The position numbers and the translations under genes are program-made. Positions 1 to 64,000 of a DNA stretch of 64,000 bases are shown here, in pieces. This DNA comes from an uncultured Lachnospiraceae bacterium. Its GTDB lineage: Bacteria > Bacillota > Clostridia > Lachnospirales > Lachnospiraceae. The notes below the pieces were generated by a model that was not told where the DNA came from, ran no database searches, and saw only the letters and a program-made list of their open reading frames with translations. The stretch spans positions 1 through 64,000 of the forward strand of contig CANRNJ010000003.1 in the NCBI GenBank assembly GCA_947631955.1, given 5' to 3'. How positions within the stretch are numbered: the first letter of the stretch is position 1; each line of letters begins with the position of its first letter.

Positions 1-30
1 TCAGATGAAAACAATTCAAAAAAAGAGTAA
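1..30 (+). CDS. C-terminal end of an upstream gene (partial)
   Basis: Frame 1 reads nine codons (SDENNSKKE) and then a TAA stop at 28-30, followed 35 bases later by a strong terminator. This fits the tail of a gene that begins before the window. The family cannot be recognised from nine residues. Confidence 0.35.
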   Translation, partial: SDENNSKKE

Positions 31-64
31 AGGAAAATAAAATTACCATACTTCAAAACAAAGA

Positions 65-110
65 AAAAAGTCTCGCAACCGACCTGTTTATAGGGTCTGC
101 GAGACTTTTT
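65..110. terminator. Bidirectional rho-independent terminator
   Basis: A 13-bp perfect inverted repeat (AAAAAGTCTCGCA at 65-77 against TGCGAGACTTTTT at 98-110) encloses a 20-base loop. The arms begin with A-runs and end with T-runs, so it can terminate transcription from either side. It separates the upstream gene end from the repeat-flanked module. Confidence 0.85.
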
Positions 111-267
111 GTTCTTTTCAACTGTCAAAGACAGGATTATACCACATTTCTGCCATTTTCTCAATCAGTATCATCATCGAGTTTTGTACCAAAAGTTGCT
201 TACCGCAGTACAGATAAAAGCGGTCTGCTGTGGATAAAATTACGGAAATTCAAGATCCTCAAAATGA

Positions 268-296
268 TTGAATTACACGGGAATGTATCTTATAAT
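268..296 (+). promoter_or_regulatory. Sigma-A-type promoter of antitoxin copy 1
   Basis: TTGAAT (268-273), a 17-base spacer and TATAAT (291-296) make a near-consensus promoter 33 bases before the ATG at 329. It lies inside the duplicated unit, so the second copy carries it at 6470-6498. Confidence 0.8.
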
Positions 297-328
297 AGTT
301 GAAATGAAAAAGATAACAGGAGGTGCTT

Positions 329-568
329 ATGAGTACGTCAGAATATACGATTTCAATGCTTGAAACAATGCCGGAAGATGAATTAAGAGAAGTTCAAAAA
401 TATATTCAATATCGCATTTTTAAAGATATGAGTGATATTCCTATGGAGTCATTTAATGAGGATGTCATTGTCAGGCAGCTTACTGAATCCATGAAAAAAA
501 GCGATATGGGAGCTGCAACACCAGCTGATATCGTGTCACAGCAAATGAAGGATAAATATGCAATATAA
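329..568 (+). CDS. Orphan antitoxin-like protein, copy 1
   Basis: This 79-residue acidic protein begins MSTSEYTISMLETMPEDE and has a helical middle (EVQKYIQYRIF), the layout of type II antitoxins of clostridial RelE/ParE cassettes. That assignment is inferred from pattern, not from a search. ATG 329 was chosen because AGGAGG at 318-323 lies six bases upstream; a GTG at 323 is inside the Shine-Dalgarno. The next gene starts inside its end (ATG 558) but stops after 11 codons, so the toxin is missing. An identical copy lies at 6531-6770. Confidence 0.7.
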   Translation: MSTSEYTISMLETMPEDELREVQKYIQYRIFKDMSDIPMESFNEDVIVRQLTESMKKSDMGAATPADIVSQQMKDKYAI

Positions 569-593
569 AGTAGAATGTATTGATTTGATATAA
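558..593 (+). pseudogene. Truncated toxin start after antitoxin copy 1
   Basis: ATG 558 overlaps the antitoxin stop region and reads MQYKVECIDLI before a stop at 591-593. The beginning MQYKVE resembles the first strand of RelE/ParE toxins, which usually overlap their antitoxin in this way. The second repeat copy shows the same start (6760) diverging after MQYKVE. I read both as stumps of one lost toxin gene. Confidence 0.45.
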
Positions 594-637
594 TTGCCAA
601 GAAGTTGCGAAAAATATCATCTAACTCTACAAAAATA

Positions 638-666
638 TTGACATTTTGCCAAATAGAACCTAAAAT
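638..666 (+). promoter_or_regulatory. Sigma-A-type promoter of the XRE regulator and module
   Basis: TTGACA (638-643), a 17-base spacer and TAAAAT (661-666) lie 30 bases before ATG 696. This is the best candidate promoter for the regulator and perhaps for the following three genes. Confidence 0.75.
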
Positions 667-695
667 AGTATTTATAAGTAATGTGAGGAGTAATA

Positions 696-908
696 ATGCA
701 AATTAGTTATAAAAAACTATGGATACTACTTATTGAAAAAGAAATATCACCGGCTACGATGAGAAAAGACTTAAACATTGCCACTGGAACGATGACTAAA
801 ATGCGTAGGAATGAAGAAGTGGCGCTTTCGGTACTCTTGCGGATATGCGAATACTTGGACTGCAATATAGGTGATATATGTGATGCGGTGAAAGTAGAAA
901 TCGAGTAA
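696..908 (+). CDS. XRE/Cro-family transcriptional regulator
   Basis: This 70-residue protein is almost entirely one Cro/C1-type helix-turn-helix: SPATMRKDLNIATGTMTKMR carries the scaffold and recognition helices, followed by LLRICEYLDCNIGDICD, the usual last helix of small regulators of this kind. It has a good ribosome site (GTGAGGAG) before ATG 696. It lies 36 bases before the first zinc-ribbon gene and after a strong promoter, so it probably regulates the SPFH module or itself. No operator could be assigned. Confidence 0.85.
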   Translation: MQISYKKLWILLIEKEISPATMRKDLNIATGTMTKMRRNEEVALSVLLRICEYLDCNIGDICDAVKVEIE

Positions 909-944
909 TGTTTTAACCAGTCAAATACATTGGAGGAACGAGAG

Positions 945-2042
945 ATGAAAATACAATTTTGCGCTTACTGTGGGACGAAGTTGGATGATGCTGCGCGATT
1001 TTGTAAAAATTGTGGAGAACCTGTAGCGCAAGCACAGCAGCCTGTAGATGAAATTTCCTCCAGCGATGAACCGAAGATGAAAATAGAACCACCTAAGAAG
1101 GAGCAAACTGAAGAAGATACAAGGTCAAAAAGGAAAATCGTGTATGACGGAGAATTATATAAATGTCCTAACTGTGGCGAACTATTAAAATCATTCACAA
1201 CGGTCTGCCCGACTTGCGCTTATGAGATTCGTGGTGTTCATCCGAACAGTCCTGTCGAAGCACTTTCTAAAAAAGTAGAAATGGCGTCTTCTTTGGACGA
1301 TAAAATCGAGCTTATTATTAACTTTTATATTCCTAACACCAAAGAAGATATTTATGATTTTTTCATTTTGGCTGTTTCTAATCTTGAAGACAAGCGGTTT
1401 GAAACTGATGATGCTTGGCTAGCCAAGTTAGAGCAAGCGTATCATAAGGCAAAACTCTCTTTTGGCAATACTGCTGAATTTGAATATTTGGAAAAATTGT
1501 ACATTCAGACACGAAAAAAGGTGAACAAGAGAGAACGTGGTATTGCTGCAATCTTTAGGCGAAATCACATAGCAATTGTTACAGCTCTTTCGATTTGCGG
1601 CGGCATAATAATGATAGCTATTGGTATTATTTTGTATATAATATCTGGGAAAGACGGAAATTCCGGAGCAGGTATGGGTGGATATATACTTGTCATGCTT
1701 GGTATGGCTTCCTTAATTGCGCCATATTTGATTCTTGAAGAGATGAAAGAGAAAGCTAGTAAGGATGAGAAAAAAAGAGCTTCTCAAGAAACTAACAGTA
1801 ATATTCGTTCTATCGGAAAATGCAGCGACGAGTTTTGTGATGAAAACTATGATGATATGGTTGAGTTCCTAAGATCTCGTGGATTTAGGAGTGTGGTTGC
1901 CAAGCCCGAAAAAAAAAGATTGCGTGATACTGAAGGTGCAGTAAAAAGTATCAGTATTGCAGGCAACACCGAGTTTAGCGAAGACGATGAGTTTGACATA
2001 GATTCAACTATAATTATTCGATACTATTCGAAAATGCGATAG
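945..2042 (+). CDS. Double zinc-ribbon membrane protein with PASTA-like C-terminus
   Basis: A 365-residue protein with two zinc ribbons (Cys 6/9/20/23 and 74/77/88/91), a helical middle (about 100-200), two membrane segments (about 209-234 and 246-266) and a C-terminal PASTA-like unit ending GNTEFSEDDEFDIDSTIII. A related unit occurs in the 854-residue protein two genes on. ATG 945 was preferred because GGAGG at 932-936 is correctly spaced; TTG 930 overlaps the site. The layout recalls YdjG-type zinc-ribbon membrane proteins of the Bacillus ydjFGHI membrane-stress locus. The biochemical role is unknown. Confidence 0.75.
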   Translation: MKIQFCAYCGTKLDDAARFCKNCGEPVAQAQQPVDEISSSDEPKMKIEPPKKEQTEEDTRSKRKIVYDGELYKCPNCGELLKSFTTVCPTCAYEIRGVHPNSPVEALSKKVEMASSLDDKIELIINFYIPNTKEDIYDFFILAVSNLEDKRFETDDAWLAKLEQAYHKAKLSFGNTAEFEYLEKLYIQTRKKVNKRERGIAAIFRRNHIAIVTALSICGGIIMIAIGIILYIISGKDGNSGAGMGGYILVMLGMASLIAPYLILEEMKEKASKDEKKRASQETNSNIRSIGKCSDEFCDENYDDMVEFLRSRGFRSVVAKPEKKRLRDTEGAVKSISIAGNTEFSEDDEFDIDSTIIIRYYSKMR

Positions 2043-2058
2043 TGGAGGAAAATAAATT

Positions 2059-3441
2059 ATGGCTTTGTTTGATAAAAACAAAAGAAAAGGCGGATTGATG
2101 AATGAAATCCGTTGTGATGAACCATCCTATTTGATTTGGAAATGGCACCCGGCAGGATCTCAGCAAGGCAATAATAACAGAGAAAATGCTATTCGATGGG
2201 GTTCAGCTCTGAGAGTGAAAGAGGGCGAAGTTGCCGTATTTGTATATAAGCAGAAAAATGGCATTATGCAAGATTTTATTGTCGGTCCATTCGACAAGAC
2301 GATTAAAACTGCAAATTTTCCCGTACTTGCAAATATTCTTGGGGCGGCTTATGATGGTGGAACCCCGTTCCAAGCTGAAATTTATTTTATAAACCTTGCC
2401 CGTATAGTCCAAGTAAAATTTGGTGTGCCTTATTTTGATGTTTATGATCCGAGATTTTCTGATTTTGGCGTTCCTGTGGCTGTAAGAGGCACTGTTAGTT
2501 TTAGAATTGAAGATTATAGGAAATTTATTAAATTGCACAGACTCAATAGCTTTGATCTTGAAGAGTTTCAGCAGCAGATACGCGATGCTGTGATTCGTTA
2601 TGTCAAAGATGTTGTTGCCAACGCTCCGGCAGCACATGATATTCCATTAGTTCAAATTGAAAGCAAGACAGCCCAGATTAATGACATAATTGAATATGAT
2701 CTGGGAGAAAGACTAAGGGATACTTTTGGAGTCGTCACCTCTGGGGTTGATATTGGTGCCATTGAAATTGACAAATCCAGTGATAGCTATAGGCAGCTAA
2801 TAGCGGTGACAAAAGATGTTGATACTGCAATTGTAAAAGCAGAAGCTGAGGCAAAGGTCAGGGACATTGCGGTCAAACAGCGCATAGAAGCAGAACATTA
2901 CGAAGAAACCCTGCGTATTCAACGTGAGGAAGGACAGTATGCCCAACATAAGCAAACACAGTCCTCAAATATGGGTGCTTTTCAGGTGGAAAAACAAGCT
3001 GAAGTTGGTGTCGCAGGAGCTAATGCACTTGGACAAATGGGAGCAAATGGTGCAGGTGATATAAACCTTTCTGGCGGTGAAGGCGGCAGCGGTTTTAATA
3101 TGGCTGCAATGATGGCAAGCATGGCTGTCGGTGGTGCTGTCGGACAAAATATCGCCGGTTCCATGAATCATATGATGTCGGGTATAAATCAACCGATTCA
3201 AAATGATATGACACCGCCGCCAATACCGAAGACTGTTTATCATGTCGCTGTGAACGGTCAGGCAACCGGGCCTTTTGAAGTGAAGATATTGGAACAAATG
3301 GCAGCATCCGGCCAACTTGTAAAAGACAGTTTGGTTTGGAAAAACGGAATGGAACAATGGGCCAAAGCCGGAGAGGTTGATGAACTTAAAAATATATTCA
3401 CTACAATACCGCCCATACCGCCTACAGGAAAGGGGAATTGA
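2059..3441 (+). CDS. SPFH-domain protein with C-terminal GYF_2 domain (YdjI-like)
   Basis: A 460-residue soluble protein. Residues about 30-280 match the SPFH/virion-core-like family (for example WKWHP, RWGSALRVKEGEVAVF). An alpha-helical stretch follows (about 265-310), then a Gly/Ala/Met-rich segment, and residues about 393-450 form a GYF_2/DUF4339 domain (VNGQATGPFEVKILEQM...LVWKNGMEQWAKAGEV). The tail is Pro-rich (IPPIPP). Bacillus YdjI of this family recruits PspA to stressed membrane with YdjG/YdjH. Here it is flanked by two zinc-ribbon membrane proteins, 16 bases after the first and 3 before the second, so a co-translated complex is likely. No pspA gene is seen nearby. Confidence 0.85.
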   Translation: MALFDKNKRKGGLMNEIRCDEPSYLIWKWHPAGSQQGNNNRENAIRWGSALRVKEGEVAVFVYKQKNGIMQDFIVGPFDKTIKTANFPVLANILGAAYDGGTPFQAEIYFINLARIVQVKFGVPYFDVYDPRFSDFGVPVAVRGTVSFRIEDYRKFIKLHRLNSFDLEEFQQQIRDAVIRYVKDVVANAPAAHDIPLVQIESKTAQINDIIEYDLGERLRDTFGVVTSGVDIGAIEIDKSSDSYRQLIAVTKDVDTAIVKAEAEAKVRDIAVKQRIEAEHYEETLRIQREEGQYAQHKQTQSSNMGAFQVEKQAEVGVAGANALGQMGANGAGDINLSGGEGGSGFNMAAMMASMAVGGAVGQNIAGSMNHMMSGINQPIQNDMTPPPIPKTVYHVAVNGQATGPFEVKILEQMAASGQLVKDSLVWKNGMEQWAKAGEVDELKNIFTTIPPIPPTGKGN

Positions 3442-3444
3442 GAG

Positions 3445-6009
3445 ATGAAATGTCCAGAATGCGGGGCCGAAATTTCAGAAGATGCAAAGTTTTGTTCATA
3501 CTGCGGCTATAAAATTGAAACGACTACGCCGCCGATTGTGAGTGAAACTGTTTCAGATTCAGATGACATACAGGATGAGTCTGTCAATTCTGAGAATAAA
3601 GAGCCAGATGCTCCAAAATCCATAGGTGATAAAATTAAAGATAAAATTTCTGAAAAATGGCATAGTCTAAGTGTATATGGTAAAATCACAACAATAGCCG
3701 GTATTTTATTTGTACTATTATGCCTTACAGCGTTTTTATTTGGCAAAACTGCCGCAGGTATTATTGCGATATTGCAAATTATTTTGACTATAGTTGCAAT
3801 GCTTATGAAGAAGCAGATTATTAAAGCTCCTAATAATTGGCTTTACATACTCGTATTTGCGCTCGCGGTCATTCTTCTCTTCCCCTATATCAGCTTGTTT
3901 AGAATGAACAAGGGTGATACCAATAAGATTGCTGATATCAATAATGCCAGTGATGCTGGTGAATTTGTATGGTCTGATATTGTACTGGCAGATGTTGTCC
4001 CTGAACCAAAGTCACATTTGGGAGAAATTTTAAGTAACAGTGCTGACCGTTTGTTGCTATCTGTGTATGAAACAGCAGTTTCTGACTACAATAAGTATGT
4101 CGAATCCTGTAAAGCAAAGGGGTTTACCGTTAAGGCTGAAGAGTCTGATTATTCATACGATGTTTATAATACAGACGGATATAAATTATTCTTATATTAC
4201 GATGAAGGCAATAGCAAAATGCAAATAAGCATTGAGGCTCCAGAACAATATGAAACACTTACATGGCCGGACAGCACGATCCCCAGTATGCTTCCGATGC
4301 CGACATCTGCAAATGGAGAAATAGTACAAGACAGCGAAACAGGTTTTAAGGCAAATATAGGTAATACCTCGATTGACGATTTTGAGGATTATGCAGCAGC
4401 ATGTGCTGATAAGGGATTTAATATTGATGTCTATGAGTCTGGTGAATCCTATTCTGCTGAAAATAGCGAAGGGTATAAATTGTCAGTATCCTATCAGTGG
4501 AATAGAGTTATGACTATTTCCGTTGAAGAGCCGGAATATAAGGTTTCTTTTGAAATTGAGTGCGTAGAAAACTTGCTTTTCAGCAAGTATAATGTTGATG
4601 TTTATCTTGATGATATGCTTGAGGAAACTATTGAGCACGGCACAACCAAGACTTTCGATGCGATATTGACCAAGGGTATATATGAGATTAAGTTTGCGAA
4701 TGAAGAAAATGGAGATGTTACAGGAACAGTAGAGATTGACATTCATCGAGATGAAACGCTAAAATATAAGATTTCATGCGCGAGTGATAAAATTGACGTA
4801 GAAACCATTGTGGGCACTATTTCTGAATATGGAGAGGATGAAGCGCCCATTCCGCAATCTGCATCTTCCTATAAGTTTGGTAATTACAAAGATGCTCAAA
4901 AAGAGCTTACTGATGCGGGATTTACCAATATTTCTTATGAAATTCTCTACGATATTGTGTTGGGATGGACGGATGAAGGTGAGATAGAAAGTATTTCTGT
5001 AGATGGAAATACAGATTTTGAAAAAAATGATATTTTTAAGAAAGATGCGCCTATTGTGATTACCTATCACATGAAAGAAGATGATGATCCGGATAAACCG
5101 GTTGAGAATGAAGATAAAGAATCTGATGAGGGAGAATCTGAAACACCTATACAAAAGCCAGAAGAAACTGAAGAACAAAAACAGGCTAAAGCGGCCAAAG
5201 AAGCTGCATTGGAAGATGTACTGCCTAAAGAAATGGCAAGGCGCGCATTAGTTGTAGCTATGACCAATTGCTCAGCAAGTGATGTGTTTGCTGCAGATGG
5301 TAATTCTTATGATACTACGAAATTTCATTCATATGATGATATTGATGACTTCTTTTTGACCGTGGATACTGATGGAGTATGGACTGCATTGAACGATAGC
5401 ACATGGCATGTTGATGATATTATTTTTAGAATGAGCGATTATGATACGCGCATAAAGGTTACATGTGATATCAACATGGATGAAAATAATTACATTATAT
5501 CCAATGTTGATCAAGTATATGCGGCAAAGGAATATATTAACAGCGATGACCCCTCAAAGATTAGTCCGGATCATTTGGAACCATCTGAAAACACTCCGTT
5601 TTTAACAGTTCCTGGTAATCTGATAGAAAATGATCGTGATGATGTTGCTGTGCAAGGGAAGTTAAATAAGAAAGAAATTCATGATGATTGGGTGAATAGC
5701 CAATTTAGTATCTGGGACGGAGCACATAAGACATTAGAAAAGTTGATAAAAAAGCAACTCAATGATGAAAAATCATACAAACATATTAAAACAACTTATA
5801 TTAGTATTGATAATGATGAACAAAAGGATGAAGTAAATAGCATACTAGAGGAAGAAGGCTGTTCGCAGCGTGTTGAGTTAGATGATTTGTTTATCAGAAC
5901 AGAATTTTCTGCCCAAAATTATTTTAATGCAACTGTCAAGCAAATTGCCTATGGCATAGTAGATTACAGCACAAACGAAACCATACTAGTCGCTATTAAA
6001 ATGCTGTGA
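3445..6009 (+). CDS. Large zinc-ribbon membrane protein with repeated extracytoplasmic domains
   Basis: An 854-residue protein: zinc ribbon (Cys 3/6/17/20), acidic linker, three membrane segments (about 80-100, 103-121, 132-152), then about 700 residues probably outside the membrane. These hold two tandem related units (WSDIVLADVVPEPKS... and WPDSTIPSMLPMPTS..., about 172-345), a beta-rich segment, a PASTA-like unit (about 485-555, with GNTDFEKNDIFKKDAPIVI), an acidic Glu/Lys linker and a C-terminal domain. It starts three bases after the SPFH gene with GAGAG ahead of the ATG. It looks like the sensor or scaffold of the module. Function is inferred from context only. Confidence 0.75.
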   Translation: MKCPECGAEISEDAKFCSYCGYKIETTTPPIVSETVSDSDDIQDESVNSENKEPDAPKSIGDKIKDKISEKWHSLSVYGKITTIAGILFVLLCLTAFLFGKTAAGIIAILQIILTIVAMLMKKQIIKAPNNWLYILVFALAVILLFPYISLFRMNKGDTNKIADINNASDAGEFVWSDIVLADVVPEPKSHLGEILSNSADRLLLSVYETAVSDYNKYVESCKAKGFTVKAEESDYSYDVYNTDGYKLFLYYDEGNSKMQISIEAPEQYETLTWPDSTIPSMLPMPTSANGEIVQDSETGFKANIGNTSIDDFEDYAAACADKGFNIDVYESGESYSAENSEGYKLSVSYQWNRVMTISVEEPEYKVSFEIECVENLLFSKYNVDVYLDDMLEETIEHGTTKTFDAILTKGIYEIKFANEENGDVTGTVEIDIHRDETLKYKISCASDKIDVETIVGTISEYGEDEAPIPQSASSYKFGNYKDAQKELTDAGFTNISYEILYDIVLGWTDEGEIESISVDGNTDFEKNDIFKKDAPIVITYHMKEDDDPDKPVENEDKESDEGESETPIQKPEETEEQKQAKAAKEAALEDVLPKEMARRALVVAMTNCSASDVFAADGNSYDTTKFHSYDDIDDFFLTVDTDGVWTALNDSTWHVDDIIFRMSDYDTRIKVTCDINMDENNYIISNVDQVYAAKEYINSDDPSKISPDHLEPSENTPFLTVPGNLIENDRDDVAVQGKLNKKEIHDDWVNSQFSIWDGAHKTLEKLIKKQLNDEKSYKHIKTTYISIDNDEQKDEVNSILEEEGCSQRVELDDLFIRTEFSAQNYFNATVKQIAYGIVDYSTNETILVAIKML

Positions 6010-6139
6010 TATTATATGTTTATAAAGACACTGAGCATTTGTCAGATGTGCTGTTTATTTCCTGATTTCTGGAGATAAAATAAAATTTTGATAAGCTGTA
6101 ATTCATATGAGAAGATTCAATGAAAAGGGTGATTGAATA

Positions 6140-6358
6140 TTGACAATTATATTTACTGTTGTTTTGCTTTGGATTGTGTGGAAAATGCTGATATTGGAGT
6201 TTAAGGCGGCGTGGGGAATTGTAAGGGTTTTGTGTACAGTGCTTCTGCTCCCACTGTTTCTACTTGGAATGGTATGTGCGGGATTATTGTATATTGCTGT
6301 TCCGATACTTATCATTATTGGGATGATTGTATTGATTTGTAGTGCCGCTAGGTCATAA
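6140..6358 (+). CDS. Small hydrophobic membrane protein
   Basis: This 72-residue protein has two membrane spans: TIIFTVVLLWIVWKMLILEF near the N-terminus and a long hydrophobic C-terminal half ending LIIIGMIVLICSAARS. It starts at a TTG (6140) with AGGGTG upstream. It is the last gene inside the repeat-flanked segment and could be a small partner of the SPFH module. No family recognised. Confidence 0.5.
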   Translation: MTIIFTVVLLWIVWKMLILEFKAAWGIVRVLCTVLLLPLFLLGMVCAGLLYIAVPILIIIGMIVLICSAARS

Positions 6359-6362
6359 GTAT

Positions 6363-6464
6363 AACCTCACCCATTCGCAGGAACTTGGTTGGCTTGCAGA
6401 TGCCAATATCGAAATTGCACATCTGAAAAACATCGTAAAATGGGTAAAATGGGCACATTACTAA
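6363..6464 (+). pseudogene. C-terminal gene remnant at the repeat junction
   Basis: One frame stays open and protein-like (for example QELGWLADANIEIAHLKN, ending VKWAHY) and stops at TAA 6462-6464, exactly where the second 311-bp repeat begins (6463). There is no start codon in a sensible place, so it reads as the tail of a gene cut off upstream. Family not recognised. Confidence 0.35.
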
Positions 6465-6469
6465 AATGA

Positions 6470-6498
6470 TTGAATTACACGGGAATGTATCTTATAAT
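6470..6498 (+). promoter_or_regulatory. Promoter of antitoxin copy 2
   Basis: Same TTGAAT/17/TATAAT promoter as at 268-296, carried inside the repeat (hexamers 6470-6475 and 6493-6498). Confidence 0.8.
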
Positions 6499-6530
6499 AG
6501 TTGAAATGAAAAAGATAACAGGAGGTGCTT

Positions 6531-6770
6531 ATGAGTACGTCAGAATATACGATTTCAATGCTTGAAACAATGCCGGAAGATGAATTAAGAGAAGTTCAAA
6601 AATATATTCAATATCGCATTTTTAAAGATATGAGTGATATTCCTATGGAGTCATTTAATGAGGATGTCATTGTCAGGCAGCTTACTGAATCCATGAAAAA
6701 AAGCGATATGGGAGCTGCAACACCAGCTGATATCGTGTCACAGCAAATGAAGGATAAATATGCAATATAA
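6531..6770 (+). CDS. Orphan antitoxin-like protein, copy 2
   Basis: 79 residues, identical to the product at 329-568, with the same promoter and AGGAGG site. It is followed by ATG 6760, which gives only MQYKVEPH before a stop at 6784-6786, so this copy also lacks its toxin. A different antitoxin/toxin pair begins 88 bases downstream, suggesting layered cassette exchange at this spot. Confidence 0.7.
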   Translation: MSTSEYTISMLETMPEDELREVQKYIQYRIFKDMSDIPMESFNEDVIVRQLTESMKKSDMGAATPADIVSQQMKDKYAI

Positions 6771-6797
6771 AGTTGAACCTCACTAAAGAATATATCG

Positions 6798-6825
6798 TTG
6801 ACAATGTCATACAATATATTATAAT
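6798..6825 (+). promoter_or_regulatory. Promoter of the RelB/PIN operon
   Basis: TTGACA (6798-6803), a 16-base spacer and TATAAT (6820-6825) lie 33 bases before ATG 6859. The spacer and flanks contain partly symmetrical AT-rich sequence (TTGACAATGTC, ATTATAATTG), a plausible autoregulatory site for the antitoxin, as is usual for RelB/DinJ systems. Confidence 0.75.
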
Positions 6826-6858
6826 TGAATTACAAATCATTCAAGGGAGATGATTGAT

Positions 6859-7152
6859 ATGGCAACTACATTGGTACAGGTCAGGATTGATGATGAATTA
6901 AAAAATCAAGCAACTGCTGTGTATGACGCATTGGGAATTGATTTATCTACAGCGGTGCGGATGTTCTTGAAAAGATCGGTCATGGTTAATGGCGTTCCTT
7001 TTGATATGATTTTGCCAAAGAGTGATTATAAAGCTGAAAAAGCAGCGAGAGCTCTTCAGAAGTTAAGCAGCGCTGCCATGGAAAACGGAACTTCAAAAAT
7101 GACTTTGGATGAGATAAATGCTGAAATAGAAGTGGTAAGAAAAACAAAATAG
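6859..7152 (+). CDS. RelB/DinJ-family antitoxin
   Basis: A 97-residue protein with the ribbon-helix-helix start of RelB/DinJ antitoxins: ATTLVQVRIDDELKNQA (strand), ALGIDLSTAVRMFLKR (helices), then GVPFDM. The C-terminal half is charged and would wrap the toxin. ATG 6859 has AAGGGAG nine bases upstream; the ATG at 6850 abuts it. It lies 11 bases before the PIN gene, forming a two-gene toxin-antitoxin operon. Confidence 0.88.
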   Translation: MATTLVQVRIDDELKNQATAVYDALGIDLSTAVRMFLKRSVMVNGVPFDMILPKSDYKAEKAARALQKLSSAAMENGTSKMTLDEINAEIEVVRKTK

Positions 7153-7163
7153 GAGACGATACA

Positions 7164-7577
7164 ATGCGTTATTATGCGGTAATAGACACAAATGTATTGG
7201 TTTCCGCTATGTTAAAGGTTCAGTCTGTTCCGGGACAGATTGCCAACGAAGCACTTTTAGGCGATCTGATTCCTTTATTATGCGATGAAATAGTTGCAGA
7301 GTATCGGGAAGTGTTAGCACGCCCGAAATTTAAGTTTGATCAGATCATGGTGGCAACTTTTATTGATGGTATAATCAGCAGAGGTATCTTTGTAGATGCG
7401 GTTCCGATAGGAGAAATAATCCCTGACCTTAAAGATGTTATTTTCTATGAGGTGGTCATGGAGGGCCGAAAAGAACATGATAACGCATATCTTGTGACAG
7501 GGAATATCAAGCATTTCCCCGTAAAACCTTATGTTGTTACGCCTAAAGAAATGATTGATATCATGCATAAAGAATGA
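7164..7577 (+). CDS. PIN-domain toxin (putative ribonuclease, COG1569-like)
   Basis: A 137-residue PIN-fold protein. Near the N-terminus YAVIDTNVLVSAML gives the first metal-binding Asp, EIVAEYREVLARPKF follows in the middle, and near the end KEHDNAYLVTGNIKHFP supplies the later acidic residues, matching the PIN_3 toxin family. Such toxins are metal-dependent RNases neutralised by the upstream antitoxin. AGGAG lies ahead of ATG 7164. Acidic residues look complete, so it is probably active. Confidence 0.88.
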   Translation: MRYYAVIDTNVLVSAMLKVQSVPGQIANEALLGDLIPLLCDEIVAEYREVLARPKFKFDQIMVATFIDGIISRGIFVDAVPIGEIIPDLKDVIFYEVVMEGRKEHDNAYLVTGNIKHFPVKPYVVTPKEMIDIMHKE

Positions 7578-7607
7578 GCAAAACTTGAAATGAGAGGGAA
7601 ATATGTA

Positions 7608-8156
7608 ATGAGCGAAAGAATAGAAGGGTTCCCACCTATAGTTTTTGAAGATTCGGAAGTATTATTGTTGGGAACACTTCCCGGAGAAGAATCGTTACAA
7701 AAACAATATTATTATGCAGATAATAGGAACTATTTTTGGGATTTTTTCTGTGAATATATAGGACGTGATAAGAAGCCTCAAAGTAATGAAGAAGCTGTTA
7801 GTATTTTAAAAGAATTGAAAGTTGCTTTGTAGGATATTTATAAGTCAGGTATAAGAAGTAAAGCAGAAAAGAAAGCAAGCAATAAAACAGAAATGAAAAC
7901 AAGCAGGGATTCTGATATAAAGGATCCGGAATGGAATGATATTTCAGACTTTCTACAACAACATCCGAATATAAAGCGAGTCGGTGTTATGGGGCAGAAA
8001 GCACAAAAGGAGTTTAAAAAGAAATACCCGAAAATAAAAGTAGAGAACCTACCTTCCACAAGTGGCGCAAATGGAAAATCTTGGGGTGGAAGACCAATAG
8101 ATCAAAGCAGGAATGGTTGGAAAAGATTTAAGGAATTTATTGAGCAGGATATATGA
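7608..8156 (+). pseudogene. DNA glycosylase (UDG superfamily, hypoxanthine-type) broken by an amber codon
   Basis: The frame reads through from ATG 7608 to TGA 8154-8156 with one internal stop, TAG at 7830-7832. The first part has VLLLGTLPGEESL and YYADNRNYFWDFFCEYIG, the second GVMGQKAQKEFKKKYP and LPSTSGAN, both found in order in the intact paralogue at 10145-10642. The stop falls in LKVAL*DIYKSG, where the paralogue has HIAIWDVCKNC, so a Trp codon TGG most simply became TAG. Unless amber suppression occurs, the product is a 74-residue fragment. This family removes uracil or hypoxanthine from DNA. Confidence 0.8.
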
Positions 8157-8320
8157 ATCAGGATATGAAAACGGAAAAAACAGATTTCAAACGAGATAAC
8201 TTTGATTATACCATCTGGCGGCGGGAATATTTTGATAAGATGGACTTGGATCAGGTCAGTGCAGAAGCGGTTGCCTATGCGCAAAATCATCCGCGCAGCG
8301 GAAAAGAAACCAGGATTTGA
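8153..8320 (+). CDS. Small hypothetical protein, coupled to the broken glycosylase
   Basis: ATG 8153 overlaps the glycosylase stop as ATGA and opens a 55-residue frame starting MNQDMKTEKTDFKRDNFDY, with DQVSAEAVAYAQNHP near the end. The overlap is typical of translational coupling, and the composition (charged helices, no stop-rich noise) looks genuine. Family not recognised. If coupling matters, the upstream amber codon should reduce its expression. Confidence 0.45.
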   Translation: MNQDMKTEKTDFKRDNFDYTIWRREYFDKMDLDQVSAEAVAYAQNHPRSGKETRI

Positions 8321-8518
8321 CGACTGAAAAGTTCGCTGCATTTTTGAAGTTATGCTATAATATAGGCCAAAGTAAATGTTTGCCGTTTGTCATGCGGCGG
8401 GGTATAAACAGAGCGTGACAGGTAATGATGCTACTTGCCGATGGTATGGGGATATAAATGATTTGGTATGTAAATGATTGCCACTTGCTATACAGGTGGG
8501 ATATAATTCCCGGAGCTA

Positions 8519-8995
8519 TTAACGAAGCCCGCGTGTCAGCTTATATAACAGGCACAGCAAAGCGGTGATCACCAACAGCGCATATTGAAAAAACCGTTCC
8601 GCTTTGCCGGATCTGATTTCTGCCGGGATATGATATTTCCGCACCCAGACGCAGAATAGTTCAATATTTTTCAAAGACACGTTCAACCGCAGGCATCCGC
8701 ATATCTTTTTACCGGAACGGTCGTAGACTGCCATGGAGCCTTCCGTATTTATGGTGACTTTTTGGATTTCATAAGCGGGATAGCTTTTTTTGCCGATGTT
8801 GATCGTCTGACCGTCAATCGATATTGCTTTTCCCACACAAAAAGGCTGCAGATCCGCAGAGGCAATCAAATCGTTAAATACGATACTGAGAGTTGTTCCA
8901 TCAACATCGTTGTTAAGAATATTTATCACATTTTGAATTTTGGAATATCTCGCGGACTCTGCTCCGGCAAGATCAAAAGCTATCCGTTTGCTCAT
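8519..8995 (-). CDS. Hypothetical protein with C-terminal membrane anchor
   Basis: A 158-residue protein. The middle (about 57-125, from ISIDGQTINIGKKSYP to GCLRLNVSLKN) alternates short strands in a way that resembles bacterial PH-like domains, and the end holds one membrane span (about 138-152, YALLVITALLCLLYKL). AAAGGAG lies five bases before the ATG. It is alone on its strand, between unrelated accessory genes. Function unknown; the PH-like reading is a guess from the strand pattern. Confidence 0.6.
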   Translation of the reverse strand: MSKRIAFDLAGAESARYSKIQNVINILNNDVDGTTLSIVFNDLIASADLQPFCVGKAISIDGQTINIGKKSYPAYEIQKVTINTEGSMAVYDRSGKKICGCLRLNVSLKNIELFCVWVRKYHIPAEIRSGKAERFFQYALLVITALLCLLYKLTRGLR

Positions 8996-9455
8996 GCGGC
9001 TCCTTTAGCTGTGGTTCGTGAAAACGGCTGAAATGTCATAAGACTCTATTTCGTGAAAGTATAACATATTACTTATTGAAAAACAAGAGAGTTTGAATAG
9101 CAATGCCATTAAGTTTAGAGCACATTCGGTCACATAAGAAGTTTTTCTTACAACTAAAATATGGACGGGGTATTTATTTTATAAACCTCTTGAAAGCCGT
9201 AAAAATCACATTTGCATGAAATTGCTTTGATATAGCAACGCTGTTTTTCATTATCTTGGTTGTTTATTTCTGTTTTAAGTGTTTATATCATAGTCATTAT
9301 GTTTTATTAGATATACAACAAGGAGAGATGCCATGATACCATTATCACGATACGAGCCGAGGAAATAGTCAAGGCGGAAGATGTTGGAAATCAATTCAAA
9401 CGGCAACTGTTGGAAAAAGGCGCACCAAAAAAGGATAGAGATAATCGTGATTGGA
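8996..9455. other. Intergenic region with possible gene debris
   Basis: No convincing gene. The sequence is AT-rich with short open frames on both strands. On the plus strand 9311-9490 has one protein-like frame (AEEIVKAEDVGNQFKRQLL) without a start codon, which may be the remains of a gene. No terminator, repeat or RNA structure stands out. Confidence 0.4.
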
Positions 9456-9683
9456 TTATTCTTTATCCTTTTCTTTTTCATCGGGTGTAAATTCTGCTAT
9501 GTCATCAAGCGTGAAACCGTCGCCCAAGACATTCAGTATCATATTCAGCGTATGCGTCGTGACGGACTGATTGGTTTTAAGCCGCTGTATCTGCGACCTG
9601 CTTATGCCATAGTGGGTATATAAGTTGTACTGGCTTATCCCATTTTCCTTTAAGGTTCGGAAAAGCTTCTCAAATTTAATCAT
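9456..9683 (-). CDS. XRE-family transcriptional regulator
   Basis: A 75-residue protein with a single Cro/C1 helix-turn-helix: GISQYNLYTHYGISRSQIQR holds the two DNA-contacting helices, followed by TLNMILNVLGDGFTLDDIAE and a charged tail. AGGAG lies eight bases before the ATG. It is transcribed away from the glycosylase gene at 10145 and may be an orphan regulator of this accessory island. Confidence 0.8.
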   Translation of the reverse strand: MIKFEKLFRTLKENGISQYNLYTHYGISRSQIQRLKTNQSVTTHTLNMILNVLGDGFTLDDIAEFTPDEKEKDKE

Positions 9684-10144
9684 ACTACAAACTCCTAAAT
9701 GCTCTTGCTTTATTCTTATTCCGCCGACTGCTGTTTCGCACTTTCATTCTGCTTTTCGTTTTAGGGATATTTCGGCAAAATTTATCGTCTGTTGTTTTCA
9801 TGCACTTAATATACAACTTTAGACGAAAAAATCAAGGATTTTCAAGGACTTTCAGACTGATTTTATTTTCGTATTTGTACCAATTTGTGACTATTTTATA
9901 GAATCATTTTAACCATTTTTGGCAATAAACTAAACAGGATAACTCTTTTCCTGATATAAATCTGCACCTTTTTATGAGAGTTTTCGGGGGTTCGGGAGAT
10001 TTTCCCATTCGATTGCAGGGGGTGTTTTTTTGGTAAACAGTATGTTGGGCAAATATGTTTTTTCCTACCTTAATGAGGAAATATGCCGCTTTCGGGATTT
10101 GCAACCCCTAGGGGGATTATATCTTAATGGCATTGGTATAAATA
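9684..10144. other. AT-rich intergenic region
   Basis: About 460 bases with no supportable gene. It contains a perfect 10-base palindrome CCCCTAGGGG (10105-10114) 31 bases before the glycosylase start, in an otherwise AT-rich context, which may be a regulator site. No clear Shine-Dalgarno precedes the ATG at 10145. Confidence 0.45.
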
Positions 10145-10642
10145 ATGAGTAATGTGACAAATGTCGAGCATCCATTTGAACCAATATATAATGAAAATTC
10201 TACTATTTTGATATTGGGGACTATACCATCCGTTAAATCCCCAAAGACCGGGTTTTATTATGCGCATGGAGGAAATGCGTTTTGGAGGATTATTGCCTAT
10301 ATTTGCGATTATCCTGTTCCTGATACAGTTGATGCAAAAAAGAAATTACTGTTGGATAATCATATAGCAATCTGGGATGTATGTAAAAATTGCGATATTG
10401 AGGGTTCAAAGGATAGCAGTATAAAAAGCGAAATTCCGGCGGATATTCCCGGACTCTTAAAGAAAGCACCGATTAAAAGGATATACGCAAACGGACAAAA
10501 GGCAGCAAAACAGTATAAAAAATTTGTACAGCAGCAAACAGGGATAGATATAATACCATTGGTATCTTCCAGTGGCGCTTATAAAAAAATTACTGAACAG
10601 GACAAGAAAAAAATATGGAAAGAAAAAATTGAACTAATTTGA
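10145..10642 (+). CDS. DNA glycosylase, UDG superfamily (hypoxanthine/uracil type)
   Basis: A 165-residue protein with the order of motifs seen in deoxyinosine/uracil glycosylases of the Mug-like group: STILILGTIPSVKSP (active-site loop), GFYYAHGGNAFWRII, HIAIWDVCKNCDIEGSKDSS, IKRIYANGQKAAKQY and PLVSSSGAY. It would excise deaminated bases from DNA. No good ribosome site precedes ATG 10145, but the motif set starts within 20 residues of it. It is the intact relative of the broken gene 2 kb upstream. Confidence 0.82.
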   Translation: MSNVTNVEHPFEPIYNENSTILILGTIPSVKSPKTGFYYAHGGNAFWRIIAYICDYPVPDTVDAKKKLLLDNHIAIWDVCKNCDIEGSKDSSIKSEIPADIPGLLKKAPIKRIYANGQKAAKQYKKFVQQQTGIDIIPLVSSSGAYKKITEQDKKKIWKEKIELI

Positions 10643-10646
10643 CTTT

Positions 10647-10660
10647 CTGTCACTCGACAG
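10647..10660. terminator. Short hairpin between convergent genes
   Basis: CTGTC (10647-10651) and GACAG (10656-10660) pair across a four-base loop and are followed by a T-rich run. It is the only terminator-like structure between the glycosylase and the convergent toxin gene; it is short, so confidence is low. Confidence 0.3.
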
Positions 10661-10678
10661 TTCTTAATTATAGTACAC

Positions 10679-11023
10679 TTATCGATTAATTTTCTTCATT
10701 TTTTTAATAATAGATTGCCAGTACATGCGGTCTTTTAAAACACGAATGACCGTAATCGTGGAATTTTCCACAACAAAAAAGATTAAATATGTACTGTGTG
10801 GCTTAAAATAGATGTTCAATCCTTCAATCACATATCCAGTAGATTCATACCCTTTGGGGAAAGAATCCAGCTCCTTTATTGCAGACTTTATCTTTTTTGA
10901 AAAATTTTCCGCATATTCGCGATATTTGAAAGTGTCAAGAATATATTTCTTTGTTGATTTGATATCCAGAAGTGCATCTTTGGAAATCACGATTTTGTAT
11001 TTTATTGGTTTGTTATATGGCAT
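10679..11023 (-). CDS. RelE/ParE-family toxin
   Basis: A 114-residue basic protein with the RelE/ParE pattern: KYKIVISKDALLDIKSTKKY (first strand and helix), a central FSKKIKSAIKELDSFPKGYE, then YLIFFVVENSTITVIRVLK (C-terminal strands) and RMYWQSII. The start ATG (11023-11021) shares one base with the stop of a 56-residue upstream gene (TAATG), the typical antitoxin-toxin overlap. ParE members act on gyrase, RelE members on mRNA; which applies here cannot be told by eye. Confidence 0.85.
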   Translation of the reverse strand: MPYNKPIKYKIVISKDALLDIKSTKKYILDTFKYREYAENFSKKIKSAIKELDSFPKGYESTGYVIEGLNIYFKPHSTYLIFFVVENSTITVIRVLKDRMYWQSIIKKMKKINR

Positions 11024-11193
11024 TATATTTGGTCAATTTCCTCCCATGCTTCATCAATGGTATAAACGTCGCCTCTTTTCAGACTATTTATCCCTTTGGA
11101 GAGTTCATCATATAATGCGCCTATGGCGGCTTTTTCAGAATGGTCTGTTTTTGTGACGTTTGCATTTTTGACGGGCTGTGTTATCGGTGTCAT
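11023..11193 (-). CDS. Antitoxin of the RelE/ParE pair
   Basis: A 56-residue acidic protein beginning MTPITQPVKNANVTKTDH, ending with a helical stretch (LYDELSKGINSLKRGDVY) and TIDEAWEEIDQI. The last part resembles the toxin-binding tail of small antitoxins in clostridial RelE/ParE operons. GGAAG lies before the ATG and the stop overlaps the toxin start. There is no DNA-binding domain, so autoregulation would need another protein. Confidence 0.7.
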   Translation of the reverse strand: MTPITQPVKNANVTKTDHSEKAAIGALYDELSKGINSLKRGDVYTIDEAWEEIDQI

Positions 11194-11393
11194 AGGATCA
11201 CTTCCTTCCAGTTGTTGATTTTATTATATGGTAATTCGTATTGATTTATCAACAAATTTTTAGAGATTTTTTTAATGCCTGAAAATTCCTGCAGCACAGC
11301 AGACCGCCGCCACTACCGTAATAGTGACGGCGCATCTCTTTTATCTCAAATAGGGCGTAATGCCTCTGCGTATATGCGCATGATAAGCGCCTT

Positions 11394-12011
11394 TTATTTC
11401 TTCCCCGAACACTCGTCGCAGTCGAATCCCGGATTGAACGCATAGAAGTTCTTGGAATTCAAGTTATCCTGAACGATCCGAAGCGCTTCCCCGAATCTCT
11501 GGAAGTGTACGACTTCCCTCTGGCGCAGGAACCGGATCGGTTCGCAGACGTCGCTGTCGTGGATCAGACGCAGGATATTGTCGTAGGTGGTGCGGGCTTT
11601 CTGCTCGGCTGCCATATCTTCCATCAGGTCGGTGATGATGTCGCCCTTGCTCTGGAACTCACAGGCGTTGAAGGGAACGCCGCCCGCGGCCTGCGGCCAG
11701 ATGCCGACGGTATGGTCCACATAGTAGTTGCGGAAGCCGGAAGCCTCGATCTCATCCATGGACAGGTCTTTGGTGAGCTGGTGGACGATCGTTGCAACCA
11801 TCTCCAGATGCGCCAGTTCCTCGGTGCCGATGTCAGTCAGGATAGCGGACACCTCTCTGTAAGGGCAGGCGTATCTCTGGGAGAGATAACGCATGGATGC
11901 GCCCATTTCACCGTCGGGTCCGCCGTACTGGCTTATGATCACCTGTGCAAGATCTGCGTTTGAGTCTTTGATATTAACGGGAAACTGAAGTCTTCTTTCA
12001 TAGTTCCACAT
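11394..12011 (-). CDS. cotJC: Spore coat protein CotJC (manganese-catalase-like)
   Basis: A 205-residue ferritin-fold protein beginning MWNYERRLQFPVN. It carries the helices and metal-ligand type residues of the CotJC/Mn-catalase family (QYGGPDGEMGASMRYL, ILTDIGTEELAHLEMVATIV, DMAAEQKARTTYDNIL, FLRQREVVHFQRFGEAL). It is the last gene of a cotJA-cotJB-cotJC operon; its ATG shares a base with the cotJB stop (TAATG). CotJ proteins assemble in the inner spore coat. This supports a spore-forming organism. Confidence 0.93.
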   Translation of the reverse strand: MWNYERRLQFPVNIKDSNADLAQVIISQYGGPDGEMGASMRYLSQRYACPYREVSAILTDIGTEELAHLEMVATIVHQLTKDLSMDEIEASGFRNYYVDHTVGIWPQAAGGVPFNACEFQSKGDIITDLMEDMAAEQKARTTYDNILRLIHDSDVCEPIRFLRQREVVHFQRFGEALRIVQDNLNSKNFYAFNPGFDCDECSGKK

Positions 12012-12286
12012 TATGCACAACCTCCTTCCCAAGGCATGGGCAGCGTTGCCCAATCCCATCCGGTGCAGTCCGTTTCACTGGCAAGAGCGACTGTCAGCGG
12101 GCCGAACTTTTTGGAATATTCTTTTTTTGCCTGATTGCTCATACGATTATAGTGGTTAAAATATTCGATGGCATTTTTGTCTGTGGGATGGGTATCCAGA
12201 AATTCGGTCAGTTCAACGACAATAAAGTCGAGGATACCGATGTCATGGAGCAGCTTCTGCTGTTCGTTTGAAAAATGTGTGTTCAT
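12011..12286 (-). CDS. cotJB: Spore coat protein CotJB
   Basis: A 91-residue protein, MNTHFSNEQQKLLHDIG... with a C-terminal WDWATLPMPWEGGCA, the Trp/Pro-rich ending typical of CotJB. ATG 12286 is fixed by its ATGA overlap with the cotJA stop; an ATG four codons upstream abuts the GGAAGGAG site. It probably works with CotJA and CotJC in the coat layer, and is likely under mother-cell sporulation control. Confidence 0.9.
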   Translation of the reverse strand: MNTHFSNEQQKLLHDIGILDFIVVELTEFLDTHPTDKNAIEYFNHYNRMSNQAKKEYSKKFGPLTVALASETDCTGWDWATLPMPWEGGCA

Positions 12287-12456
12287 GAATTGCAGCATCT
12301 CCTTCCGGTAAAAGGTTTATCAAGTTCAGGAAAGATCGTTCCGGTGTCGTAGGCTTCGTCGAGATTGTCGCTGATCCCGTTGAATTGCTGCCACGGTACA
12401 TATGCCATTGCGATAGGAAACGTGTCGCAATTTTCTTTGTACATATAGTCCTTCAT
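12283..12456 (-). CDS. cotJA: Spore coat protein CotJA
   Basis: A 57-residue protein with the CotJA signature FPIAMAYVPWQQF followed by DNLDEAYDTGTIFPELDKPF. ATG 12456 was chosen because GAAAGGAAC lies just upstream; the ATG at 12492 has no ribosome site. It heads the cotJ operon. The divergent ABC gene starts about 120 bases away, and the AT-rich stretch 12,489-12,512 holds TATAAT-like hexamers on both strands. Confidence 0.9.
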   Translation of the reverse strand: MKDYMYKENCDTFPIAMAYVPWQQFNGISDNLDEAYDTGTIFPELDKPFTGRRCCNS

Positions 12457-12574
12457 ATAGTTCCTTTCAAAATTTTCAGGTGTTTTTAACATTATAATAT
12501 GTTATAATCGTTTCGGTGTGTTTGAAAGAAACGCAGAAAACAGTAAAAACTTGTTGAGAAAGGGGGAATCTGCC

Positions 12575-13594
12575 TTGATACAAGTAGAAGATCTGGTTAA
12601 AAAGTACGGAAACCGCACGGTTGTGGACGGTTTGTCGTTTTCGGCCGAAAAAGGCCGGATCTATGGATTCCTTGGCCCGAACGGAGCGGGAAAATCCACG
12701 ACGATGAACGTTATGACGGGATATATTGCAGCGAACGGGGGAAAAGTGACGGTCAACGGCCATGATATCCTGAAGGAACCTGAGGCCGCCAAAAAATGCA
12801 TAGGATATCTTCCGGAGGTCCCTCCGCTGTATACGGATATGACGGTCAAAGAGTATCTGCTCTTTGCGGCGGAACTGAAAAAGGTCCCCGGAAAAGAGCG
12901 GGCGGCGCAGATCGATGATATCATGCAGAAGACGGAAACGGCGGACGTCAAAGACCGTCTGATCCGGAATCTGTCCAAGGGATACAAGCAGCGCGTGGGA
13001 CTGGCGCAGGCGCTTGTCGGCGATCCGGAGAACCTTATATTGGATGAGCCTATGACGGGGCTTGATCCGAAACAGATCATGGAGATGCGCGACCTGATCA
13101 AAGATCTGGCAGAAGATCATACGATCATACTGAGCTCGCATATCTTATCCGAGGTGAGCGCCGTGTGCGATCATATTATGATCCTTTCAAACGGCCGTCT
13201 GGCGGCCGAAGGCTCACCGCAGGAACTACAGGAGAGAATACAGCCGAAGGCGGTCATCGAGGTGGTCGTATCCGGCACGAAAGAGCAGGCGGAAAAGGTC
13301 CTGAGCGGTATCGACGGGATCGGATCCTGCACGGTAGAGGATGCGCAGGAGAAAGATTCGATAAAGATCACGGCGGAAACGGCGGGCGGCGCCGATATGC
13401 GCAGGACGCTTTCGCTGGCGTTGTCGGGGGCGGGTATGCCGATCCTTTCCATGAACCGTGTGGAAAAATCTCTGGAGGATATTTTCTTAGAGATCACGCA
13501 GGACGAAACGGCCGATGCATCCGGCGCGGCAGAGCGTGACGAAGAGCAGGAAACTGCAGAAAAGGAGGAAACGGACGATGCTGGCGATCTATAA
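12575..13594 (+). CDS. ABC transporter ATP-binding protein (GldA-type)
   Basis: A 339-residue ATPase: Walker A GPNGAGKST (about 36-44), signature NLSKGYKQRV, Walker B NLILDEP, H-loop ILSSHILSE, and a C-terminal extension about 100 residues long rich in Ala/Glu. It starts at TTG 12575 with AAGGGGGAA upstream; an in-frame ATG at 12518 lacks a site. Its stop lies 17 bases inside the next gene, a membrane permease fused to a GldG-like domain, so the two form one exporter. The substrate is unknown. Confidence 0.9.
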   Translation: MIQVEDLVKKYGNRTVVDGLSFSAEKGRIYGFLGPNGAGKSTTMNVMTGYIAANGGKVTVNGHDILKEPEAAKKCIGYLPEVPPLYTDMTVKEYLLFAAELKKVPGKERAAQIDDIMQKTETADVKDRLIRNLSKGYKQRVGLAQALVGDPENLILDEPMTGLDPKQIMEMRDLIKDLAEDHTIILSSHILSEVSAVCDHIMILSNGRLAAEGSPQELQERIQPKAVIEVVVSGTKEQAEKVLSGIDGIGSCTVEDAQEKDSIKITAETAGGADMRRTLSLALSGAGMPILSMNRVEKSLEDIFLEITQDETADASGAAERDEEQETAEKEETDDAGDL

Positions 13595-15698
13595 GAGAGA
13601 ATTAAGATCCTGTTTTCATTCTTTTATCGGATGGTTATATCTTGCGGTCACGGTGGCTTTGATGGGCGTATATTTCTATATCTGCAACATGCTGATAGGA
13701 TATCCGACGATCTCTTATCTGCTGCAGATGGTGGTGTTCCTCAACATCTTTACGATACCGATCCTGACGATGCGGTCCATGTCGGAAGAGAGGAAAAATA
13801 AGACCGATCAGTTGATCCTGACGGCGCCCGTATCGGTAGGCCGTATCGTAATGGGCAAATATCTGGCGCTCGTGACGGTGTACGCGGTTCCGCTGATCAT
13901 TCTGGGGATCACGCCGCTCCTTTTGTCCCAAGCGGGGAGTTTTCAGATCGGGCTGTCCTATTCGTCCCTTCTGGGCTTTTTCCTGTACGGCTGTCTTGGC
14001 CTTGCACTGGGATTGTTTGTGTCTTCGCTTACGGAGAGCGTGGTGGTTTCCGCTATACTGGGGCTTGTCGTTATGTTTGCCGGTTACATCATGGGCGGGA
14101 TCACGAGCATCATTTCTTCGTCCGGCACGTCTGCGTTTGCCGAGTGTATGATCAGGGTGCTGAACTGTTTCGATATGGTAAGGCGTTTTGATATTCTTTC
14201 AAGCGGATATTTTGAAGTGGAGTCAGTGGCGTATTATGTGACTTTTACGGCGTTCATGTTATTCTGCACCGTACAGTCCATCCAGAAGAGGCGTTATGCA
14301 TTCGCAGGCAGGGGCGTGGGGATCGGCGCGTTCAGCATCGTGAACATCATGGCGGCTGCCGCGGTGGTCGTACTGGTCAACATCGGGCTGAATTATATAC
14401 CGGATCAGTATACTTCCTATGACGTGACGGTGAACAAGATCTTTACGCTTACGGAGGAATCGGTCGATTATGTGCGCGGCCTGACACAGGACGTCACGAT
14501 ATATGTCTGGGCGGACGAGGAATCGAAAGACGGTGATCTGGATAAGCTGCTCGGACAGCTTAAGAGCTATTCGGACCATATCCGGGTGGAGTATGTGAGC
14601 CCGATCGCCAATCCGATGTTTTACTATAATTATACGGATATCCAGCCTTCCGCCAACAGTTTGATCGTGGTTGGCGAGCACGGAAACGTGGTCGTGGATT
14701 ACAACGATATGTATATCTATCAGACGAATTATACCACTTATGAAGAGGAAGTGGTGGGAACGGATGCGGAAGGACAGGTCATTTCCGCAATCATGCGCGC
14801 GTCCTCGGAAGATACAGCCAAAGTCTATATCGTGGCAGGGCATGATGAACTGATGTTCGACGACACGTTCTTAAATGCTCTGTCCAAGGAGAACGTATCC
14901 TATGAATCGCTGCAGCTGTACGCTGTGGACGCTGTCCCGGAAGATGCGGACGTGCTTGTCTTCGATGCGCCGGTCAGCGATTATTCGGACGATGATGTGG
15001 AAAAAGTGCTCGCTTATCTGGAGCAGGGCGGCAGCGCCTTTATCATTCCGACGTGGACCGATCAGGACATGACCGGATTTGAAAAAATTCTGGACTATTA
15101 CGGGATATCTTTGGTGGATGGAGTTATCATGGAAACCGACCGCAGCCATTATTATCAGACGGTTTATGATCTGTTCCCCAATATAGAATATAACGATATC
15201 ACCCAGACGGTCTATGACGGTACGGTTTTTGCCCCGCTCTGCCGCGGCCTGATCTATGACGAGGAGTCCGAGGACATACGTTATGTGCCGATTCTGACGA
15301 CCAGCGATCAGGCGTTCAGCAAAAAGGACGTATTGAACGCACAGAACTATAATAAGAGCAGCGAAGACATCGACGGACCGTTTGTGATCGCCATGACGGC
15401 GGAGAGACCGGTATCGGATCAGAAGACGTCGAAAGCGGCTGTCGTGGCGACGGAGCAGATGTTTACGGCGCAGGCGGACAACATCGTCCCCGGATATAAT
15501 GTTAAGCTTTTCGGCAATATCGTGGCCAGCCTGACTGAACAGGAGGTGCCCGTTGTTGTCCCGGTCAAGTATTATGAGATCGGCAACTTGGTCTTCAGCG
15601 CCGGAACGGTCCTTACGGTGATCATCGGGATTATTGCCGCCGTGGTGCTGTGTCTGGCGGCAGGCATCTGGATACCGCTGCGGCGGCGCCGGAAATGA
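13578..15698 (+). CDS. Fused ABC-2 permease and GldG-like auxiliary protein
   Basis: A 706-residue protein. Residues 1-235 are an ABC-2 permease with about six spans (starting MLAIYKRELRSCFHSFIGW). A further span (about 255-273) leads to a large outer domain resembling the Gld auxiliary/DUF4350 family (DVTVNKIFTLTEESVDYV, VYIVAGHDE, YLEQGGSAFIIP), closed by a C-terminal span and RRRRK. In Flavobacteria gldF and gldG are separate genes; here one frame covers both. AAGGAGG precedes ATG 13578, which overlaps the ATPase gene by 17 bases. Export of an envelope-related substrate is inferred. Confidence 0.88.
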   Translation: MLAIYKRELRSCFHSFIGWLYLAVTVALMGVYFYICNMLIGYPTISYLLQMVVFLNIFTIPILTMRSMSEERKNKTDQLILTAPVSVGRIVMGKYLALVTVYAVPLIILGITPLLLSQAGSFQIGLSYSSLLGFFLYGCLGLALGLFVSSLTESVVVSAILGLVVMFAGYIMGGITSIISSSGTSAFAECMIRVLNCFDMVRRFDILSSGYFEVESVAYYVTFTAFMLFCTVQSIQKRRYAFAGRGVGIGAFSIVNIMAAAAVVVLVNIGLNYIPDQYTSYDVTVNKIFTLTEESVDYVRGLTQDVTIYVWADEESKDGDLDKLLGQLKSYSDHIRVEYVSPIANPMFYYNYTDIQPSANSLIVVGEHGNVVVDYNDMYIYQTNYTTYEEEVVGTDAEGQVISAIMRASSEDTAKVYIVAGHDELMFDDTFLNALSKENVSYESLQLYAVDAVPEDADVLVFDAPVSDYSDDDVEKVLAYLEQGGSAFIIPTWTDQDMTGFEKILDYYGISLVDGVIMETDRSHYYQTVYDLFPNIEYNDITQTVYDGTVFAPLCRGLIYDEESEDIRYVPILTTSDQAFSKKDVLNAQNYNKSSEDIDGPFVIAMTAERPVSDQKTSKAAVVATEQMFTAQADNIVPGYNVKLFGNIVASLTEQEVPVVVPVKYYEIGNLVFSAGTVLTVIIGIIAAVVLCLAAGIWIPLRRRRK

Positions 15699-15769
15699 CA
15701 GGAGTGATCGTAATTCGGCAGGCCGTGTAATTGCTCTTGATTTCCTTGCGCGTTTATGCAAGAATATAC

Positions 15770-15787
15770 TTGTGAAATAATTAACAC
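15770..15787. promoter_or_regulatory. Rex-like operator with -10 element before the hydrogenase gene
   Basis: TTGTGAAATAATTAACAC matches the clostridial Rex consensus TTGTTAA-N4-TTAACAA at 12 of 14 fixed positions. It begins on the last base of a TATACT -10 hexamer (15765-15770), a position where bound repressor would block initiation. Rex senses NADH/NAD+ and controls fermentative and hydrogenase genes in many Firmicutes. No convincing -35 is visible. Confidence 0.5.
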
Positions 15788-15806
15788 AAAATCACGGAGG
15801 AATGTC

Positions 15807-17291
15807 ATGAGAGGGATCGATACGCAGGTTCGTAAGAACAGACGCCGCATTTTCAAAGAAGTGGCTGAACTGGCTTATCATTCGGAAAATTTAATAGATG
15901 ATGTGGAAGCGCTCCCGTATAAGATCGTCGATTATGACGAATCGGAATATGAGAGCATCTACAGGGAACGGGCGATCGTCCGTGAGCGCATCCGTCTGGC
16001 CATGGGGCTTTCGCTGCGGCCGGAGAACCGTCTGGTCCATCTGACGCAGGGACTGGAAGAGAGCAATATCGCGGAGAAATATTATGAACCGCCGCTCATG
16101 CAGGTCATTCCTTCCGCATGCAACGCCTGCCCGGAGAATCGTTATCAGGTGACGGACCAGTGCAAGGGGTGCGTTGCCCATCCCTGCCGGGAAGTATGCC
16201 CGCGGGACGCCGTTTTCATGAAAAACGGCAAGTCGATGATCGATCAGGACAAATGCATCAAATGCGGTAAATGCAAAGCAGTCTGCCCGTACGACGCCAT
16301 ATCCCATCAGGTCAGGCCCTGTGCGGGAGCCTGCGGCGTGGGCGCCATCAAGAATGACGAAAAGGGGCGTGCGTTCATAGACAGCGACCTGTGCGTATCC
16401 TGCGGACAGTGCATGGTGAATTGTCCTTTTGGCGCGATCGCCGACAAATCGCAGATCTTTCAGCTGATACGCGCCATGCAGTCCGGTCATAAGATCATCG
16501 CGCAGGTGGCGCCTGCGTTCGCCGGACAGTTTGGACCGGACGTTACGCCGGATATGCTGAAGACGGCCTTGAAGGAACTGGGCTTTTATGATGTATACGA
16601 AACGGCGCTTGGGGCGGATCAGGGGGCCATGGCGGAAGCCGAGCACTATGCTTCGGAAGTGGCCACGGGAAAACTGCCGTTCAGCCTGACTTCGTGCTGT
16701 CCTTCGTGGTCCGTGCTGGCCAAGAGGTTTTTCCCGGAAACGATCGATAAGATATCCAACGCGCTGACGCCCATGGTGGCCACCGCACGGATCATCAAGG
16801 CGGATCATCCCGATGCCAAAGTGGTGTTTATCGGGCCGTGCGCTTCCAAGAAACTGGAGGCGTCCCGAAGGACGATCCGCTCCGACGTAGATTTTGTCAT
16901 TACTTTTGAAGAACTGGCAGGGATCTTTGAGGCAAAAAATATCCTGTTAAGTGAGATCCATGCGATGGACGAGCTTGCAGGCGCAACGGGCGCGGGACGC
17001 GGTTACGGAGTCGCCGGAGGCGTGGCAAGCGCCATAGAAGAATGTGTCAGGGAATATTATCCGGACATAGAAGTCAATATTGAACATGCCGAGAGCCTGT
17101 CGGAGTGTAAGAAGATGCTGATGTTAGCCAAGGCGGGCAAGAAAAACGGCTGCCTGATCGAGGGTATGGCATGTCCCGGCGGATGTATAGCAGGCGCAGG
17201 GACCAATATCGCGGTGGCGGCAGCCGCCAAAGCGGTTTCAGCCTTTAAGGACGCGGCGGATAAACGGATACCGGACAGGCAGGAGCAGTAG
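15807..17291 (+). CDS. [FeFe] hydrogenase, monomeric, group B-like
   Basis: A 494-residue iron-sulfur protein. Ferredoxin-type clusters lie at about 95-225 (CKGCVAHPCREVCP, CIKCGKCKAVCPYDAI, CVSCGQCMVNCPFGAI). The H-cluster motifs follow: SLTSCCPSW, FIGPCASKKLE and EGMACPGGCIAGAG, variants of the three hydrogenase signatures. The PCASKK and ACPGGC forms suit group B enzymes. It would couple ferredoxin oxidation to H2 formation, or sense H2. CGGAGG precedes ATG 15807; no maturase genes are nearby. Confidence 0.9.
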   Translation: MRGIDTQVRKNRRRIFKEVAELAYHSENLIDDVEALPYKIVDYDESEYESIYRERAIVRERIRLAMGLSLRPENRLVHLTQGLEESNIAEKYYEPPLMQVIPSACNACPENRYQVTDQCKGCVAHPCREVCPRDAVFMKNGKSMIDQDKCIKCGKCKAVCPYDAISHQVRPCAGACGVGAIKNDEKGRAFIDSDLCVSCGQCMVNCPFGAIADKSQIFQLIRAMQSGHKIIAQVAPAFAGQFGPDVTPDMLKTALKELGFYDVYETALGADQGAMAEAEHYASEVATGKLPFSLTSCCPSWSVLAKRFFPETIDKISNALTPMVATARIIKADHPDAKVVFIGPCASKKLEASRRTIRSDVDFVITFEELAGIFEAKNILLSEIHAMDELAGATGAGRGYGVAGGVASAIEECVREYYPDIEVNIEHAESLSECKKMLMLAKAGKKNGCLIEGMACPGGCIAGAGTNIAVAAAAKAVSAFKDAADKRIPDRQEQ

Positions 17292-17300
17292 GAGGACAAT

Positions 17301-17441
17301 AGTGTGTAAAATCACACTGATGTGCTGATTTTACACACAGGAATTTGTGCCGGAGCGTCACAAATTCCTCTGATGACAGACGCGAATTTGAGATTCGCGT
17401 CGCCTCTGTCGCGTAAACGCTCCAGAATGGAGATTAATATG
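17301..17441 (+). repeat. Structured intergenic element, copy 1 (gltX leader)
   Basis: About 140 bases with three consecutive hairpins: 17303-17339 (GTGTGTAAAATCA with TGATTTTACACAC), 17340-17368 (GGAATTTGTG with CACAAATTCC) and 17379-17401 (GACGCGAAT with ATTCGCGTC). GGAGCGT in the second loop (17352-17358) can pair with ACGCTCC (17417-17423), whose CTCC can instead pair with the Shine-Dalgarno GGAG (17429-17432). The element ends at the gltX ATG. A second copy precedes hflC. Confidence 0.85.
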
Positions 17442-18899
17442 GCAGTAAGAATAAGGACAAGATACGCGCCAAGCCCCACGGGGAAGATGCATGTGGGGAA
17501 TCTGCGCACGGCGCTGTATGAGTTTTTGATCGCAAAACACGCAGGCGGGGACTTTATGCTCCGCATCGAGGACACGGATCAGGAAAGATTTGTGGAGGGC
17601 GCCACGGATATTATTTACCGGACCTTGGAAAAAGCGGGTCTTACGCATGACGAAGGCCCGGATAAGGACGGCGGTTACGGCCCGTATGTGCAGAGCGAGC
17701 GTGTGAAGACCGGCATTTATATGAAATATGCGAAGGAACTGATCGAGAAGGGCGAGGCATATTACTGTTTCTGTGACAAGGAGCGCCTTGCTTCCTTAAA
17801 GATCAAAGTAGTGGAGGGAAAAGAGATCAGCGTCTACGACAAGCACTGTCTGCACCTGAGCAGAGAGGAGATCGAGGAAAACCTTGCGGCGGGCAGACCT
17901 TTTGTTATCCGCCAGAACAATCCCAGAGAGGGATCGACGACCTTCCACGACGAACTGTACGGCGATATCACGGTGGAAAACGCCGAATTGGACGATATGA
18001 TCCTGATCAAATCCGACGGCTATCCTACTTACAATTTTGCGAACGTGGTGGACGATCATACCATGAATATCACGCATGTGGTGAGAGGGAGCGAATACAT
18101 TTCCTCAGCCCCTAAGTATATGCGGCTGTACGAAGCTTTCGGATGGGAGTCGCCCGTATATGTGCACCTGCCCCTGATCACGGACGAGAATCATAAGAAA
18201 CTTGCCAAGAGAGGCGGGGCCTCGTCCTTTGAGGATCTCATGGAGAGCGGTTTTGTGGCGGAGGCTGTCGTGAATTTTATCGCGCTGCTTGGATGGAGCC
18301 CTGAGGATAACCGCGAGATCTTTTCTCTGGAGGAGCTGATACAGAAATTTGATTACCACCGGATCAGCAGATCCCCGGCGGTCTTTGATATCGTAAAGCT
18401 GCGCTGGATGAACGGCGAGTACCTCAAAGCCATGGACGAAGACCGGTTCTATGAGATGGCGGAACCCTATTTAAAAAAGGCCCTTACGAAGGATCTTGAT
18501 CTTCGCAGGATCGCATCCATGGTTAAGACAAGAATAGAAGTTTTTCCGGATATCATGGAAATGGTCGATTTCTTTGAGAAACTTCCGGAGTACGATGTGG
18601 AGATGTATACGCATAAGAAGATGAAGACGGACAGGGATTCCAGTCTGGAAGTGCTCCGGGATCTTCTCCCGATCCTTGAGGACCAGACGGATTACAGCAA
18701 CGACGCCCTGTATCAGACATTGACCGCTTATGTGGAAAAGAAGGGCTGTAAGAACGGCTATGTGATGTGGCCGGTGAGAACGGCATTGTCCGGTAAGCAG
18801 ATGACACCGGCGGGCGCTACGGAGATCATGGAAATACTCGGCAAGGAGGAATCGCTTGCCAGAATCCGCGAAGGGATCAGAAAACTGGAGAATGACTGA
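17439..18899 (+). CDS. gltX: Glutamyl-tRNA synthetase
   Basis: A 486-residue class I synthetase that charges tRNA with glutamate. The catalytic HIGH region reads [17 protein letters not shown], and the KMSKS loop is the variant [25 protein letters not shown] and the C-terminal anticodon-binding helices are in the expected order. ATG 17439 has GGAG at 17429 supplied by the structured element that covers its leader. Its stop overlaps the helicase start by eight bases. Regulation through the leader structure is likely but unproven. Confidence 0.95.
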
Positions 18900-20859
18900 G
18901 AGAAGACCGGATCCTGATCAGGAGAGAGCGATCAGGCACACTGTCGGGGCCGCGCAGGTTTTTGCGGGCCCCGGAAGCGGCAAGACCTACGTCACCGTAC
19001 ACCGCATCAAGTATCTCATCGAACATCACGGCGCAGACCCTGCGCACATTCTTGTCATCACATTTACAAAAGCTGCGGCACAGGAGATGCAGCAGCGTTT
19101 CTTCCGCCTTATGGAACCGGAACGGCCGCCGGTGAGATTTGGCACATTTCATGCCGTGTTTTATCACATTCTGAAACATTCGGCGCAGTATCGCGGTCAT
19201 ACGATCATAACGGAATCGGAGAAGAAAAGATTATTGCGTAAGATCCTTCGTCTGCACAGGCGTTTCGCGTGCGTTCAGGAAGAGGATATGGAGGAGATAG
19301 AAACATGCTTAAAGCGTTATACTGACCGCACCGGAGATATGCGTCTTTCGATCAGGGAACTGACCGGGGAGGATATCCGTTTTCTGGCGGAAGAATACGA
19401 AGCCTGTCTGCGCGAATTCAAACAGATGGATTTTGACGGCGTTATCCGGCATTGCAGGGCGCTTCTTTCAGAAGACAGAGAACTGCTGGATCATTGGAGA
19501 AGACAGTTTACCTATATCATGATCGACGAGTTTCAGGACATTTCTCCCGATCAGTATGAAATCGTCCGGATGCTTGCCGCTCCGGAAAATAATCTGTTTG
19601 TCGTGGGAGATGACGACCAGTCCATCTATGGATTCCGGGGAGCCAGTCCGGAGTGTATGCAGGCTTTTTTCCGGGATTACCCGGAAGCAGAAAGGATGTT
19701 TCTAAACGTTAATTACCGGTGCGGCCGCCGGATCGTGGAAGCGGCGGGAAAAGTGATCGCGGAGAATGAACAGCGGACCGCCAAAGAGATCAAAGCCTTT
19801 CATGAAGAGGGCGCCGGTTTCCGGCTCTGTTTGTTCGACGAGGAAAAAGAGGAGGAAGGATTCCTGATCCGCGAACTTGCGGACCGGCAGAACGCCGGAG
19901 AAACGGACCGCTGCGCCATGATATGCCGCACCCATTTTGACTGCGCCATATGGGCGGGGAATCTCAGGAAACACGGGATCGCTTTCCGGCTCAAAGAAAG
20001 ACCGGCGGATCCTTTCCGTCATTTTGTGGTGCTTGACATCATGGCGTACCTTGCGCTGGCCAACGGGGATATGCAGCGCAGACATTTCCTGCGCATTATG
20101 AACCGTCCGGTCCGGTATTTCCGGAGAGAATGTGTCCCGGAGGAGGCGCTTACCGAAGAGGATATCCTGTCGTACTATCAGGACAGCCCCGGACTGCAGC
20201 GGGAAGTGCGGAAGCTTTTTGCGGACATCAGGAGTCTGGGCGGCAGGAAAATCACGCTTCAGATCCATTATATCCGCCATGTGATCGGTTATGACAGATA
20301 CCTGGCGGAAAAGTACGGCACGCAGAAGGCGGCGGAATACATCCGCACAGCGGACGATTTTCAGAAGCTGTCGGAACAGTTTGCCACATACGGGGAACTG
20401 TGCGGTTATATCAGCCGGTATGAGGAAACGGCGGCTTCCAATGCGAAAGAGGAATCTCATGACTCCAAGGAAGGGCCGGGAATAAGGCTTATGACGATGC
20501 ACGCGTCCAAGGGATTGGAGTTCGATACGGTGTATCTGCCGGACTGTCAGGAGGGCAGGATCCCTTCGGGAAAGGCGGAAACCAAAGAAGAGATTGAGGA
20601 AGAGCGGCGTATGCTGTATGTGGCCATGACGAGGGCCAAGAAGGAACTGTGCATGACGGCCTGCAAAGGAAAAAGCGGAAAGGATGCGCCTTCCCGCTTT
20701 CTGAAGTGTCTGGTTCAGTCTTCTTCGTCCACCAGTTCGTCAAATTCCGCCGCGTCCAGATATTCGTCAAAGGCATCCGCCACAGCGTCGTATTCGTCGT
20801 CGTCATCGATATATTCAAGTTCCGGCTCCTCGTTTGGATCGTCCGGATTCTCGCGGTAG
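18892..20859 (+). CDS. UvrD/Rep-family DNA helicase
   Basis: A 655-residue superfamily 1 helicase: Walker A AGPGSGKT, Ia [12 protein letters not shown], Walker [41 protein letters not shown] and [15 protein letters not shown]. It unwinds DNA from 3' to 5' in repair or replication. It is shorter than typical PcrA. The last 45 or so residues are a Ser-rich tail that exists because the gene runs 145 bases into the oppositely oriented DUF1292 gene. ATG 18892 overlaps the gltX stop, implying coupling. Confidence 0.93.
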
Positions 20860-21056
20860 CGGTAGAACCAGACTTCTCCGTCCGCATTGTCCCCGTTTTC
20901 GTCAAGAGGTAACAGCGCAATATAGTCTTGTCCGGATACCGGAAGGATAGTTACCACGGCACAGTTGACGGTCGTACCGTCTTCCAGTTCCAGATCTACC
21001 GTCATTTCTTCCGCATCGTAGCCGTTATCCGCGCTTTTGTCATTGTTTCTGCCCAT
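20715..21056 (-). CDS. DUF1292 family protein
   Basis: A 113-residue acidic protein with the DUF1292 core ([39 protein letters not shown]) and a very acidic tail rich in Asp/Glu/Tyr. Family role unknown; it is common in Firmicutes. AAGGAGG precedes the ATG at 21056. Its 3' 145 bases overlap the helicase gene tail to tail. Confidence 0.9.
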   Translation of the reverse strand: MGRNNDKSADNGYDAEEMTVDLELEDGTTVNCAVVTILPVSGQDYIALLPLDENGDNADGEVWFYRYRENPDDPNEEPELEYIDDDDEYDAVADAFDEYLDAAEFDELVDEED

Positions 21057-21227
21057 ATAACTGCCTCCTTACATACTGGAATAGTTATATTTTACAGAAA
21101 ACGGTCAAGATATTCAATGCAGAAATATTTTTTTATTCAGTAAAAAGAGTTTCTATGGTAATATATATGTGCGATGTGATAAAATACACACAGCAGCGTA
21201 GAAACGATCAGTACACCGGAGGGTTTT

Positions 21228-23165
21228 ATGCATATAGAATACAAAGTTAAAGCAGACCGGGCCTATCCGCTGGGCGCTTTTCTGGACAGGGACGGACTTC
21301 ATATTTCCGCAGTATGCGACTGTGCGGATCCGGCAGAAGAGGGCGGATTCGGCGTCATGCTGTACGACAGAAGACACAAGAACGGCATCCGGATCCCGTT
21401 CCCGCAGGAGAGCAGGGTGGGCGGGGTGTATTCCATGCTGCTTGCGGATTATCAGGACAAAGACTGCCGTTATCTCTTATATTGCGGCGGCAGGATGTGG
21501 CAGGATCCCTATTGCAGAAAGGTGGACGATCCTTACCGGTACGGGGCAGTCAAGAGCAATATGCCCAGATGCATGATCCAAGGGGAGGCTTACGACTGGG
21601 GCGGCGACCGGCCCCTGCGCTGCCCGTATGAGGATATGATCCTCTATGCCCTGCATGTGCGCGGTTTTACGAAGCACAGGTCTTCCGGAGTCGAGCACAA
21701 GGGCACTTACCGCGGGATCACGGAGAAGATACCGTATCTGGCCGATCTGGGGATCACTTCGATCCTCCTCATGCCCTGTTATGAATTTGACGAGGTTATG
21801 GATCAGGATTTCTGGTCCGGGCGCACCCCTATGGAACAGGGGACGGTCCCCGGCAGACAGGCGCCTTTGAATACCGATGCAGACGGCGGCACGGCATCTG
21901 GCGCAGGCGGCAGGGTCAGACAGCGCATAAGGCTGAATTACTGGGGGTATCAGGAAGGGCTGTATTACGTCCCAAAGAGCAGCTACGCATACGGAAAGGA
22001 TCCGGTGGGAGAGTATAAGGACATGGTAAAGGCGCTGCACCGGAACGGGATCGAAGTGCTCATGCAGTTTTATTTTCCGCCGGGCGTCACGTCGATAGAA
22101 ATGCTGGATATCCTGAAATATTGGGTCATTGAATATCATATAGACGGTTTTCATGTGATGGGCGTCGATCTTCCGATCGAACTGTTTGCAAAAGATCCGT
22201 TTTTAAGCGATACCAAAATACTGACCGAGCAGCAGTACAGCCCGAACGCGGAAGACCGTATGAGCAGGACACGCTGTCTTGGATGGCTGAACGACGGGTT
22301 CCTGTTTGACGTCCGCCGCGTGCTGAAAGGCGACGACAATATGATCAATCAGCTGATCTATCATATGCGCAATAACCGCCCGGAAAACGGAATAGTCAAC
22401 TATATCGCGAAATGGGACGGGATGCGCTTGGCCGACATCGTTTCCTATGACCGCAAACACAATGAGAACAACGGAGAGGCCAATCAGGACGGCTCTGATT
22501 ATAATTGCAGCTGGAACTGCGGCGTAGAGGGCAGAAGCCGCCGGAAAAACATTACGGATCTCCGGCTGCGGCAGATGAAGAACGCTTTGACGCTTGTATT
22601 TTTGTCGCAGGGGACGCCGCTTCTGTACAGCGGGGATGAATTCGGCAATACGCAGGAAGGAAACAACAATCCGTACTGTCAGGACAATGCGGTCGCATGG
22701 ATCAAGTGGAACCGGTCGGAGGACGGGAACACGCTGCTTGGGTATACCAAACGGCTGATCGCCTTCCGCAGGGCCCATCCGATCCTGCACAGCCCGGCTC
22801 CGCTCAAAGGAATGGATTATCTGTCCTGCGGCTATCCCGATATCTCCTTTCACGGGCATGAGGCATGGCGGCCCGACACGAGTCCCGCCAGCCGCAGCAT
22901 CGGAGTCATGTACTGCGGACGCTACGGCATAACGGGCGGCGCCGAAGACGATAAGTTTATCTTTATCGGCGTCAATCTGTACTGGTCATCCTATCGTCTG
23001 GGGCTCCCGCAGCTGCCGAAAGGCATGGAGTGGACTCTGTATGCTTCCACCGACCCGCAGGACATGGAGAGCGATCCGACAAAGGAGCGGCCCGGAACGG
23101 AGGGACCTATGCAGGAGATCTGTGTAAAGCCCCGGACCATTGTGATATACGTCGCAGAGGCCTGA
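21228..23165 (+). CDS. GlgX-like alpha-amylase-family protein with degenerate active site
   Basis: A 645-residue relative of glycogen debranching enzymes: N-terminal beta domain, GH13 barrel (YALHVRGFTKHRSSG, GTYRGITEKIPYLADLGI, NYWGYQEGLYYVPKSSYA) and C-terminal domain. The usual catalytic motifs are altered: DGFRFDLA reads DGFHVMGVD, so the nucleophile Asp position holds Met; DVVYNH is replaced by MQFYFPPG; and HDGF reads WDGM. LSQGTPLLYSGDEFGNTQ is normal. It may bind glycogen or act as a pseudoenzyme. Expressed alone after a 170-base gap. Confidence 0.85.
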   Translation: MHIEYKVKADRAYPLGAFLDRDGLHISAVCDCADPAEEGGFGVMLYDRRHKNGIRIPFPQESRVGGVYSMLLADYQDKDCRYLLYCGGRMWQDPYCRKVDDPYRYGAVKSNMPRCMIQGEAYDWGGDRPLRCPYEDMILYALHVRGFTKHRSSGVEHKGTYRGITEKIPYLADLGITSILLMPCYEFDEVMDQDFWSGRTPMEQGTVPGRQAPLNTDADGGTASGAGGRVRQRIRLNYWGYQEGLYYVPKSSYAYGKDPVGEYKDMVKALHRNGIEVLMQFYFPPGVTSIEMLDILKYWVIEYHIDGFHVMGVDLPIELFAKDPFLSDTKILTEQQYSPNAEDRMSRTRCLGWLNDGFLFDVRRVLKGDDNMINQLIYHMRNNRPENGIVNYIAKWDGMRLADIVSYDRKHNENNGEANQDGSDYNCSWNCGVEGRSRRKNITDLRLRQMKNALTLVFLSQGTPLLYSGDEFGNTQEGNNNPYCQDNAVAWIKWNRSEDGNTLLGYTKRLIAFRRAHPILHSPAPLKGMDYLSCGYPDISFHGHEAWRPDTSPASRSIGVMYCGRYGITGGAEDDKFIFIGVNLYWSSYRLGLPQLPKGMEWTLYASTDPQDMESDPTKERPGTEGPMQEICVKPRTIVIYVAEA

Positions 23166-23184
23166 TAAGGGCGGGGAGAGGACA

Positions 23185-23730
23185 ATGAATAAAGCATGGA
23201 ATCATTTTAAGACCATCACCCGTCATAAGCTGTTGGTGATGGAAGGCTGCTTTAAAGTGGGATTGTACTGGCAGGGGATCACGCACGACCTGTCCAAATA
23301 CAGTCCCAGTGAATTTGTCGTGGGAGCCAGATACTGGCAGGGAAACAGAAGCCCCAACAATGCGGAGCGGGAGGACAAAGGCTATTCCTCCGCATGGCTG
23401 CATCACAAGGGGCACAACAGACATCATTTTGAGTACTGGCTGGATTACAGCGCTCATGACAATGCCGGTGAGATCGTTCCGGTGCCTATACCGCTTAAAT
23501 ATGTGATCGAGATGTTTATAGACCGGATCGCGGCATGTAAGGTATATAACGGGAAAGCCTATACGGATAAGGATCCCCTCGCGTATTACCAGTCAACCAG
23601 CGCGCCGCCTCCGCTGCATCCCAAGACAAAGCACCAGCTTGAATTTCTGCTTCATATGCTGGCTGACTGCGGTGAGGAGAAGACGTTCCAATATATAAGA
23701 ACAAAGATCCTGCGCCGCAGTAAAAGATAA
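23185..23730 (+). CDS. DUF5662 family protein
   Basis: A 181-residue protein with the DUF5662 pattern: HFKTITRHKLLVMEGCFKVG, GITHDLSKYSPSEF, HHKGHNRHHFEYW and a central Asp. The many conserved His/Asp residues (THDLSKYS, HHKGHNRHH) suggest metal binding, perhaps an HD-like hydrolase, but activity is not established. It lies 19 bases after the GlgX-like gene and may share its mRNA. Confidence 0.88.
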   Translation: MNKAWNHFKTITRHKLLVMEGCFKVGLYWQGITHDLSKYSPSEFVVGARYWQGNRSPNNAEREDKGYSSAWLHHKGHNRHHFEYWLDYSAHDNAGEIVPVPIPLKYVIEMFIDRIAACKVYNGKAYTDKDPLAYYQSTSAPPPLHPKTKHQLEFLLHMLADCGEEKTFQYIRTKILRRSKR

Positions 23731-23794
23731 AAAGATATGTGGCATCCGATCTCCTTATGCATAGCATATAGTATGAAAATAAGGAGATATGCGT

Positions 23795-24139
23795 ATGAAT
23801 TCTTGGTTGATCTTGTTGTTATTACTGTTGGGCGGTCAAAACGGCTGTGACGATCCTGCGGACTGCGGCTGCGGCGGTCATGGGAACTTCGGCCGTACCG
23901 GAGGAAGAGATCGGTTCGGCAGCGGCGACTGCGGCTGCAGCGAGGAAAGAGGACGAAACAGCGGCGACTGCGGCTGCGGCGAGGAAAGAGGACGAAACAG
24001 CGGCGACTGCGGCTGCGGCGGAGAAAGAGATCAAAACGGCAATGACTGCGGCTGCGCCGATGTGAACGAGTCCCGTTTTGAACCCCGTTTTGAGTCCGGT
24101 CCCTTTGGCAGTCCGGGCTGCGGATGCAGCGGTCAATAA
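23795..24139 (+). CDS. Cys/Gly-rich tandem-repeat protein with hydrophobic N-terminus
   Basis: A 114-residue protein: a leucine-rich segment at residues 4-12 (LILLLLLLGG), then repeated DCGC motifs (about 23-26, 46-49, 58-61, 71-74, 84-87 and CGCSG at the end) separated by charged linkers EERGRNSG. At DNA level the linker plus motif repeats with a 39-bp period (23921, 23960, 23999). AAGGAG precedes ATG 23795. Possible roles include metal binding, a disulfide-linked surface or coat polymer, or a peptide precursor; none is proven. Confidence 0.75.
   Translation: MNSWLILLLLLLGGQNGCDDPADCGCGGHGNFGRTGGRDRFGSGDCGCSEERGRNSGDCGCGEERGRNSGDCGCGGERDQNGNDCGCADVNESRFEPRFESGPFGSPGCGCSGQ
23921..24037 (+). 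repeat. 39-bp tandem repeat in the Cys-rich gene
   Basis: Three consecutive 39-bp units start at 23921, 23960 and 23999, each beginning AGCGGCGACTGCGGCTGC. The third degenerates after 25 bases. The unit length is a multiple of three, so copy-number change would keep the frame. Confidence 0.85.
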
Positions 24140-24150
24140 TTGTAATGTGC

Positions 24151-24184
24151 TGCCCTTTCTTTTTGTTGACGGGAAGAAAGGGCA
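24151..24184. terminator. Hairpin between the Cys-rich gene and trpS
   Basis: TGCCCTTTCTT (24151-24161) pairs perfectly with AAGAAAGGGCA (24174-24184) across a 12-base loop. The T-run (24196-24201) is separated by a dozen bases, so it is an imperfect terminator or leader structure. Confidence 0.5.
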
Positions 24185-24243
24185 ATGTTAAACTGTTTTT
24201 TGGTACAAACCTAGGAGTATATGCTCCGGAACGGAGGACGATC

Positions 24244-25248
24244 ATGTTAGACGATAAGAAAGTTTTGTTCAGCGGGATGCAGGCGACCGGAAACCTGACT
24301 CTCGGAAATTATCTGGGAGCCCTTAAGAATTGGATAACGCTGTGTGATGAATATATGTGTTTCTATTCGGTGGTCGATCTACATTCCATTACGATAAGGC
24401 AGGATCCTGCGGAACTCCGCAGAAGGGCGAGAAATCTGCTGACTCTGTATATCGCTGCGGGCCTCGATCCGGAGAAGAACTGCATCTATTATCAGTCCCA
24501 TGTTTCGGGACATGCCGAGCTGTCATGGATATTGAACTGCTTTACTTATATGGGAGAACTGAACCGTATGACGCAGTATAAGGACAAGGCGGCAAAACAT
24601 GCGGACAACATCAATGCGGGCCTCTTTACCTATCCGGTCCTGATGGCGGCGGACATTCTGCTGTATCAGACGGACGTGGTTCCCGTAGGGAAAGATCAGC
24701 TGCAGCATCTGGAGATCACAAGGGACATTGCGCAGCGTTTCAATGCGGTCTACGGGGATGTGTTTACGATCCCGGAACCTTATATCGGCAAGGCGGGTGC
24801 GAGCATCAAGAGCCTTCAGGATCCGGCCAAGAAAATGTCCAAGTCGGACGAGAACCCCAATGCCAGCATCTATCTGATGGACGATCCCGATACGATCCGG
24901 CGTAAATTCAAGAGAGCCGTGACGGATTCCGTGGGCTGTGTACGCTATACGGACGAACAGCCGGGGATCCATAATCTGATCGATATTTACAGCGTATGCA
25001 CAGGTAAGACGGCCGAGGAAGTGGAGAAGGAATTCGACGGGAAAGGGTACGGCGAATTTAAGGAAGCGGCAGGCGAGGCGGTAATCGGCATACTGAAACC
25101 GCTTCAGGATCGTTTTAACGACCTTGCCAAAAACAAAGACTATATTGACAAGATCATCAAAGAAAATGCGGAGAAGGCTGATTATTACGCAACCAAGACC
25201 CTCCGCAAAGTACAAAAGAAGGTCGGCTTCCCGGAGAGGATCCGCTGA
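24244..25248 (+). CDS. trpS: Tryptophanyl-tRNA synthetase
   Basis: A 334-residue class I synthetase: LFSGMQATGNLTLGNYLGA (HIGH-equivalent region), the Trp pocket MVLMAADILLYQTDVVPVG-like stretch (seen as VLMAADILLYQTDVVPVGKD) and KKMSKSDENP (KMSKS). It charges tRNA with tryptophan. GGAGGA precedes ATG 24244. The start of the leader holds three mutually pairable segments (GGAG 24214, CTCC 24224, GGAG 24233), the last being the Shine-Dalgarno. No T-box is seen. Confidence 0.95.
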   Translation: MLDDKKVLFSGMQATGNLTLGNYLGALKNWITLCDEYMCFYSVVDLHSITIRQDPAELRRRARNLLTLYIAAGLDPEKNCIYYQSHVSGHAELSWILNCFTYMGELNRMTQYKDKAAKHADNINAGLFTYPVLMAADILLYQTDVVPVGKDQLQHLEITRDIAQRFNAVYGDVFTIPEPYIGKAGASIKSLQDPAKKMSKSDENPNASIYLMDDPDTIRRKFKRAVTDSVGCVRYTDEQPGIHNLIDIYSVCTGKTAEEVEKEFDGKGYGEFKEAAGEAVIGILKPLQDRFNDLAKNKDYIDKIIKENAEKADYYATKTLRKVQKKVGFPERIR

Positions 25249-25251
25249 TCT

Positions 25252-25977
25252 TTATCCCTCAAATACATCCGTGAAATAACCGGCGCCGGAGATCGGTTCG
25301 CCGTTTTGCAGCAGATGCGCCACATCGCCGATCATCTGCGTCCGGAAACGGGCAATATGATTCTGCCGTTCCTCTGTGGCCGCCACTGTTACGGAAGTGG
25401 GAGCCAGATACATGCCATGCAGCAGAAGGACCGGCGAGATCCCCAGAAGATGGCTGAGCATGACGCAGGTGATACCGAGATGGCAGAATATGACGATGGT
25501 GTCATTTACATCCTGCCGGGGCGTGTGAACATAATAATCGTGCTGTCTTGTATAACCATAGTCTTCCAGAAGACGGTCAAGACTGCCGCAGACGTTTTCA
25601 TAGGCGGGCACCAGTTCCTCGTTGGAACGGTAGATGTCCGTCTTTTTCCATGCCTCTTTGTCGTACATTTCAGGTATACCGGTCCAGTATTCCGGCATGA
25701 GATCCCACGGGACTCCGATGCGGCCCGTAGTGGGATCTTGGATCGTATAGGAAAATTCCTTCATCCACTCGTGGGTAACGGCCTGTTTTCCGATCTTTTC
25801 AAGAGAGTACGACGCCGTCTGTCTGGCCCTGCCAAGCGGCGAGCAGTAGAAATCATACTGATCGACGGGCCATCCTGCCACGCGGTCGGATAGCAGTCTG
25901 GCCTCCCTTACGCCTTTTTCGGTCAAAGCGTCGTTGATATAGTCCGGATCCCCGTGTCTTATAAAAATGATCCTCAT
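25252..25977 (-). CDS. Histidine phosphatase family protein
   Basis: A 241-residue phosphoglycerate-mutase-like phosphatase with the catalytic RHG motif near the N-terminus (IIFIRHGDPDY), the SPLGRARQTA arginine motif and a second catalytic His in VIFCHLGITCV. Substrate unknown. It is convergent with trpS (three-base gap), and TCTCC/GGAGAA sequence before its ATG gives a ribosome site. A possible terminator between them was not found. Confidence 0.9.
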   Translation of the reverse strand: MRIIFIRHGDPDYINDALTEKGVREARLLSDRVAGWPVDQYDFYCSPLGRARQTASYSLEKIGKQAVTHEWMKEFSYTIQDPTTGRIGVPWDLMPEYWTGIPEMYDKEAWKKTDIYRSNEELVPAYENVCGSLDRLLEDYGYTRQHDYYVHTPRQDVNDTIVIFCHLGITCVMLSHLLGISPVLLLHGMYLAPTSVTVAATEERQNHIARFRTQMIGDVAHLLQNGEPISGAGYFTDVFEG

Positions 25978-26163
25978 GCTTATTCTCCTTCTTTTGCGCT
26001 GCGGCCGGGCAGGCTGGCAGACCGGCTGCTGAATTTAACAAAATTTTATTAGTGTTTCTTCACATTATACTATATAATAACATAGTGAAAGTCATATGAA
26101 AACACCGATCATACGGGATGGCCATTTCTATGACGAGGAAAAGGAATTACGGAGGAAAAGAAA

Positions 26164-27201
26164 ATGTTTGGCGCAAAGAAAAATGTGGACAATTTTCAGA
26201 GCGGCATGAAAAGCCCCAAAAAGCGGGTGAGCGGAAAGATCTATATGTTTTTGGCCGCCGCGGTGATCCTGCTTGTGCTGATCAGCCAATCCTACTATAC
26301 GATCAAGGAGGAAGAGCAGGCGGTCGTCTGTACTTTTGGGGCGCCCAAGGCCGTTACGACGCCGGGACTGCATTTTAAGATCCCTTTTGTACAGACTGTG
26401 ACGAAGGTGAACACGACGATTCAGGGATTTTCCATCGGTTATCATTCGACCGGAGAGGAAGACGATGCGTTGATGATCACTTCCGACTACAATTTTATCT
26501 TCGTGGATTTTTATGCCGAATACAGAGTGACCGATCCGGTCAAAGCGCTGTACGCATCCCAGAATCCGGAACTGGTGCTTAAAAATATCGCGCAGAACTG
26601 TATCAGGACTACGATCGGCTCCTACACCGTGGACAGCGTGCTGACGACGGGCAAGAACGAGATCCAGTCCAATATCAAACAGCTGATACTGGATAAACTG
26701 GAAGAGTACGATATCGGGATTCAGCTGGTCAATATAACGATTCAGGATGCCACGCCGCCGAACACGGAAGTGGAAAACGCCTTTAAAGAAGTTGAAACGG
26801 CAAAGCAGGGCAAGGAAACGGCCCTGAACAACGCCAATAAGTACCGGAACGAGCAGATCCCCAATGCCGAGGCGGAAGCGGATAAGATCCTTCAGGACGC
26901 GGAAGCGGAGAAACAGGAGAGGATCAACGAGGCAAACGGCCAGGCAGCGCGTTTTAATTCCATGTATCAGGAATATGTGAAATATCCTGAGGTTACAAAG
27001 AAGAGAATGTTCTACGAGGCCATGGAGAACGTGCTCCCGGACGTCAAGGTAGTCATACAGAGCAAGGACGGCAACATGAACACGATCCTGCCGTTAGACA
27101 GTTTTGTGACGCAGGACGAACCGGCAGACGGCGCGGCGGATGCGTCCGGCAGTACGGGCGGAACCGATACCGATGCGGACGAAGATGTCGTTTCACAATA
27201 A
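26164..27201 (+). CDS. hflK: HflK-type SPFH membrane protein
   Basis: A 345-residue protein: N-terminal anchor (about 27-44, YMFLAAAVILLVLISQS), the SPFH core (EEEQAVVCTFGAPKAVTTPG, PFVQTVTKVNTT), an Ala/Glu-rich coiled coil (KEVETAKQGKETALNNA, AEAEADKILQDAEAEKQERI) and an acidic C-terminus. With HflC it forms a cage regulating FtsH in other bacteria. GGAGG precedes ATG 26164. A TATACT/TATAAT-rich stretch at 26068-26080 is a likely promoter. No ftsH in the window. Confidence 0.9.
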   Translation: MFGAKKNVDNFQSGMKSPKKRVSGKIYMFLAAAVILLVLISQSYYTIKEEEQAVVCTFGAPKAVTTPGLHFKIPFVQTVTKVNTTIQGFSIGYHSTGEEDDALMITSDYNFIFVDFYAEYRVTDPVKALYASQNPELVLKNIAQNCIRTTIGSYTVDSVLTTGKNEIQSNIKQLILDKLEEYDIGIQLVNITIQDATPPNTEVENAFKEVETAKQGKETALNNANKYRNEQIPNAEAEADKILQDAEAEKQERINEANGQAARFNSMYQEYVKYPEVTKKRMFYEAMENVLPDVKVVIQSKDGNMNTILPLDSFVTQDEPADGAADASGSTGGTDTDADEDVVSQ

Positions 27202-27214
27202 TAGATCAAGGTGA

Positions 27215-27354
27215 TAGTGTAAACGACCACACCGATGTGCTGATCGTTTATACGGGATTTGTGCCGGAGCGTCACAAATTCCTCTGATGGCAGACGCGAA
27301 TTTGAGATTCGCGTCGCCCCGTCGCGTAAACGCTCCGGAATGGAGATTAGTATG
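27215..27354 (+). repeat. Structured intergenic element, copy 2 (hflC leader)
   Basis: The 3' 95 bases differ from copy 1 at about five positions. The first hairpin differs in sequence but keeps its pairing (GTGTAAACGA with TCGTTTATAC, one G-T pair), as does the second (one G-T pair), which argues for selection on structure. GGAGCGT (27266-27272), ACGCTCC (27330-27336) and the Shine-Dalgarno GGAG (27342-27345) occupy equivalent places. The copy ends at the hflC start. Confidence 0.85.
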
Positions 27355-28422
27355 TCAGAGTATAATCAGAACGGAAATAATATGAATACTTCTTCGGAAC
27401 AATATGAACATTACAATTCCGACGGTACGAAGAAGAAAAAGAAGGGCGATAAGAAGAAGCGCACCGGCGCCAAGGTCCTGACCGTCTTCGCGGCGGCAGC
27501 CATTCTGCTCGTTCTCGGAAGTTCCATGGTGGTGACGAAACAGAATCAGTTTAAGCTGATCCGGCAGTTCGGCCGTGTGCAGAGGATCGTGACGCAGCCG
27601 GGATTGTCGTTTAGGATCCCGTTTGTGGAATCCGTCGATACGATCCCGAAGGAGCTGATGCTGTACGATCTGCCTGCGTCGGACGTTATCACATCGGATA
27701 AGAAGACCATGATCGTGGACAGTTATGTGTTGTGGCATGTGACCGATCCGCTGAAATTCGCCCAGACGCTGAGCTGTTCGGTGAACAATGCGGAAGGCCG
27801 TATCGACGCCATCGTATACAACGCGATGAAGAACACGATCTCGAATATGAAGCAGGATGAGGTGATCCGGAGCCGTGACGGGAAAATGACGATCACATTG
27901 GATGAGGACGGCACGGATGTATCCAACAACGATCTGGTCCTGTCTGAGGAAACGGAAACCGTGGTTGAGATCACGTCTTTGACGGAAGAGATCATGGCGC
28001 AGATCGATCATGTCGAGAATCAGTACGGTATCGAGATCGTCGTGGTGGACGTCAAGAAACTGGATCTTCCCGACGACAACAAACAGGCGGTGTATACCCG
28101 TATGATCTCGGAGAGGGAGAATATTGCGGCGCAGTATACGGCGGAAGGCAGATCCGAGGCTAAGATGATCGAGAATACGACCGACAAAGAAGTGTCCATC
28201 ATGCTGTCGGACGCCAAGGCAAAGGCGGAGGCCGTTGTCGCGGAGGGTGAAGCGGAATATATGCGTATCCTGTCGGACGCCTATGCCAATCCGGAAAAAA
28301 TGGATTTCTATTCTTTTGTCCGGGCTCTGGATGCGGTCAAAGCCAGCATAAGCGGCGATGATAAAACGGTGATCCTGTCCGAAGATTCACCGGTGGCGCA
28401 GATCTTTAACGGACAGTATTAG
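27352..28422 (+). CDS. hflC: HflC-type SPFH membrane protein
   Basis: A 356-residue SPFH protein: Asn-rich cytoplasmic start, membrane span (about 41-58, VFAAAAILLVLGSSMVV), SPFH core (NQFKLIRQFGRVQRIVTQPG, SFRIPFVESVDTIPKEL), a central insertion with acidic residues, a coiled-coil stretch (ENIAAQYTAEGRSEAKM, DAKAKAEAVVAEGEAEYM) and FYSFVRALDAVK, typical of HflC. ATG 27352 follows the structured element; the upstream in-frame extension is part of that element, not protein. Partner of HflK at the membrane. Confidence 0.9.
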   Translation: MSEYNQNGNNMNTSSEQYEHYNSDGTKKKKKGDKKKRTGAKVLTVFAAAAILLVLGSSMVVTKQNQFKLIRQFGRVQRIVTQPGLSFRIPFVESVDTIPKELMLYDLPASDVITSDKKTMIVDSYVLWHVTDPLKFAQTLSCSVNNAEGRIDAIVYNAMKNTISNMKQDEVIRSRDGKMTITLDEDGTDVSNNDLVLSEETETVVEITSLTEEIMAQIDHVENQYGIEIVVVDVKKLDLPDDNKQAVYTRMISERENIAAQYTAEGRSEAKMIENTTDKEVSIMLSDAKAKAEAVVAEGEAEYMRILSDAYANPEKMDFYSFVRALDAVKASISGDDKTVILSEDSPVAQIFNGQY

Positions 28423-28491
28423 GATCTAAGTTTCAGGAGATCGGCGACTGCTTTCCGGCAGCCGTCGTGTGGAAAGGGCTGGTTTAGTGTT

Positions 28492-29364
28492 ATGAATGTG
28501 GAGAAATTTTTGGAAACGCTGGATTCCTATTTTGCCGCACAGCAGATCGACAAGGTCGAGCCGTATCTGACCGCTTCTTTGGAGCAGGCGAAGGCGGAAG
28601 AAGACTATGGGGCATACATTACGATCTGCAATGAAATGATCGGCTTCTACCGGAGCATATCCGCTTTTGAGAAAGCTTACATCGTATCGGAAGACGTGCT
28701 GCTTCTGATGGAAGAACTTCAACTCGACCACACGGAGCATTTTGCGACGACTCTTCTGAATTCGGCGACGGCCTATCGGGCGGCGGGGGACTATGCCGCG
28801 GCGCTGCGTTTCTACAGGCAGGCGGTGCAGATCTATGACGCACTTCTGGATCCGAAGGATTACCGTTTCGCAGGTCTGTATAACAATATGAGCATCCTGT
28901 TTGAAAAAATGGACGATAACGAATCGGCTATCGACTATGCAGACAAGGCACTTTCGATCATTAGAACTCTGGAGGGAAGCGAGGCGGAAACCGCCACCAC
29001 CATGACGAATCTGGCGCTTTTGTATTTTAAGACGGAGCAGCCGGAAAAGGCAAAGGAGCTGTTGGAACAGGCTGTCGCTCTGTTTGAGAGCACGGGAAAA
29101 GACGGCGATACCAACGAGCATTACAGCGGCGCGCTTGCAGGTGTGGCGGAAGCGTGTTACCGGATGCAGGATTATGATAAGGCGCTTTCCTATTATGAGA
29201 AAGCGTTGGAAAAGGTAAAAAAGCATTACGGCGAAAACGCCGGTTATGCCGTCCTGTGTGAGAACTGTGCCGCAGTATGCGGGAAACTGGGCGATTTAGA
29301 ACAAAAACAGCAATACCTGCGCAAAGCGGAAGAGGTCAGAAAACGGATAGGGAGCCGACAGTAA
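28492..29364 (+). CDS. Tetratricopeptide-repeat protein
   Basis: A 290-residue all-helical protein with at least four TPR units (for example LNSATAYRAAGDYAAALRFY, YNNMSILFEKMDDNESAIDY, MTNLALLYFKTEQPEKAKEL, AGVAEACYRMQDYDKALSYY). It has no membrane segment, so it is a cytoplasmic scaffold. It lies one base before a DUF4037 gene, a pairing that I recall as common in Firmicutes, so the two probably act together. The partner and pathway are unknown. Confidence 0.9.
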   Translation: MNVEKFLETLDSYFAAQQIDKVEPYLTASLEQAKAEEDYGAYITICNEMIGFYRSISAFEKAYIVSEDVLLLMEELQLDHTEHFATTLLNSATAYRAAGDYAAALRFYRQAVQIYDALLDPKDYRFAGLYNNMSILFEKMDDNESAIDYADKALSIIRTLEGSEAETATTMTNLALLYFKTEQPEKAKELLEQAVALFESTGKDGDTNEHYSGALAGVAEACYRMQDYDKALSYYEKALEKVKKHYGENAGYAVLCENCAAVCGKLGDLEQKQQYLRKAEEVRKRIGSRQ

Positions 29365-29365
29365 G

Positions 29366-30331
29366 ATGCAGGGACTGGAGTTGTCTGAAAAATATTATGA
29401 AGCATACGGCAGGCCGATGATCGAGGAGCGGTTTGCGGATATCGCGGGGCAGACGGCGGCGGGGCTGGCAGGCCGGGGGTCGGAATGTCTTGGTTTTGAC
29501 GACGAGATATCCAGAGATCATGACTTCGGCCCCTCTTTTTGTATCTGGCTGCCGAGAGATCTGTATAACCGGTACGGCGCCCGGATGCAGGCGGCATACG
29601 ATGCGCTTCCGAAGGAATTTATGGGATACGGCGCGCGGATCTGTGAAGAGCAGGGCCGCGGCAGAGTGGGCGTGCTGTGTCTGGAAGATTTCTATTCGGA
29701 TATCCTGGGACGCGATCAGATCCCGCATACGGCGGGAGAATGGCTGTCTATGGACGAAGCGGATCTGGCTGCCGCTGTAAACGGCAGGGTCTTTGAGGAC
29801 AGGCTGGGGATGTTCAGCAGGATCCGTCAGGAACTGCTCGATTATTATCCGAGAGAGGTATGGATCCGCAGGATCGCCCAGAGTCTGGGGCTGGCTGCTC
29901 AGGCGGGGCAGTACAACTACGCCCGCGCCATGAAACGCGGGGAGAGGATAGCGGCGGAACTGGCGCTGACGGAATTTATCTGCGAGAGTATGAAGCTGGT
30001 CTATCTGTTTAACCGGAAATACGCGCCGTATAAGAAATGGATGCGCAGAGGACTGTGCGGTCTGGAAAAATTTTCGGAGATAGGGGATATGCTCGATCTT
30101 CTGTATCAGGTCCCCGATCCGGCGGCGGCATGGGAAGGGGTCAAGGCGGAGGACTATCTGTACGATCTGAATACGGACGACGGCAGGATCCTGATCATAG
30201 AGGCCGTCTGCAATCTGTTTGTTCAGGCGTTGAACGAACTGGGCTTGTCCGATCGGCAGGACAATTTTTTACAGAACCATCTGAATACGGTGTTGGAAAA
30301 AGCGGGAGATATTCCGCGGGAAATGCAATGA
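29366..30331 (+). CDS. DUF4037 nucleotidyltransferase-like protein
   Basis: A 321-residue protein with a nucleotidyltransferase-type core (AGRGSECLGFDDEISRDHDF: GS followed by paired acidic residues) and helical C-terminal region (RRIAQSLGLAAQAGQYNYAR, ELALTEFICESMKLVYLFN). The pattern suits DUF4037 of the aminoglycoside-nucleotidyltransferase-like superfamily. Substrate unknown. It is translationally tied to the TPR gene one base upstream. Confidence 0.88.
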   Translation: MQGLELSEKYYEAYGRPMIEERFADIAGQTAAGLAGRGSECLGFDDEISRDHDFGPSFCIWLPRDLYNRYGARMQAAYDALPKEFMGYGARICEEQGRGRVGVLCLEDFYSDILGRDQIPHTAGEWLSMDEADLAAAVNGRVFEDRLGMFSRIRQELLDYYPREVWIRRIAQSLGLAAQAGQYNYARAMKRGERIAAELALTEFICESMKLVYLFNRKYAPYKKWMRRGLCGLEKFSEIGDMLDLLYQVPDPAAAWEGVKAEDYLYDLNTDDGRILIIEAVCNLFVQALNELGLSDRQDNFLQNHLNTVLEKAGDIPREMQ

Positions 30332-30361
30332 CGCAAAGTACGGCAAAATCCACAAAGAAAC

Positions 30362-30390
30362 TTGAAACATATGTTCGAATGTGGTACAAT
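30362..30390 (+). promoter_or_regulatory. Sigma-A promoter of the NusG-II/Gx/ruvAB operon
   Basis: TTGAAA (30362-30367), a 17-base spacer and TACAAT (30385-30390) make a strong promoter 41 bases before the first gene. The spacer and -35 region hold a LexA-like box, listed separately. Confidence 0.85.
30364..30377. promoter_or_regulatory. LexA/SOS-box-like operator over the ruvAB operon promoter
   Basis: GAAACATATGTTCG keeps the GTTCG half-site perfectly and three of five bases in the other half of the Firmicute consensus CGAAC-N4-GTTCG. It overlaps the -35 and spacer of the operon promoter, where LexA would block transcription. The operon ends with ruvAB, which is SOS-regulated in Bacillus subtilis. 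Binding not shown here. Confidence 0.55.
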
Positions 30391-30430
30391 GTGTATGATC
30401 GATAAGCGGACAGCATAGGGATTTGGAAAA

Positions 30431-30958
30431 ATGCAGCAGTCTGAATGTTCGGAGCAAAAGATTATCCATAAGATCAGGAAGGCGGATATGGTTTTGATCA
30501 TCGGCTTTCTTTTGTCAGCGCTGCTCATGGAAGTTTTTTTTATCCTTCCATCCGATCCGGTCAGCGAGATCCGCTTTTTGTGCGACGGAACGGAGATCAG
30601 GAGAATAACGTTACAGTCCGCTGACAGGGCCTATGACGGCGCGGCGGACGGATATTATCTCATCACATATCCGGACAATACCGTGAAGGTGGAATTTTTT
30701 GCATCCGGACCGGATGCGCCCACGGCGGAACATATAACGGAAGACATGGATGAAGGCACAGGCTATAATCTGGTCGTGGTTGAGGACGGTAAGGTATCCG
30801 TGGCAGCTTCCGACTGCCCGGATCAGATATGCGTGAAGCACCGGCCGATCTCCTTGGCGCGGGAGAGTATCGTCTGTCTGCCGCATAAACTGGTGATCGA
30901 GATGGCGGAAGGCGCGGACGGAACGGACGACGGGGCCTTGGACGGGGTGGCCAGATGA
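30431..30958 (+). CDS. NusG domain II-containing membrane-anchored protein
   Basis: A 175-residue protein: basic start, one membrane span (about 21-40, VLIIGFLLSALLMEVFFIL), then a beta-rich domain like NusG domain II (YYLITYPDNTVKVEFFASG, VVVEDGKVSVAASDCPDQIC, VCLPHKLVIEM). It ends in an acidic tail. It overlaps the next gene, a Gx transporter, by four bases (ATGA). These two commonly travel together in clostridia and may serve cofactor or quinone-precursor related functions. Confidence 0.88.
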   Translation: MQQSECSEQKIIHKIRKADMVLIIGFLLSALLMEVFFILPSDPVSEIRFLCDGTEIRRITLQSADRAYDGAADGYYLITYPDNTVKVEFFASGPDAPTAEHITEDMDEGTGYNLVVVEDGKVSVAASDCPDQICVKHRPISLARESIVCLPHKLVIEMAEGADGTDDGALDGVAR

Positions 30959-31467
30959 CAAAGAGGATCGTACAACTTGGATTTCTTCTGACATTTGCAC
31001 TGATCTTGGCGGCTGTGGAATCCTTTATCCCTTTTTCTTTCGGGATTCCGGGCATCAAACTGGGACTTCCCAATCTTGTGGTGGTCCTTCTGTTATCCCA
31101 AGAGGGGATCGGGCAGTTTGGCGTCCGTGATGCCGTTCTTGTGAATCTGTCGAGGATCCTTCTTGCGGGATTTATGTTCGGCAGCCTCTACACGATCCTG
31201 TACGCCTTGGCGGGCGCCGCGCTCAGTCTGTGCGCCATGCTGGCGGGAAGGCGGGCAGGATGCTTTTCCACGGTGGGGATCAGCGTTCTGGGAGGTGTCT
31301 TTCACAATATCGGGCAGATCATTGTGGCTGTATTAGTGACACAGACCGTTTATATAGGATATTATGTGCCTTTTCTCATTGCCGCCGGGACTCTGACCGG
31401 CGCAGTACTGGGACTGGCAGCGATGGAACTGGCGCCGTATCTGACGCGGCCGATTGACGGGAGATAA
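30955..31467 (+). CDS. Gx transporter family / heptaprenyl diphosphate synthase component I-like protein
   Basis: A 170-residue integral membrane protein with about five spans (QLGFLLTFALILAAVESFIP, GIKLGLPNLVVVLLL, FMFGSLYTILYALAGAALSL). It matches the Hpre_diP_synt_I/Gx family, whose role is not settled (substrate-binding component of an uptake system or isoprenoid-linked). ATG 30955 overlaps the preceding gene; ruvA follows in two bases. Confidence 0.87.
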   Translation: MTKRIVQLGFLLTFALILAAVESFIPFSFGIPGIKLGLPNLVVVLLLSQEGIGQFGVRDAVLVNLSRILLAGFMFGSLYTILYALAGAALSLCAMLAGRRAGCFSTVGISVLGGVFHNIGQIIVAVLVTQTVYIGYYVPFLIAAGTLTGAVLGLAAMELAPYLTRPIDGR

Positions 31468-31469
31468 CT

Positions 31470-32081
31470 ATGTATGCATATTTAAAAGGCACTCTGGAAG
31501 AGGTCACGGAAGACAATATCATTGTGGAAGTGGGAAACATAGGCTATAATGTGAAAGTGTCCACGACCACGGCGGACATGCTCCCGCCGACGGGCAGCGA
31601 AGTGAAGATCTACACCTATACGCTTGTCCGTGAGGATAGCTTTTCCCTGTACGGTTTTATGACGAGAGATGATCTTGAAGTTTTTAAAAAGCTGATCACG
31701 GTCAACGGGATCGGCCCTAAGGGCGGACTCGCTATCTTATCCGTCATGAGTGCGGATGCGCTGCGCTTTGCGATTCTGTCGGGCGATGCAAAAGCGATCG
31801 CAAAAGCGCCGGGAATAGGCAATAAGACGGCGGAACGGGTGATTCTGGATCTGAGGGACAAGGTATCGCTGGAAGATACGCTCCGCGGATTCGGACAGCC
31901 CGCGGATTCCGGCGCCGCTGCCGCAGACGTCGATCATTCCGTGATCAATGAAGCGATCGAGGCGCTGACCGCCCTCGGATATTCCGCGTCGGATGCCGCC
32001 GCCGCTGTCAAGAAGGCGCATACTGCGGAAGATATGACGGTGGAGAGCCTTCTGAAAGAAGCGTTGAAATTTATGTTTTAA
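31470..32081 (+). CDS. ruvA: Holliday junction DNA helicase subunit RuvA
   Basis: A 203-residue protein with the three RuvA domains: OB fold (MYAYLKGTLEEVTEDNIIVE), helix-hairpin-helix (GPKGGLAILSVMSADAL, GIGNKTAERVILDLRDKV) and a C-terminal UBA-like domain that binds RuvB (EAIEALTALGYSASDAAAAV). It holds four-way junctions as a tetramer and directs RuvB. The gene begins two bases after the Gx transporter stop, so it is co-transcribed. Confidence 0.95.
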   Translation: MYAYLKGTLEEVTEDNIIVEVGNIGYNVKVSTTTADMLPPTGSEVKIYTYTLVREDSFSLYGFMTRDDLEVFKKLITVNGIGPKGGLAILSVMSADALRFAILSGDAKAIAKAPGIGNKTAERVILDLRDKVSLEDTLRGFGQPADSGAAAADVDHSVINEAIEALTALGYSASDAAAAVKKAHTAEDMTVESLLKEALKFMF

Positions 32082-32131
32082 GCGGGGCAGGACCCGGATC
32101 GGTATGCTTTTATCTGAGTTAGGGTGTTTTT

Positions 32132-33139
32132 ATGGCGAACAGGATGATCGAAACAAACTTAATAGAAGAGGATATGAAGATCGAGGGCTCGCTCAGGCCG
32201 CAGACTTTGAATGACTATATCGGTCAAACAAAGATCAAGGAAAATCTTAAGATCTATATCGAGGCGGCGAAGCAGCGGCATGACGCGTTGGACCACGTTC
32301 TTTTCTACGGCCCGCCGGGTCTGGGAAAGACCACACTGGCAGGGATCATAGCCAATGAAATGGGCGTTCATATGAAGGTGACAAGCGGTCCCGCCATTGA
32401 AAAACCGGGTGAGATGGCCGCCATCCTCAATAATCTTCAGGAGGGCGATCTCCTCTTTGTGGACGAGATCCACAGGCTGAACCGTCAGGTGGAAGAAGTG
32501 CTGTATCCGGCGATGGAAGATTATGCCATCGACATCATGATCGGAAAAGGGGCGTCGGCGCGGTCCATTCGTCTTGATCTGCCGCACTTTACGTTGGTTG
32601 GAGCCACTACGAGGGCGGGACTTCTGACCGCTCCGCTCCGCGACAGGTTCGGCGTGATCCACCGGCTGGAGTTTTACTCTGTGGAGGAATTGAAGGTGAT
32701 CGTTCAGCACTCCGCCGTGATACTGGGCGTCAGCATAGATGAAGAGGGCGCTATGGAACTGGCAAGAAGGAGCCGCGGTACGCCGCGCCTTGCCAACCGG
32801 ATACTCAAAAGGGTGCGTGACTTCGCACAGGTGAAGTACGACGGGATCATCACGAAGGAAATTGCGGATACTGCCCTTGATCTGATGGATGTGGATAAGA
32901 TGGGGCTGGATCACATTGACAGGAACATATTGTGCACCATGATAGACAAGTTTAAGGGCGGTCCGGTCGGACTGGACACGCTGGCCGCCGCGACAGGCGA
33001 GGATCCCGGAACGATTGAGGACGTCTATGAACCGTATCTGATCAAAAACGGCTTCTTAAACAGAACGCCCCGCGGCAGAGTCGTCACGGAGCGTACTTAT
33101 CATCATTTTGGATTGGAAATACCGGCTGAACAGCAATAG
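32132..33139 (+). CDS. ruvB: Holliday junction ATP-dependent DNA helicase RuvB
   Basis: A 335-residue AAA+ motor: N-terminal [19 protein letters not shown], Walker [12 protein letters not shown], Walker [12 protein letters not shown], sensor [13 protein letters not shown], arginine finger region APLRDRFG and a winged-helix C-terminus ([16 protein letters not shown]). It drives branch migration with RuvA. The end of the operon; the next gene faces it from the other strand, 15 bases away. Probably SOS-induced via the operator at 30364. Confidence 0.96.
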
Positions 33140-33154
33140 TCTGTCTGCGTGGCA

Positions 33155-34111
33155 TCATACCGTCACATCAACGTTTGCCCCGGCAGTTTCCGCTGCGGGT
33201 TCGGCGGTTTCCGCCACGGGGATCTCGGAGCCTCCAATTTCCAAGGACACGCCGGTCAGGCTTAAAGTGTTGTCGGACTCGGAGTCGTTTGATGTGTTGT
33301 AAGAGCCGTTTGCCGCGCTTTCTTTTTCCTTGGCAAGTTTGTTGAACAGCGCTTTCAGGTACTCCATATCCGCTTTCATGATATCCCGCATTTCGTCGGA
33401 GCGGTGTTTCTTTTTCAAAAGTTCAAGGTCGCCGGGTTCCATCGGCCCGCTGTTTGTCTGGAAATATTCCTGCATCAGATCCTCTTCGGACTTCATCGCC
33501 TCTTCCAGTTCTTTTTCCAGTTCGTCCATGACTTCCTCGATCTGTTCTGCAAGTTTTTGGAGCTCTTCCTGACTCATGCCGGTGGTGTCGAGGATCTCGT
33601 CCTCTTCGTCTTTTTCGGTCCGCATTTCTTCCGGATCCGTCATGCCCTGACGGCCGGTTTGCTCGATGTTTTCCTCCTGTTGGAGATTCTTCAGCCGTTT
33701 CTTGGCCACCCGCGCTATTTTCTCCGCATGTACGAGAGCGCTGTGTATTTCCGTGTAGTCATAATCGCCGCTGACCATTTTCATTTTCAGGTCGGCGATC
33801 TGGAATTTGGCCTTTGTCACCAGCTGTTTCGCACTGGCGGGGGTTTTTGTGCGCAGGATCTGATTGGATAAACGCTTAAAATTATACTGCAGCTTTTTAT
33901 ATTTTTTCTTGGCGGATGTCTTGCCCGATCTGGAAGCGGATCTGCTGCGCCCGGTAGAAACCGTCAGCGTTCCCGCATAGGAACCGTCCCGGTTCCGCAG
34001 TTCCACGCTCATCGAATCGGCGTTCAGAGATAGGATCCTTCCAACGGATGTACCCATAGCGATCACCATGCCTTTCCAAGCGGAATACTCCCTGCGGGAG
34101 AACCGCAGCAT
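33155..34111 (-). CDS. Coiled-coil hypothetical protein
   Basis: A 318-residue protein without a recognised family: an N-terminal small beta segment (SVGRILSLNADSMSVELRN), a basic Ser/Lys/Arg stretch (about 54-72), two long helical coiled-coil regions (about 80-140 and 180-245) and a polar tail. It has no membrane span. ATG 34111 is chosen since GGAG lies eight bases upstream; that site borders the structured repeat at 34121. Other candidate starts are at 34069 and 34057. Confidence 0.6.
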   Translation of the reverse strand: MLRFSRREYSAWKGMVIAMGTSVGRILSLNADSMSVELRNRDGSYAGTLTVSTGRSRSASRSGKTSAKKKYKKLQYNFKRLSNQILRTKTPASAKQLVTKAKFQIADLKMKMVSGDYDYTEIHSALVHAEKIARVAKKRLKNLQQEENIEQTGRQGMTDPEEMRTEKDEEDEILDTTGMSQEELQKLAEQIEEVMDELEKELEEAMKSEEDLMQEYFQTNSGPMEPGDLELLKKKHRSDEMRDIMKADMEYLKALFNKLAKEKESAANGSYNTSNDSESDNTLSLTGVSLEIGGSEIPVAETAEPAAETAGANVDVTV

Positions 34112-34120
34112 TTTTTGTGC

Positions 34121-34362
34121 TCCAGAATCCGTCTGCTTTGCAGCCGCCGTGCTGACGCACTTTAAGATTCTGTCATTATCATATCAGGTGAAATCAAATG
34201 CTCGCTCTGCTCGCGCTTGATTTCCTGCTGATGCAGTAAAAATTCCAGAATCCGTCTGCTTCGCAGCCGTCGTGCTGACGCACTTTAAGATTCTGTCATT
34301 ATCATATCAGGTGAAATCAAATGCTCGCTTTGCTCGCGCTTGATTTCCTGCTGATATGATAT
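34121..34362 (-). repeat. Tandem 123-bp structured repeat (two units)
   Basis: Two nearly identical units start at 34121 and 34244 (period 123), differing mainly at loop positions. Read on the minus strand each forms GAAATCAA/TTGATTTC, then CAGAATC (closing stem) around two small hairpins GTGC-GTCA-GCAC and CTGC-NAA-GCAG, closed by GATTCTG. The unit nearest the gene leads directly to GGAG, the ribosome site of the coiled-coil gene. This resembles a three-way junction RNA. Confidence 0.8.
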
Positions 34363-34703
34363 ATATCGGTGGGATGGCCGGTTTTCTTAATGTTTCGGCG
34401 GGGTGTCCGGCGCTGATCCATGTCAAAAAACGTTCATTTCATGACATCGCGCTAAGCGGCGCACAGAAGAAGGACATGCCAGAAGCAGCATCAAAAAATG
34501 CAGTAAAATCAAGATTTTCTGCTATTCAGTAATGTCAGACACAATGGAAAAATTGAATACTAAAATGAAAAAGGGATTGCAGTCAGTAATCCTTGCAGGA
34601 TTATATTCATAGGCGGCATAGCTATATCCTGTCTGTCCTGTCAGTCAATATCAATCATATCAGTAATCGAAAGGATTTACAGATACACCACAAGGAGGAC
34701 ACT
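34363..34703. other. Intergenic region with hairpins before the resolvase cassette
   Basis: No gene of substance. Two alternative pairings share AATCC: GGATT (34574 area) with AATCC, or TAATCC (34587-34592) with GGATTA (34598-34603). A separate hairpin lies at 34500-34522 (GCAG...AAAATC with GATTTT...CTGC). The region marks the left edge of the inserted segment. Confidence 0.5.
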
Positions 34704-34886
34704 ATGCATACGGTAATTAACGAAAAAATAATGTGGCAGAGCATTAACTCTGGTACGATAGCCATTGTTTACACGACAATGGTTATTTTTATGGAGGCAG
34801 GATATGGAAAATGCAAAGATTTATGGATATATGAGAGTATCCACAAGGGAGCAGAACGAGGACAGGCAGAGGATAGCTTTGATTGA
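34704..34886 (+). CDS. Leader-type small ORF overlapping the resolvase
   Basis: ATG 34704, behind a strong AAGGAGG (34692-34698), opens a 60-residue frame MHTVINEKIMWQSINSG... ending in a Trp/Glu/Lys-rich stretch. It runs 83 bases into the resolvase gene in another frame. A hairpin (CCATTGT with ACAATGG, followed by TTATTTTTA) lies just before the resolvase start. This recalls translated leader peptides that control a downstream gene. Function unproven. Confidence 0.4.
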   Translation: MHTVINEKIMWQSINSGTIAIVYTTMVIFMEAGYGKCKDLWIYESIHKGAERGQAEDSFD

Positions 34887-35412
34887 AATGGGCGTACCTG
34901 AAAAGAACATATACGCCGATAAGCTATCGGGAAAGGACTTCAATCGGCCGCAGTATAAGAAACTGTTGAAGAAGCTGGACAGCGGTGCGGTACTGTTTGT
35001 GAAGTCCATAGACCGATTGGGGCGTAATTATGCCGACTTGAATGAACAGTGGCGCATCATCACTAAGGAAAAAGGGGCAGATATAGCCGTGATCGATATG
35101 CCGCTCTTGGACACAAGGCGGGAAAAGAACCTGATGGGAACGCTCATCAGCGACATTGTGCTTGCGCTGCTTTCCTATGTTGCGGAGAATGAGCGTATGA
35201 ATATCAGGCAGAGGCAGGCGGAGGGGATTGCCGCAGCAAAGGCAAGAGGCGTTAAGTTTGGCAGACCGCCGCTGCCAATACCCGATAATTTTTACAAGGC
35301 GCACAGCGATTGGCGGAGTGGGAAGATCAGTATGGAGCAGGCGGCGAGGGACTGTAATATGCCGCCGCAGACCTTTTACGGAAAAGCCAAGAAATATGAA
35401 AAAGCCGATTAA
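34804..35412 (+). CDS. Serine recombinase (resolvase/invertase family)
   Basis: A 202-residue small serine recombinase. The catalytic Ser is in IYGYMRVSTREQNEDRQ, with the KLSGKDFNRPQYKKLLKKL and VKSIDRLGRNYADL motifs of the resolvase core, the E helix (ALLSYVAENERMNIRQRQAE) and a C-terminal helix-turn-helix (ISMEQAARDCNMPPQTFYGK). It catalyses site-specific resolution or inversion between two sites. GGAGG precedes ATG 34804. Candidate sites are the palindromes at 35430 and 35606. Confidence 0.92.
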   Translation: MENAKIYGYMRVSTREQNEDRQRIALIEMGVPEKNIYADKLSGKDFNRPQYKKLLKKLDSGAVLFVKSIDRLGRNYADLNEQWRIITKEKGADIAVIDMPLLDTRREKNLMGTLISDIVLALLSYVAENERMNIRQRQAEGIAAAKARGVKFGRPPLPIPDNFYKAHSDWRSGKISMEQAARDCNMPPQTFYGKAKKYEKAD

Positions 35413-35429
35413 ATAAATCTGTTCTCAAA

Positions 35430-35451
35430 CTGGAAAAGTATACTTTTCCAG
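35430..35451. repeat. Perfect 22-bp palindrome, copy 1
   Basis: CTGGAAAAGTA followed by TACTTTTCCAG is self-complementary over 22 bases. It lies 18 bases after the resolvase stop. A 19-base near-copy lies at 35606-35624 in the same orientation. It may be a recombinase site, or a transcription terminator. Confidence 0.7.
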
Positions 35452-35605
35452 ATTTTACACGCGGAAAGTATTGTATCACTTTTTCCCCATAAAGTCTATC
35501 TTTTTTAGCAAAACCGTCCCAAAACCGTCCCAAACCTCCCCCAAATCCCAAAAACTTTTTAACATAAAAGATAAATTTTTTAAAATTTTAGTCTGAAACT
35601 TTTTT

Positions 35606-35624
35606 CTGGAAAAGTATACTTTTC
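35606..35624. repeat. Palindrome copy 2, partial
   Basis: CTGGAAAAGTATACTTTTC matches 19 of the 22 bases of the palindrome at 35430-35451 and then diverges (AAA in place of CAG). It stands 26 bases before a small ORF start. The 154 bases between the copies contain the repeated string CCAAAACCGTCC and no gene. Confidence 0.65.
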
Positions 35625-35649
35625 AAATTTGCAGAAGGAGGGATACAGA

Positions 35650-35781
35650 ATGGTACGGGAAGCGATTGCCATAGCGAAGCCTGTTCTGCAGATTATAGCC
35701 GCGCTGTCCGGCGCAGGGAAGGACCAGCCGGCGGCAGGACCGGCGCGTAAGGCAGAACGCTCTGTGGCAGGGCGGAGGTAA
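35650..35781 (+). CDS. Small ORF before the LRR lipoprotein
   Basis: AAGGAGGG precedes ATG 35650, which opens 43 residues (MVREAIAIAKPVLQIIAAL then Gly/Ala/Arg-rich). The N-terminal half is an amphipathic helix. The start is good and the codon use is like that of the next gene 42 bases on, so a real short peptide or the stump of a longer gene is possible. Confidence 0.4.
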   Translation: MVREAIAIAKPVLQIIAALSGAGKDQPAAGPARKAERSVAGRR

Positions 35782-35823
35782 GAAACGTGGGAAGAAAATA
35801 AAGCGGAAAGGCGGATACTAGAG

Positions 35824-37560
35824 ATGAAACAGAAAGCGTGCAAATGGATACTGGCGGTGGCGGTGCTGTGCGGGATGCTGGCAGGGTGCGGCGGGAGCGG
35901 AGAAGAAGAGAGCGGCGGCCGAGAGGCAGAAGAAGTAGAGGCGGACAAGGACGAGGATGAGGACGAAGGGCGCGGCAGCGCGTGGACGTTCGGCGGAAAC
36001 GGCGGAGAGGAAGAAAACGAGAGCGGCGGCGACAGGTCGAAGGTAACTTTTAAGAACGCCACGTCATGGGGCTACAGCGGCAGCAATATCTGGCTGTTTA
36101 AGGACGGCGAGCTGGTCGTCTGCGTGGACGAGGGCGAGATACCGGAGGGAGAAATGCAGGAGGAAATTCCCAAAGGCGCGGTAAGGAGCGTGTATGCGGA
36201 GAAAGGTGTGATCGTGCTGAGCGGCGATATGTTGGAAGGGTGCAGCAATCTGATCAGCGTGGAGATGGCGAGCGATACGGAGGCGGCGATAGGTGCATTT
36301 ACTGGCAGTCCCAATCTGGCGAGTTTGAAAATACCGAATGCAACGACCGTGTGTATACGCGGAAAACTAGGCAGCCTGACAAGCGTGGAGCTGCCGAATG
36401 CGGTCTATGTGAGCGGGTTTGAAGAATGCAGCAGCCTGACGAGCGTGGGGTTACCGAATGCGGTTTATGTAGACGGGTTTACTGGCTGTAGCAGCTTGAC
36501 AAGCGTGGAGCTGCCGAATGCGGTTTATGTGGACGGGTTTACTGGCTGTAGCAACCTGACAAACGTAGAGCTGCCGAATGCGGTCTATGTGGACGGGTTT
36601 GGTGGTAACAGCCTGACAAGCGTGGAGCTGCCGAATGCGCTTTATGTGTATGGGTTTAATGGTGGCAGTCTGACAAACGTGGAGCTGCCGAATGCGCTTA
36701 CCGTGAGAGGGTTTTGGAACTGTGACAGTCTGACGAGCGTGGAACTACCGAATGCGCTTACCGTGGGAGGGTTTGTGGACTGTGACAGTCTGACAAGCGT
36801 GGAGCTGTCGAATGCGGTTTTGGTAGGGGGAAGTATAAGTATAACGCCATCAGAGTATGACGAGGAAAAACAGATAATGCAAGCGTTATACAGCAAGGCA
36901 GGATCTTCAGCAGCCGCAGAGGCGGAGGGGACCTCGGCGGAGGAGACCTCGGCGGTGGCAGATGGAGAAATGGCGGCAGTTGATCATATACCAGAGATGA
37001 CAGAGATAACAGAGAGTGCGATAGAAAGTGCAATAGGAAGTGCAATATCTGGAGAATTTGAAATGACGACTGGAGAAGCATTTGCTGACTGTGACAGCCT
37101 GACGAGCGTGGAGATGCCGAATGCGGTTTATGTGGGAGGGTTTGCTGACTGTGACAGCCTGACGAGCGTGGAACTACCGAATGCGCTTACCGTGGGAGGG
37201 TTTGTGGACTGTGACAGTCTGACAAGCGTGGAGCTGCCGGATGCAGTTTATGTGCGAGGGTTTTGGTACTGTGACAGCCTGATAAGCGTGGGGCTGCCGA
37301 ACGTGACGGAGATAGGCGATTACGCATTTCAGGAGTGCAGCAGCCTGACAAGCGTGGAGCTGCCGAACGTGACGAAGATAGGCGAGAAGGCATTTCAGGA
37401 GTGCGCCAGCCTAACGAGCGTGAAGGCACCGAACTTGGCGGAGATAGACTATGATGTATTTAGGTATTGCGGAAGTTTGACAAGCGTGGAGGCACCGAAT
37501 TTGCACATGTCTGCCCAAGGAGCATTTAATGGCACCCCCTGGGCGAGTTTTTCGTACTGA
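35824..37560 (+). CDS. BspA-like leucine-rich-repeat lipoprotein
   Basis: A 578-residue secreted protein: lipoprotein signal peptide with lipobox LAGC (cysteine near residue 22), an acidic Glu/Asp/Gly linker, then LRR_5-type repeats (for example LTSVELPNAVYVDGFTGCSS). The repeats have an unusual length of 20 residues. A non-repeat acidic insert (about residues 338-420, SAAAEAEGTSAEETSAVADG) splits the array. Such proteins sit on the outer face and bind host or surface ligands. The last repeats differ and look more like standard LRR_5. Confidence 0.85.
   Translation: MKQKACKWILAVAVLCGMLAGCGGSGEEESGGREAEEVEADKDEDEDEGRGSAWTFGGNGGEEENESGGDRSKVTFKNATSWGYSGSNIWLFKDGELVVCVDEGEIPEGEMQEEIPKGAVRSVYAEKGVIVLSGDMLEGCSNLISVEMASDTEAAIGAFTGSPNLASLKIPNATTVCIRGKLGSLTSVELPNAVYVSGFEECSSLTSVGLPNAVYVDGFTGCSSLTSVELPNAVYVDGFTGCSNLTNVELPNAVYVDGFGGNSLTSVELPNALYVYGFNGGSLTNVELPNALTVRGFWNCDSLTSVELPNALTVGGFVDCDSLTSVELSNAVLVGGSISITPSEYDEEKQIMQALYSKAGSSAAAEAEGTSAEETSAVADGEMAAVDHIPEMTEITESAIESAIGSAISGEFEMTTGEAFADCDSLTSVEMPNAVYVGGFADCDSLTSVELPNALTVGGFVDCDSLTSVELPDAVYVRGFWYCDSLISVGLPNVTEIGDYAFQECSSLTSVELPNVTKIGEKAFQECASLTSVKAPNLAEIDYDVFRYCGSLTSVEAPNLHMSAQGAFNGTPWASFSY
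36381..36830 (+). repeat. 60-bp tandem repeats in the LRR gene
   Basis: Seven or more consecutive units of 60 bases (some 57) share AGCGTGGAGCTGCCGAATGC and CTATGTGGACGGGTTT. A second block of the same units lies at 37080-37270, after the insert. High DNA identity suggests recent expansion by recombination. Confidence 0.85.
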
Positions 37561-37697
37561 TCGCGCCGATCTGTCAATAAAAGAAGCGGCAGTTTATTGC
37601 GATCCTTGTCGCCGGTTTCGTGGGCCGGTGTGGTATATGCGGCGGTTTGAAAGGAATTTTAGTGGAAGATAGACGGGCTTGGCAAAGTCCAGACAGG

Positions 37698-37727
37698 GGA
37701 CATTCAGAAATGGGTGTCCTTTTTTTT
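37698..37727 (+). terminator. Rho-independent terminator
   Basis: GGACATTC (37698-37705) pairs with GGGTGTCC (37712-37719), using two G-T pairs, across a six-base loop, and is followed by eight Ts (37720-37727). It lies after the LRR gene and before the small ORF at 37758. Confidence 0.8.
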
Positions 37728-37757
37728 ACAGCGTCAGCGCAGAAAGGAGAGAGGACA

Positions 37758-37943
37758 ATGATCGAGAACAGGAACACCCTTGACAAAGGCTTGGAGAGTG
37801 CACTGAAAGCACTGGAACAGGCAAAGCAGCGTGCAGCCAATGAGAAGAAAAAGCAGAAAAAATTTAAGGGCCCGTCTGGTGAAAAAAGGTTGAAATTATG
37901 CCGCAGGAAATATATAATGATTTTGTATTATACAGTTCGTTGA
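37758..37943 (+). CDS. Small basic ORF, possibly a truncated mobile-element gene
   Basis: AAAGGAG precedes ATG 37758; the 61-residue product starts MIENRNTLDKGLESALKAL, becomes very Lys/Arg-rich (NEKKKQKKFK) and ends in a short hydrophobic tail. The first half reads as a helical protein, the end reads as run-out sequence. I suspect the 5' end of a conjugation or mobilisation gene joined to unrelated DNA. Confidence 0.4.
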   Translation: MIENRNTLDKGLESALKALEQAKQRAANEKKKQKKFKGPSGEKRLKLCRRKYIMILYYTVR

Positions 37944-37973
37944 GTGGCGCATTTAGTATTGGAGGAACGCTGT

Positions 37974-38381
37974 ATGTCAACCAAAACGGATACAGAGGTC
38001 ATTATCGCCGGTAAGGTCTTTACCTTAAGCGGCTATGAAAGTGAAGAGTATTTGCAGAAAGTCGCCTCATACATAAACAACAAAGTGGCGGAGTACAACA
38101 AAGTTGACAGCTTTAAACGGCAGCCTGCCGATGTGCGGAATGTTCTGATGCAGCTTAATATTGCGGATGATTATTTCAAGGCCAAGAACCAGATCAGTCT
38201 TTTGGAAGAGGAGATTCAGAATAAAGAGAAAGAGATGTACGATCTGAAGCACGAACTGATCGCTTCTCAGATCAAACTGGAGAATACCGAGAAGAGCGTA
38301 CAGAAACTTCAGGCCGAGGCCAATGAGAACGCCAAAAGGATCGTCCGAATGGAAACAGAGTTGAAAGAACTGAAGAAATAG
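37974..38381 (+). CDS. zapA: Cell division protein ZapA
   Basis: A 135-residue protein: N-terminal globular ZapA domain (DTEVIIAGKVFTLSGYESEE, YLQKVASYINNKVAEYNKVD) and a long C-terminal coiled coil (SLLEEEIQNKEKEMYDLKHE, KAEANENAKRIVRMETELKE-type heptads). It bundles FtsZ filaments at midcell. GGAGGA precedes ATG 37974; a strong terminator follows (38394). ruvB is normally close upstream in related genomes, so the segment 34.4-37.9 kb may be an insertion. Confidence 0.92.
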   Translation: MSTKTDTEVIIAGKVFTLSGYESEEYLQKVASYINNKVAEYNKVDSFKRQPADVRNVLMQLNIADDYFKAKNQISLLEEEIQNKEKEMYDLKHELIASQIKLENTEKSVQKLQAEANENAKRIVRMETELKELKK

Positions 38382-38393
38382 TATTATAAACAT

Positions 38394-38423
38394 AGCCCTG
38401 TCAGAGCAATCTACAGGGCTTTT
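38394..38423 (+). terminator. Rho-independent terminator of zapA
   Basis: AGCCCTGT (38394-38401) pairs with ACAGGGCT (38413-38420) across an 11-base loop, then TTT. It lies 12 bases after the zapA stop. Confidence 0.8.
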
Positions 38424-38478
38424 CAAGTAATATCGGCGGCCCGGTGGACGCAGATCATTGACCGATAAAGGATTAGTT

Positions 38479-40767
38479 ATGAAGGGCAGAGTTGAGTTGC
38501 TTGCTCCGGCAGGAAATTACGAGGCGTTTCTGGGCGCCGTGAATTCGGGCGCGGATGCCGTATATCTGGGCGGAGATAAGTTTGGGGCGCGGGCCTATGC
38601 GGACAATTTCACAACGGAGGAGATCTGCCGCGCGATCCGTACGGCTCATTTTATGGGCAGAAAAGTATACCTGACCGTCAACACTTTGATAAAAGACGCC
38701 GAATTGGAGGAGCTTTATCCATGGATGCTTCCCGTATACGAGGCGGGACTGGACGGCGTGATCGTTCAGGATGCAGGAGTCCTGTCGTATATCAAAGAAT
38801 TTTTCAAGGATCTGCCGATCCATGCCAGTACGCAGATGTCGATTACCGGTCCCGGCGGAGCCCTTTTTCTCCGGGAAAAGGGCGTGGAGCGCATAGTCCC
38901 GGCAAGGGAGCTGTCGCTTGCGGAAGTGCGGCGGCTGAAAGAAGAAACCGGGATGGAGATCGAGTGTTTTATACACGGGGCGATGTGCTGCTGTTATTCG
39001 GGCAAATGTCTTTTCAGCAGCATTTTGGGCGGAAGGAGCGGCAACAGGGGTACCTGTGCGCAGCCGTGCAGGCTTCCCTACCAGATATACAAAGACGGTT
39101 CAAGGATAAGCGGCGCCGGGTATCCGCTGAGCCTGAAAGATATGTGTACCATAACCTGTATTCCGCAGCTGATCGAGGCGGGCATCGATTCCTTCAAGAT
39201 AGAAGGGCGCATGAAAAAGCCGGAATATACGGCCGGAGTCACCGCTATATACCGCCGGTATATAGATCGGTACGAAGAGAAAGGCCCCGAAGGATACCGG
39301 GTGGACAGCGGGGATATACAAAAGCTGCACAGCCTGTATATCCGCAGCGAAGTACAGACCGGATACTATGACCGGCATAACGGCCCGGAGATGATCACTT
39401 TTCGTGCGCCCGGCTATTCCGGCGCCGATGAGAGGACTCTGGAAGAGATCCGGCGGCGGTATGTGCATGATCCGGACAGGCTTCCGGTCCGGTTGCGGGT
39501 GAAACTGAGGGCCGGAGAACCGGCATTGCTGCAGATTTCGTCCGATCGGGCCGGAAAAGATCCGGACGTCAGCGTCATCGTACGCGGGGACGTGGTGCAG
39601 CCCGCGCAGAAAATGCCTTTGCAGACGGAAAATATCAAAAAACAGATGGAGAAGACAGGCGGTTCCCTTGTCATAGTATCGGCCTGTGAGATCGATATGG
39701 ACGGGGACGTGTTCCTGCCGGTCAGCGCTTTGAACAAACTCCGCCGGGAGGGCGTGGAAGCGTTTGAACGTAAGGCGGCCGTTTCCGGAGGGGTCTGCGC
39801 TCCGAGGAAAGTCTGCGCCGACAGAACGGAGCCGGGCGGACTGAAACCGGAGTCGGACCGGCGGATATGCAGACGGGATGTGCCCGTTGAAAAAGACCGG
39901 GAACGTCAGCAGGACAGACGGCAGACGCCGGTATATACGGATATCCTTGTATCGACCTTGGAGCAGCTTGAAACGGCGGTAAGGCATCCCTGCCGCCGCA
40001 TATACATCGAGAGCGACCTCTATACGGCGCAGCACGAACAAGTATGGGAATACAGAAAAGAGCATATGGACCGGCAGTATTATCTGGCTATGCCCTACGT
40101 CCTCCGCGAAAGGGACAGGGAGTATCTGGAGCGTCTGACCGCCCTGCTCAACAAGGACAGGGAGTCGGCTGCTGCGGACGGCCGTGATGCAGGATGCCGG
40201 GGCGCTGCGGCAGACGGATTCCTGATCCGCAATTACGAGTCGGCGGCCTATGTCATGGGCCTTGCGGGGGATTACGAGATCGTTCCGGATGCCGGTATGT
40301 ATCTGTTCAACGCATACGGGCTGGAATTTTGGAAGGATCATTGCGGCGAGTATACGCTCCCTTATGAACTGAACGGCAGAGAAGCCGCAGGGCTTGCGCG
40401 GCGCGCGCGCGGGATGGGGATGAAGACGGCTTTGATCGCGTACAGCCGGATCCCCATGATGATCACGGCAAACTGTATCAAAAAGACGGCGGGAGAGTGC
40501 CGGACAGATGGAAAAGTGTGGATCAAAGACCGATACGGAACGGATTTTCCGGTAGAAACAAACTGCGTCCACTGTTATAATATTATTTACAATTCCGTGC
40601 CGTATTCCCTTCATCTCCAGAAAAAAGAAACGGCCGGGATCGGAGCCGACGCATTGCGTTATGATTTTACCACGGAAACTGCGCAGGAGTGCCGGCAGAT
40701 TCTTGAAAACAGGGATTTCCCTTTTGATAAGCACACGACAGGACACTTGAAAAGAGGCGTGGAATAG
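38479..40767 (+). CDS. Peptidase U32 family protein
   Basis: A 762-residue protein with the U32 core in the first 300 residues (ELLAPAGNYEAFLGAVNSGA, DAVYLGGDKFGARAYADNF, FKIEGRMKKPEYTAGV, CTYHGAMCCCYSG-type Cys cluster seen as FIHGAMCCCYSGKCLFSS) and a C-terminal DUF3656-like region. The Cys cluster suits the iron-sulfur or metal-binding U32 group that includes the rRNA-hydroxylase RlhA. A poorly conserved linker lies at about 430-490. Start ATG 38479 follows AAAGGA. Confidence 0.9.
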   Translation: MKGRVELLAPAGNYEAFLGAVNSGADAVYLGGDKFGARAYADNFTTEEICRAIRTAHFMGRKVYLTVNTLIKDAELEELYPWMLPVYEAGLDGVIVQDAGVLSYIKEFFKDLPIHASTQMSITGPGGALFLREKGVERIVPARELSLAEVRRLKEETGMEIECFIHGAMCCCYSGKCLFSSILGGRSGNRGTCAQPCRLPYQIYKDGSRISGAGYPLSLKDMCTITCIPQLIEAGIDSFKIEGRMKKPEYTAGVTAIYRRYIDRYEEKGPEGYRVDSGDIQKLHSLYIRSEVQTGYYDRHNGPEMITFRAPGYSGADERTLEEIRRRYVHDPDRLPVRLRVKLRAGEPALLQISSDRAGKDPDVSVIVRGDVVQPAQKMPLQTENIKKQMEKTGGSLVIVSACEIDMDGDVFLPVSALNKLRREGVEAFERKAAVSGGVCAPRKVCADRTEPGGLKPESDRRICRRDVPVEKDRERQQDRRQTPVYTDILVSTLEQLETAVRHPCRRIYIESDLYTAQHEQVWEYRKEHMDRQYYLAMPYVLRERDREYLERLTALLNKDRESAAADGRDAGCRGAAADGFLIRNYESAAYVMGLAGDYEIVPDAGMYLFNAYGLEFWKDHCGEYTLPYELNGREAAGLARRARGMGMKTALIAYSRIPMMITANCIKKTAGECRTDGKVWIKDRYGTDFPVETNCVHCYNIIYNSVPYSLHLQKKETAGIGADALRYDFTTETAQECRQILENRDFPFDKHTTGHLKRGVE

Positions 40768-40773
40768 CGGTTT

Positions 40774-42144
40774 ATGGAATTATATATCACGGAGTTGTCA
40801 AAATATTTTATTACATTATTCATAGCACTGTACACCTTGGAATGTTTTCTCGTCTTTCGCTTTTCAGATGAGGAAAGGCGCAGCGGATGTTATATGCGGC
40901 AGAATCTTCTGATGTTTTTGGTGCATTTTTCCTGCTTTCTGGTCATCTGTTTTGAAACGGGAAAAGTGGAGTATCTTTTGTTTTATATCCTGCAGCAGAT
41001 CCTTCTGTTTGCCACGATCGTTCTGTTCCGCATGATCTATCCCAAAGGAAACAGGCTGATCATCAACAATATGTGTATGCTCTTGAGCATCGGTTTTGTG
41101 ATCCTGAGCAGACTATCCTTTGAAAAGGCCGTCAAACAGTTTTTTATCGTGACCATATCCGTTATCACGGGGATGATCATTCCCTATTTTATCCATAAGC
41201 TCAAGTTCTTAAAGAGCCTTACATGGATCTATGCGGCGGTGGGGGCTGCGGCGCTTGGGATCGTGCTGATCTTAGGCTCTACGACTTACGGATCCAAGAT
41301 CTCTTATTCGATCGCGGGAGTCACTTTTCAGCCGTCGGAATTTGTCAAGATCATATTTGTCTTTTTTCTGGCCAGCGCGCTTTATGAATCCCATGATTTT
41401 CTGCGGGTCGTCCTGACGACGATACTGGCCGGTATCTATGTGCTCATTCTGGTGGCGTCAAGGGATCTGGGAAGCGCCCTGATCTTCTTTATCGTATATG
41501 TGATGATGGTGTTTATCGCGACCGGAAACTGGCTGTACCTGCTGATGGGATGCGCCGGAGGCAGCGGTGCGGCGGTTTTGGCATATCAGTTCTTTACGCA
41601 TGTTCAGATCCGGGTGCAGGCGTGGCGTGATCCGTTCAGCTGCATCGACGACGCCGGTTATCAGATCACGCAGTCGCTTTTTGCCATCGGCAGCGGAGGA
41701 TGGTTCGGACTGGGGCTGTTTAGGGGAACGCCCGATTCCATTCCTTTTGTCGAGGCGGATTTTGTGTTTTCGGCGGTGGCGGAAGAATTGGGGATCGCGT
41801 TTGCCATGTGCGTGATCCTGATCTGCATCAGCTGCTTTATCATGTTCATGAATATCTCGATCAGGCTTCAGGACAAGTTCTATCAGCTGATCGCTTTCGG
41901 ATTGGGAGTCACCTATATTTTTCAGGTGTTTTTGACGATCGGCGGGGGAACGAAGTTCATCCCCATGACCGGAGTGACCCTTCCGCTGATCAGCTACGGC
42001 GGAAGTTCTGTGTTGACTACACTGGTCATGTTTTTTATCATAGAAGGACTCTATATCATCAGGCAGGAAGAAGGAGCCAGACGTGTCAAAAAGAAACGAA
42101 GACAGAGAACAGAATATGAAGACCCGCAGCCGGAAGAGGATTAA
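40774..42144 (+). CDS. FtsW/RodA/SpoVE-family peptidoglycan polymerase
   Basis: A 456-residue membrane protein with about ten spans. The SEDS family motifs are present in order: SYSIAGVTFQPSEFVKIIFV, SRDLGSALIFFIVYVMMV, AIGSGGWFGLGLFRGTP and TGVTLPLISYGGSSVLTTL. These proteins polymerise glycan strands with a partner class B PBP, which is the next gene. It is followed at once by that PBP gene, which overlaps its end. Confidence 0.93.
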   Translation: MELYITELSKYFITLFIALYTLECFLVFRFSDEERRSGCYMRQNLLMFLVHFSCFLVICFETGKVEYLLFYILQQILLFATIVLFRMIYPKGNRLIINNMCMLLSIGFVILSRLSFEKAVKQFFIVTISVITGMIIPYFIHKLKFLKSLTWIYAAVGAAALGIVLILGSTTYGSKISYSIAGVTFQPSEFVKIIFVFFLASALYESHDFLRVVLTTILAGIYVLILVASRDLGSALIFFIVYVMMVFIATGNWLYLLMGCAGGSGAAVLAYQFFTHVQIRVQAWRDPFSCIDDAGYQITQSLFAIGSGGWFGLGLFRGTPDSIPFVEADFVFSAVAEELGIAFAMCVILICISCFIMFMNISIRLQDKFYQLIAFGLGVTYIFQVFLTIGGGTKFIPMTGVTLPLISYGGSSVLTTLVMFFIIEGLYIIRQEEGARRVKKKRRQRTEYEDPQPEED

Positions 42145-43540
42145 AAGAAATATCCTTGCGGTCACTTATCTGTTTGTCGCCATGTTTCTGGGAATGATGG
42201 TATATACATGCCATTATGCAATGACGCACAAACAGGAACTGATCAACAACAGCTACAACGGCAGACAGGAGATCTTCACGGCACAGAATACGAGAGGATC
42301 CATTTATGCGTCGGGCGGGCAGGTGCTGGCTGAGACCCAGATCGGGGAAGACGGCGGGGAAACAAGGGTGTATCCGTATGCCAATCTGTTCGCACATGCC
42401 GTCGGATATGCGTCGAACGGAAAATACGGCATCGAGGCTCTGGGCAATTATTATCTGATCAATTCAAACGCCAAATTGTCCGACAAAGTAGCCAATGACA
42501 TGGCAGGAGAAAAGTATCCGGGCGACAATGTGTTTACCACACTGGACGTGGATCTGCAGGAGGTCGCTTACCAGTCCCTTGGGATCTATAAAGGCGCCGT
42601 TATCGTTACGGAGCCGTCTACGGGCAGGATCCTCGCCATGGTATCCAAGCCGGATTTTGATCCGAACGAGATCGACGCCATATGGGATGATCTTCTGGAA
42701 GACGAGGAGAGCACCGTGCTGCTGAACCGCGCCACGCAGGGATTGTATCCGCCGGGTTCGACGTTCAAGATGGTCACGGCGCTGGAATATATCCGCGAAA
42801 ATCCGGACAGTTACAGCCAGTACCGGTATCAGTGCGGCGGAAGGTTTACCCTTGGAGAGAATACCATCAACTGTTACCACGGAACGGCCCACGGAAGTGT
42901 GGATTTCGCCAGATCGTTTGCCAAATCCTGCAACTCTTCCTTTGCCAATATCGGTATGAAGCTGGACCGTGCCAAGTTTGGGGAAACGTTAAAGAGCCTT
43001 CTGTTTAATGAGAAGCTTCCGGTTGATTTTGCCTATAGCAAAAGCCGCCTGATCATCGATGCGGATACGGCGGACGCCGATATCATACAGGCGTCGATCG
43101 GGCAGGGCACGACGCAGATCACGCCGCTCCACCTGAATATGATCACCTGTGCGATAGCCAACAACGGTGTGCTTATGAAACCCTATCTGATGGATTGTGT
43201 GAAAAATTATGAAGGGAGCGTTATCAAACAGTTTAGTCCCGACACATACAGAAAATTGATGTCCGAAGAGGAAGCGGCCGCGTTAAACGGGCTGATGCAG
43301 GAAGTCGTCAAGAGCGGCACGGGCACCAAACTGTCGGGGATGCCTTACACAGCCGCCGGTAAGACGGGCTCCGCCGAGTACAACAATGTCAAGACGGATT
43401 CCCATGCATGGTTCACGGGATTTGCCCCGGCGGAAGATCCTGAGATCTGCGTGACCATTATTATCGAAGGCGCCGGATCGGGCGGCGACTATGCGGTTCC
43501 TATTGCGAAACGGATATTCAACGAATATTTTGATCAGTAG
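42083..43540 (+). CDS. Class B penicillin-binding protein (PbpA/PBP2-like)
   Basis: A 485-residue transpeptidase with one N-terminal span (about 24-43). Catalytic motifs: PPGSTFKMVTALE (SxxK), FAKSCNSSFANIG (SxN) and AAGKTGSAEYN (KTG). It cross-links peptidoglycan with the RodA/FtsW partner encoded just before. GTG 42083 is preferred since AAGGAG lies seven bases upstream, giving a 62-base overlap with the SEDS gene; an ATG at 42116 has no site. Its end overlaps the convergent HD-GYP gene by seven bases. Confidence 0.92.
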   Translation: MSKRNEDREQNMKTRSRKRIKRNILAVTYLFVAMFLGMMVYTCHYAMTHKQELINNSYNGRQEIFTAQNTRGSIYASGGQVLAETQIGEDGGETRVYPYANLFAHAVGYASNGKYGIEALGNYYLINSNAKLSDKVANDMAGEKYPGDNVFTTLDVDLQEVAYQSLGIYKGAVIVTEPSTGRILAMVSKPDFDPNEIDAIWDDLLEDEESTVLLNRATQGLYPPGSTFKMVTALEYIRENPDSYSQYRYQCGGRFTLGENTINCYHGTAHGSVDFARSFAKSCNSSFANIGMKLDRAKFGETLKSLLFNEKLPVDFAYSKSRLIIDADTADADIIQASIGQGTTQITPLHLNMITCAIANNGVLMKPYLMDCVKNYEGSVIKQFSPDTYRKLMSEEEAAALNGLMQEVVKSGTGTKLSGMPYTAAGKTGSAEYNNVKTDSHAWFTGFAPAEDPEICVTIIIEGAGSGGDYAVPIAKRIFNEYFDQ

Positions 43541-44589
43541 ATCGAAACGATTTCAAGATCGGGCACAGCCACAAGATCGATCTCCTGTATGCCGCTTCGC
43601 AGCACGGGTCTGGCGAGGGCGTTCTCGTTGATCCGTATGATCTGCGCTTCCGCATCGTTGGACAGGCGGACGTTGAAGCCCAGCTGTGTGGCCGCAATGT
43701 GGGAGAGGATCGGCCTCAGGATCGTTTCGTCATATTTGACATAGCCGTCTTTTTCAAAATTGGCTATCACCTGAAAAGGATTGAGGGACTGCCGGTACGT
43801 TCTGGCGGAAGTCATGGCCTCATATGCGTCGATGATGGCGATGTACTTGGCGTATATGTCGATCTGCGAAGAGTGCAGTTTGGAGGGATAGCCCGTGCCG
43901 TCGCAGCGCTCGTGGTGCATCAGGGCCGCCTTGATGATATGTTCATCCATGCCGCAGTCTTTCAGCATATCGAATCCGAGCATGGTGTGCGTTTTCAAAC
44001 GGGTAAATTCCAGATCGGTCAGCTTGCCGGACTTCCACAGAAGATCCTGCGGCAGCTTCAATTTGCCGATGTCATAGAAAAATCCGCACTGGATCAAAAG
44101 ATCGATATTTTCCTTGGGGAGATTGAGCCAATTCCCGAAGACGCCTGCGATCAAAGCGGAATTCAGACAGTGCGCATGGGTCAGATCATCCTCGCTCGGA
44201 AGCATGTTGTACAGATAGTCCAGCATCTGTTCCCCGTTTCCGGCGCGGGAAGCAAGAGTCGTGTAGATCTCCATCAGCGTGCTGATCTTCACGGGCGTTC
44301 CCTGTTCGACAAAGGCCGCCATATGCTTGCGGAAGATAGACATACAGTTATGATATGTCAGTTCAAAAGAGCGAAATCCCGCGCTCAGCCGTACTTTTTC
44401 AAAATGAGTGACGGCGAAGTCGATTTCTTCTTTGATGCTGACGACCATGATGGAATGACGCGCCAGTTTGGTGATGACATTTTCGTCGATCACGGTATCT
44501 TTCGGAAAGATAAGCTGATTCTGGTAGCTGTAGACATCTTCCGCCAGCACCATTCCGTTTTCCAGTGCCATACGAGCAATATTTTTCAC
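43534..44589 (-). CDS. HD-GYP-type phosphohydrolase, altered HD motif
   Basis: A 351-residue protein whose C-terminal 180 residues are an HD-GYP domain: FFYDIGKLKLPQDLLWKSGK, KTHTMLGFDMLKDCG, HHERCDGTGYPSKLHSSQ and IIDAYEAMTSARTYR. The family usually has HDIGK; here the first His is Tyr, so a metal ligand may be missing. GTG 44589 was chosen since GGGGGA lies seven bases upstream. Canonical members degrade cyclic di-GMP or other nucleotides. Confidence 0.87.
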   Translation of the reverse strand: MKNIARMALENGMVLAEDVYSYQNQLIFPKDTVIDENVITKLARHSIMVVSIKEEIDFAVTHFEKVRLSAGFRSFELTYHNCMSIFRKHMAAFVEQGTPVKISTLMEIYTTLASRAGNGEQMLDYLYNMLPSEDDLTHAHCLNSALIAGVFGNWLNLPKENIDLLIQCGFFYDIGKLKLPQDLLWKSGKLTDLEFTRLKTHTMLGFDMLKDCGMDEHIIKAALMHHERCDGTGYPSKLHSSQIDIYAKYIAIIDAYEAMTSARTYRQSLNPFQVIANFEKDGYVKYDETILRPILSHIAATQLGFNVRLSNDAEAQIIRINENALARPVLRSGIQEIDLVAVPDLEIVSIY

Positions 44590-45053
44590 GTTTGAGTCCC
44601 CCATACACATCCGGATCTGCCTTTGTCCGGAAAAACGCAGATACGACAATGTTTTATCGATCTGATATCAATGCACGATTATAGTATAGATCCTTCCAAC
44701 AGGAAGCGCTGTGCCTGCCATATGCGGCAGACCGGCCAAAGTTTATAATACAAAAAACAGCGCGATCATGCCGATCAGGAAAGCCGCCAGTATAAACATT
44801 GCGATGTAAGCCGCCTTCCGCTTTACGCCCGATACAGGTCCATCGTTTCTGCTGCGATAAATAATACAGCTATTATATATGATATAGTCCAAATGCATAT
44901 TTGTCAACGCAGGCGGCCATTTCGAAACAATGCAGGCCGTCATTTTGAAAAAATCACAGACACGGCCGTCGATCAGTCCGGTCTTTTTATTTGAAAGAAA
45001 GTGTGGTACAATGACTCCAGAATCCATGGAATTTCGTATCACCGGTGGTCATT
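44590..45053. other. Intergenic region with a possible small membrane ORF
   Basis: About 460 bases between divergent genes. On the minus strand 44743-45042 is open for 99 codons; only its last 27 residues (RKAAYIAMFILAAFLIGMIA...) look like protein, a membrane span, and no start codon precedes them properly. A TATACT/TATAAT pair lies before the HD-GYP gene (44683-44690 area). No other structure was seen. Confidence 0.4.
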
Positions 45054-45383
45054 ATGAAATTTTATAAAAATCTCTATATTGGGGACACTGTTAAAAAGCC
45101 CTGTAAAATCATAAAGAAACTGAAAAGATATGCGAAATTGAATCATGTCTATCTGATCGTGTATGATGCGGAAAGCGGAAGAGTGGAGAGTTTTCACTGT
45201 CTGATGCTGCAGCAGCCTTATTATAAAGTGAAACCGCCTTATATCATCGGGATCGCAGGCAGCCGGGACGAAGCGGACCAGATCATCTGCCGGATGGTGC
45301 AGGAATCTTTGGAAAAGACCGGCGGAGTCGATCTGCGGGCGTATCTGTTCGGGGAAAACGCGGAGGATGACATGACGTCATAG
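45054..45383 (+). CDS. Conserved-looking hypothetical protein
   Basis: A 109-residue protein, MKFYKNLYIGDTVKKPCKI... with mixed alpha/beta pattern (HVYLIVYDAESGRVESFHCL, PPYIIGIAGSRDEADQIICR). It has no membrane span or known motif. GGTGGT precedes ATG 45054. It lies 49 bases before the DUF2953 gene and may share its transcript. The family is not recognised with certainty. Confidence 0.7.
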   Translation: MKFYKNLYIGDTVKKPCKIIKKLKRYAKLNHVYLIVYDAESGRVESFHCLMLQQPYYKVKPPYIIGIAGSRDEADQIICRMVQESLEKTGGVDLRAYLFGENAEDDMTS

Positions 45384-45431
45384 ACCGGCGCCAGAGCCAT
45401 GGGCGGGAAAAGGAATTAAGATAGAGATCAT

Positions 45432-46469
45432 ATGCTACATATCATTTTATTGATTCTGAAAATCATAGGTATTGTTTTGGCAGTCGTTTTGGGGATGTTA
45501 TTCCTTGTGCTGATAAGCGTACTGTTCGTGCCCGTGCGTTACCGCGTCCGCGCAGAAAGGCAGGAGGGCGACGACAGCCCGCCGGTGGAGGTTTATGTGA
45601 AAGTCACATGGCTGCTGCATCTGGTCAATGTACTGGTCCGGTATCCCGGCAGAGTGGCCGTAAGGGTCAGGATCCTCGTGTTTACGCTGTTCCGGCTTCC
45701 GCAAAAAGAGAAAAAGCCCGGACGGGAGCGAAAACCAAAAAAAGAACCGCAGCCCAGCGAGAGCATGGAGCCCAAGAAAGAGCCGAGGCCGCAGCCTGAG
45801 GAGAGCACGGAACACAAGCGGGAACAGGAACAGAAGTCCGAAGCAGCGGGATCCGGGCAGGAGCCTCAGCCTGACGGCGAGAGCGCAGAGTCCAAGGAAG
45901 AGCCGAAGCAGCAGCCCGGCGAGAGCGCAGAGTCCGGACAGGAGCCGGAGCAGGAGCCGCCTTATAAGGATTCTTTTTCCGGTAAGATCAAAAAGGCGCT
46001 CGATAAGATCAAAGCCGTATTTGAAAAAATCAAGGCGTTCTTTCAAAATATACAGTACACAATCCGGAATATCTGTGATAAAATAAAGAACACGTCCGAT
46101 ACTATACATTATTACAGAGAAGTTTTGGAGAGTGAGATCTTCCGCAGCTCTCTGCAGCAATGCAGGGGAGAACTGGGCTGGGTATTCAGGAAGCTGAAAC
46201 CGGACAGATTCGAAGCGGACCTCATTGTCGGCATGGAAGACCCCGCTGCGACCGGAGAGATACTTGCCATCTACGGCATGCTATATCCGCTGATCGGTCA
46301 AAGCGTGCGGGTGGCCGGTGATTTTGAATGTGATAAGACACGCGTGGAAGGCCGGTTTTATATGCGCGGCAGGATACGGGCTTTTACCTTCATAAGAGCT
46401 GCCGTCCGGCTTTATTTTAACAAGGATATCAGAAAACTGATCAGATTATTGAAAAAGGAGGCTGTATAA
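45432..46469 (+). CDS. DUF2953 family membrane protein (YtfI-like)
   Basis: A 345-residue protein: N-terminal span (about 4-34), a short beta region (VEVYVKVTWLLHLVNVLVRY), a Pro/Glu/Ser-rich linker (about 105-178) with repeats such as EPQPDGESAESKEEPK, then the DUF2953 domain (LGWVFRKLKPDRFEADLIVG, YGMLYPLIGQSVRVAG). The gene is directly followed by gerW, the order seen for ytfI-ytfJ of Bacillus. The linker is longer than in typical members. Role in sporulation is suggested by the neighbour. Confidence 0.88.
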   Translation: MLHIILLILKIIGIVLAVVLGMLFLVLISVLFVPVRYRVRAERQEGDDSPPVEVYVKVTWLLHLVNVLVRYPGRVAVRVRILVFTLFRLPQKEKKPGRERKPKKEPQPSESMEPKKEPRPQPEESTEHKREQEQKSEAAGSGQEPQPDGESAESKEEPKQQPGESAESGQEPEQEPPYKDSFSGKIKKALDKIKAVFEKIKAFFQNIQYTIRNICDKIKNTSDTIHYYREVLESEIFRSSLQQCRGELGWVFRKLKPDRFEADLIVGMEDPAATGEILAIYGMLYPLIGQSVRVAGDFECDKTRVEGRFYMRGRIRAFTFIRAAVRLYFNKDIRKLIRLLKKEAV

Positions 46470-46856
46470 ATGGCAGACAATAATTTTACCGGGGTGATCG
46501 ATTCCCTCATGAAAGGAATGAATTCGATCCTTGGCACAAAAACGGTCGTGGGCGACGCAACGCAGATCGGTGATACGATCATTCTGCCGCTTGTCGATGT
46601 CAGCTTCGGTGTGGGAGCAGGCGCCTCCGCCGCTGACAAGAAGAACGGAGGAGGCGGCGGATTTACGGCAAAGATGTCCCCCAGCGCCGTTCTTGTGATC
46701 AAAAACGGATCGACCAAACTGGTCAATGTCAAGAATCAGGATACGATCACAAAAGTTCTGGATATGATCCCGGATGTGATCGACAAATTTACGGCGCCGA
46801 AGGAAGAGATGATCGAGGACGACAAGGCGGTGGATATCGCTTTTCCGGAAGAATAG
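46470..46856 (+). CDS. gerW: Sporulation protein GerW (YtfJ)
   Basis: A 128-residue protein with the GerW pattern: MKGMNSILGTKTVVGDATQI, TIILPLVDVSFGVGAGASAA, a Gly-rich loop, FTAKMSPSAVLVIKNGSTKL and the C-terminal VLDMIPDVIDKF. YtfJ is a spore protein tied to germination in Bacillus. AAGGAGG (46456-46462) precedes ATG 46470. It follows the DUF2953 gene without a gap, so they form one operon. Confidence 0.92.
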   Translation: MADNNFTGVIDSLMKGMNSILGTKTVVGDATQIGDTIILPLVDVSFGVGAGASAADKKNGGGGGFTAKMSPSAVLVIKNGSTKLVNVKNQDTITKVLDMIPDVIDKFTAPKEEMIEDDKAVDIAFPEE

Positions 46857-46954
46857 CAGAGCTGCCGGATCCGCGTTTTGTGCGCGGCAGGCCCTGAACT
46901 ATTTTGCACAATATTTCATATAATGTAAAGAAGAAGCATATACAGGTATGGTGT

Positions 46955-47095
46955 ATGAAGAAATTGATCGGGCTGGCCGCCTTTTGTATTGCGTTTGGTA
47001 TGCTGTTTATGCTTTTTTTGGTCAATCGCTTTGTCGGCTTGGTGCTTATTATTTTGCTGCTGCTTATCGGTTATAATTTTTTTTGCTGTAATTAA
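46955..47095 (+). CDS. Small membrane protein
   Basis: A 46-residue protein, MKKLIGLAAFCIAFGMLFML then two hydrophobic segments and a Cys-Cys-Asn end (IGYNFFCCN). The pattern, positive start and two spans separated by VNRFVG, recalls a small conserved clostridial membrane protein. Ribosome site is weak. It lies just before the J-domain gene. Confidence 0.6.
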   Translation: MKKLIGLAAFCIAFGMLFMLFLVNRFVGLVLIILLLLIGYNFFCCN

Positions 47096-47120
47096 ATGCT
47101 TATACGGCAGAGGTTTGTTT

Positions 47121-47660
47121 ATGGATAACTTTGAAGAAACTTTGGTGCATGGGTCCAAAGAAGAACTCCAGGAATTAAAGTCTTGGCTTTTCAGGGAGAA
47201 TATCAGACTGGTCACGGCGTCCAGAGAACTGGAACAGCTTCAGGAGCAGTTCCTTAAGGAAAAAATGCAGTTTCAGGAAGAAATGAAACTCCTGAACCAC
47301 AAGATATCGGGAGAGCGCCAGAGGCTGAAAGAGGACAACCAGTTTTTTGAAAAGAAGATGGAGATCCTGAAGAACGGTTTCAGCCAGCTTGACATGGACC
47401 GCAGGCGTCTGGATAAGGAATGGGCCAGACTGGCGGCGGAGAGGGAACTCATGGGCGAATATCCGGTATATGACGGCGCTGCGGACGTTTCCGTTTTCTT
47501 TAAGGGGGTCCGTACGCCTTTGGCGTTGAAAAAGCGGTATAAAGATCTGATCAAGATCTTTCATCCGGATAATGTGGCAGGGGACAAAGAGATCATCCAG
47601 CGGATCAATAAAGAATACGAAAGACTGAAAAGAGAGTATGACAGTATCAAACAGGCATAA
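47121..47660 (+). CDS. J-domain protein with N-terminal coiled coil
   Basis: A 179-residue protein: a long helical coiled coil over the first 110 residues (EQFLKEKMQFQEEMKLLNHK, RQRLKEDNQFFEKKMEILKN) and a C-terminal J domain (RYKDLIKIFHPDNVAGDKEI) with the HPD motif that activates DnaK. The order, J domain last, differs from DnaJ, so it probably targets DnaK to a particular partner through the coil. ATG 47121 has GAGGT upstream. A bidirectional terminator follows. Confidence 0.85.
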   Translation: MDNFEETLVHGSKEELQELKSWLFRENIRLVTASRELEQLQEQFLKEKMQFQEEMKLLNHKISGERQRLKEDNQFFEKKMEILKNGFSQLDMDRRRLDKEWARLAAERELMGEYPVYDGAADVSVFFKGVRTPLALKKRYKDLIKIFHPDNVAGDKEIIQRINKEYERLKREYDSIKQA

Positions 47661-47666
47661 AAAACA

Positions 47667-47694
47667 AATCGGGCTGTGTATCAGCCCGATTTTT
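47667..47694. terminator. Bidirectional terminator between the J-domain gene and rpmB
   Basis: AATCGGGCTG (47667-47676) pairs with CAGCCCGATT (47682-47691) across a five-base loop, followed by Ts on the plus strand and, after TTTG, six Ts on the minus strand. It serves both convergent genes. Confidence 0.88.
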
Positions 47695-47773
47695 CGCTTG
47701 ATCATTGACGCTGCGGCCATCCAATGAGTCTACAGACTCCGGCGCCGACAAGCCCTTAAGATACGATCTGCAA

Positions 47774-47959
47774 TTATGCTCTTTCTACGTTTCCGGATCT
47801 CAGGCAGCGCGTACAAACATGAAGCCGCTTATTTGCGCCGTTTACTTTGCACATGACCTTCTTGACGTTTGAATTCCAGATTCTGTTGGATCTTCTATGA
47901 GAATGGCTTACATTATTCCCGAAATGAGCACCTTTGCCGCAAATATCACATTTAGCCAT
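47774..47959 (-). CDS. rpmB: 50S ribosomal protein L28
   Basis: A 61-residue basic protein, MAKCDICGKGAHFGNNVSHS... ending VCTRCLRSGNVERA. The two Cys pairs (CDIC, CTRC) mark the zinc-binding form of L28. GGAGG precedes ATG 47959; the ATG at 47989 lacks a site. It is transcribed opposite to the following yloU-fakA operon. Confidence 0.95.
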   Translation of the reverse strand: MAKCDICGKGAHFGNNVSHSHRRSNRIWNSNVKKVMCKVNGANKRLHVCTRCLRSGNVERA

Positions 47960-48137
47960 CTTTACACCTCCTTTATCGCTACACAACATTTGTATAATAG
48001 CAGAAAGTATTCAGAATTGCAAGCAGAAAATATATATTTTTGGTCATAGTTTTGGACATAGGGTGATTTTTGGGACATAAAGATATGACGGCGGTAAATT
48101 GTGAATATTTTATATTTCTTTTTTTGCCGTGACAGGT

Positions 48138-48143
48138 TATAAT
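48138..48143 (+). promoter_or_regulatory. -10 element of the yloU-fakA-recG operon
   Basis: TATAAT 45 bases before ATG 48188. No good -35 lies 17 bases upstream (only TTTCTT-like sequence), so activation or an extended -10 may be needed. The long operon to mreC may begin here, with additional internal promoters. Confidence 0.5.
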
Positions 48144-48187
48144 ACCATTATATATTTAGAATAATATGACAGTGAGGAGGTAACTTA

Positions 48188-48547
48188 ATGAAAGTTTCTT
48201 CGATGGATACGCATATGGGAAACATATCGATAGATCAGGAAGTGGTCGCACAGTATGCGGGTACTGTCGCTATGGAATGTTTCGGCGTGGTAGGCATGGC
48301 AGGTATGAGCGTCAAGGACGGTCTTGTCCGGCTTCTCAAAAAAGACAGCATGACCCGCGGGATTCAGGTCATTTTGAACAATAATAAGCTGACGTTGAAT
48401 TTTCATATCATCGTTTCTTACGGCGTGAGTATTCTCGCGGTAGCGGACAATCTGATCAGTAATGTGAAATACAAAGTGGAAGAGTTTACGGGAATTGAAG
48501 TGGAAAAAATGAACATCTTCGTAGAAGGTGTCAAAGTGATTGACTGA
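48188..48547 (+). CDS. Asp23/Gls24 family envelope stress protein (YloU)
   Basis: A 119-residue protein of the Asp23 family: GNISIDQEVVAQYAGTVAME, CFGVVGMAGMSVKDGLVRLL and EEFTGIEVEKMNIFVEGVKV. Such proteins assist envelope homeostasis. AGGAGG precedes ATG 48188. It heads the conserved yloU-yloV(fakA)-recG cluster, and the stop is 15 bases before the kinase gene. Confidence 0.93.
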   Translation: MKVSSMDTHMGNISIDQEVVAQYAGTVAMECFGVVGMAGMSVKDGLVRLLKKDSMTRGIQVILNNNKLTLNFHIIVSYGVSILAVADNLISNVKYKVEEFTGIEVEKMNIFVEGVKVID

Positions 48548-48562
48548 GGGAGGATAAGCGAG

Positions 48563-50254
48563 GTGGTTACGAATTCGATCGATGCCGGAGTAATGGCTGA
48601 TTTATTTCTTGCCGGCGCAAAAAATCTTGAAAGAAACAAAGAATGGATCAATGACTTGAATGTTTTTCCGGTGCCCGACGGGGATACCGGTACCAATATG
48701 ACGCTGACGATCATGTCCGCCGCGAAGGAAGTGTCCGCGCTGCGCGGCACGGGCGATATCGATATGCAGTCGCTGTGCAAAGCGATCTCGTCGGGATCCC
48801 TGCGCGGCGCCAGAGGCAATTCGGGCGTCATTCTTTCCCAGCTGTTCCGCGGTTTTACCAAGGGCGTTAAAGAATATGACCATATCACGATCCCCGTGAT
48901 CGCGGCCGCTTTTGACAAGGCGGTAGAAACGGCGTACAAAGCGGTCATGAAACCGAAGGAAGGGACGATTCTGACCGTGGCTAAGGGCGCTGCGATCAAG
49001 GCGAAAGAACTGGCGGACAACGGCACGGAGGACATGGAAGATTTTCTCCGGCAGATCATCGAGCGCGCGAAGGATGTGTTGGAACAGACTCCGGAAATGC
49101 TTCCGGTCTTAAAGCAGGCGGGCGTTGTTGACTCAGGCGGTCAAGGACTGGTGCTCGTGCTGCAGGGGATATACGATGCCTTTACGGGCAAAGAAACGGA
49201 TTTTTCTTTAAGCGAGGCGGAAACATCTCCGGCAGGCGGCAGGAGCGCGGCCGTCAATGTGGACGCACAGGCTGACGCGGATATTAAATTCGGCTACTGC
49301 ACCGAATTTATCATTATGCTCAACAAGGTCTTCAACATCAAGACCGAATTGGATTTTAAAGCGTATCTGGAGTCCATCGGCGATTCGATCGTTGTCGTGG
49401 CGGACGATGACGTGGTTAAGGTGCATGTACATACCAACGACCCCGGTCTGGCCATACAGCGGGCGTTGAAATACGGCGCGCTGTCCAATATGAAGATCGA
49501 TAATATGCGTCTGGAGCATCAGGAGAAGCTGTTCAAGATGTCGCAGAAGGCGCCGGAAGAAACTAAGCGGAAACCGGCGGCTGACCAACCGAGGAAAGAG
49601 GTCGGCTTTATCGCCGTATCCGTGGGCGACGGCATAAACGAGATATTTAAGGGACTGGGCGTCGATTACATCATCGAGGGCGGCCAGACCATGAATCCCA
49701 GTACGGAGGATATGCTCAACGCCATAGACCAGATCAACGCGGACAGCATCTTTATCCTTCCGAACAACAAGAACATCATTCTGGCGGCCAATCAGGCGCA
49801 GTCGCTCGTCAAGGATAAGAAGATCATCGTCATACCAACCAAGACCGTGCCTCAGGGCATTACGGCGGTCATTAATTATGTGCCGGATATGACGGCGGAA
49901 GAGAACGCCGAAGTCATGTGCAGGGAGATCAAATGCGTTTCCACCGGGCAGGTGACTTATGCCGTAAGGGATACGAGCATCGACGACAAGGAGATCAAAC
50001 AGGGCGATTTCATGGGGATCGGCGATTCTGGGATCCTCACCGTCGGAACGGCGATATCGGAAGTGACGATGAATATGATCGACGAGATGATGTCGGACGA
50101 TATGGAATTGATCAGCATTTATTACGGCTCGGACATAACGGATGAAGACGCCGAGAGCCTGCGGTCGCGCGTGGAGGATAAATATTCTTCCTGCGATATC
50201 GAACTGCAGTACGGCGGCCAGCCGATCTATTATTATATTGTTTCGGCAGAATAA
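48563..50254 (+). CDS. fakA: DAK2-domain fatty acid kinase subunit (FakA/YloV)
   Basis: A 563-residue protein: the nucleotide-binding DAK2 domain (about 1-200) with NVFPVPDGDTGTNMTLT and the RGARGNSGVILSQLFRG motif, a linker, and a C-terminal DegV-like EDD-type half (KEVGFIAVSVGDGINEIFKG, IFILPNNKNIILAANQAQSL). FakA phosphorylates acyl chains delivered by DegV-type FakB proteins; a DegV gene lies downstream. GTG 48563 is the start, after GAGGATAAGCGAG. Fatty-acid activation is inferred from family. Confidence 0.92.
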   Translation: MVTNSIDAGVMADLFLAGAKNLERNKEWINDLNVFPVPDGDTGTNMTLTIMSAAKEVSALRGTGDIDMQSLCKAISSGSLRGARGNSGVILSQLFRGFTKGVKEYDHITIPVIAAAFDKAVETAYKAVMKPKEGTILTVAKGAAIKAKELADNGTEDMEDFLRQIIERAKDVLEQTPEMLPVLKQAGVVDSGGQGLVLVLQGIYDAFTGKETDFSLSEAETSPAGGRSAAVNVDAQADADIKFGYCTEFIIMLNKVFNIKTELDFKAYLESIGDSIVVVADDDVVKVHVHTNDPGLAIQRALKYGALSNMKIDNMRLEHQEKLFKMSQKAPEETKRKPAADQPRKEVGFIAVSVGDGINEIFKGLGVDYIIEGGQTMNPSTEDMLNAIDQINADSIFILPNNKNIILAANQAQSLVKDKKIIVIPTKTVPQGITAVINYVPDMTAEENAEVMCREIKCVSTGQVTYAVRDTSIDDKEIKQGDFMGIGDSGILTVGTAISEVTMNMIDEMMSDDMELISIYYGSDITDEDAESLRSRVEDKYSSCDIELQYGGQPIYYYIVSAE

Positions 50255-50338
50255 ACTTTCCGTAACAGGATCAGACAGTTTCCCTGACAACATGCACGGA
50301 ACAGGTGCTGTTGCCGGGGATTTTTTGAGGTGATTTCC

Positions 50339-52384
50339 ATGAAGATCACGGAATTGAAAGGAATCGGAGAGAAGACATCGGAATTGTTTCATAAGCTGCA
50401 TATCGATACGGCGGAGGACCTTGTGCATTATTATCCGAAGGATTACGAGCGCTTTGATCCGCCGGTAAGACTGACGGACGCGGTTCTGGAGGAAGTCGCG
50501 GCGGTCGCCGGAACGGTGTGCAGCTCGATCGCTTCCAGACATGTGCGCGGGTTGAGCATCACTGTTTTCGACGCGGAGTGCGGCGGCGGGATCCTGCATA
50601 TGACCTTTTTCAATATGCCGTATCTGAAAAACAGCATCAAGACGGGAGCACGTTATATTTTCCGGGGGACGCTTACGCAGCGCGGGACCCGTTATGTGAT
50701 GGAACAGCCCAAGATATACAAGCCGGATCAATACGATGAGATGGCAGGCCGTCTGCTGCCGCGCTATTCCGTCACAAAAGGGCTTGGCAGCAACACCATC
50801 GTCAAGGCCATGCGGCAGGCGGTGGAGGCGGTCGATCTGAGCGGCGATCCCCTTCCCGAAGAGATCCGCGCAGAAAACGGCTTTTTTACATACGGGGAGG
50901 CGGTCCGGCAGATGCATTTTCCGGTGGACCGGGAATCTCTGGTCAAGGCAAGGGAAAGACTGGTGTTCGATGAATTCTTTTTCTTTATCCTTATGGTCCG
51001 CAGGATGAAAGAAACCAATGCGAAACTGCCCAACCGCTGTCCGATGATCTGTGTGGCAGAAACCGGCCGTCTGATCGAAGCCCTTCCGTACAGGCTGACC
51101 AACGCGCAGCTGCGGGTCTGGGGCGAGATACAGGACGATCTGACTTCCGACCACACCATGAACCGTCTGATTCAGGGCGACGTCGGATCGGGCAAGACGA
51201 TCCTCGCGTTCCTTTCCCTTATCATGTGCGCCGCCAACGGCTATCAGGGCGCTCTCATGGCGCCCACGGAAGTGTTGGCGCTGCAGCACTATGAAACGCT
51301 GATGCAGATGAAAAAGAAATATCATCTGCCGATAGCGCCTGTGCTGCTTACGGGGTCTGTTTCCGCTAAAGATCGGAGGACGATCTATGAACAGATCGAA
51401 AGCGGGGAAGCTGATATCGTTCTCGGCACACATGCGCTGATACAGGAAAAGGCGGTCTACCATAAACTGGGTCTGGTCGTCACCGACGAGCAGCACCGCT
51501 TCGGGGTCAGACAGCGGGAGAGCCTTGCCAGAAAAGGAAACGACGTGCACGTCCTCGTCATGAGCGCCACGCCGATCCCGCGCACGCTGGCCATCATTTT
51601 GTACGGCGATCTGAATATCTCCGTGGTGGACGAACTGCCCGCGAACCGGCTCCCGATCAAAAACTGCGTAGTCAACACTTCGTTTCGTGCAAAAGCCTAC
51701 CGCCACATCGAAAAAGAAGTCTTCAAGGGGCATCAGGCGTATATCATCTGTCCGATGATCGAAGACGGGGAAACGGACGAACTGGAGAGCGTCGTGTCCT
51801 ATACGGCTAAGCTGAAACAGGAACTGGACGGCGCCGTGCAGATCGCATCGCTGCACGGAAGGATGAAAGCGGCTGAGAAGAACCGGATCATGGAGGCGTT
51901 CGCCGCCGGACAGATCGACGTGCTCGTATCCACTACGGTCATCGAGGTGGGGATCAACGTGCCCAACGTCACGGTGATGATGGTGGAAAACGCCGAGCGC
52001 TTCGGGCTGGCGCAGCTTCATCAGCTGAGGGGCCGCGTCGGGAGGGGCGACGCCCAGTCTTACTGCATCTTTATGAGCGGGTCGGACAAACCGCAGACCA
52101 TGGCGAGATTAAAGATCCTCAACGACTCGAACGACGGTTTCTATATCGCTTCGCAGGATCTGAAACTGCGCGGGCCGGGCGATCTGTTCGGGATCCGGCA
52201 GAGCGGCGACATGCGGTTTGCGCTGGCCGATATTTTTCAGGATTCCGTGCTCCTGCAAAAGGCCGGAGAGTGGGCGGACAGGATTCTGGAACGGGACGAT
52301 TTTCCCGACGGTGACCGGTATGCTTCTCTGCGGAAACGTCTGGAGCACACTTTCACAAATGAGGTTGACTTTAGAACTATCTAA
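50339..52384 (+). CDS. recG: ATP-dependent DNA helicase RecG
   Basis: A 681-residue helicase: N-terminal wedge (OB) domain (about 60-150), then motor motifs LIQGDVGSGKTILAFLSL (Walker A), APTEVLALQHY, VVTDEQHRFGVRQRE (DEQH), LVMSATPIPRTLAI and MMVENAERFGLAQLHQLRGR. RecG remodels stalled forks and Holliday junctions. ATG 50339 has GAGGTG upstream. Together with ruvAB, mutSL and radC it makes this window rich in recombination and repair genes. Confidence 0.95.
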   Translation: MKITELKGIGEKTSELFHKLHIDTAEDLVHYYPKDYERFDPPVRLTDAVLEEVAAVAGTVCSSIASRHVRGLSITVFDAECGGGILHMTFFNMPYLKNSIKTGARYIFRGTLTQRGTRYVMEQPKIYKPDQYDEMAGRLLPRYSVTKGLGSNTIVKAMRQAVEAVDLSGDPLPEEIRAENGFFTYGEAVRQMHFPVDRESLVKARERLVFDEFFFFILMVRRMKETNAKLPNRCPMICVAETGRLIEALPYRLTNAQLRVWGEIQDDLTSDHTMNRLIQGDVGSGKTILAFLSLIMCAANGYQGALMAPTEVLALQHYETLMQMKKKYHLPIAPVLLTGSVSAKDRRTIYEQIESGEADIVLGTHALIQEKAVYHKLGLVVTDEQHRFGVRQRESLARKGNDVHVLVMSATPIPRTLAIILYGDLNISVVDELPANRLPIKNCVVNTSFRAKAYRHIEKEVFKGHQAYIICPMIEDGETDELESVVSYTAKLKQELDGAVQIASLHGRMKAAEKNRIMEAFAAGQIDVLVSTTVIEVGINVPNVTVMMVENAERFGLAQLHQLRGRVGRGDAQSYCIFMSGSDKPQTMARLKILNDSNDGFYIASQDLKLRGPGDLFGIRQSGDMRFALADIFQDSVLLQKAGEWADRILERDDFPDGDRYASLRKRLEHTFTNEVDFRTI

Positions 52385-52440
52385 AAGTAATATGGTTAGG
52401 TAGATAAAAGATAGAATATCAGGATGGAGAATGGATAGAG

Positions 52441-53304
52441 ATGGCTAAGCAGATAGCGGTGGTTACGGACAGCAACAGCGGCATTACGCAGACACAGGCG
52501 CAGGATATGGGGCTCCATGTACTGCCCATGCCTTTTATGATCAACAATGAGATCTTTTATGAAGACATTACTTTGACGCAGAAAGAATTCTATGAGCGTC
52601 TTGCGGAAGGCGCCGATGTCATAACGAGCCAGCCGACGCCGGATTCCGTGCTGAAATTGTGGGACAGTCTGCTTGCGGACCACGACGAGATCGTACATAT
52701 CCCCATGTCGAGCGGATTGAGCGGCTCCTGCCAGAGCGCGGTCATGCTCGCGCAGGACTACGGCGGCCGGGTTCAGGTGGTCAATAACCAGAGGATATCC
52801 GTCACGCAGAGGCAGTCCGCCTTAGATGCGCTTGAGCTCGTCAGACGGGGCATGGACGCGGCGCAGATCAAGGATTTTCTGGAAAAAGACAAGTTCAATT
52901 CGAGCATCTATATTATGCTGGATACGCTGTATTATCTGAAAAAAGGCGGGAGGATAACGCCTGCGGCGGCCGCTCTGGGCACGATCCTCAAACTGAAACC
53001 CGTACTGCAGATCCAAGGGGACAAACTGGATGCTTTCGCAAAGGCCAGAACAGCGTCCCAAGGCAAATCGATCATGATCAACGCCATCCGCAGCGATATG
53101 GAGAAACGTTTCGGCGGCGCGGACAAGGACAATATCTGGCTGGAGATCGCTTACAGCTACGACCGTGATGCGGCAATGCAGTTAAAGAGCGAGGTGGAAG
53201 AGCAGTTCCCCGGATTTGATATCCATATCGATCCGCTGTCGTTAAGCATCGCCTGTCATATCGGCCCCGGATCTTTGGCGGTTGCATGCTGCAGGAAAAT
53301 ATAG
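52441..53304 (+). CDS. DegV family fatty-acid-binding protein
   Basis: A 287-residue DegV/EDD fold protein: IAVVTDSNSGITQTQAQDMG, ITSQPTPDSVLKLWDSLL, IPMSSGLSGSCQSAVMLAQD, YYLKKGGRITPAAAALG and IACHIGPGSLAVACC. The lipid pocket and HIGPG motifs fit FakB-type proteins, which present fatty acid to FakA, encoded two genes upstream. The start follows GGATGGAGAATGG. Confidence 0.92.
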   Translation: MAKQIAVVTDSNSGITQTQAQDMGLHVLPMPFMINNEIFYEDITLTQKEFYERLAEGADVITSQPTPDSVLKLWDSLLADHDEIVHIPMSSGLSGSCQSAVMLAQDYGGRVQVVNNQRISVTQRQSALDALELVRRGMDAAQIKDFLEKDKFNSSIYIMLDTLYYLKKGGRITPAAAALGTILKLKPVLQIQGDKLDAFAKARTASQGKSIMINAIRSDMEKRFGGADKDNIWLEIAYSYDRDAAMQLKSEVEEQFPGFDIHIDPLSLSIACHIGPGSLAVACCRKI

Positions 53305-53353
53305 ACAGCCTCCTGCGGTTCCTGTTTCGATCAATGGGGAAAAGAGTGGGTTT

Positions 53354-54793
53354 ATGATACGCTATGCATCGACGAATGACAAGGCAGAATCTGAACTGCA
53401 AAGAAAATATATGGAGAAAGCGGCCGTTTATGTAACAAAGCTGCAAGAGAGCCTTGGACGCAGTCCGAAATGCTGCGTCGTAACATTCGGCTGCCAGATG
53501 AATGCGAGGGACTCCGAGAAGCTTCTCGGAATCCTGACCCAGATCGGCTATGAGTCCGTTGAAAACGAGGAAGACGCCGATTTTGTGATCTATAACACCT
53601 GCACGGTGCGCGACAATGCGAATCAGAGGGTTTACGGGCGGCTGGGCTTCTTACACAGTCTGAAAGACAAGAAACCGCATATGCGCATAGCCCTGTGCGG
53701 CTGTATGATGCAGGAAAACGAAGTCATCGAGAAGATCAAGAAGAGTTACCGCTTTGTCAATCTGATATTCGGGACGCACAACCTGTTCCGGTTCGCGCAG
53801 CTGCTTGTCACGATGTTTGAAAATCAGGAGATGATCATCGACATCTGGCAGGAAACGGACCAGATCGTCGAGGAACTTCCGGTCAAACGCAGATATCCGT
53901 ACAAGTCCGGAGTCAATATCATGTTCGGCTGCAATAATTTCTGCAGCTACTGCATCGTTCCGTATGTCCGCGGACGCGAACGCAGCAGGGATCCCAAAGA
54001 GATCGTCCGGGAGATCGAGGATCTGGCGGCCGACGGTGTGGTAGAGGTCATGCTTTTAGGGCAGAACGTAAATTCGTACGGCGGGAATCTGGACCATCCC
54101 ATATCGTTTGCGCAGCTGCTGCGCGAAGTGGAGCAGATCGACGGGATCCGAAGGATCCGCTTTATGACATCCCATCCGAAAGATCTTTCCGATGAACTGA
54201 TCGAGGTCATGAAACAGTCGGACAAGATCTGCCGCCATCTTCATCTGCCGCTTCAGGCGGGATCTGACCGGATCCTTAAGGCCATGAACAGAAGATATAC
54301 CAAAGAGCAGTACCTGGCGCTTGCCGATAAGATCAGGAACGCCATGCCCGATATCGCCCTGACGACGGATATTATCGTTGGGTTCCCCGGTGAAACTCTG
54401 GCCGATGTGGATGAAACGATCGATGTCGTGCGCAGGGTCCGCTTTGACAATGCCTTTACGTTTCAGTATTCCAGAAGAACGGGGACACCGGCGGCCGCAA
54501 TGGCCGATCAGGTGCCGGAGTCTGTGGTCCGGGAGGGGTTCGACAGACTGCTTAAGGCCGTTCAGGACACGGCGAGAGAACGCGCGGCGCTTTGGCAGGG
54601 GCAGGTCATGGATGCCCTTGTGGAAGAGGTGAACGAGCAGGATGATTCCCTTATGACAGGGCGTCTGACCAACAATATGCTGGTACATTTTCCGGCTGAC
54701 CGGACAAAGATCGGCCAGATCGTGCCGGTATCGCTGGATACCTGCCATGGATTTTATTATACGGGGCACATCCCATCACAGAAAGACGGTTGA
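53354..54793 (+). CDS. miaB: tRNA-2-methylthio-N6-dimethylallyladenosine synthase MiaB
   Basis: A 479-residue radical SAM methylthiotransferase. The N-terminal domain has three cluster Cys (47 in TFGCQMN, 83 in NTCTVRDNA, 117 in LCGCM), the radical SAM Cys are 193/197/200 (FGCNNFCSYC) and the C-terminal TRAM domain ends the chain. It adds a methylthio group to i6A37, the product of MiaA encoded downstream. ATG 53354 follows AAAGAGTGGG. Its stop overlaps the TTG before the mutS ATG. Confidence 0.95.
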   Translation: MIRYASTNDKAESELQRKYMEKAAVYVTKLQESLGRSPKCCVVTFGCQMNARDSEKLLGILTQIGYESVENEEDADFVIYNTCTVRDNANQRVYGRLGFLHSLKDKKPHMRIALCGCMMQENEVIEKIKKSYRFVNLIFGTHNLFRFAQLLVTMFENQEMIIDIWQETDQIVEELPVKRRYPYKSGVNIMFGCNNFCSYCIVPYVRGRERSRDPKEIVREIEDLAADGVVEVMLLGQNVNSYGGNLDHPISFAQLLREVEQIDGIRRIRFMTSHPKDLSDELIEVMKQSDKICRHLHLPLQAGSDRILKAMNRRYTKEQYLALADKIRNAMPDIALTTDIIVGFPGETLADVDETIDVVRRVRFDNAFTFQYSRRTGTPAAAMADQVPESVVREGFDRLLKAVQDTARERAALWQGQVMDALVEEVNEQDDSLMTGRLTNNMLVHFPADRTKIGQIVPVSLDTCHGFYYTGHIPSQKDG

Positions 54794-54798
54794 CGCAA

Positions 54799-57444
54799 AT
54801 GGCTGAACTTACACCGATGATGCAGCAGTATCTGGAAACGAAAAAAGAATATCAGGATTGTATTCTGATGTACCGCCTCGGTGATTTCTACGAAATGTTT
54901 TACGACGATGCGCTTCTGGCATCCAAGGAACTGGATATTACGCTCACGGGTAAAAGCTGCGGGCAGGAGGAGCGCGCGCCGATGTGCGGCGTACCGTATC
55001 ATGCGTTGGAAGGTTATCTGAGCAAACTGGTTTCAAACGGCCATAAGGTAGCGATCTGTGAGCAGATGGAGGATCCGAAGCAGGTCCGGGGGATCGTGAA
55101 GCGCGAAGTCGTCAGGATCGTTACGCCCGGCACCAATCTGAATCTGCAATCTCTTGAAGAAACCAAAAACAACTATCTGATGTGCATCGTGTATTTTCCG
55201 GGGAAGACCGGCATCTCTGCCGCAGACGTCACCACCGGGGATTACTATCTGACGGAAGTGGAGGATATCCACAAACTTCAGGATGAGATCAACAAGTACG
55301 AGCCGACCGAGATCATCTGCAATGAGCAGTTTTTGCTGAGCGGTTATGATATCGATGATCTTAAGAACCGGCTCGGCGTCACGATCTTTTCCCTTGCGTC
55401 GCAGTATTTTGACGAAGATGGCTGCCGGAGGAGCATAAAGAAGCATTTCCATGTAAATTCCTTATCCGGGCTTGGGGTGGATGATTTCCCGACGGGGCTC
55501 ATTGCCGCAGGCGCTCTTATGCAGTATCTGTACGATACCCAGAAAACTTCCCTTGCGCATTTTACGCACTTGTATCCGTATCTTACAAGCAAATACATGC
55601 TTTTGGACAGTTCGACCAGACGCAATCTGGAACTGACCGAAACGCTGCGGGAAAAACAGAAAAAAGGTTCTCTTCTGGGTGTCCTTGATAAGACCAAGAC
55701 CGCTATGGGCGGACGTCTGCTGCGCAAATACATAGAGCAGCCGCTGATCGACAGGGAGAAGATCGAACAGCGTCTGGACGCGGTGGATATGCTTGGCAGA
55801 AACAGCGTGGACCGGGACGAGATAAGAGAATACCTGAATACGGTCTATGATCTGGAGCGGCTGTTAGGAAAAGTAAGCTACAAGACCGCCAATCCGAGAG
55901 ATCTGATCGCCCTGCGCAATTCTCTGGCGATGCTGCCTTCCATCAAGACCCTGCTGGGCGGTCTGGACGTAGAACTTTTAAAACGGATCGACGGACACCT
56001 GGACCCGCTTCAGGACATTTTAGAACTGATAGACCGGTCGATCATAGAGGAGCCCCCAATCGCCATCCGGGACGGCGGCATCATCAAAGAGGGATTCGAC
56101 GAAACCATCGACGCTCTGCGCAATGCCAAGACGGACGGAAAGAAATGGCTCGCCGCTCTGGAGGAAGAGGACAGGGAGCGTACGGGGATCAAGAATCTGC
56201 GCATCAAATACAATAAAGTATTCGGCTACTATTTTGAAGTGACCAATTCCTATCAGCACCTTGTTCCGGACGACTATATCCGCAAACAGACGCTGGCCAA
56301 CGCGGAGCGGTATACTACGCCGCGTCTGAAAGAACTGGAAGACTCGATCCTGAACGCGGAGGACAAGCTGTATACATTGGAGTATGATGCGTTCTGCGGG
56401 ATCCGTGATGCGGTCGCGGCCCAGATGGAGCGCATACAGCAGACGGCAAGGGCGGTGGCGCAGCTGGATGTGATGACTTCCTTGTCCTATGCGGCCGAGC
56501 GCAATCATTATGTCCGCCCGTCCCTCAACGAAAAGGGCATTATCGATATCAAGGACGGCAGGCATCCGGTGGTGGAGCAGATGATAAGCAACGACATGTT
56601 CATCGCCAATGACACCTACCTCGATAATCGAAAAAACTGCATTGCCGTGATAACGGGCCCGAACATGGCGGGAAAATCGACTTATATGCGCCAGACGGCT
56701 CTGATCGTGCTGATGGCGCAGATCGGCTCATTTGTACCGGCCAGATCGGCGGACATCGGCATCGTTGACCGGATCTTTACCCGCGTGGGCGCGTCGGACG
56801 ATCTGTCCAGCGGGCAGTCTACGTTTATGGTGGAGATGAATGAAGTGGCCAACATCCTGCGCAACGCCACGGTCAACAGCCTGCTGATCCTGGATGAGAT
56901 CGGGCGCGGGACGTCCACTTTTGACGGGCTCAGCATTGCGTGGGCGGTCATAGAACATATCAGCAACCGGAAGATATTGGGCGCAAAAACGCTGTTCGCC
57001 ACGCATTATCATGAACTGACGGAACTGGAAGACAAGATGGACAACGTCAACAATTACTGCATTGCCGTGAAGGAAAAAGGGGACGATATCGTCTTTCTGC
57101 GCAAGATCATCAAGGGCGGGGCGGATAAAAGCTACGGCATACAGGTCGCCAAACTGGCCGGAGTGCCGGATATGGTCATCGACCGCGCCAAAGAGATCGT
57201 CGAGCAGCTGAGCGACAACGATATCATCGAGAAAGTGCAGAATATAGCGGTCAACGTCAAGGGTGAAAAGCGTAAGGAAGTCAAGTATGACGAGGTCGAT
57301 CTGGAGCAGATGTCGCTCTTCGACACCGTAAAAGACGAAGATATCATCAAAGAATTACAGGAGATCGACGTTGGGAACCTGACGCCGGTGGAGGCGCTGA
57401 ACACTTTGTACCGCCTTCAGAACAAGCTGAAGAACCGCTGGTAA
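54799..57444 (+). CDS. mutS: DNA mismatch repair protein MutS
   Basis: An 881-residue protein: mismatch-binding domain with DFYEMFYDDA, connector, lever and clamp, and a C-terminal ATPase with GPNMAGKSTYMRQTALI (Walker A), LLILDEIGRGTSTFDGLSI (Walker B) and TLFATHYHELTELE. It finds base mismatches and recruits MutL. ATG 54799 was chosen for alignment with the family start; TTG 54790 overlaps the miaB stop. It is co-transcribed with mutL, 61 bases downstream. Confidence 0.96.
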   Translation: MAELTPMMQQYLETKKEYQDCILMYRLGDFYEMFYDDALLASKELDITLTGKSCGQEERAPMCGVPYHALEGYLSKLVSNGHKVAICEQMEDPKQVRGIVKREVVRIVTPGTNLNLQSLEETKNNYLMCIVYFPGKTGISAADVTTGDYYLTEVEDIHKLQDEINKYEPTEIICNEQFLLSGYDIDDLKNRLGVTIFSLASQYFDEDGCRRSIKKHFHVNSLSGLGVDDFPTGLIAAGALMQYLYDTQKTSLAHFTHLYPYLTSKYMLLDSSTRRNLELTETLREKQKKGSLLGVLDKTKTAMGGRLLRKYIEQPLIDREKIEQRLDAVDMLGRNSVDRDEIREYLNTVYDLERLLGKVSYKTANPRDLIALRNSLAMLPSIKTLLGGLDVELLKRIDGHLDPLQDILELIDRSIIEEPPIAIRDGGIIKEGFDETIDALRNAKTDGKKWLAALEEEDRERTGIKNLRIKYNKVFGYYFEVTNSYQHLVPDDYIRKQTLANAERYTTPRLKELEDSILNAEDKLYTLEYDAFCGIRDAVAAQMERIQQTARAVAQLDVMTSLSYAAERNHYVRPSLNEKGIIDIKDGRHPVVEQMISNDMFIANDTYLDNRKNCIAVITGPNMAGKSTYMRQTALIVLMAQIGSFVPARSADIGIVDRIFTRVGASDDLSSGQSTFMVEMNEVANILRNATVNSLLILDEIGRGTSTFDGLSIAWAVIEHISNRKILGAKTLFATHYHELTELEDKMDNVNNYCIAVKEKGDDIVFLRKIIKGGADKSYGIQVAKLAGVPDMVIDRAKEIVEQLSDNDIIEKVQNIAVNVKGEKRKEVKYDEVDLEQMSLFDTVKDEDIIKELQEIDVGNLTPVEALNTLYRLQNKLKNRW

Positions 57445-57505
57445 TGTTATCAGCGTACCGGCGGGGATGTCCGCGCCGGGTATGAACAGACGGGAATAGG
57501 AAAAA

Positions 57506-59419
57506 ATGGCTGTTATACATGTTTTGGACCATCAAACAATCGATAAGATCGCTGCCGGTGAGGTGGTGGAACGCCCGTCGAGCGTTGTGAAAGAATTGGT
57601 TGAAAATTCGATCGATGCAGGTGCGGATGCGGTCACGGTGGAGATCCGGGAGGGCGGAACGACTCTCATCCGCGTGACCGACAACGGCAGCGGTATCGGC
57701 AAAGACCAGATCGCCAATGCTTTTCTGCGGCACGCCACAAGTAAGATCACCTCGGCAGATGATTTGACTGACTTAGTCAGTCTGGGATTCCGGGGAGAGG
57801 CGCTCGCCAGTATCGCGGCCGTTTCCGCGGTGGAAGTGATATCCAAGACTCCGCAGGAACTGACCGGGGTCCGCTATGTGATCGAAGGCGGCATAGAAAA
57901 AGAAGTTGAGGAGATCGGGGCGCCCGACGGCACGACGGTTCTGGTCAGAAACCTGTTCTACAACACGCCGCCCCGCAGGAAATTTCTTAAGCAGCCGCAG
58001 ACGGAAGGGTCGTATGTGGCGGAACTGGTGGAACATCTGGCCATGTCCAATCCCGGCATTGCGTTTAAATTCGTATCGAACGGCCAGACTCGTTTTTACA
58101 CGTCGGGCAGCAATGACCTGTCAGAGATCATATACCGGATCTACGGCCGGGAGATCGCCAAGGAACTTATCCCGGTCGCGTATCAAAGCGGAGATGTTTC
58201 GATCGACGGGATGCTCGGAAAACCCGTACTCAACCGGGCGAACCGCAGCTACGAGATCTTTTATATCAACGGGCGGTATGTGAAGAGCTCCCTGATCGGT
58301 AAGGCTGTGGAAGAGGGCTGCCGGGAATATCTGATGCAGCACAAATTCCCTTTCTGCGTGCTTCATTTCCGCATGGATACGCAGAAACTCGATGTCAACG
58401 TCCATCCGTCCAAGATGGAAGTGCGTATAGCGGACGCACCGGCTTTTTATGAAATCGTCAGGACTGCGGTGTCTGAAACGCTGCACCGGACGGAGATGAT
58501 CCCGGAGGTCGTCCTGACCGGGGAACGGTCTGCCAGACCGGCCGCAGCGGTGAAAGAGTCTGTCCCGGAACCTTTCGAGAAGACGCGCGCAGAGTCGGCG
58601 CGGATCGAACGGACACGGGCCGCGCAGCCTGAACCGGGGCAGAGTCCGGCGCCGCAGTCTGGCCCGGAAAAGGAACAGGCCGCGCATTTTGAAACGACGG
58701 AGGGGCCGACAGCAGGGTTTGAACCGGCGGAAGGTCCGGCGGCGCAGTTTGACCGGCTCCGGGAAGAGCCGGCCTACTTTACAGGGCAGGCGGTGCAGAC
58801 GGAACTGTTTGAAACAAAAGTGCTGTCGGAACAGGCGCGGAAGCGGTATGAGATCATCGGGCAGCTGTTTGAAACTTACTGGCTGATATCCTATGAGGAC
58901 AAACTCCTTATCATCGATCAGCACGCCGCCCATGAAAAAGTCAAATACGAAAGGTTCCTGAAACGTTTCCGCGGGCATGAAACCTTGTCGCAGGCCATCG
59001 ATCCGCCGATCATCGTCACGATGAATCCGAGAGAACAGGAATGTTACGGGAAATACGTCCGGGATTTTGAGGCGCTTGGGTTTGTACTGGAAGAATTCGG
59101 CGGCAATGATTATGCCATAAGAGGCGTGCCGACGGATCTGTATGGCTATGGGGAAAAAGAACTGTTCCTTGCGGTTTTGGACGAACTGGCGGACGATCCG
59201 TCCGCAGGCACTCCGGAAAGCATCCGCATCCGTATAGCCGAAATGGCGTGCAAGGCGGCGGTCAAGGGAAATATGCGGCTGAGCAGGCAGGAAGCGGAAA
59301 AGCTGATCGATGAACTTCTCACATTGGAGAATCCTTATCATTGCCCTCACGGCAGACCCACGATCGTTTCCATGACGAAATACGAATTGGAAAAGAAATT
59401 TAAGAGGATAGTAACTTGA
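57506..59419 (+). CDS. mutL: DNA mismatch repair protein MutL
   Basis: A 637-residue protein: GHKL ATPase (KELVENSIDAGADAVTVEI, DNGSGIGKDQ, TSKITSADDL, SLGFRGEALASI), then a variable Pro/Glu linker (about 350-430), then the C-terminal dimer domain with the metal-binding endonuclease motif DQHAAHEKVKYE. That motif shows it carries its own latent nicking activity, expected in a genome without mutH. Its stop overlaps the miaA start. Confidence 0.96.
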   Translation: MAVIHVLDHQTIDKIAAGEVVERPSSVVKELVENSIDAGADAVTVEIREGGTTLIRVTDNGSGIGKDQIANAFLRHATSKITSADDLTDLVSLGFRGEALASIAAVSAVEVISKTPQELTGVRYVIEGGIEKEVEEIGAPDGTTVLVRNLFYNTPPRRKFLKQPQTEGSYVAELVEHLAMSNPGIAFKFVSNGQTRFYTSGSNDLSEIIYRIYGREIAKELIPVAYQSGDVSIDGMLGKPVLNRANRSYEIFYINGRYVKSSLIGKAVEEGCREYLMQHKFPFCVLHFRMDTQKLDVNVHPSKMEVRIADAPAFYEIVRTAVSETLHRTEMIPEVVLTGERSARPAAAVKESVPEPFEKTRAESARIERTRAAQPEPGQSPAPQSGPEKEQAAHFETTEGPTAGFEPAEGPAAQFDRLREEPAYFTGQAVQTELFETKVLSEQARKRYEIIGQLFETYWLISYEDKLLIIDQHAAHEKVKYERFLKRFRGHETLSQAIDPPIIVTMNPREQECYGKYVRDFEALGFVLEEFGGNDYAIRGVPTDLYGYGEKELFLAVLDELADDPSAGTPESIRIRIAEMACKAAVKGNMRLSRQEAEKLIDELLTLENPYHCPHGRPTIVSMTKYELEKKFKRIVT

Positions 59420-60381
59420 TGAATGAATTGAGCAGGCCGCCTCTTATCATTCTGACGGGACCGACGGCAGTCGGCAAGACCGATCTGTCCGTTGCGTTGG
59501 CGCAGAAGATAGGCGGTGAGATCATATCTGCCGACTCCATGCAGGTATACCGCCATATGGATATCGGTTCCGCAAAGATACTGCCCGGACAGATGGGCGG
59601 GATCCCGCATCATCTGATCGATATCATGGAGCCGTCGCAGGAATTTAACGTCGTTTCATTTCAGCGTCTGGCGAAGCAGGCGATGCAGGAGATCTATGCG
59701 AACGGCCATATTCCGATCGTTGCAGGAGGGACCGGTTTCTATATCCAGGCGCTGGTGTACGATGTGGATTTTACGGAGAGCGATGAAGACGCCGGGTTCC
59801 GGAAACAGCTCGAAGAGATAGCCAGATCGCAGGGAAACGGCGTGCTGTATGAAAGGCTGCGGCAGATCGATCCGGAGTCGTGCGGGGTCATTCATGCCAA
59901 CAATGTCAAAAGAGTGATCCGCGCCATTGAGTTTTACGAGAAAACGGGGCAGAAAATATCGGAGCACAATAAAAACCAGAGGCAGAACCGATCTCCTTAT
60001 CGGTTTGCTTATTTTGTGTTGAACGAGGAGCGGCAGAAGCTGTATGACAAGATCGATGCGAGGGTGGACGAAATGATCCGGCGCGGTCTGGTCGAGGAAG
60101 TGCGGCGGCTTGCGGATATGGGATGTACGGGCGATATGGTGTCCATGCAGGGACTGGGGTACAAGGAGATACTGGCGTATCTGAACGGAGCCTGCACGCT
60201 GGACGAGGCGGTATATCTTATCAAAAAAAACACCAGACATTTTGCCAAGAGGCAGCTGACATGGTTCCGGAGGGAGCGCGAAACGATCTGGCTTGACAAG
60301 GAAGAGCAGGATCACGGAGAGGATACCGTTTTGGACCGGATCATCGAGATCCTCCGGCAGAAGGGCATCATCGAAGAGTAG
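59419..60381 (+). CDS. miaA: tRNA dimethylallyltransferase MiaA
   Basis: A 320-residue enzyme: P-loop ILTGPTAVGKTDLSVALA, SADSMQVYRHMDIGSAK, GGTGFYIQALVYDVDF and the C-terminal QGLGYKEILAYLNG and RHFAKRQLTWFRRE. It adds a dimethylallyl group to A37 of tRNAs; MiaB continues the modification. ATG 59419 overlaps the mutL TGA; a TTG three bases earlier is possible. Confidence 0.95.
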   Translation: MNELSRPPLIILTGPTAVGKTDLSVALAQKIGGEIISADSMQVYRHMDIGSAKILPGQMGGIPHHLIDIMEPSQEFNVVSFQRLAKQAMQEIYANGHIPIVAGGTGFYIQALVYDVDFTESDEDAGFRKQLEEIARSQGNGVLYERLRQIDPESCGVIHANNVKRVIRAIEFYEKTGQKISEHNKNQRQNRSPYRFAYFVLNEERQKLYDKIDARVDEMIRRGLVEEVRRLADMGCTGDMVSMQGLGYKEILAYLNGACTLDEAVYLIKKNTRHFAKRQLTWFRRERETIWLDKEEQDHGEDTVLDRIIEILRQKGIIEE

Positions 60382-60422
60382 AACAGGATGCAGATCAGAT
60401 CTGCTTGGAATGGGAGATTGAA

Positions 60423-61721
60423 ATGACGGATTTGACAGAGCAGTACGCACGTCTGGGGATAGGACCCCAAACTTACGCTTTCGGAGAAGAGATCCTCCGA
60501 TCGCTTCACGATCGTTTTCAGGCTATCGATGAAACCGCCGAGTACGGCCAGCTGAAAGTGATCCATGCCATGCAGCAATGCCGCGTGAGCGAAGCGTGTC
60601 TTCTGGGGACCACGGGCTACGGCTACAATGACATTGGCAGGGATACTTTGGAGAAGGTGTACGCGGCCGTGTTCCACACGGAAGACGCTTTGGTGCGGCC
60701 GCAGATCACCTGCGGGACACACGCGCTAGCGCTGGCGCTCATGAGCAATCTGCGCCCCGGCGACGAACTGCTGTCCCCGGTGGGAAAACCTTATGATACG
60801 TTGGAAGAAGTGATCGGCATCCGGCCCTCCAAGGGTTCGCTTAAGGAATACGGCGTTTCCTACAGGCAGGTCGATCTGCTGGAGGACGGCGGGTTTGATT
60901 TTGAAGGAATCCGCAGTTCCATCAACGACAGGACGCGTCTTGTCACCATACAGCGTTCCAAAGGGTATCAGACAAGGCCTACGCTGTCTGTGGAACGGAT
61001 CGGCGAACTGATCCGGTTTGTCAAGAAGATCAAGCCGGATGTGATCTGCATGGTAGATAACTGTTACGGGGAATTTGTGGAGAGGATAGAGCCGACGGAT
61101 GTGGGCGCGGACATGGTGGTCGGTTCGCTGATCAAAAATCCCGGCGGCGGCCTTGCCCCTATCGGCGGATACATCGCCGGAAAAAAAGAATGTGTGGAAA
61201 ATGCGGCCTATCGGCTCACTTCTCCCGGACTTGGAAAAGAAGTGGGGGCGTCCCTTGGGCTGCTGCCTTCATTTTATCAGGGATTGTTTATGGCGCCGAC
61301 GGTCACGGCGTCCGCGCTGAAAGGCGCCGTGTTTGCGGCCAGAGCGTATGAGAAGATAGGATTTCCGGTCTTTCCCGACGGAACGCAGGACAGATACGAT
61401 ATCATACAGGCGGTAACGTTCGGCTCTCCGGAAGGGGTGATTGCTTTCTGTCAGGGGATCCAGTCCGCCGCTTCGGTGGACAGCTTTGTCACGCCGGAAC
61501 CTTGGGATATGCCGGGATATGATTCAAAGGTGATCATGGCGGCGGGAGCGTTCGTTTCCGGCTCTTCCATAGAGCTCAGCGCGGACGGTCCGATCAAGCC
61601 CCCTTATTCCGTTTATTTTCAGGGCGGACTCACGTTTCCACACGCCAAACTGGGGATTTTGAAAACGCTGCAGAATCTGTTGGACCGCGGCATTATTTCG
61701 CCGGATTTCCACAGGGTATAG
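60423..61721 (+). CDS. YnbB-type PLP-dependent enzyme (methionine gamma-lyase family)
   Basis: A 432-residue fold-type I PLP enzyme: GTTGYGYNDIGRDTLE, ITCGTHALALALMSNLRPGD, VDNCYGEFVE and SLIKNPGGGLAPIGGYIAG, where the Lys is the likely PLP anchor. Such proteins are named aluminium resistance or methionine gamma-lyase family. The true substrate is not known. GGGAGATTGAA precedes ATG 60423. It follows miaA by 41 bases, an order seen in Bacillus and clostridia. Confidence 0.92.
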   Translation: MTDLTEQYARLGIGPQTYAFGEEILRSLHDRFQAIDETAEYGQLKVIHAMQQCRVSEACLLGTTGYGYNDIGRDTLEKVYAAVFHTEDALVRPQITCGTHALALALMSNLRPGDELLSPVGKPYDTLEEVIGIRPSKGSLKEYGVSYRQVDLLEDGGFDFEGIRSSINDRTRLVTIQRSKGYQTRPTLSVERIGELIRFVKKIKPDVICMVDNCYGEFVERIEPTDVGADMVVGSLIKNPGGGLAPIGGYIAGKKECVENAAYRLTSPGLGKEVGASLGLLPSFYQGLFMAPTVTASALKGAVFAARAYEKIGFPVFPDGTQDRYDIIQAVTFGSPEGVIAFCQGIQSAASVDSFVTPEPWDMPGYDSKVIMAAGAFVSGSSIELSADGPIKPPYSVYFQGGLTFPHAKLGILKTLQNLLDRGIISPDFHRV

Positions 61722-61824
61722 CCCGTAAAAGCATATGGGATCCTGCAAAATTTTACCGATTTTTGTATACATCAAATGTGTGTTGTGATAAAATGAGCGT
61801 TGGGGAAAGGAGTATGTCATTTGT

Positions 61825-62061
61825 ATGCGTAAAAATGCTTGGACATGTTTTTTGCTGATTCTGGCAGGGATCGTGATCGGCGGTTTTATCGGGAGCATGT
61901 TCCCGACGACATGGCTCAATTACGGGCAGTCGTTCGGCCTGACGTCGCCGTTCGTACTGGATCTTGGAATCCTGTGCATTACGTTCGGTATGACGATCAA
62001 CATCACGATCGCAAGCATTATCGGCATTGCCGCAGCGATCGTCATATATCGGTTTATTTAA
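61825..62061 (+). CDS. DUF4321 family membrane protein
   Basis: A 78-residue protein with two or three spans: ACFLLILAGIVIGGFIGSMF-like start (seen as CFLLILAGIVIGGFIGS), LDLGILCITFGMTINITIAS and a final span. It fits DUF4321, a small protein next to radC/maf-mreB in clostridia. AAAGGAG lies 12 bases before ATG 61825. A TTGTAT-N17-TGATAA stretch at 61763-61794 may be a promoter. Confidence 0.88.
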   Translation: MRKNAWTCFLLILAGIVIGGFIGSMFPTTWLNYGQSFGLTSPFVLDLGILCITFGMTINITIASIIGIAAAIVIYRFI

Positions 62062-62114
62062 CAGGATCTTTACCCGTCCTATCAGGAGAGAGAAGCTGTC
62101 GGGAAAGAGATTGA

Positions 62115-62876
62115 ATGAAATCAGATAAGTGTGAGAACAATGGATATTACAGGATGCAGAATCTTCCATATGAAAAATTCCTCACCTATGGAAGCCGGTC
62201 GCTCACCGATTCGGAACTGCTGTCTATCCTGCTGCGCACCGGGACACGGGGCGTGAATGTGAGGGAACTGGGCGAAAGGGTCCTTGCGGAGACCGCACGG
62301 TATGGAAACGGACTTCTGGGCCTTTATCATATCCCTATGAAAGAACTGTGCCGGATCGAGGGGATCGGGCAGGTCAAGGCGATACAGCTCAAGACCGTCG
62401 CGGAATTGAGCACGCGGATGGCGCAGGCGAGGGCCAAAGGCAGTCTGTCGTTTCATCATCCGAAATCCGTGGCGGATTATTATATGGAGCGTTTCCGGCA
62501 TGAAACGGTGGAATATATCCAGCTGCTCCTGTTGGATTCCGGGCTGCATCTGATCGGCGAGCATCTTTTGTCCAAAGGGACCGTCAACGCATCGCTGCTT
62601 TCTCCGCGGGAAGTGTTTATCCACGCTTTTCAGGCGCGGGCGGCGGGTATCATGATGCTGCACAATCATCCCGGCGGGGACCCGAAACCGAGCGGAAACG
62701 ACATCCGGGTCACGGAGCGCATCGCGAAGATCGGCGCACTGGCGGATATACCGCTGTTCGATCATATCATTATCGGGGACAACAAATATTTCAGCTTTAA
62801 AGAGAATAAATTAATGACAGATATGTCATATTCTGAAAATGCATTACAGGAAAGAGAGGATGGCTGTTTTGGCTAA
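62115..62876 (+). CDS. radC: RadC family JAB-domain protein
   Basis: A 253-residue protein: N-terminal helix-hairpin-helix (LTYGSRSLTDSELLSILLRT, GIGQVKAIQLKTVAEL) and a JAB/MPN-type metalloprotein domain with EVFIHAFQARAAGIMMLHNH, PGGDPKPSGNDI. The metal motif (H-x-H, then D) is intact. Biochemical role debated. It overlaps the start of mreB by 17 bases. Confidence 0.93.
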   Translation: MKSDKCENNGYYRMQNLPYEKFLTYGSRSLTDSELLSILLRTGTRGVNVRELGERVLAETARYGNGLLGLYHIPMKELCRIEGIGQVKAIQLKTVAELSTRMAQARAKGSLSFHHPKSVADYYMERFRHETVEYIQLLLLDSGLHLIGEHLLSKGTVNASLLSPREVFIHAFQARAAGIMMLHNHPGGDPKPSGNDIRVTERIAKIGALADIPLFDHIIIGDNKYFSFKENKLMTDMSYSENALQEREDGCFG

Positions 62877-63879
62877 CAACGCATTTGGAATCGATCTGGG
62901 AACCAGTAATATTAAGATATATAATCGATCGGCCGATGATGTCTTCGTCGAGAAGAACATGATCGCGATCGAAAACAAGAAAAACCTGTTCGCATACGGG
63001 GATTCCGCTTTTGAAATGTACGAAAAGGCGCCCGACAATATCAACATTTCCTATCCGCTGAGCAACGGTGTCATTGCGGATATCCAGAATATGGAACTTC
63101 TGGTAAAGTATTTTCTGAGCGATCTGATGAAGGGCAATATCCGTCCGGCCGATTATTACATCGCGGTCCCGTGGGATGTGACGGAAGTGGAGAAAAGGGC
63201 CTTCAAGGATCTGATAAAAGAGGCGAACGTTAAGGCAAGACGGGTCATGGTCGTGGATAAGGCGGTCGCGGACGGCCTGGGACTGGGCATAGATGTGAAA
63301 AATTCACAGGGCGTGCTGGTGGTAAATGTGGGATTCGACACGACGGAGATATCCATCCTTTCTCTGGGCGGGATCGTGCTGAGCAGGCTTATCAAAGTGG
63401 GCGGGCGCAAGTTCGACGACGCCATCAAAGCGGCGGTCCGCCGGGAATACAGCCTGATCATCGGCGGAAAAACGGCGGAAGTCGTAAAGATGTCTTTGCT
63501 GGATCTGGAAGAGCAGAGGACGGGAGCCCTTGTTTACGGAAGGGATATCGTCACCGGACTCCCGGTGGAGCGCGAGATCCCTACCGGACTGGTGGACGAA
63601 TGTCTGGTTGAACACTTTAATACGATCATTGACAATATCAAGGTGATATTGGAGCGCACGCCCCCGGAGCTCGCCGCGGATATCTATCGGCACGGCATCT
63701 ACCTGACCGGCGGCGCGTCACAGGTGAGCAGACTGGCGCAGTTGATGAGCAAGGGGACGGGGCTGAAAGTCAACGTGAGCGAGAATCCCATTACAAGCGT
63801 TGCTCTGGGACTTGGCAAGATCATCAACGATGATAATTACAGATCGGTAGCCTATGCGATAGAAGGAATGAGTAAATGA
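62860..63879 (+). CDS. mreB: MreB-like actin, divergent
   Basis: A 339-residue actin-fold protein: phosphate 1 loop AFGIDLGTSNIKIYNR, IADIQNMELLVKYFL, phosphate 2 loop LVVNVGFDTTEISILSLGG, YLTGGASQVSRLAQLMS. MreB usually reads DLGTANTLIY and DIGGGTTEIA; the changes here (SNIKIYN, VNVGFDTTEIS) make it a divergent member. It directs side-wall growth with MreC, which follows. ATG 62860 follows AGAGAGG; the start overlaps radC. Confidence 0.85.
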   Translation: MAVLANNAFGIDLGTSNIKIYNRSADDVFVEKNMIAIENKKNLFAYGDSAFEMYEKAPDNINISYPLSNGVIADIQNMELLVKYFLSDLMKGNIRPADYYIAVPWDVTEVEKRAFKDLIKEANVKARRVMVVDKAVADGLGLGIDVKNSQGVLVVNVGFDTTEISILSLGGIVLSRLIKVGGRKFDDAIKAAVRREYSLIIGGKTAEVVKMSLLDLEEQRTGALVYGRDIVTGLPVEREIPTGLVDECLVEHFNTIIDNIKVILERTPPELAADIYRHGIYLTGGASQVSRLAQLMSKGTGLKVNVSENPITSVALGLGKIINDDNYRSVAYAIEGMSK

Positions 63880-64000
63880 GTCCAATCATAAAAAGAAAAG
63901 GAGAAAAATTTACATTACCCGGTAAATATCTCCTTTTTATTTTAACAATCCTCTGCACCGGGATGGTGCTTCTCACATTTAACACGACGGTATTCAGCGG
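63876..64000 (+). CDS. mreC: Rod shape-determining protein MreC (5' end only)
   Basis: ATG 63876 overlaps the mreB stop (ATGA). The visible 41 residues are a basic start (MSPIIKRKGEKF), a membrane span (LLFILTILCTGMVLLTF) and NTTVFSG, as in MreC. The rest lies beyond the window. Confidence 0.85.
   Translation, partial: MSPIIKRKGEKFTLPGKYLLFILTILCTGMVLLTFNTTVFS

Follow-up and report, generated by a model that had tools for sequence, protein, structure and literature searches.

A dispersed structured leader element of Lachnospiraceae, probably mobile, lies between the Shine-Dalgarno sequence and the start codon of unrelated genes

The preQ1 and SAM-II riboswitches form pseudoknots that abut the Shine-Dalgarno (SD) sequence in the 5' leader, and the HEARO (IscB-associated) RNA is a structured RNA that borders a mobile element and is reported beside ATGA/GTGA targets. 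Integration of the Tn916 type involves a short coupling sequence that can come from the previous site or from the target, and the Rickettsia palindromic elements insert in frame inside genes. The BOX and RUP repeats of Streptococcus pneumoniae are described, in the part of the source consulted, as having terminal inverted repeats as well as target duplications, and no location fixed at start codons is given there (PMC3049150).

The element described here was found in a window of 64,000 nucleotides (the whole stretch of DNA analyzed) from an uncultured Lachnospiraceae bacterium, and it resembles each of these systems in part. Similarly to the preQ1 and SAM-II riboswitches, it has a predicted pseudoknot adjoining the SD in a 5' leader, but it is dispersed, occupies lineage-specific positions, and has no gene theme. 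It shares with HEARO the link of a structured RNA to a probable mobile element but has no Rfam match and no open reading frame inside the copies read. As with Tn916, there is a short junction sequence whose source would be an earlier site or the target, whereas the present element has no integrase of its own, a junction of 4 nt instead of 6, and a ribosome-binding site (RBS) as its target. Like the BOX, RUP, and SPRITE repeats, it is short, present in many copies, MITE-like, and predicted to form stem-loops, and, like BOX, it is modular and clustered, with copies inserted in one another; unlike BOX and RUP, it shows no inverted ends, and its target is the RBS spacer (compared with the same part of PMC3049150). 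The Rickettsia palindromic elements, as far as the portion of the source consulted describes them, likewise invade genes in a form tolerated by the host (PMC2635572). However, these repeats lie within coding sequence, whereas the present element lies between the SD and the start codon and adds a new SD.

An earlier, sequence-only reading of the window had reported two structured elements, and a search with covariance model R1 placed both as described, ending on the ATG codons of gltX (17439) and hflC (27352) (Table 1). As that reading had noted, P1 differs between the copies on both sides with its pairing kept; P2 and P3 are almost the same in both copies, and both contain GGAGCGT in the P2 loop, ACGCTCC in the tail, and the arrangement CTCC-N5-GGAG. 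The name hflC comes from the same reading and from the location of the gene 3' of an hflK-like gene. SD-like motifs are found near the ATG in gltX orthologues, and AGGTGA lies directly 5' of the ATG in three hflC orthologues (L096, L098, and L099). A possible decayed third copy, reduced to its tail, ends on the ATG (24244) of a gene for a W/Y-type tRNA synthetase (Pfam tRNA-synt_1b).

Table 1. Features of the element copies and adjoining genes in the window
Feature	Position	Strand	Basis
Copy 1 (before gltX)	17302-17441	+	Model R1 match, E 9.5e-36
Copy 2 (before hflC)	27217-27354	+	Model R1 match, E 7.2e-34
Probable native SD of gltX, AGGAGG, left of copy 1	17290..17295	+	Sequence
Copy 1 left 4-nt spacer AATA	17298-17301	+	Sequence
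Copy 1 stem P1, head GTGTG	17302..17338	+	Model match; P1 covariation
Copy 1 stem P2	17340..17368	+	Covariation
Copy 1 P2 loop CGGAGCGT, 5' strand of pseudoknot	17351-17358	+	Covariation
Copy 1 stem P3, base GAC/GCC (GGC/GCC in most copies)	17375..17404	+	Covariation
Copy 1 tail ACGCTCC, 3' strand of pseudoknot; SD pairing also possible	17417..17423	+	Covariation
Copy 1 element-borne SD, GGAG	17429..17432	+	Sequence; 6-nt spacing in family
Copy 1 right spacer ATTA, followed by 2 nt and gltX ATG (17439-17441)	17433-17436	+	Sequence
gltX, glutamyl-tRNA synthetase	17439..18899	+	Pfam tRNA-synt_1c and Anticodon_2
Probable native SD of hflC, GGTGA of AAGGTGA	27210..27214	+	Sequence
Copy 2 left spacer GATA	27213-27216	+	Sequence
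Copy 2 stem P1, head GTGTA	27217..27253	+	Model match
Copy 2 stem P2	27254..27282	+	Covariation
Copy 2 P2 loop CGGAGCGT	27265-27272	+	Covariation
Copy 2 stem P3	27289..27318	+	Covariation
Copy 2 tail ACGCTCC	27330..27336	+	Covariation
Copy 2 element-borne SD, GGAG	27342..27345	+	Sequence; 6-nt spacing in family
Copy 2 right spacer ATTA (27346-27349); hflC ATG (27352-27354)	27346-27354	+	Sequence
hflC, SPFH/Band 7 protein	27352..28422	+	Pfam Band_7
Possible decayed third copy, tail only	24220..24246	+	Weak model match 24142-24246, E 0.014; sequence

The pair in the window is the visible portion of a large family. The covariance-model search returned 54 matches in the source genome, most of them ∼140 nt long, and the element was detected in 31 of the 37 genomes of the genus (the source genome included) and in 29 of the 150 genomes of the family. 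One genome, G031, has 88 scored matches, so that the element, as is typical of MITEs, occurs in many short noncoding copies per genome. Copies of the family precede genes from unrelated Pfam families, and no gene or pathway theme of the kind expected of a riboswitch is conserved among them. Rfam searches gave no matches in the window at the gathering threshold and, at 14 copy-bearing loci examined down to an E value of 1, only chance-like matches, all of them outside the element. None of the matches listed in a literature search names the element, and the strings “lachno”/“lachnospir” and “roseburia” are absent from the consulted portions of two papers on new bacterial RNA motifs.

Members of the family have, on the evidence of their sequences, a fixed polarity and a characteristic position. 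The start codon coincides with the end of the model in 60 of the 68 copies fetched from other genomes, which represent the top of the family and genus match lists and among which matches ending on ATG are favored because ATG is part of the final columns of the model. In the source genome, the start codon stands exactly at the model end in 36 of the 54 matches and within 4 nt of it in 40. Copies away from start codons, named beforehand in the sequence-only reading as the finding that would speak against its proposal, form only a minority there (14 of 54). An SD-like motif is found to the left of the element in 61 of the 68 fetched copies, compared to 264 of 1360 control windows (19%). The GGAG that the element itself carries is exactly 6 nt from the ATG in 79 of 110 rows, a set in which a few copies are counted twice via a second register of the head, and the spacing is likewise exact in 28 copies from a list of 39. 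Among 84 element-free orthologues, only 9 show a GGAG at this exact spacing, although 45 have one in range.

Insertion has been lineage specific on the evidence of the orthologue loci. The 140 loci of five carrier genes that were fetched (58 for gltX/hflC, 58 for engB/coaX, and 24 for serS), of 162 found, contain no full copy of the element, and the insertions are therefore likely to be recent; the nearest empty site is at coaX, with 95% protein identity. Together with the diversity of the carrier Pfam families, this supports the earlier suggestion that the element moves into unrelated genes. Weak matches in G031 and G019 terminate at the start codons of engB (L253, E 0.021) and serS (L528, E 0.017), respectively; these may be old, decayed copies, in which case certain genes may receive the element more than once or may retain remnants by descent.

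A 4-nt junction sequence common to both sides of the element is statistically supported. The left and right 4-nt spacers agree in 40 of 111 rows, compared with 18.9 when rows are shuffled within groups, and right spacers that deviate from the commonest one in their group equal the left spacer in 20 of 56 cases versus 3.0 expected (three doubled rows were dropped from the 111 for this count). In the other 71 rows, which include both window copies (AATA/ATTA and GATA/ATTA), the spacers are not identical. A shared junction of this type is expected of staggered insertion or of a carried-over coupling sequence. Copies arranged head to tail are joined as GGRG-ATTA-GTGTG. A longer target duplication that includes GGAG was rejected, as positions -5 to -12 showed no significant link. 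Terminal inverted repeats, a standard mark of MITEs, were not seen by eye, the heads (G-N-N-T-G) and tails (AATGGAG) not being inverted copies of each other. No autonomous element with matching ends was found among the fetched copies, and a search for copies with an internal gene returned three partial, head-only matches (model positions 1-103), all at contig ends.

Both window copies fold better than 200 of 200 shuffled sequences (z scores of -6.6 for copy 1 and -3.7 for copy 2). P1, P2, P3, and the pseudoknot between the P2 loop and the tail covary far above shuffled and slid controls, which supports the selection on structure that had been proposed from the two copies. The long-range pair, also predicted at that stage, is supported: when scored on copies aligned to a model built without this helix, it is paired in 92.6% of cells, with double changes in 57 cells versus 12.8 in shuffled controls.

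The family probably consists of non-autonomous mobile elements, each inserted in a single orientation between the SD and the start codon of a gene and bringing its own SD. An element of ∼130 to 140 nt would enter the SD-to-start-codon spacer with its junction 2 nt ahead of the start codon. It would leave the native SD upstream and, through its own 3' end, would place another GGAG 6 nt from the start codon. The gene would thus retain an RBS, and insertion would be tolerable even before essential genes, the replacement SD arriving with the element. The transcribed leader would fold into three stems (P1 to P3), with the P2 loop paired to the tail just 5' of the new SD, a pairing that would hold the tail CTCC off the SD. 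Movement would depend on an enzyme acting in trans, host translation is expected to be kept after insertion, and the fold likely functions in the RNA and not in single-stranded DNA. As a more tentative extension, the attachment site could be the RBS itself, with the joint of the element recombining with the SD, spacer, and start codon of any gene. The tandem joint GGAG-ATTA-GT-GTG could be regarded as resembling an SD plus a start codon, and the halves of the split RBS would be re-partnered, native SD with element NTG and element SD with native start codon.

Covariation by itself cannot separate RNA from single-stranded DNA, so the fold could instead serve transposition in the latter form, as in IS200/IS605- or REP-like MITEs, with the RNA form idle. 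This alternative accounts for the strong single-strand fold, the fixed polarity, the lack of visible inverted repeats, and the GGAG at both junctions, and the source genome has four Y1_Tnp matches (as well as two RVT_1 matches). Nevertheless, it is unlikely. Y1_Tnp is present in 13 of the 37 genomes of the genus, the source genome included, but was not found in seven carriers (the incomplete drafts G014, G029, G031, G002, G006, G009, and G020) with 23 to 88 element matches each; to our knowledge, a shared 4-nt spacer is not expected of the IS200/IS605 family; and the G-U pairs seen as intermediates in the covariation alignments suit RNA better, without deciding the matter. The Y1 transposase and the reverse transcriptase were the two families tried as mobilizers; neither tracks copy number, RVT_1 not being found in the incomplete drafts G002, G006, G009, G020, G035, and G003, and no mobilizing gene was found among them.

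The sequence-only reading had proposed a translational switch, in which the loop:tail pair leaves the SD open, CTCC:GGAG pairing closes it, and the cassette spreads by virtue of useful control. The conserved pseudoknot does abut the SD, the closed hairpin can form in both window copies (-5.3 and -4.9 kcal/mol), and nested folding predicts that the gltX SD is hidden (2-10% unpaired) and the hflC SD partly hidden (37-52% unpaired). The hairpin was 99.3% paired in the first alignment. However, neither alignment shows a double change in this hairpin, and 29 of 68 copies cannot form its pair at columns 204/212; the P2 loop mostly changes along with the tail, and no matching changes maintain the SD hairpin. 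In the G154 type, this hairpin amounts to -0.9 kcal/mol versus -20.2 for the loop:tail pair (helices taken alone). The closed state thus did not emerge as a conserved feature, and, as the SD-closing hairpin lacks covariation, there is no support for the switch as a trait of the family. Given also the unrelated carrier genes and the orthologue loci without full copies, this explanation is quite unlikely for the family, although such a switch might operate in some copies, the two in the window among them.

It is improbable that the element is an ordinary intergenic repeat inserted at random, whose start-codon position reflects survival of RBS-intact copies. Insertions into genes would be purged, the tail SD would be retained once the native SD was displaced, and tail-only remnants before start codons fit this scenario, but a harmless intergenic insertion need not hit the short RBS spacer, and the frequencies of the left SD-like motif and of the 6-nt spacing demand either targeting or very strong filtering. 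An element removed from the mRNA by splicing or cutting, with the native SD and start codon rejoined and spread occurring through RNA, would suit the location and the knotted, conserved fold but is highly improbable, as its own SD at a fixed spacing would be pointless, Rfam matched no ribozyme or intron family in either the window or the 14 copy-bearing loci, and the reverse transcriptase does not follow copy number.

If the mobile-element interpretation is correct, gene start signals can serve mobile DNA as a safe harbor, a role comparable to that of tRNA genes for integrative elements, and such DNA can rewire or preserve the leaders of dozens of genes, among them essential ones, in Lachnospiraceae and some relatives. 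The near-identical leaders on unrelated genes would then provide a natural set for testing the effect of an SD-adjacent pseudoknot on translation, and the hunt for the enzyme would be defined as that for a protein that recognizes an RBS. For annotation, a conserved, structured, multicopy leader is not necessarily a riboswitch.

A leader peptide translated from the NTG of the head was considered and rejected. GTG, TTG, or ATG occupies nt 3-5 of the head in 145 of 161 distinct rows (with a few copies again counted twice through the second head register), and this frame is open for at least 15 codons in 40 of 55 distinct P1 bodies, versus 1 and 19 for the other frames. Nevertheless, a conserved peptide is unlikely because the frame in which P2 would be read differs between the two main P1 types and both window copies break it (GTG-TAA in copy 1, GTA in copy 2).

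The gltX copy had no matches in plasmid and phage collections, and no viral contigs contained the exact P2 core, an unusual result for a mobile element. The tail pattern occurred in 49 viral contigs, and two of these scored weakly against the model (E 0.036).

The element is real and is best filed as a new form of the short non-autonomous repeat, aiming at ribosome-binding sites (RBSs) and repairing them. Its two window copies (see the table) are nearly letter-identical in stems P2 and P3 and in the tail, and comparing them bears out the claim, made from sequence alone, that P1 has changed on both strands yet remained paired. On folding, each of the two copies beats all of its shuffled versions.

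Positions of the element copies and associated features in the window, and loci of a second repeat in other genomes
Feature	Position or locus	Strand	Context	Basis
Element copy, 140 nt	17302-17441	+	ends in the start codon of gltX	sequence and model match
Element copy, 138 nt	27217-27354	+	ends in the start codon of hflC	sequence and model match
Possible tail-only remnant, TATGCTCCGGAACGGAGGACGATC-ATG	24220-24246		precedes a W/Y-type tRNA synthetase gene	weak model match, E 0.014
Tandem hflK-like and hflC genes, both Band_7	26164-28422		element lies between the two genes	
Second repeat	fetched loci L071, L084, L086		before gltX	
Second repeat	fetched locus L543		before serS	
Second repeat	fetched locus L152			

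The genome from which the window was taken contains 43 BLAST matches to the element and 54 matches to a covariance model derived from 38 of its copies. Searches with this model place the element in 31 of 37 genomes at genus level, with 88 matches (the number scored) in the congener G031, and at family level, under stricter filters than those of the genus survey, in 29 of 150 genomes, or 28 of 149 genera; both counts include the source genome. Seven BLAST matches (best E value 1.6e-7) in G043, a genome from another family of the order, indicate that the element may reach past the Lachnospiraceae. A tail-pattern search of named genomes yielded 116 stretches (titles listed for 80), of which 96 were scored with the model, giving 78 matches. 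By title, most carriers belong to the Lachnospiraceae (Acetatifactor, Roseburia, Eisenbergiella, Lachnospira); some are metagenome-assembled genomes that bear the label Clostridium, Clostridiaceae, Eubacteriaceae or Bacillus. Rfam scans gave no match to the element, plasmid and phage collections had none to the gltX copy, and the exact P2 core was absent from viral contigs. No name for the element was met in the literature searched, as judged from record listings.

The sequence-only reading tied the element to start codons. In the source genome, this holds for 40 of the 54 matches, which have a start codon within 4 nt of their end; 36 end exactly at the start codon of an open reading frame (ORF) of at least 60 aa. 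Of the remaining 14, three are the upstream copies in tandem arrays, three are short because of internal deletions, three have their start codon further on (at 7, 22 or 23 nt), four lack a usable ORF, and one is an antisense match over an array. Because the model includes the ATG, it favors matches that end on one, but the BLAST matches in the same genome give the same picture. Among 68 copies fetched from other genomes, drawn from the top of the family- and genus-level match lists, the model end coincides with a start codon in 60, a start codon follows 5 to 27 nt on in five, and only short ORFs follow in three. Of 110 rows, 79 have GGAG exactly 6 nt from the ATG; in element-free orthologues of gltX, engB and coaX (n = 84), GGAG lies within range in 45 and at this spacing in 9.

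The target of the element is the RBS. An SD-like motif is found within 14 nt to the left of 61 of the 68 copies, versus 264 of 1,360 control windows from the same loci, and within 12 nt in 89 of 110 rows, so that the element stands between the old SD, to its left, and the start codon, with the new SD at its right. The ORFs that follow are unrelated (41 of 47 were searched against Pfam; 5 had no family); with names beyond the Pfam family being our own assignments, they include gltX, the Band 7 gene hflC, the GTPase gene engB, coaX, serS, the formyltransferase gene fmt, smpB, yhbY, uxaC, and genes for dihydrofolate reductase, a DNA glycosylase, glycosyltransferases and transporters. Several of these belong to pathways that are essential in most bacteria, so translation should survive the insertion.

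The last 4 nt to the left of the element equal the 4 nt after GGAG in 40 of 111 rows (18.9 in shuffles kept within genomes, with named genomes pooled in one group); when left flanks resembling an older tail are excluded, they do so in 25 of 80 (versus 11.1). The link resides in positions -4 and -3, positions -2 and -1 being near-constant, and is not significant at positions -5 to -12. Right spacers that differ from the commonest one of their group equal the left spacer in 20 of 56 rows (3.0 expected). This fits either an insertion with a 4-nt stagger or a coupling sequence that was carried over, the latter being considered because many copies, including those in the window (AATA/ATTA and GATA/ATTA), keep ATTA on the right regardless of the left spacer. 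The right-hand GGAG is therefore taken to be the element's own.

At the other end, nucleotides 3 to 5 of the head are GTG, TTG or ATG in 145 of 161 distinct rows and CTG in 2; in many of these heads, the 3' strand of P1 changes to match the start-codon-like triplet. Where the distance from the SD core to the head was measured (55 copies), it is 3 or 4 nt in 40. With such a head and such a distance, the joint resembles an RBS followed by a start codon, and on this likeness rests the bolder reading that the attachment site would be the RBS itself. Most likely, a trans-acting enzyme would recognize an RBS-like target together with the ends of the element, and translation of the host gene would proceed from the element's SD. 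Of two candidate mobilizer families tested, Y1 transposase and reverse transcriptase, neither tracks copy number, though the source genome has both.

Insertions are recent. In the nearest congener (95% protein identity), the RBS region of coaX is empty, and model scoring of 140 orthologue loci fetched of 162 found (gltX and hflC, 58; engB and coaX, 58; serS, 24) revealed no full copy at the scores of real copies. There were 8 weak matches, the strongest with E values of 0.00055 (27 nt), 0.0041 and 0.0084. Weak matches ending on the gene's own start codon at engB (L253 in G031, E 0.021) and serS (L528 in G019, E 0.017), and a tail-like stretch in the hflC region of G034 (L112, E 0.013), resemble old copies in decay, which suggests that the element has visited such genes repeatedly. 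Head-to-tail copies are present, with the joint GGRG-ATTA-GTGTG. Apparent deletion derivatives have P1 fused to the tail, either alone or together with part of P2 (L062, L422 and L423; L527 and L528 before serS). Extra small hairpins occur within P1, P3 or ahead of the tail (L149, L157, L184, L210, L410), and stems in these copies look exchangeable, like modules.

The model of P1, P2, P3 and the P2-loop/tail pseudoknot gives 93.2% paired cells in the 38 copies, with 157 double-changed cells versus 52.9 in shuffles and a covariation score of 0.286 versus at most 0.066 when slid. In 68 further copies, aligned with a pseudoknot-free model, 92.6% of the cells of the P2-loop/tail helix are paired; double-changed cells number 57 versus 12.8 in shuffles, and 6 of 9 pairs show double changes versus 3.5, shuffle statistics that related sequences inflate. 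One pair occurs as G-C (33), A-U (17), C-G (14) and G-U (4); the covariation score is 0.308 versus at most 0.111 in slid versions, and the weakest measure is that of further pair types (16 versus 13.7, reached by 7 of 500 shuffles). The CTCC:GGAG hairpin shows zero double changes both in the 38 copies (99.3% pairing) and in the 68 (85.3%, one pair being broken in 29). For five types, with each helix taken alone, predicted energies are -13.4 to -20.2 kcal/mol for loop:tail and -0.9 to -5.3 kcal/mol for the SD hairpin. Of the two-state switch proposed earlier, the long-range pair is thus supported, being the pairing that selection maintains; the closed state is not a family trait, though some copies may adopt it. 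G-U intermediates lean toward a fold needed as RNA rather than as single-stranded DNA. At the level of sequence, comparison of the copies shows a pseudoknotted fold that is conserved and an insertion that is polar, repeated and targeted to RBSs, and that supplies a new SD in place of the old one.

Other genomes carry, upstream of genes, a second repeat that is dispersed and strongly base-paired. Rfam at gathering thresholds found nothing but a tRNA at its five loci; its arms are GAGAATGCC...GGCATTCTC-like and AGAACTTCT...AGAAGTTCT-like.
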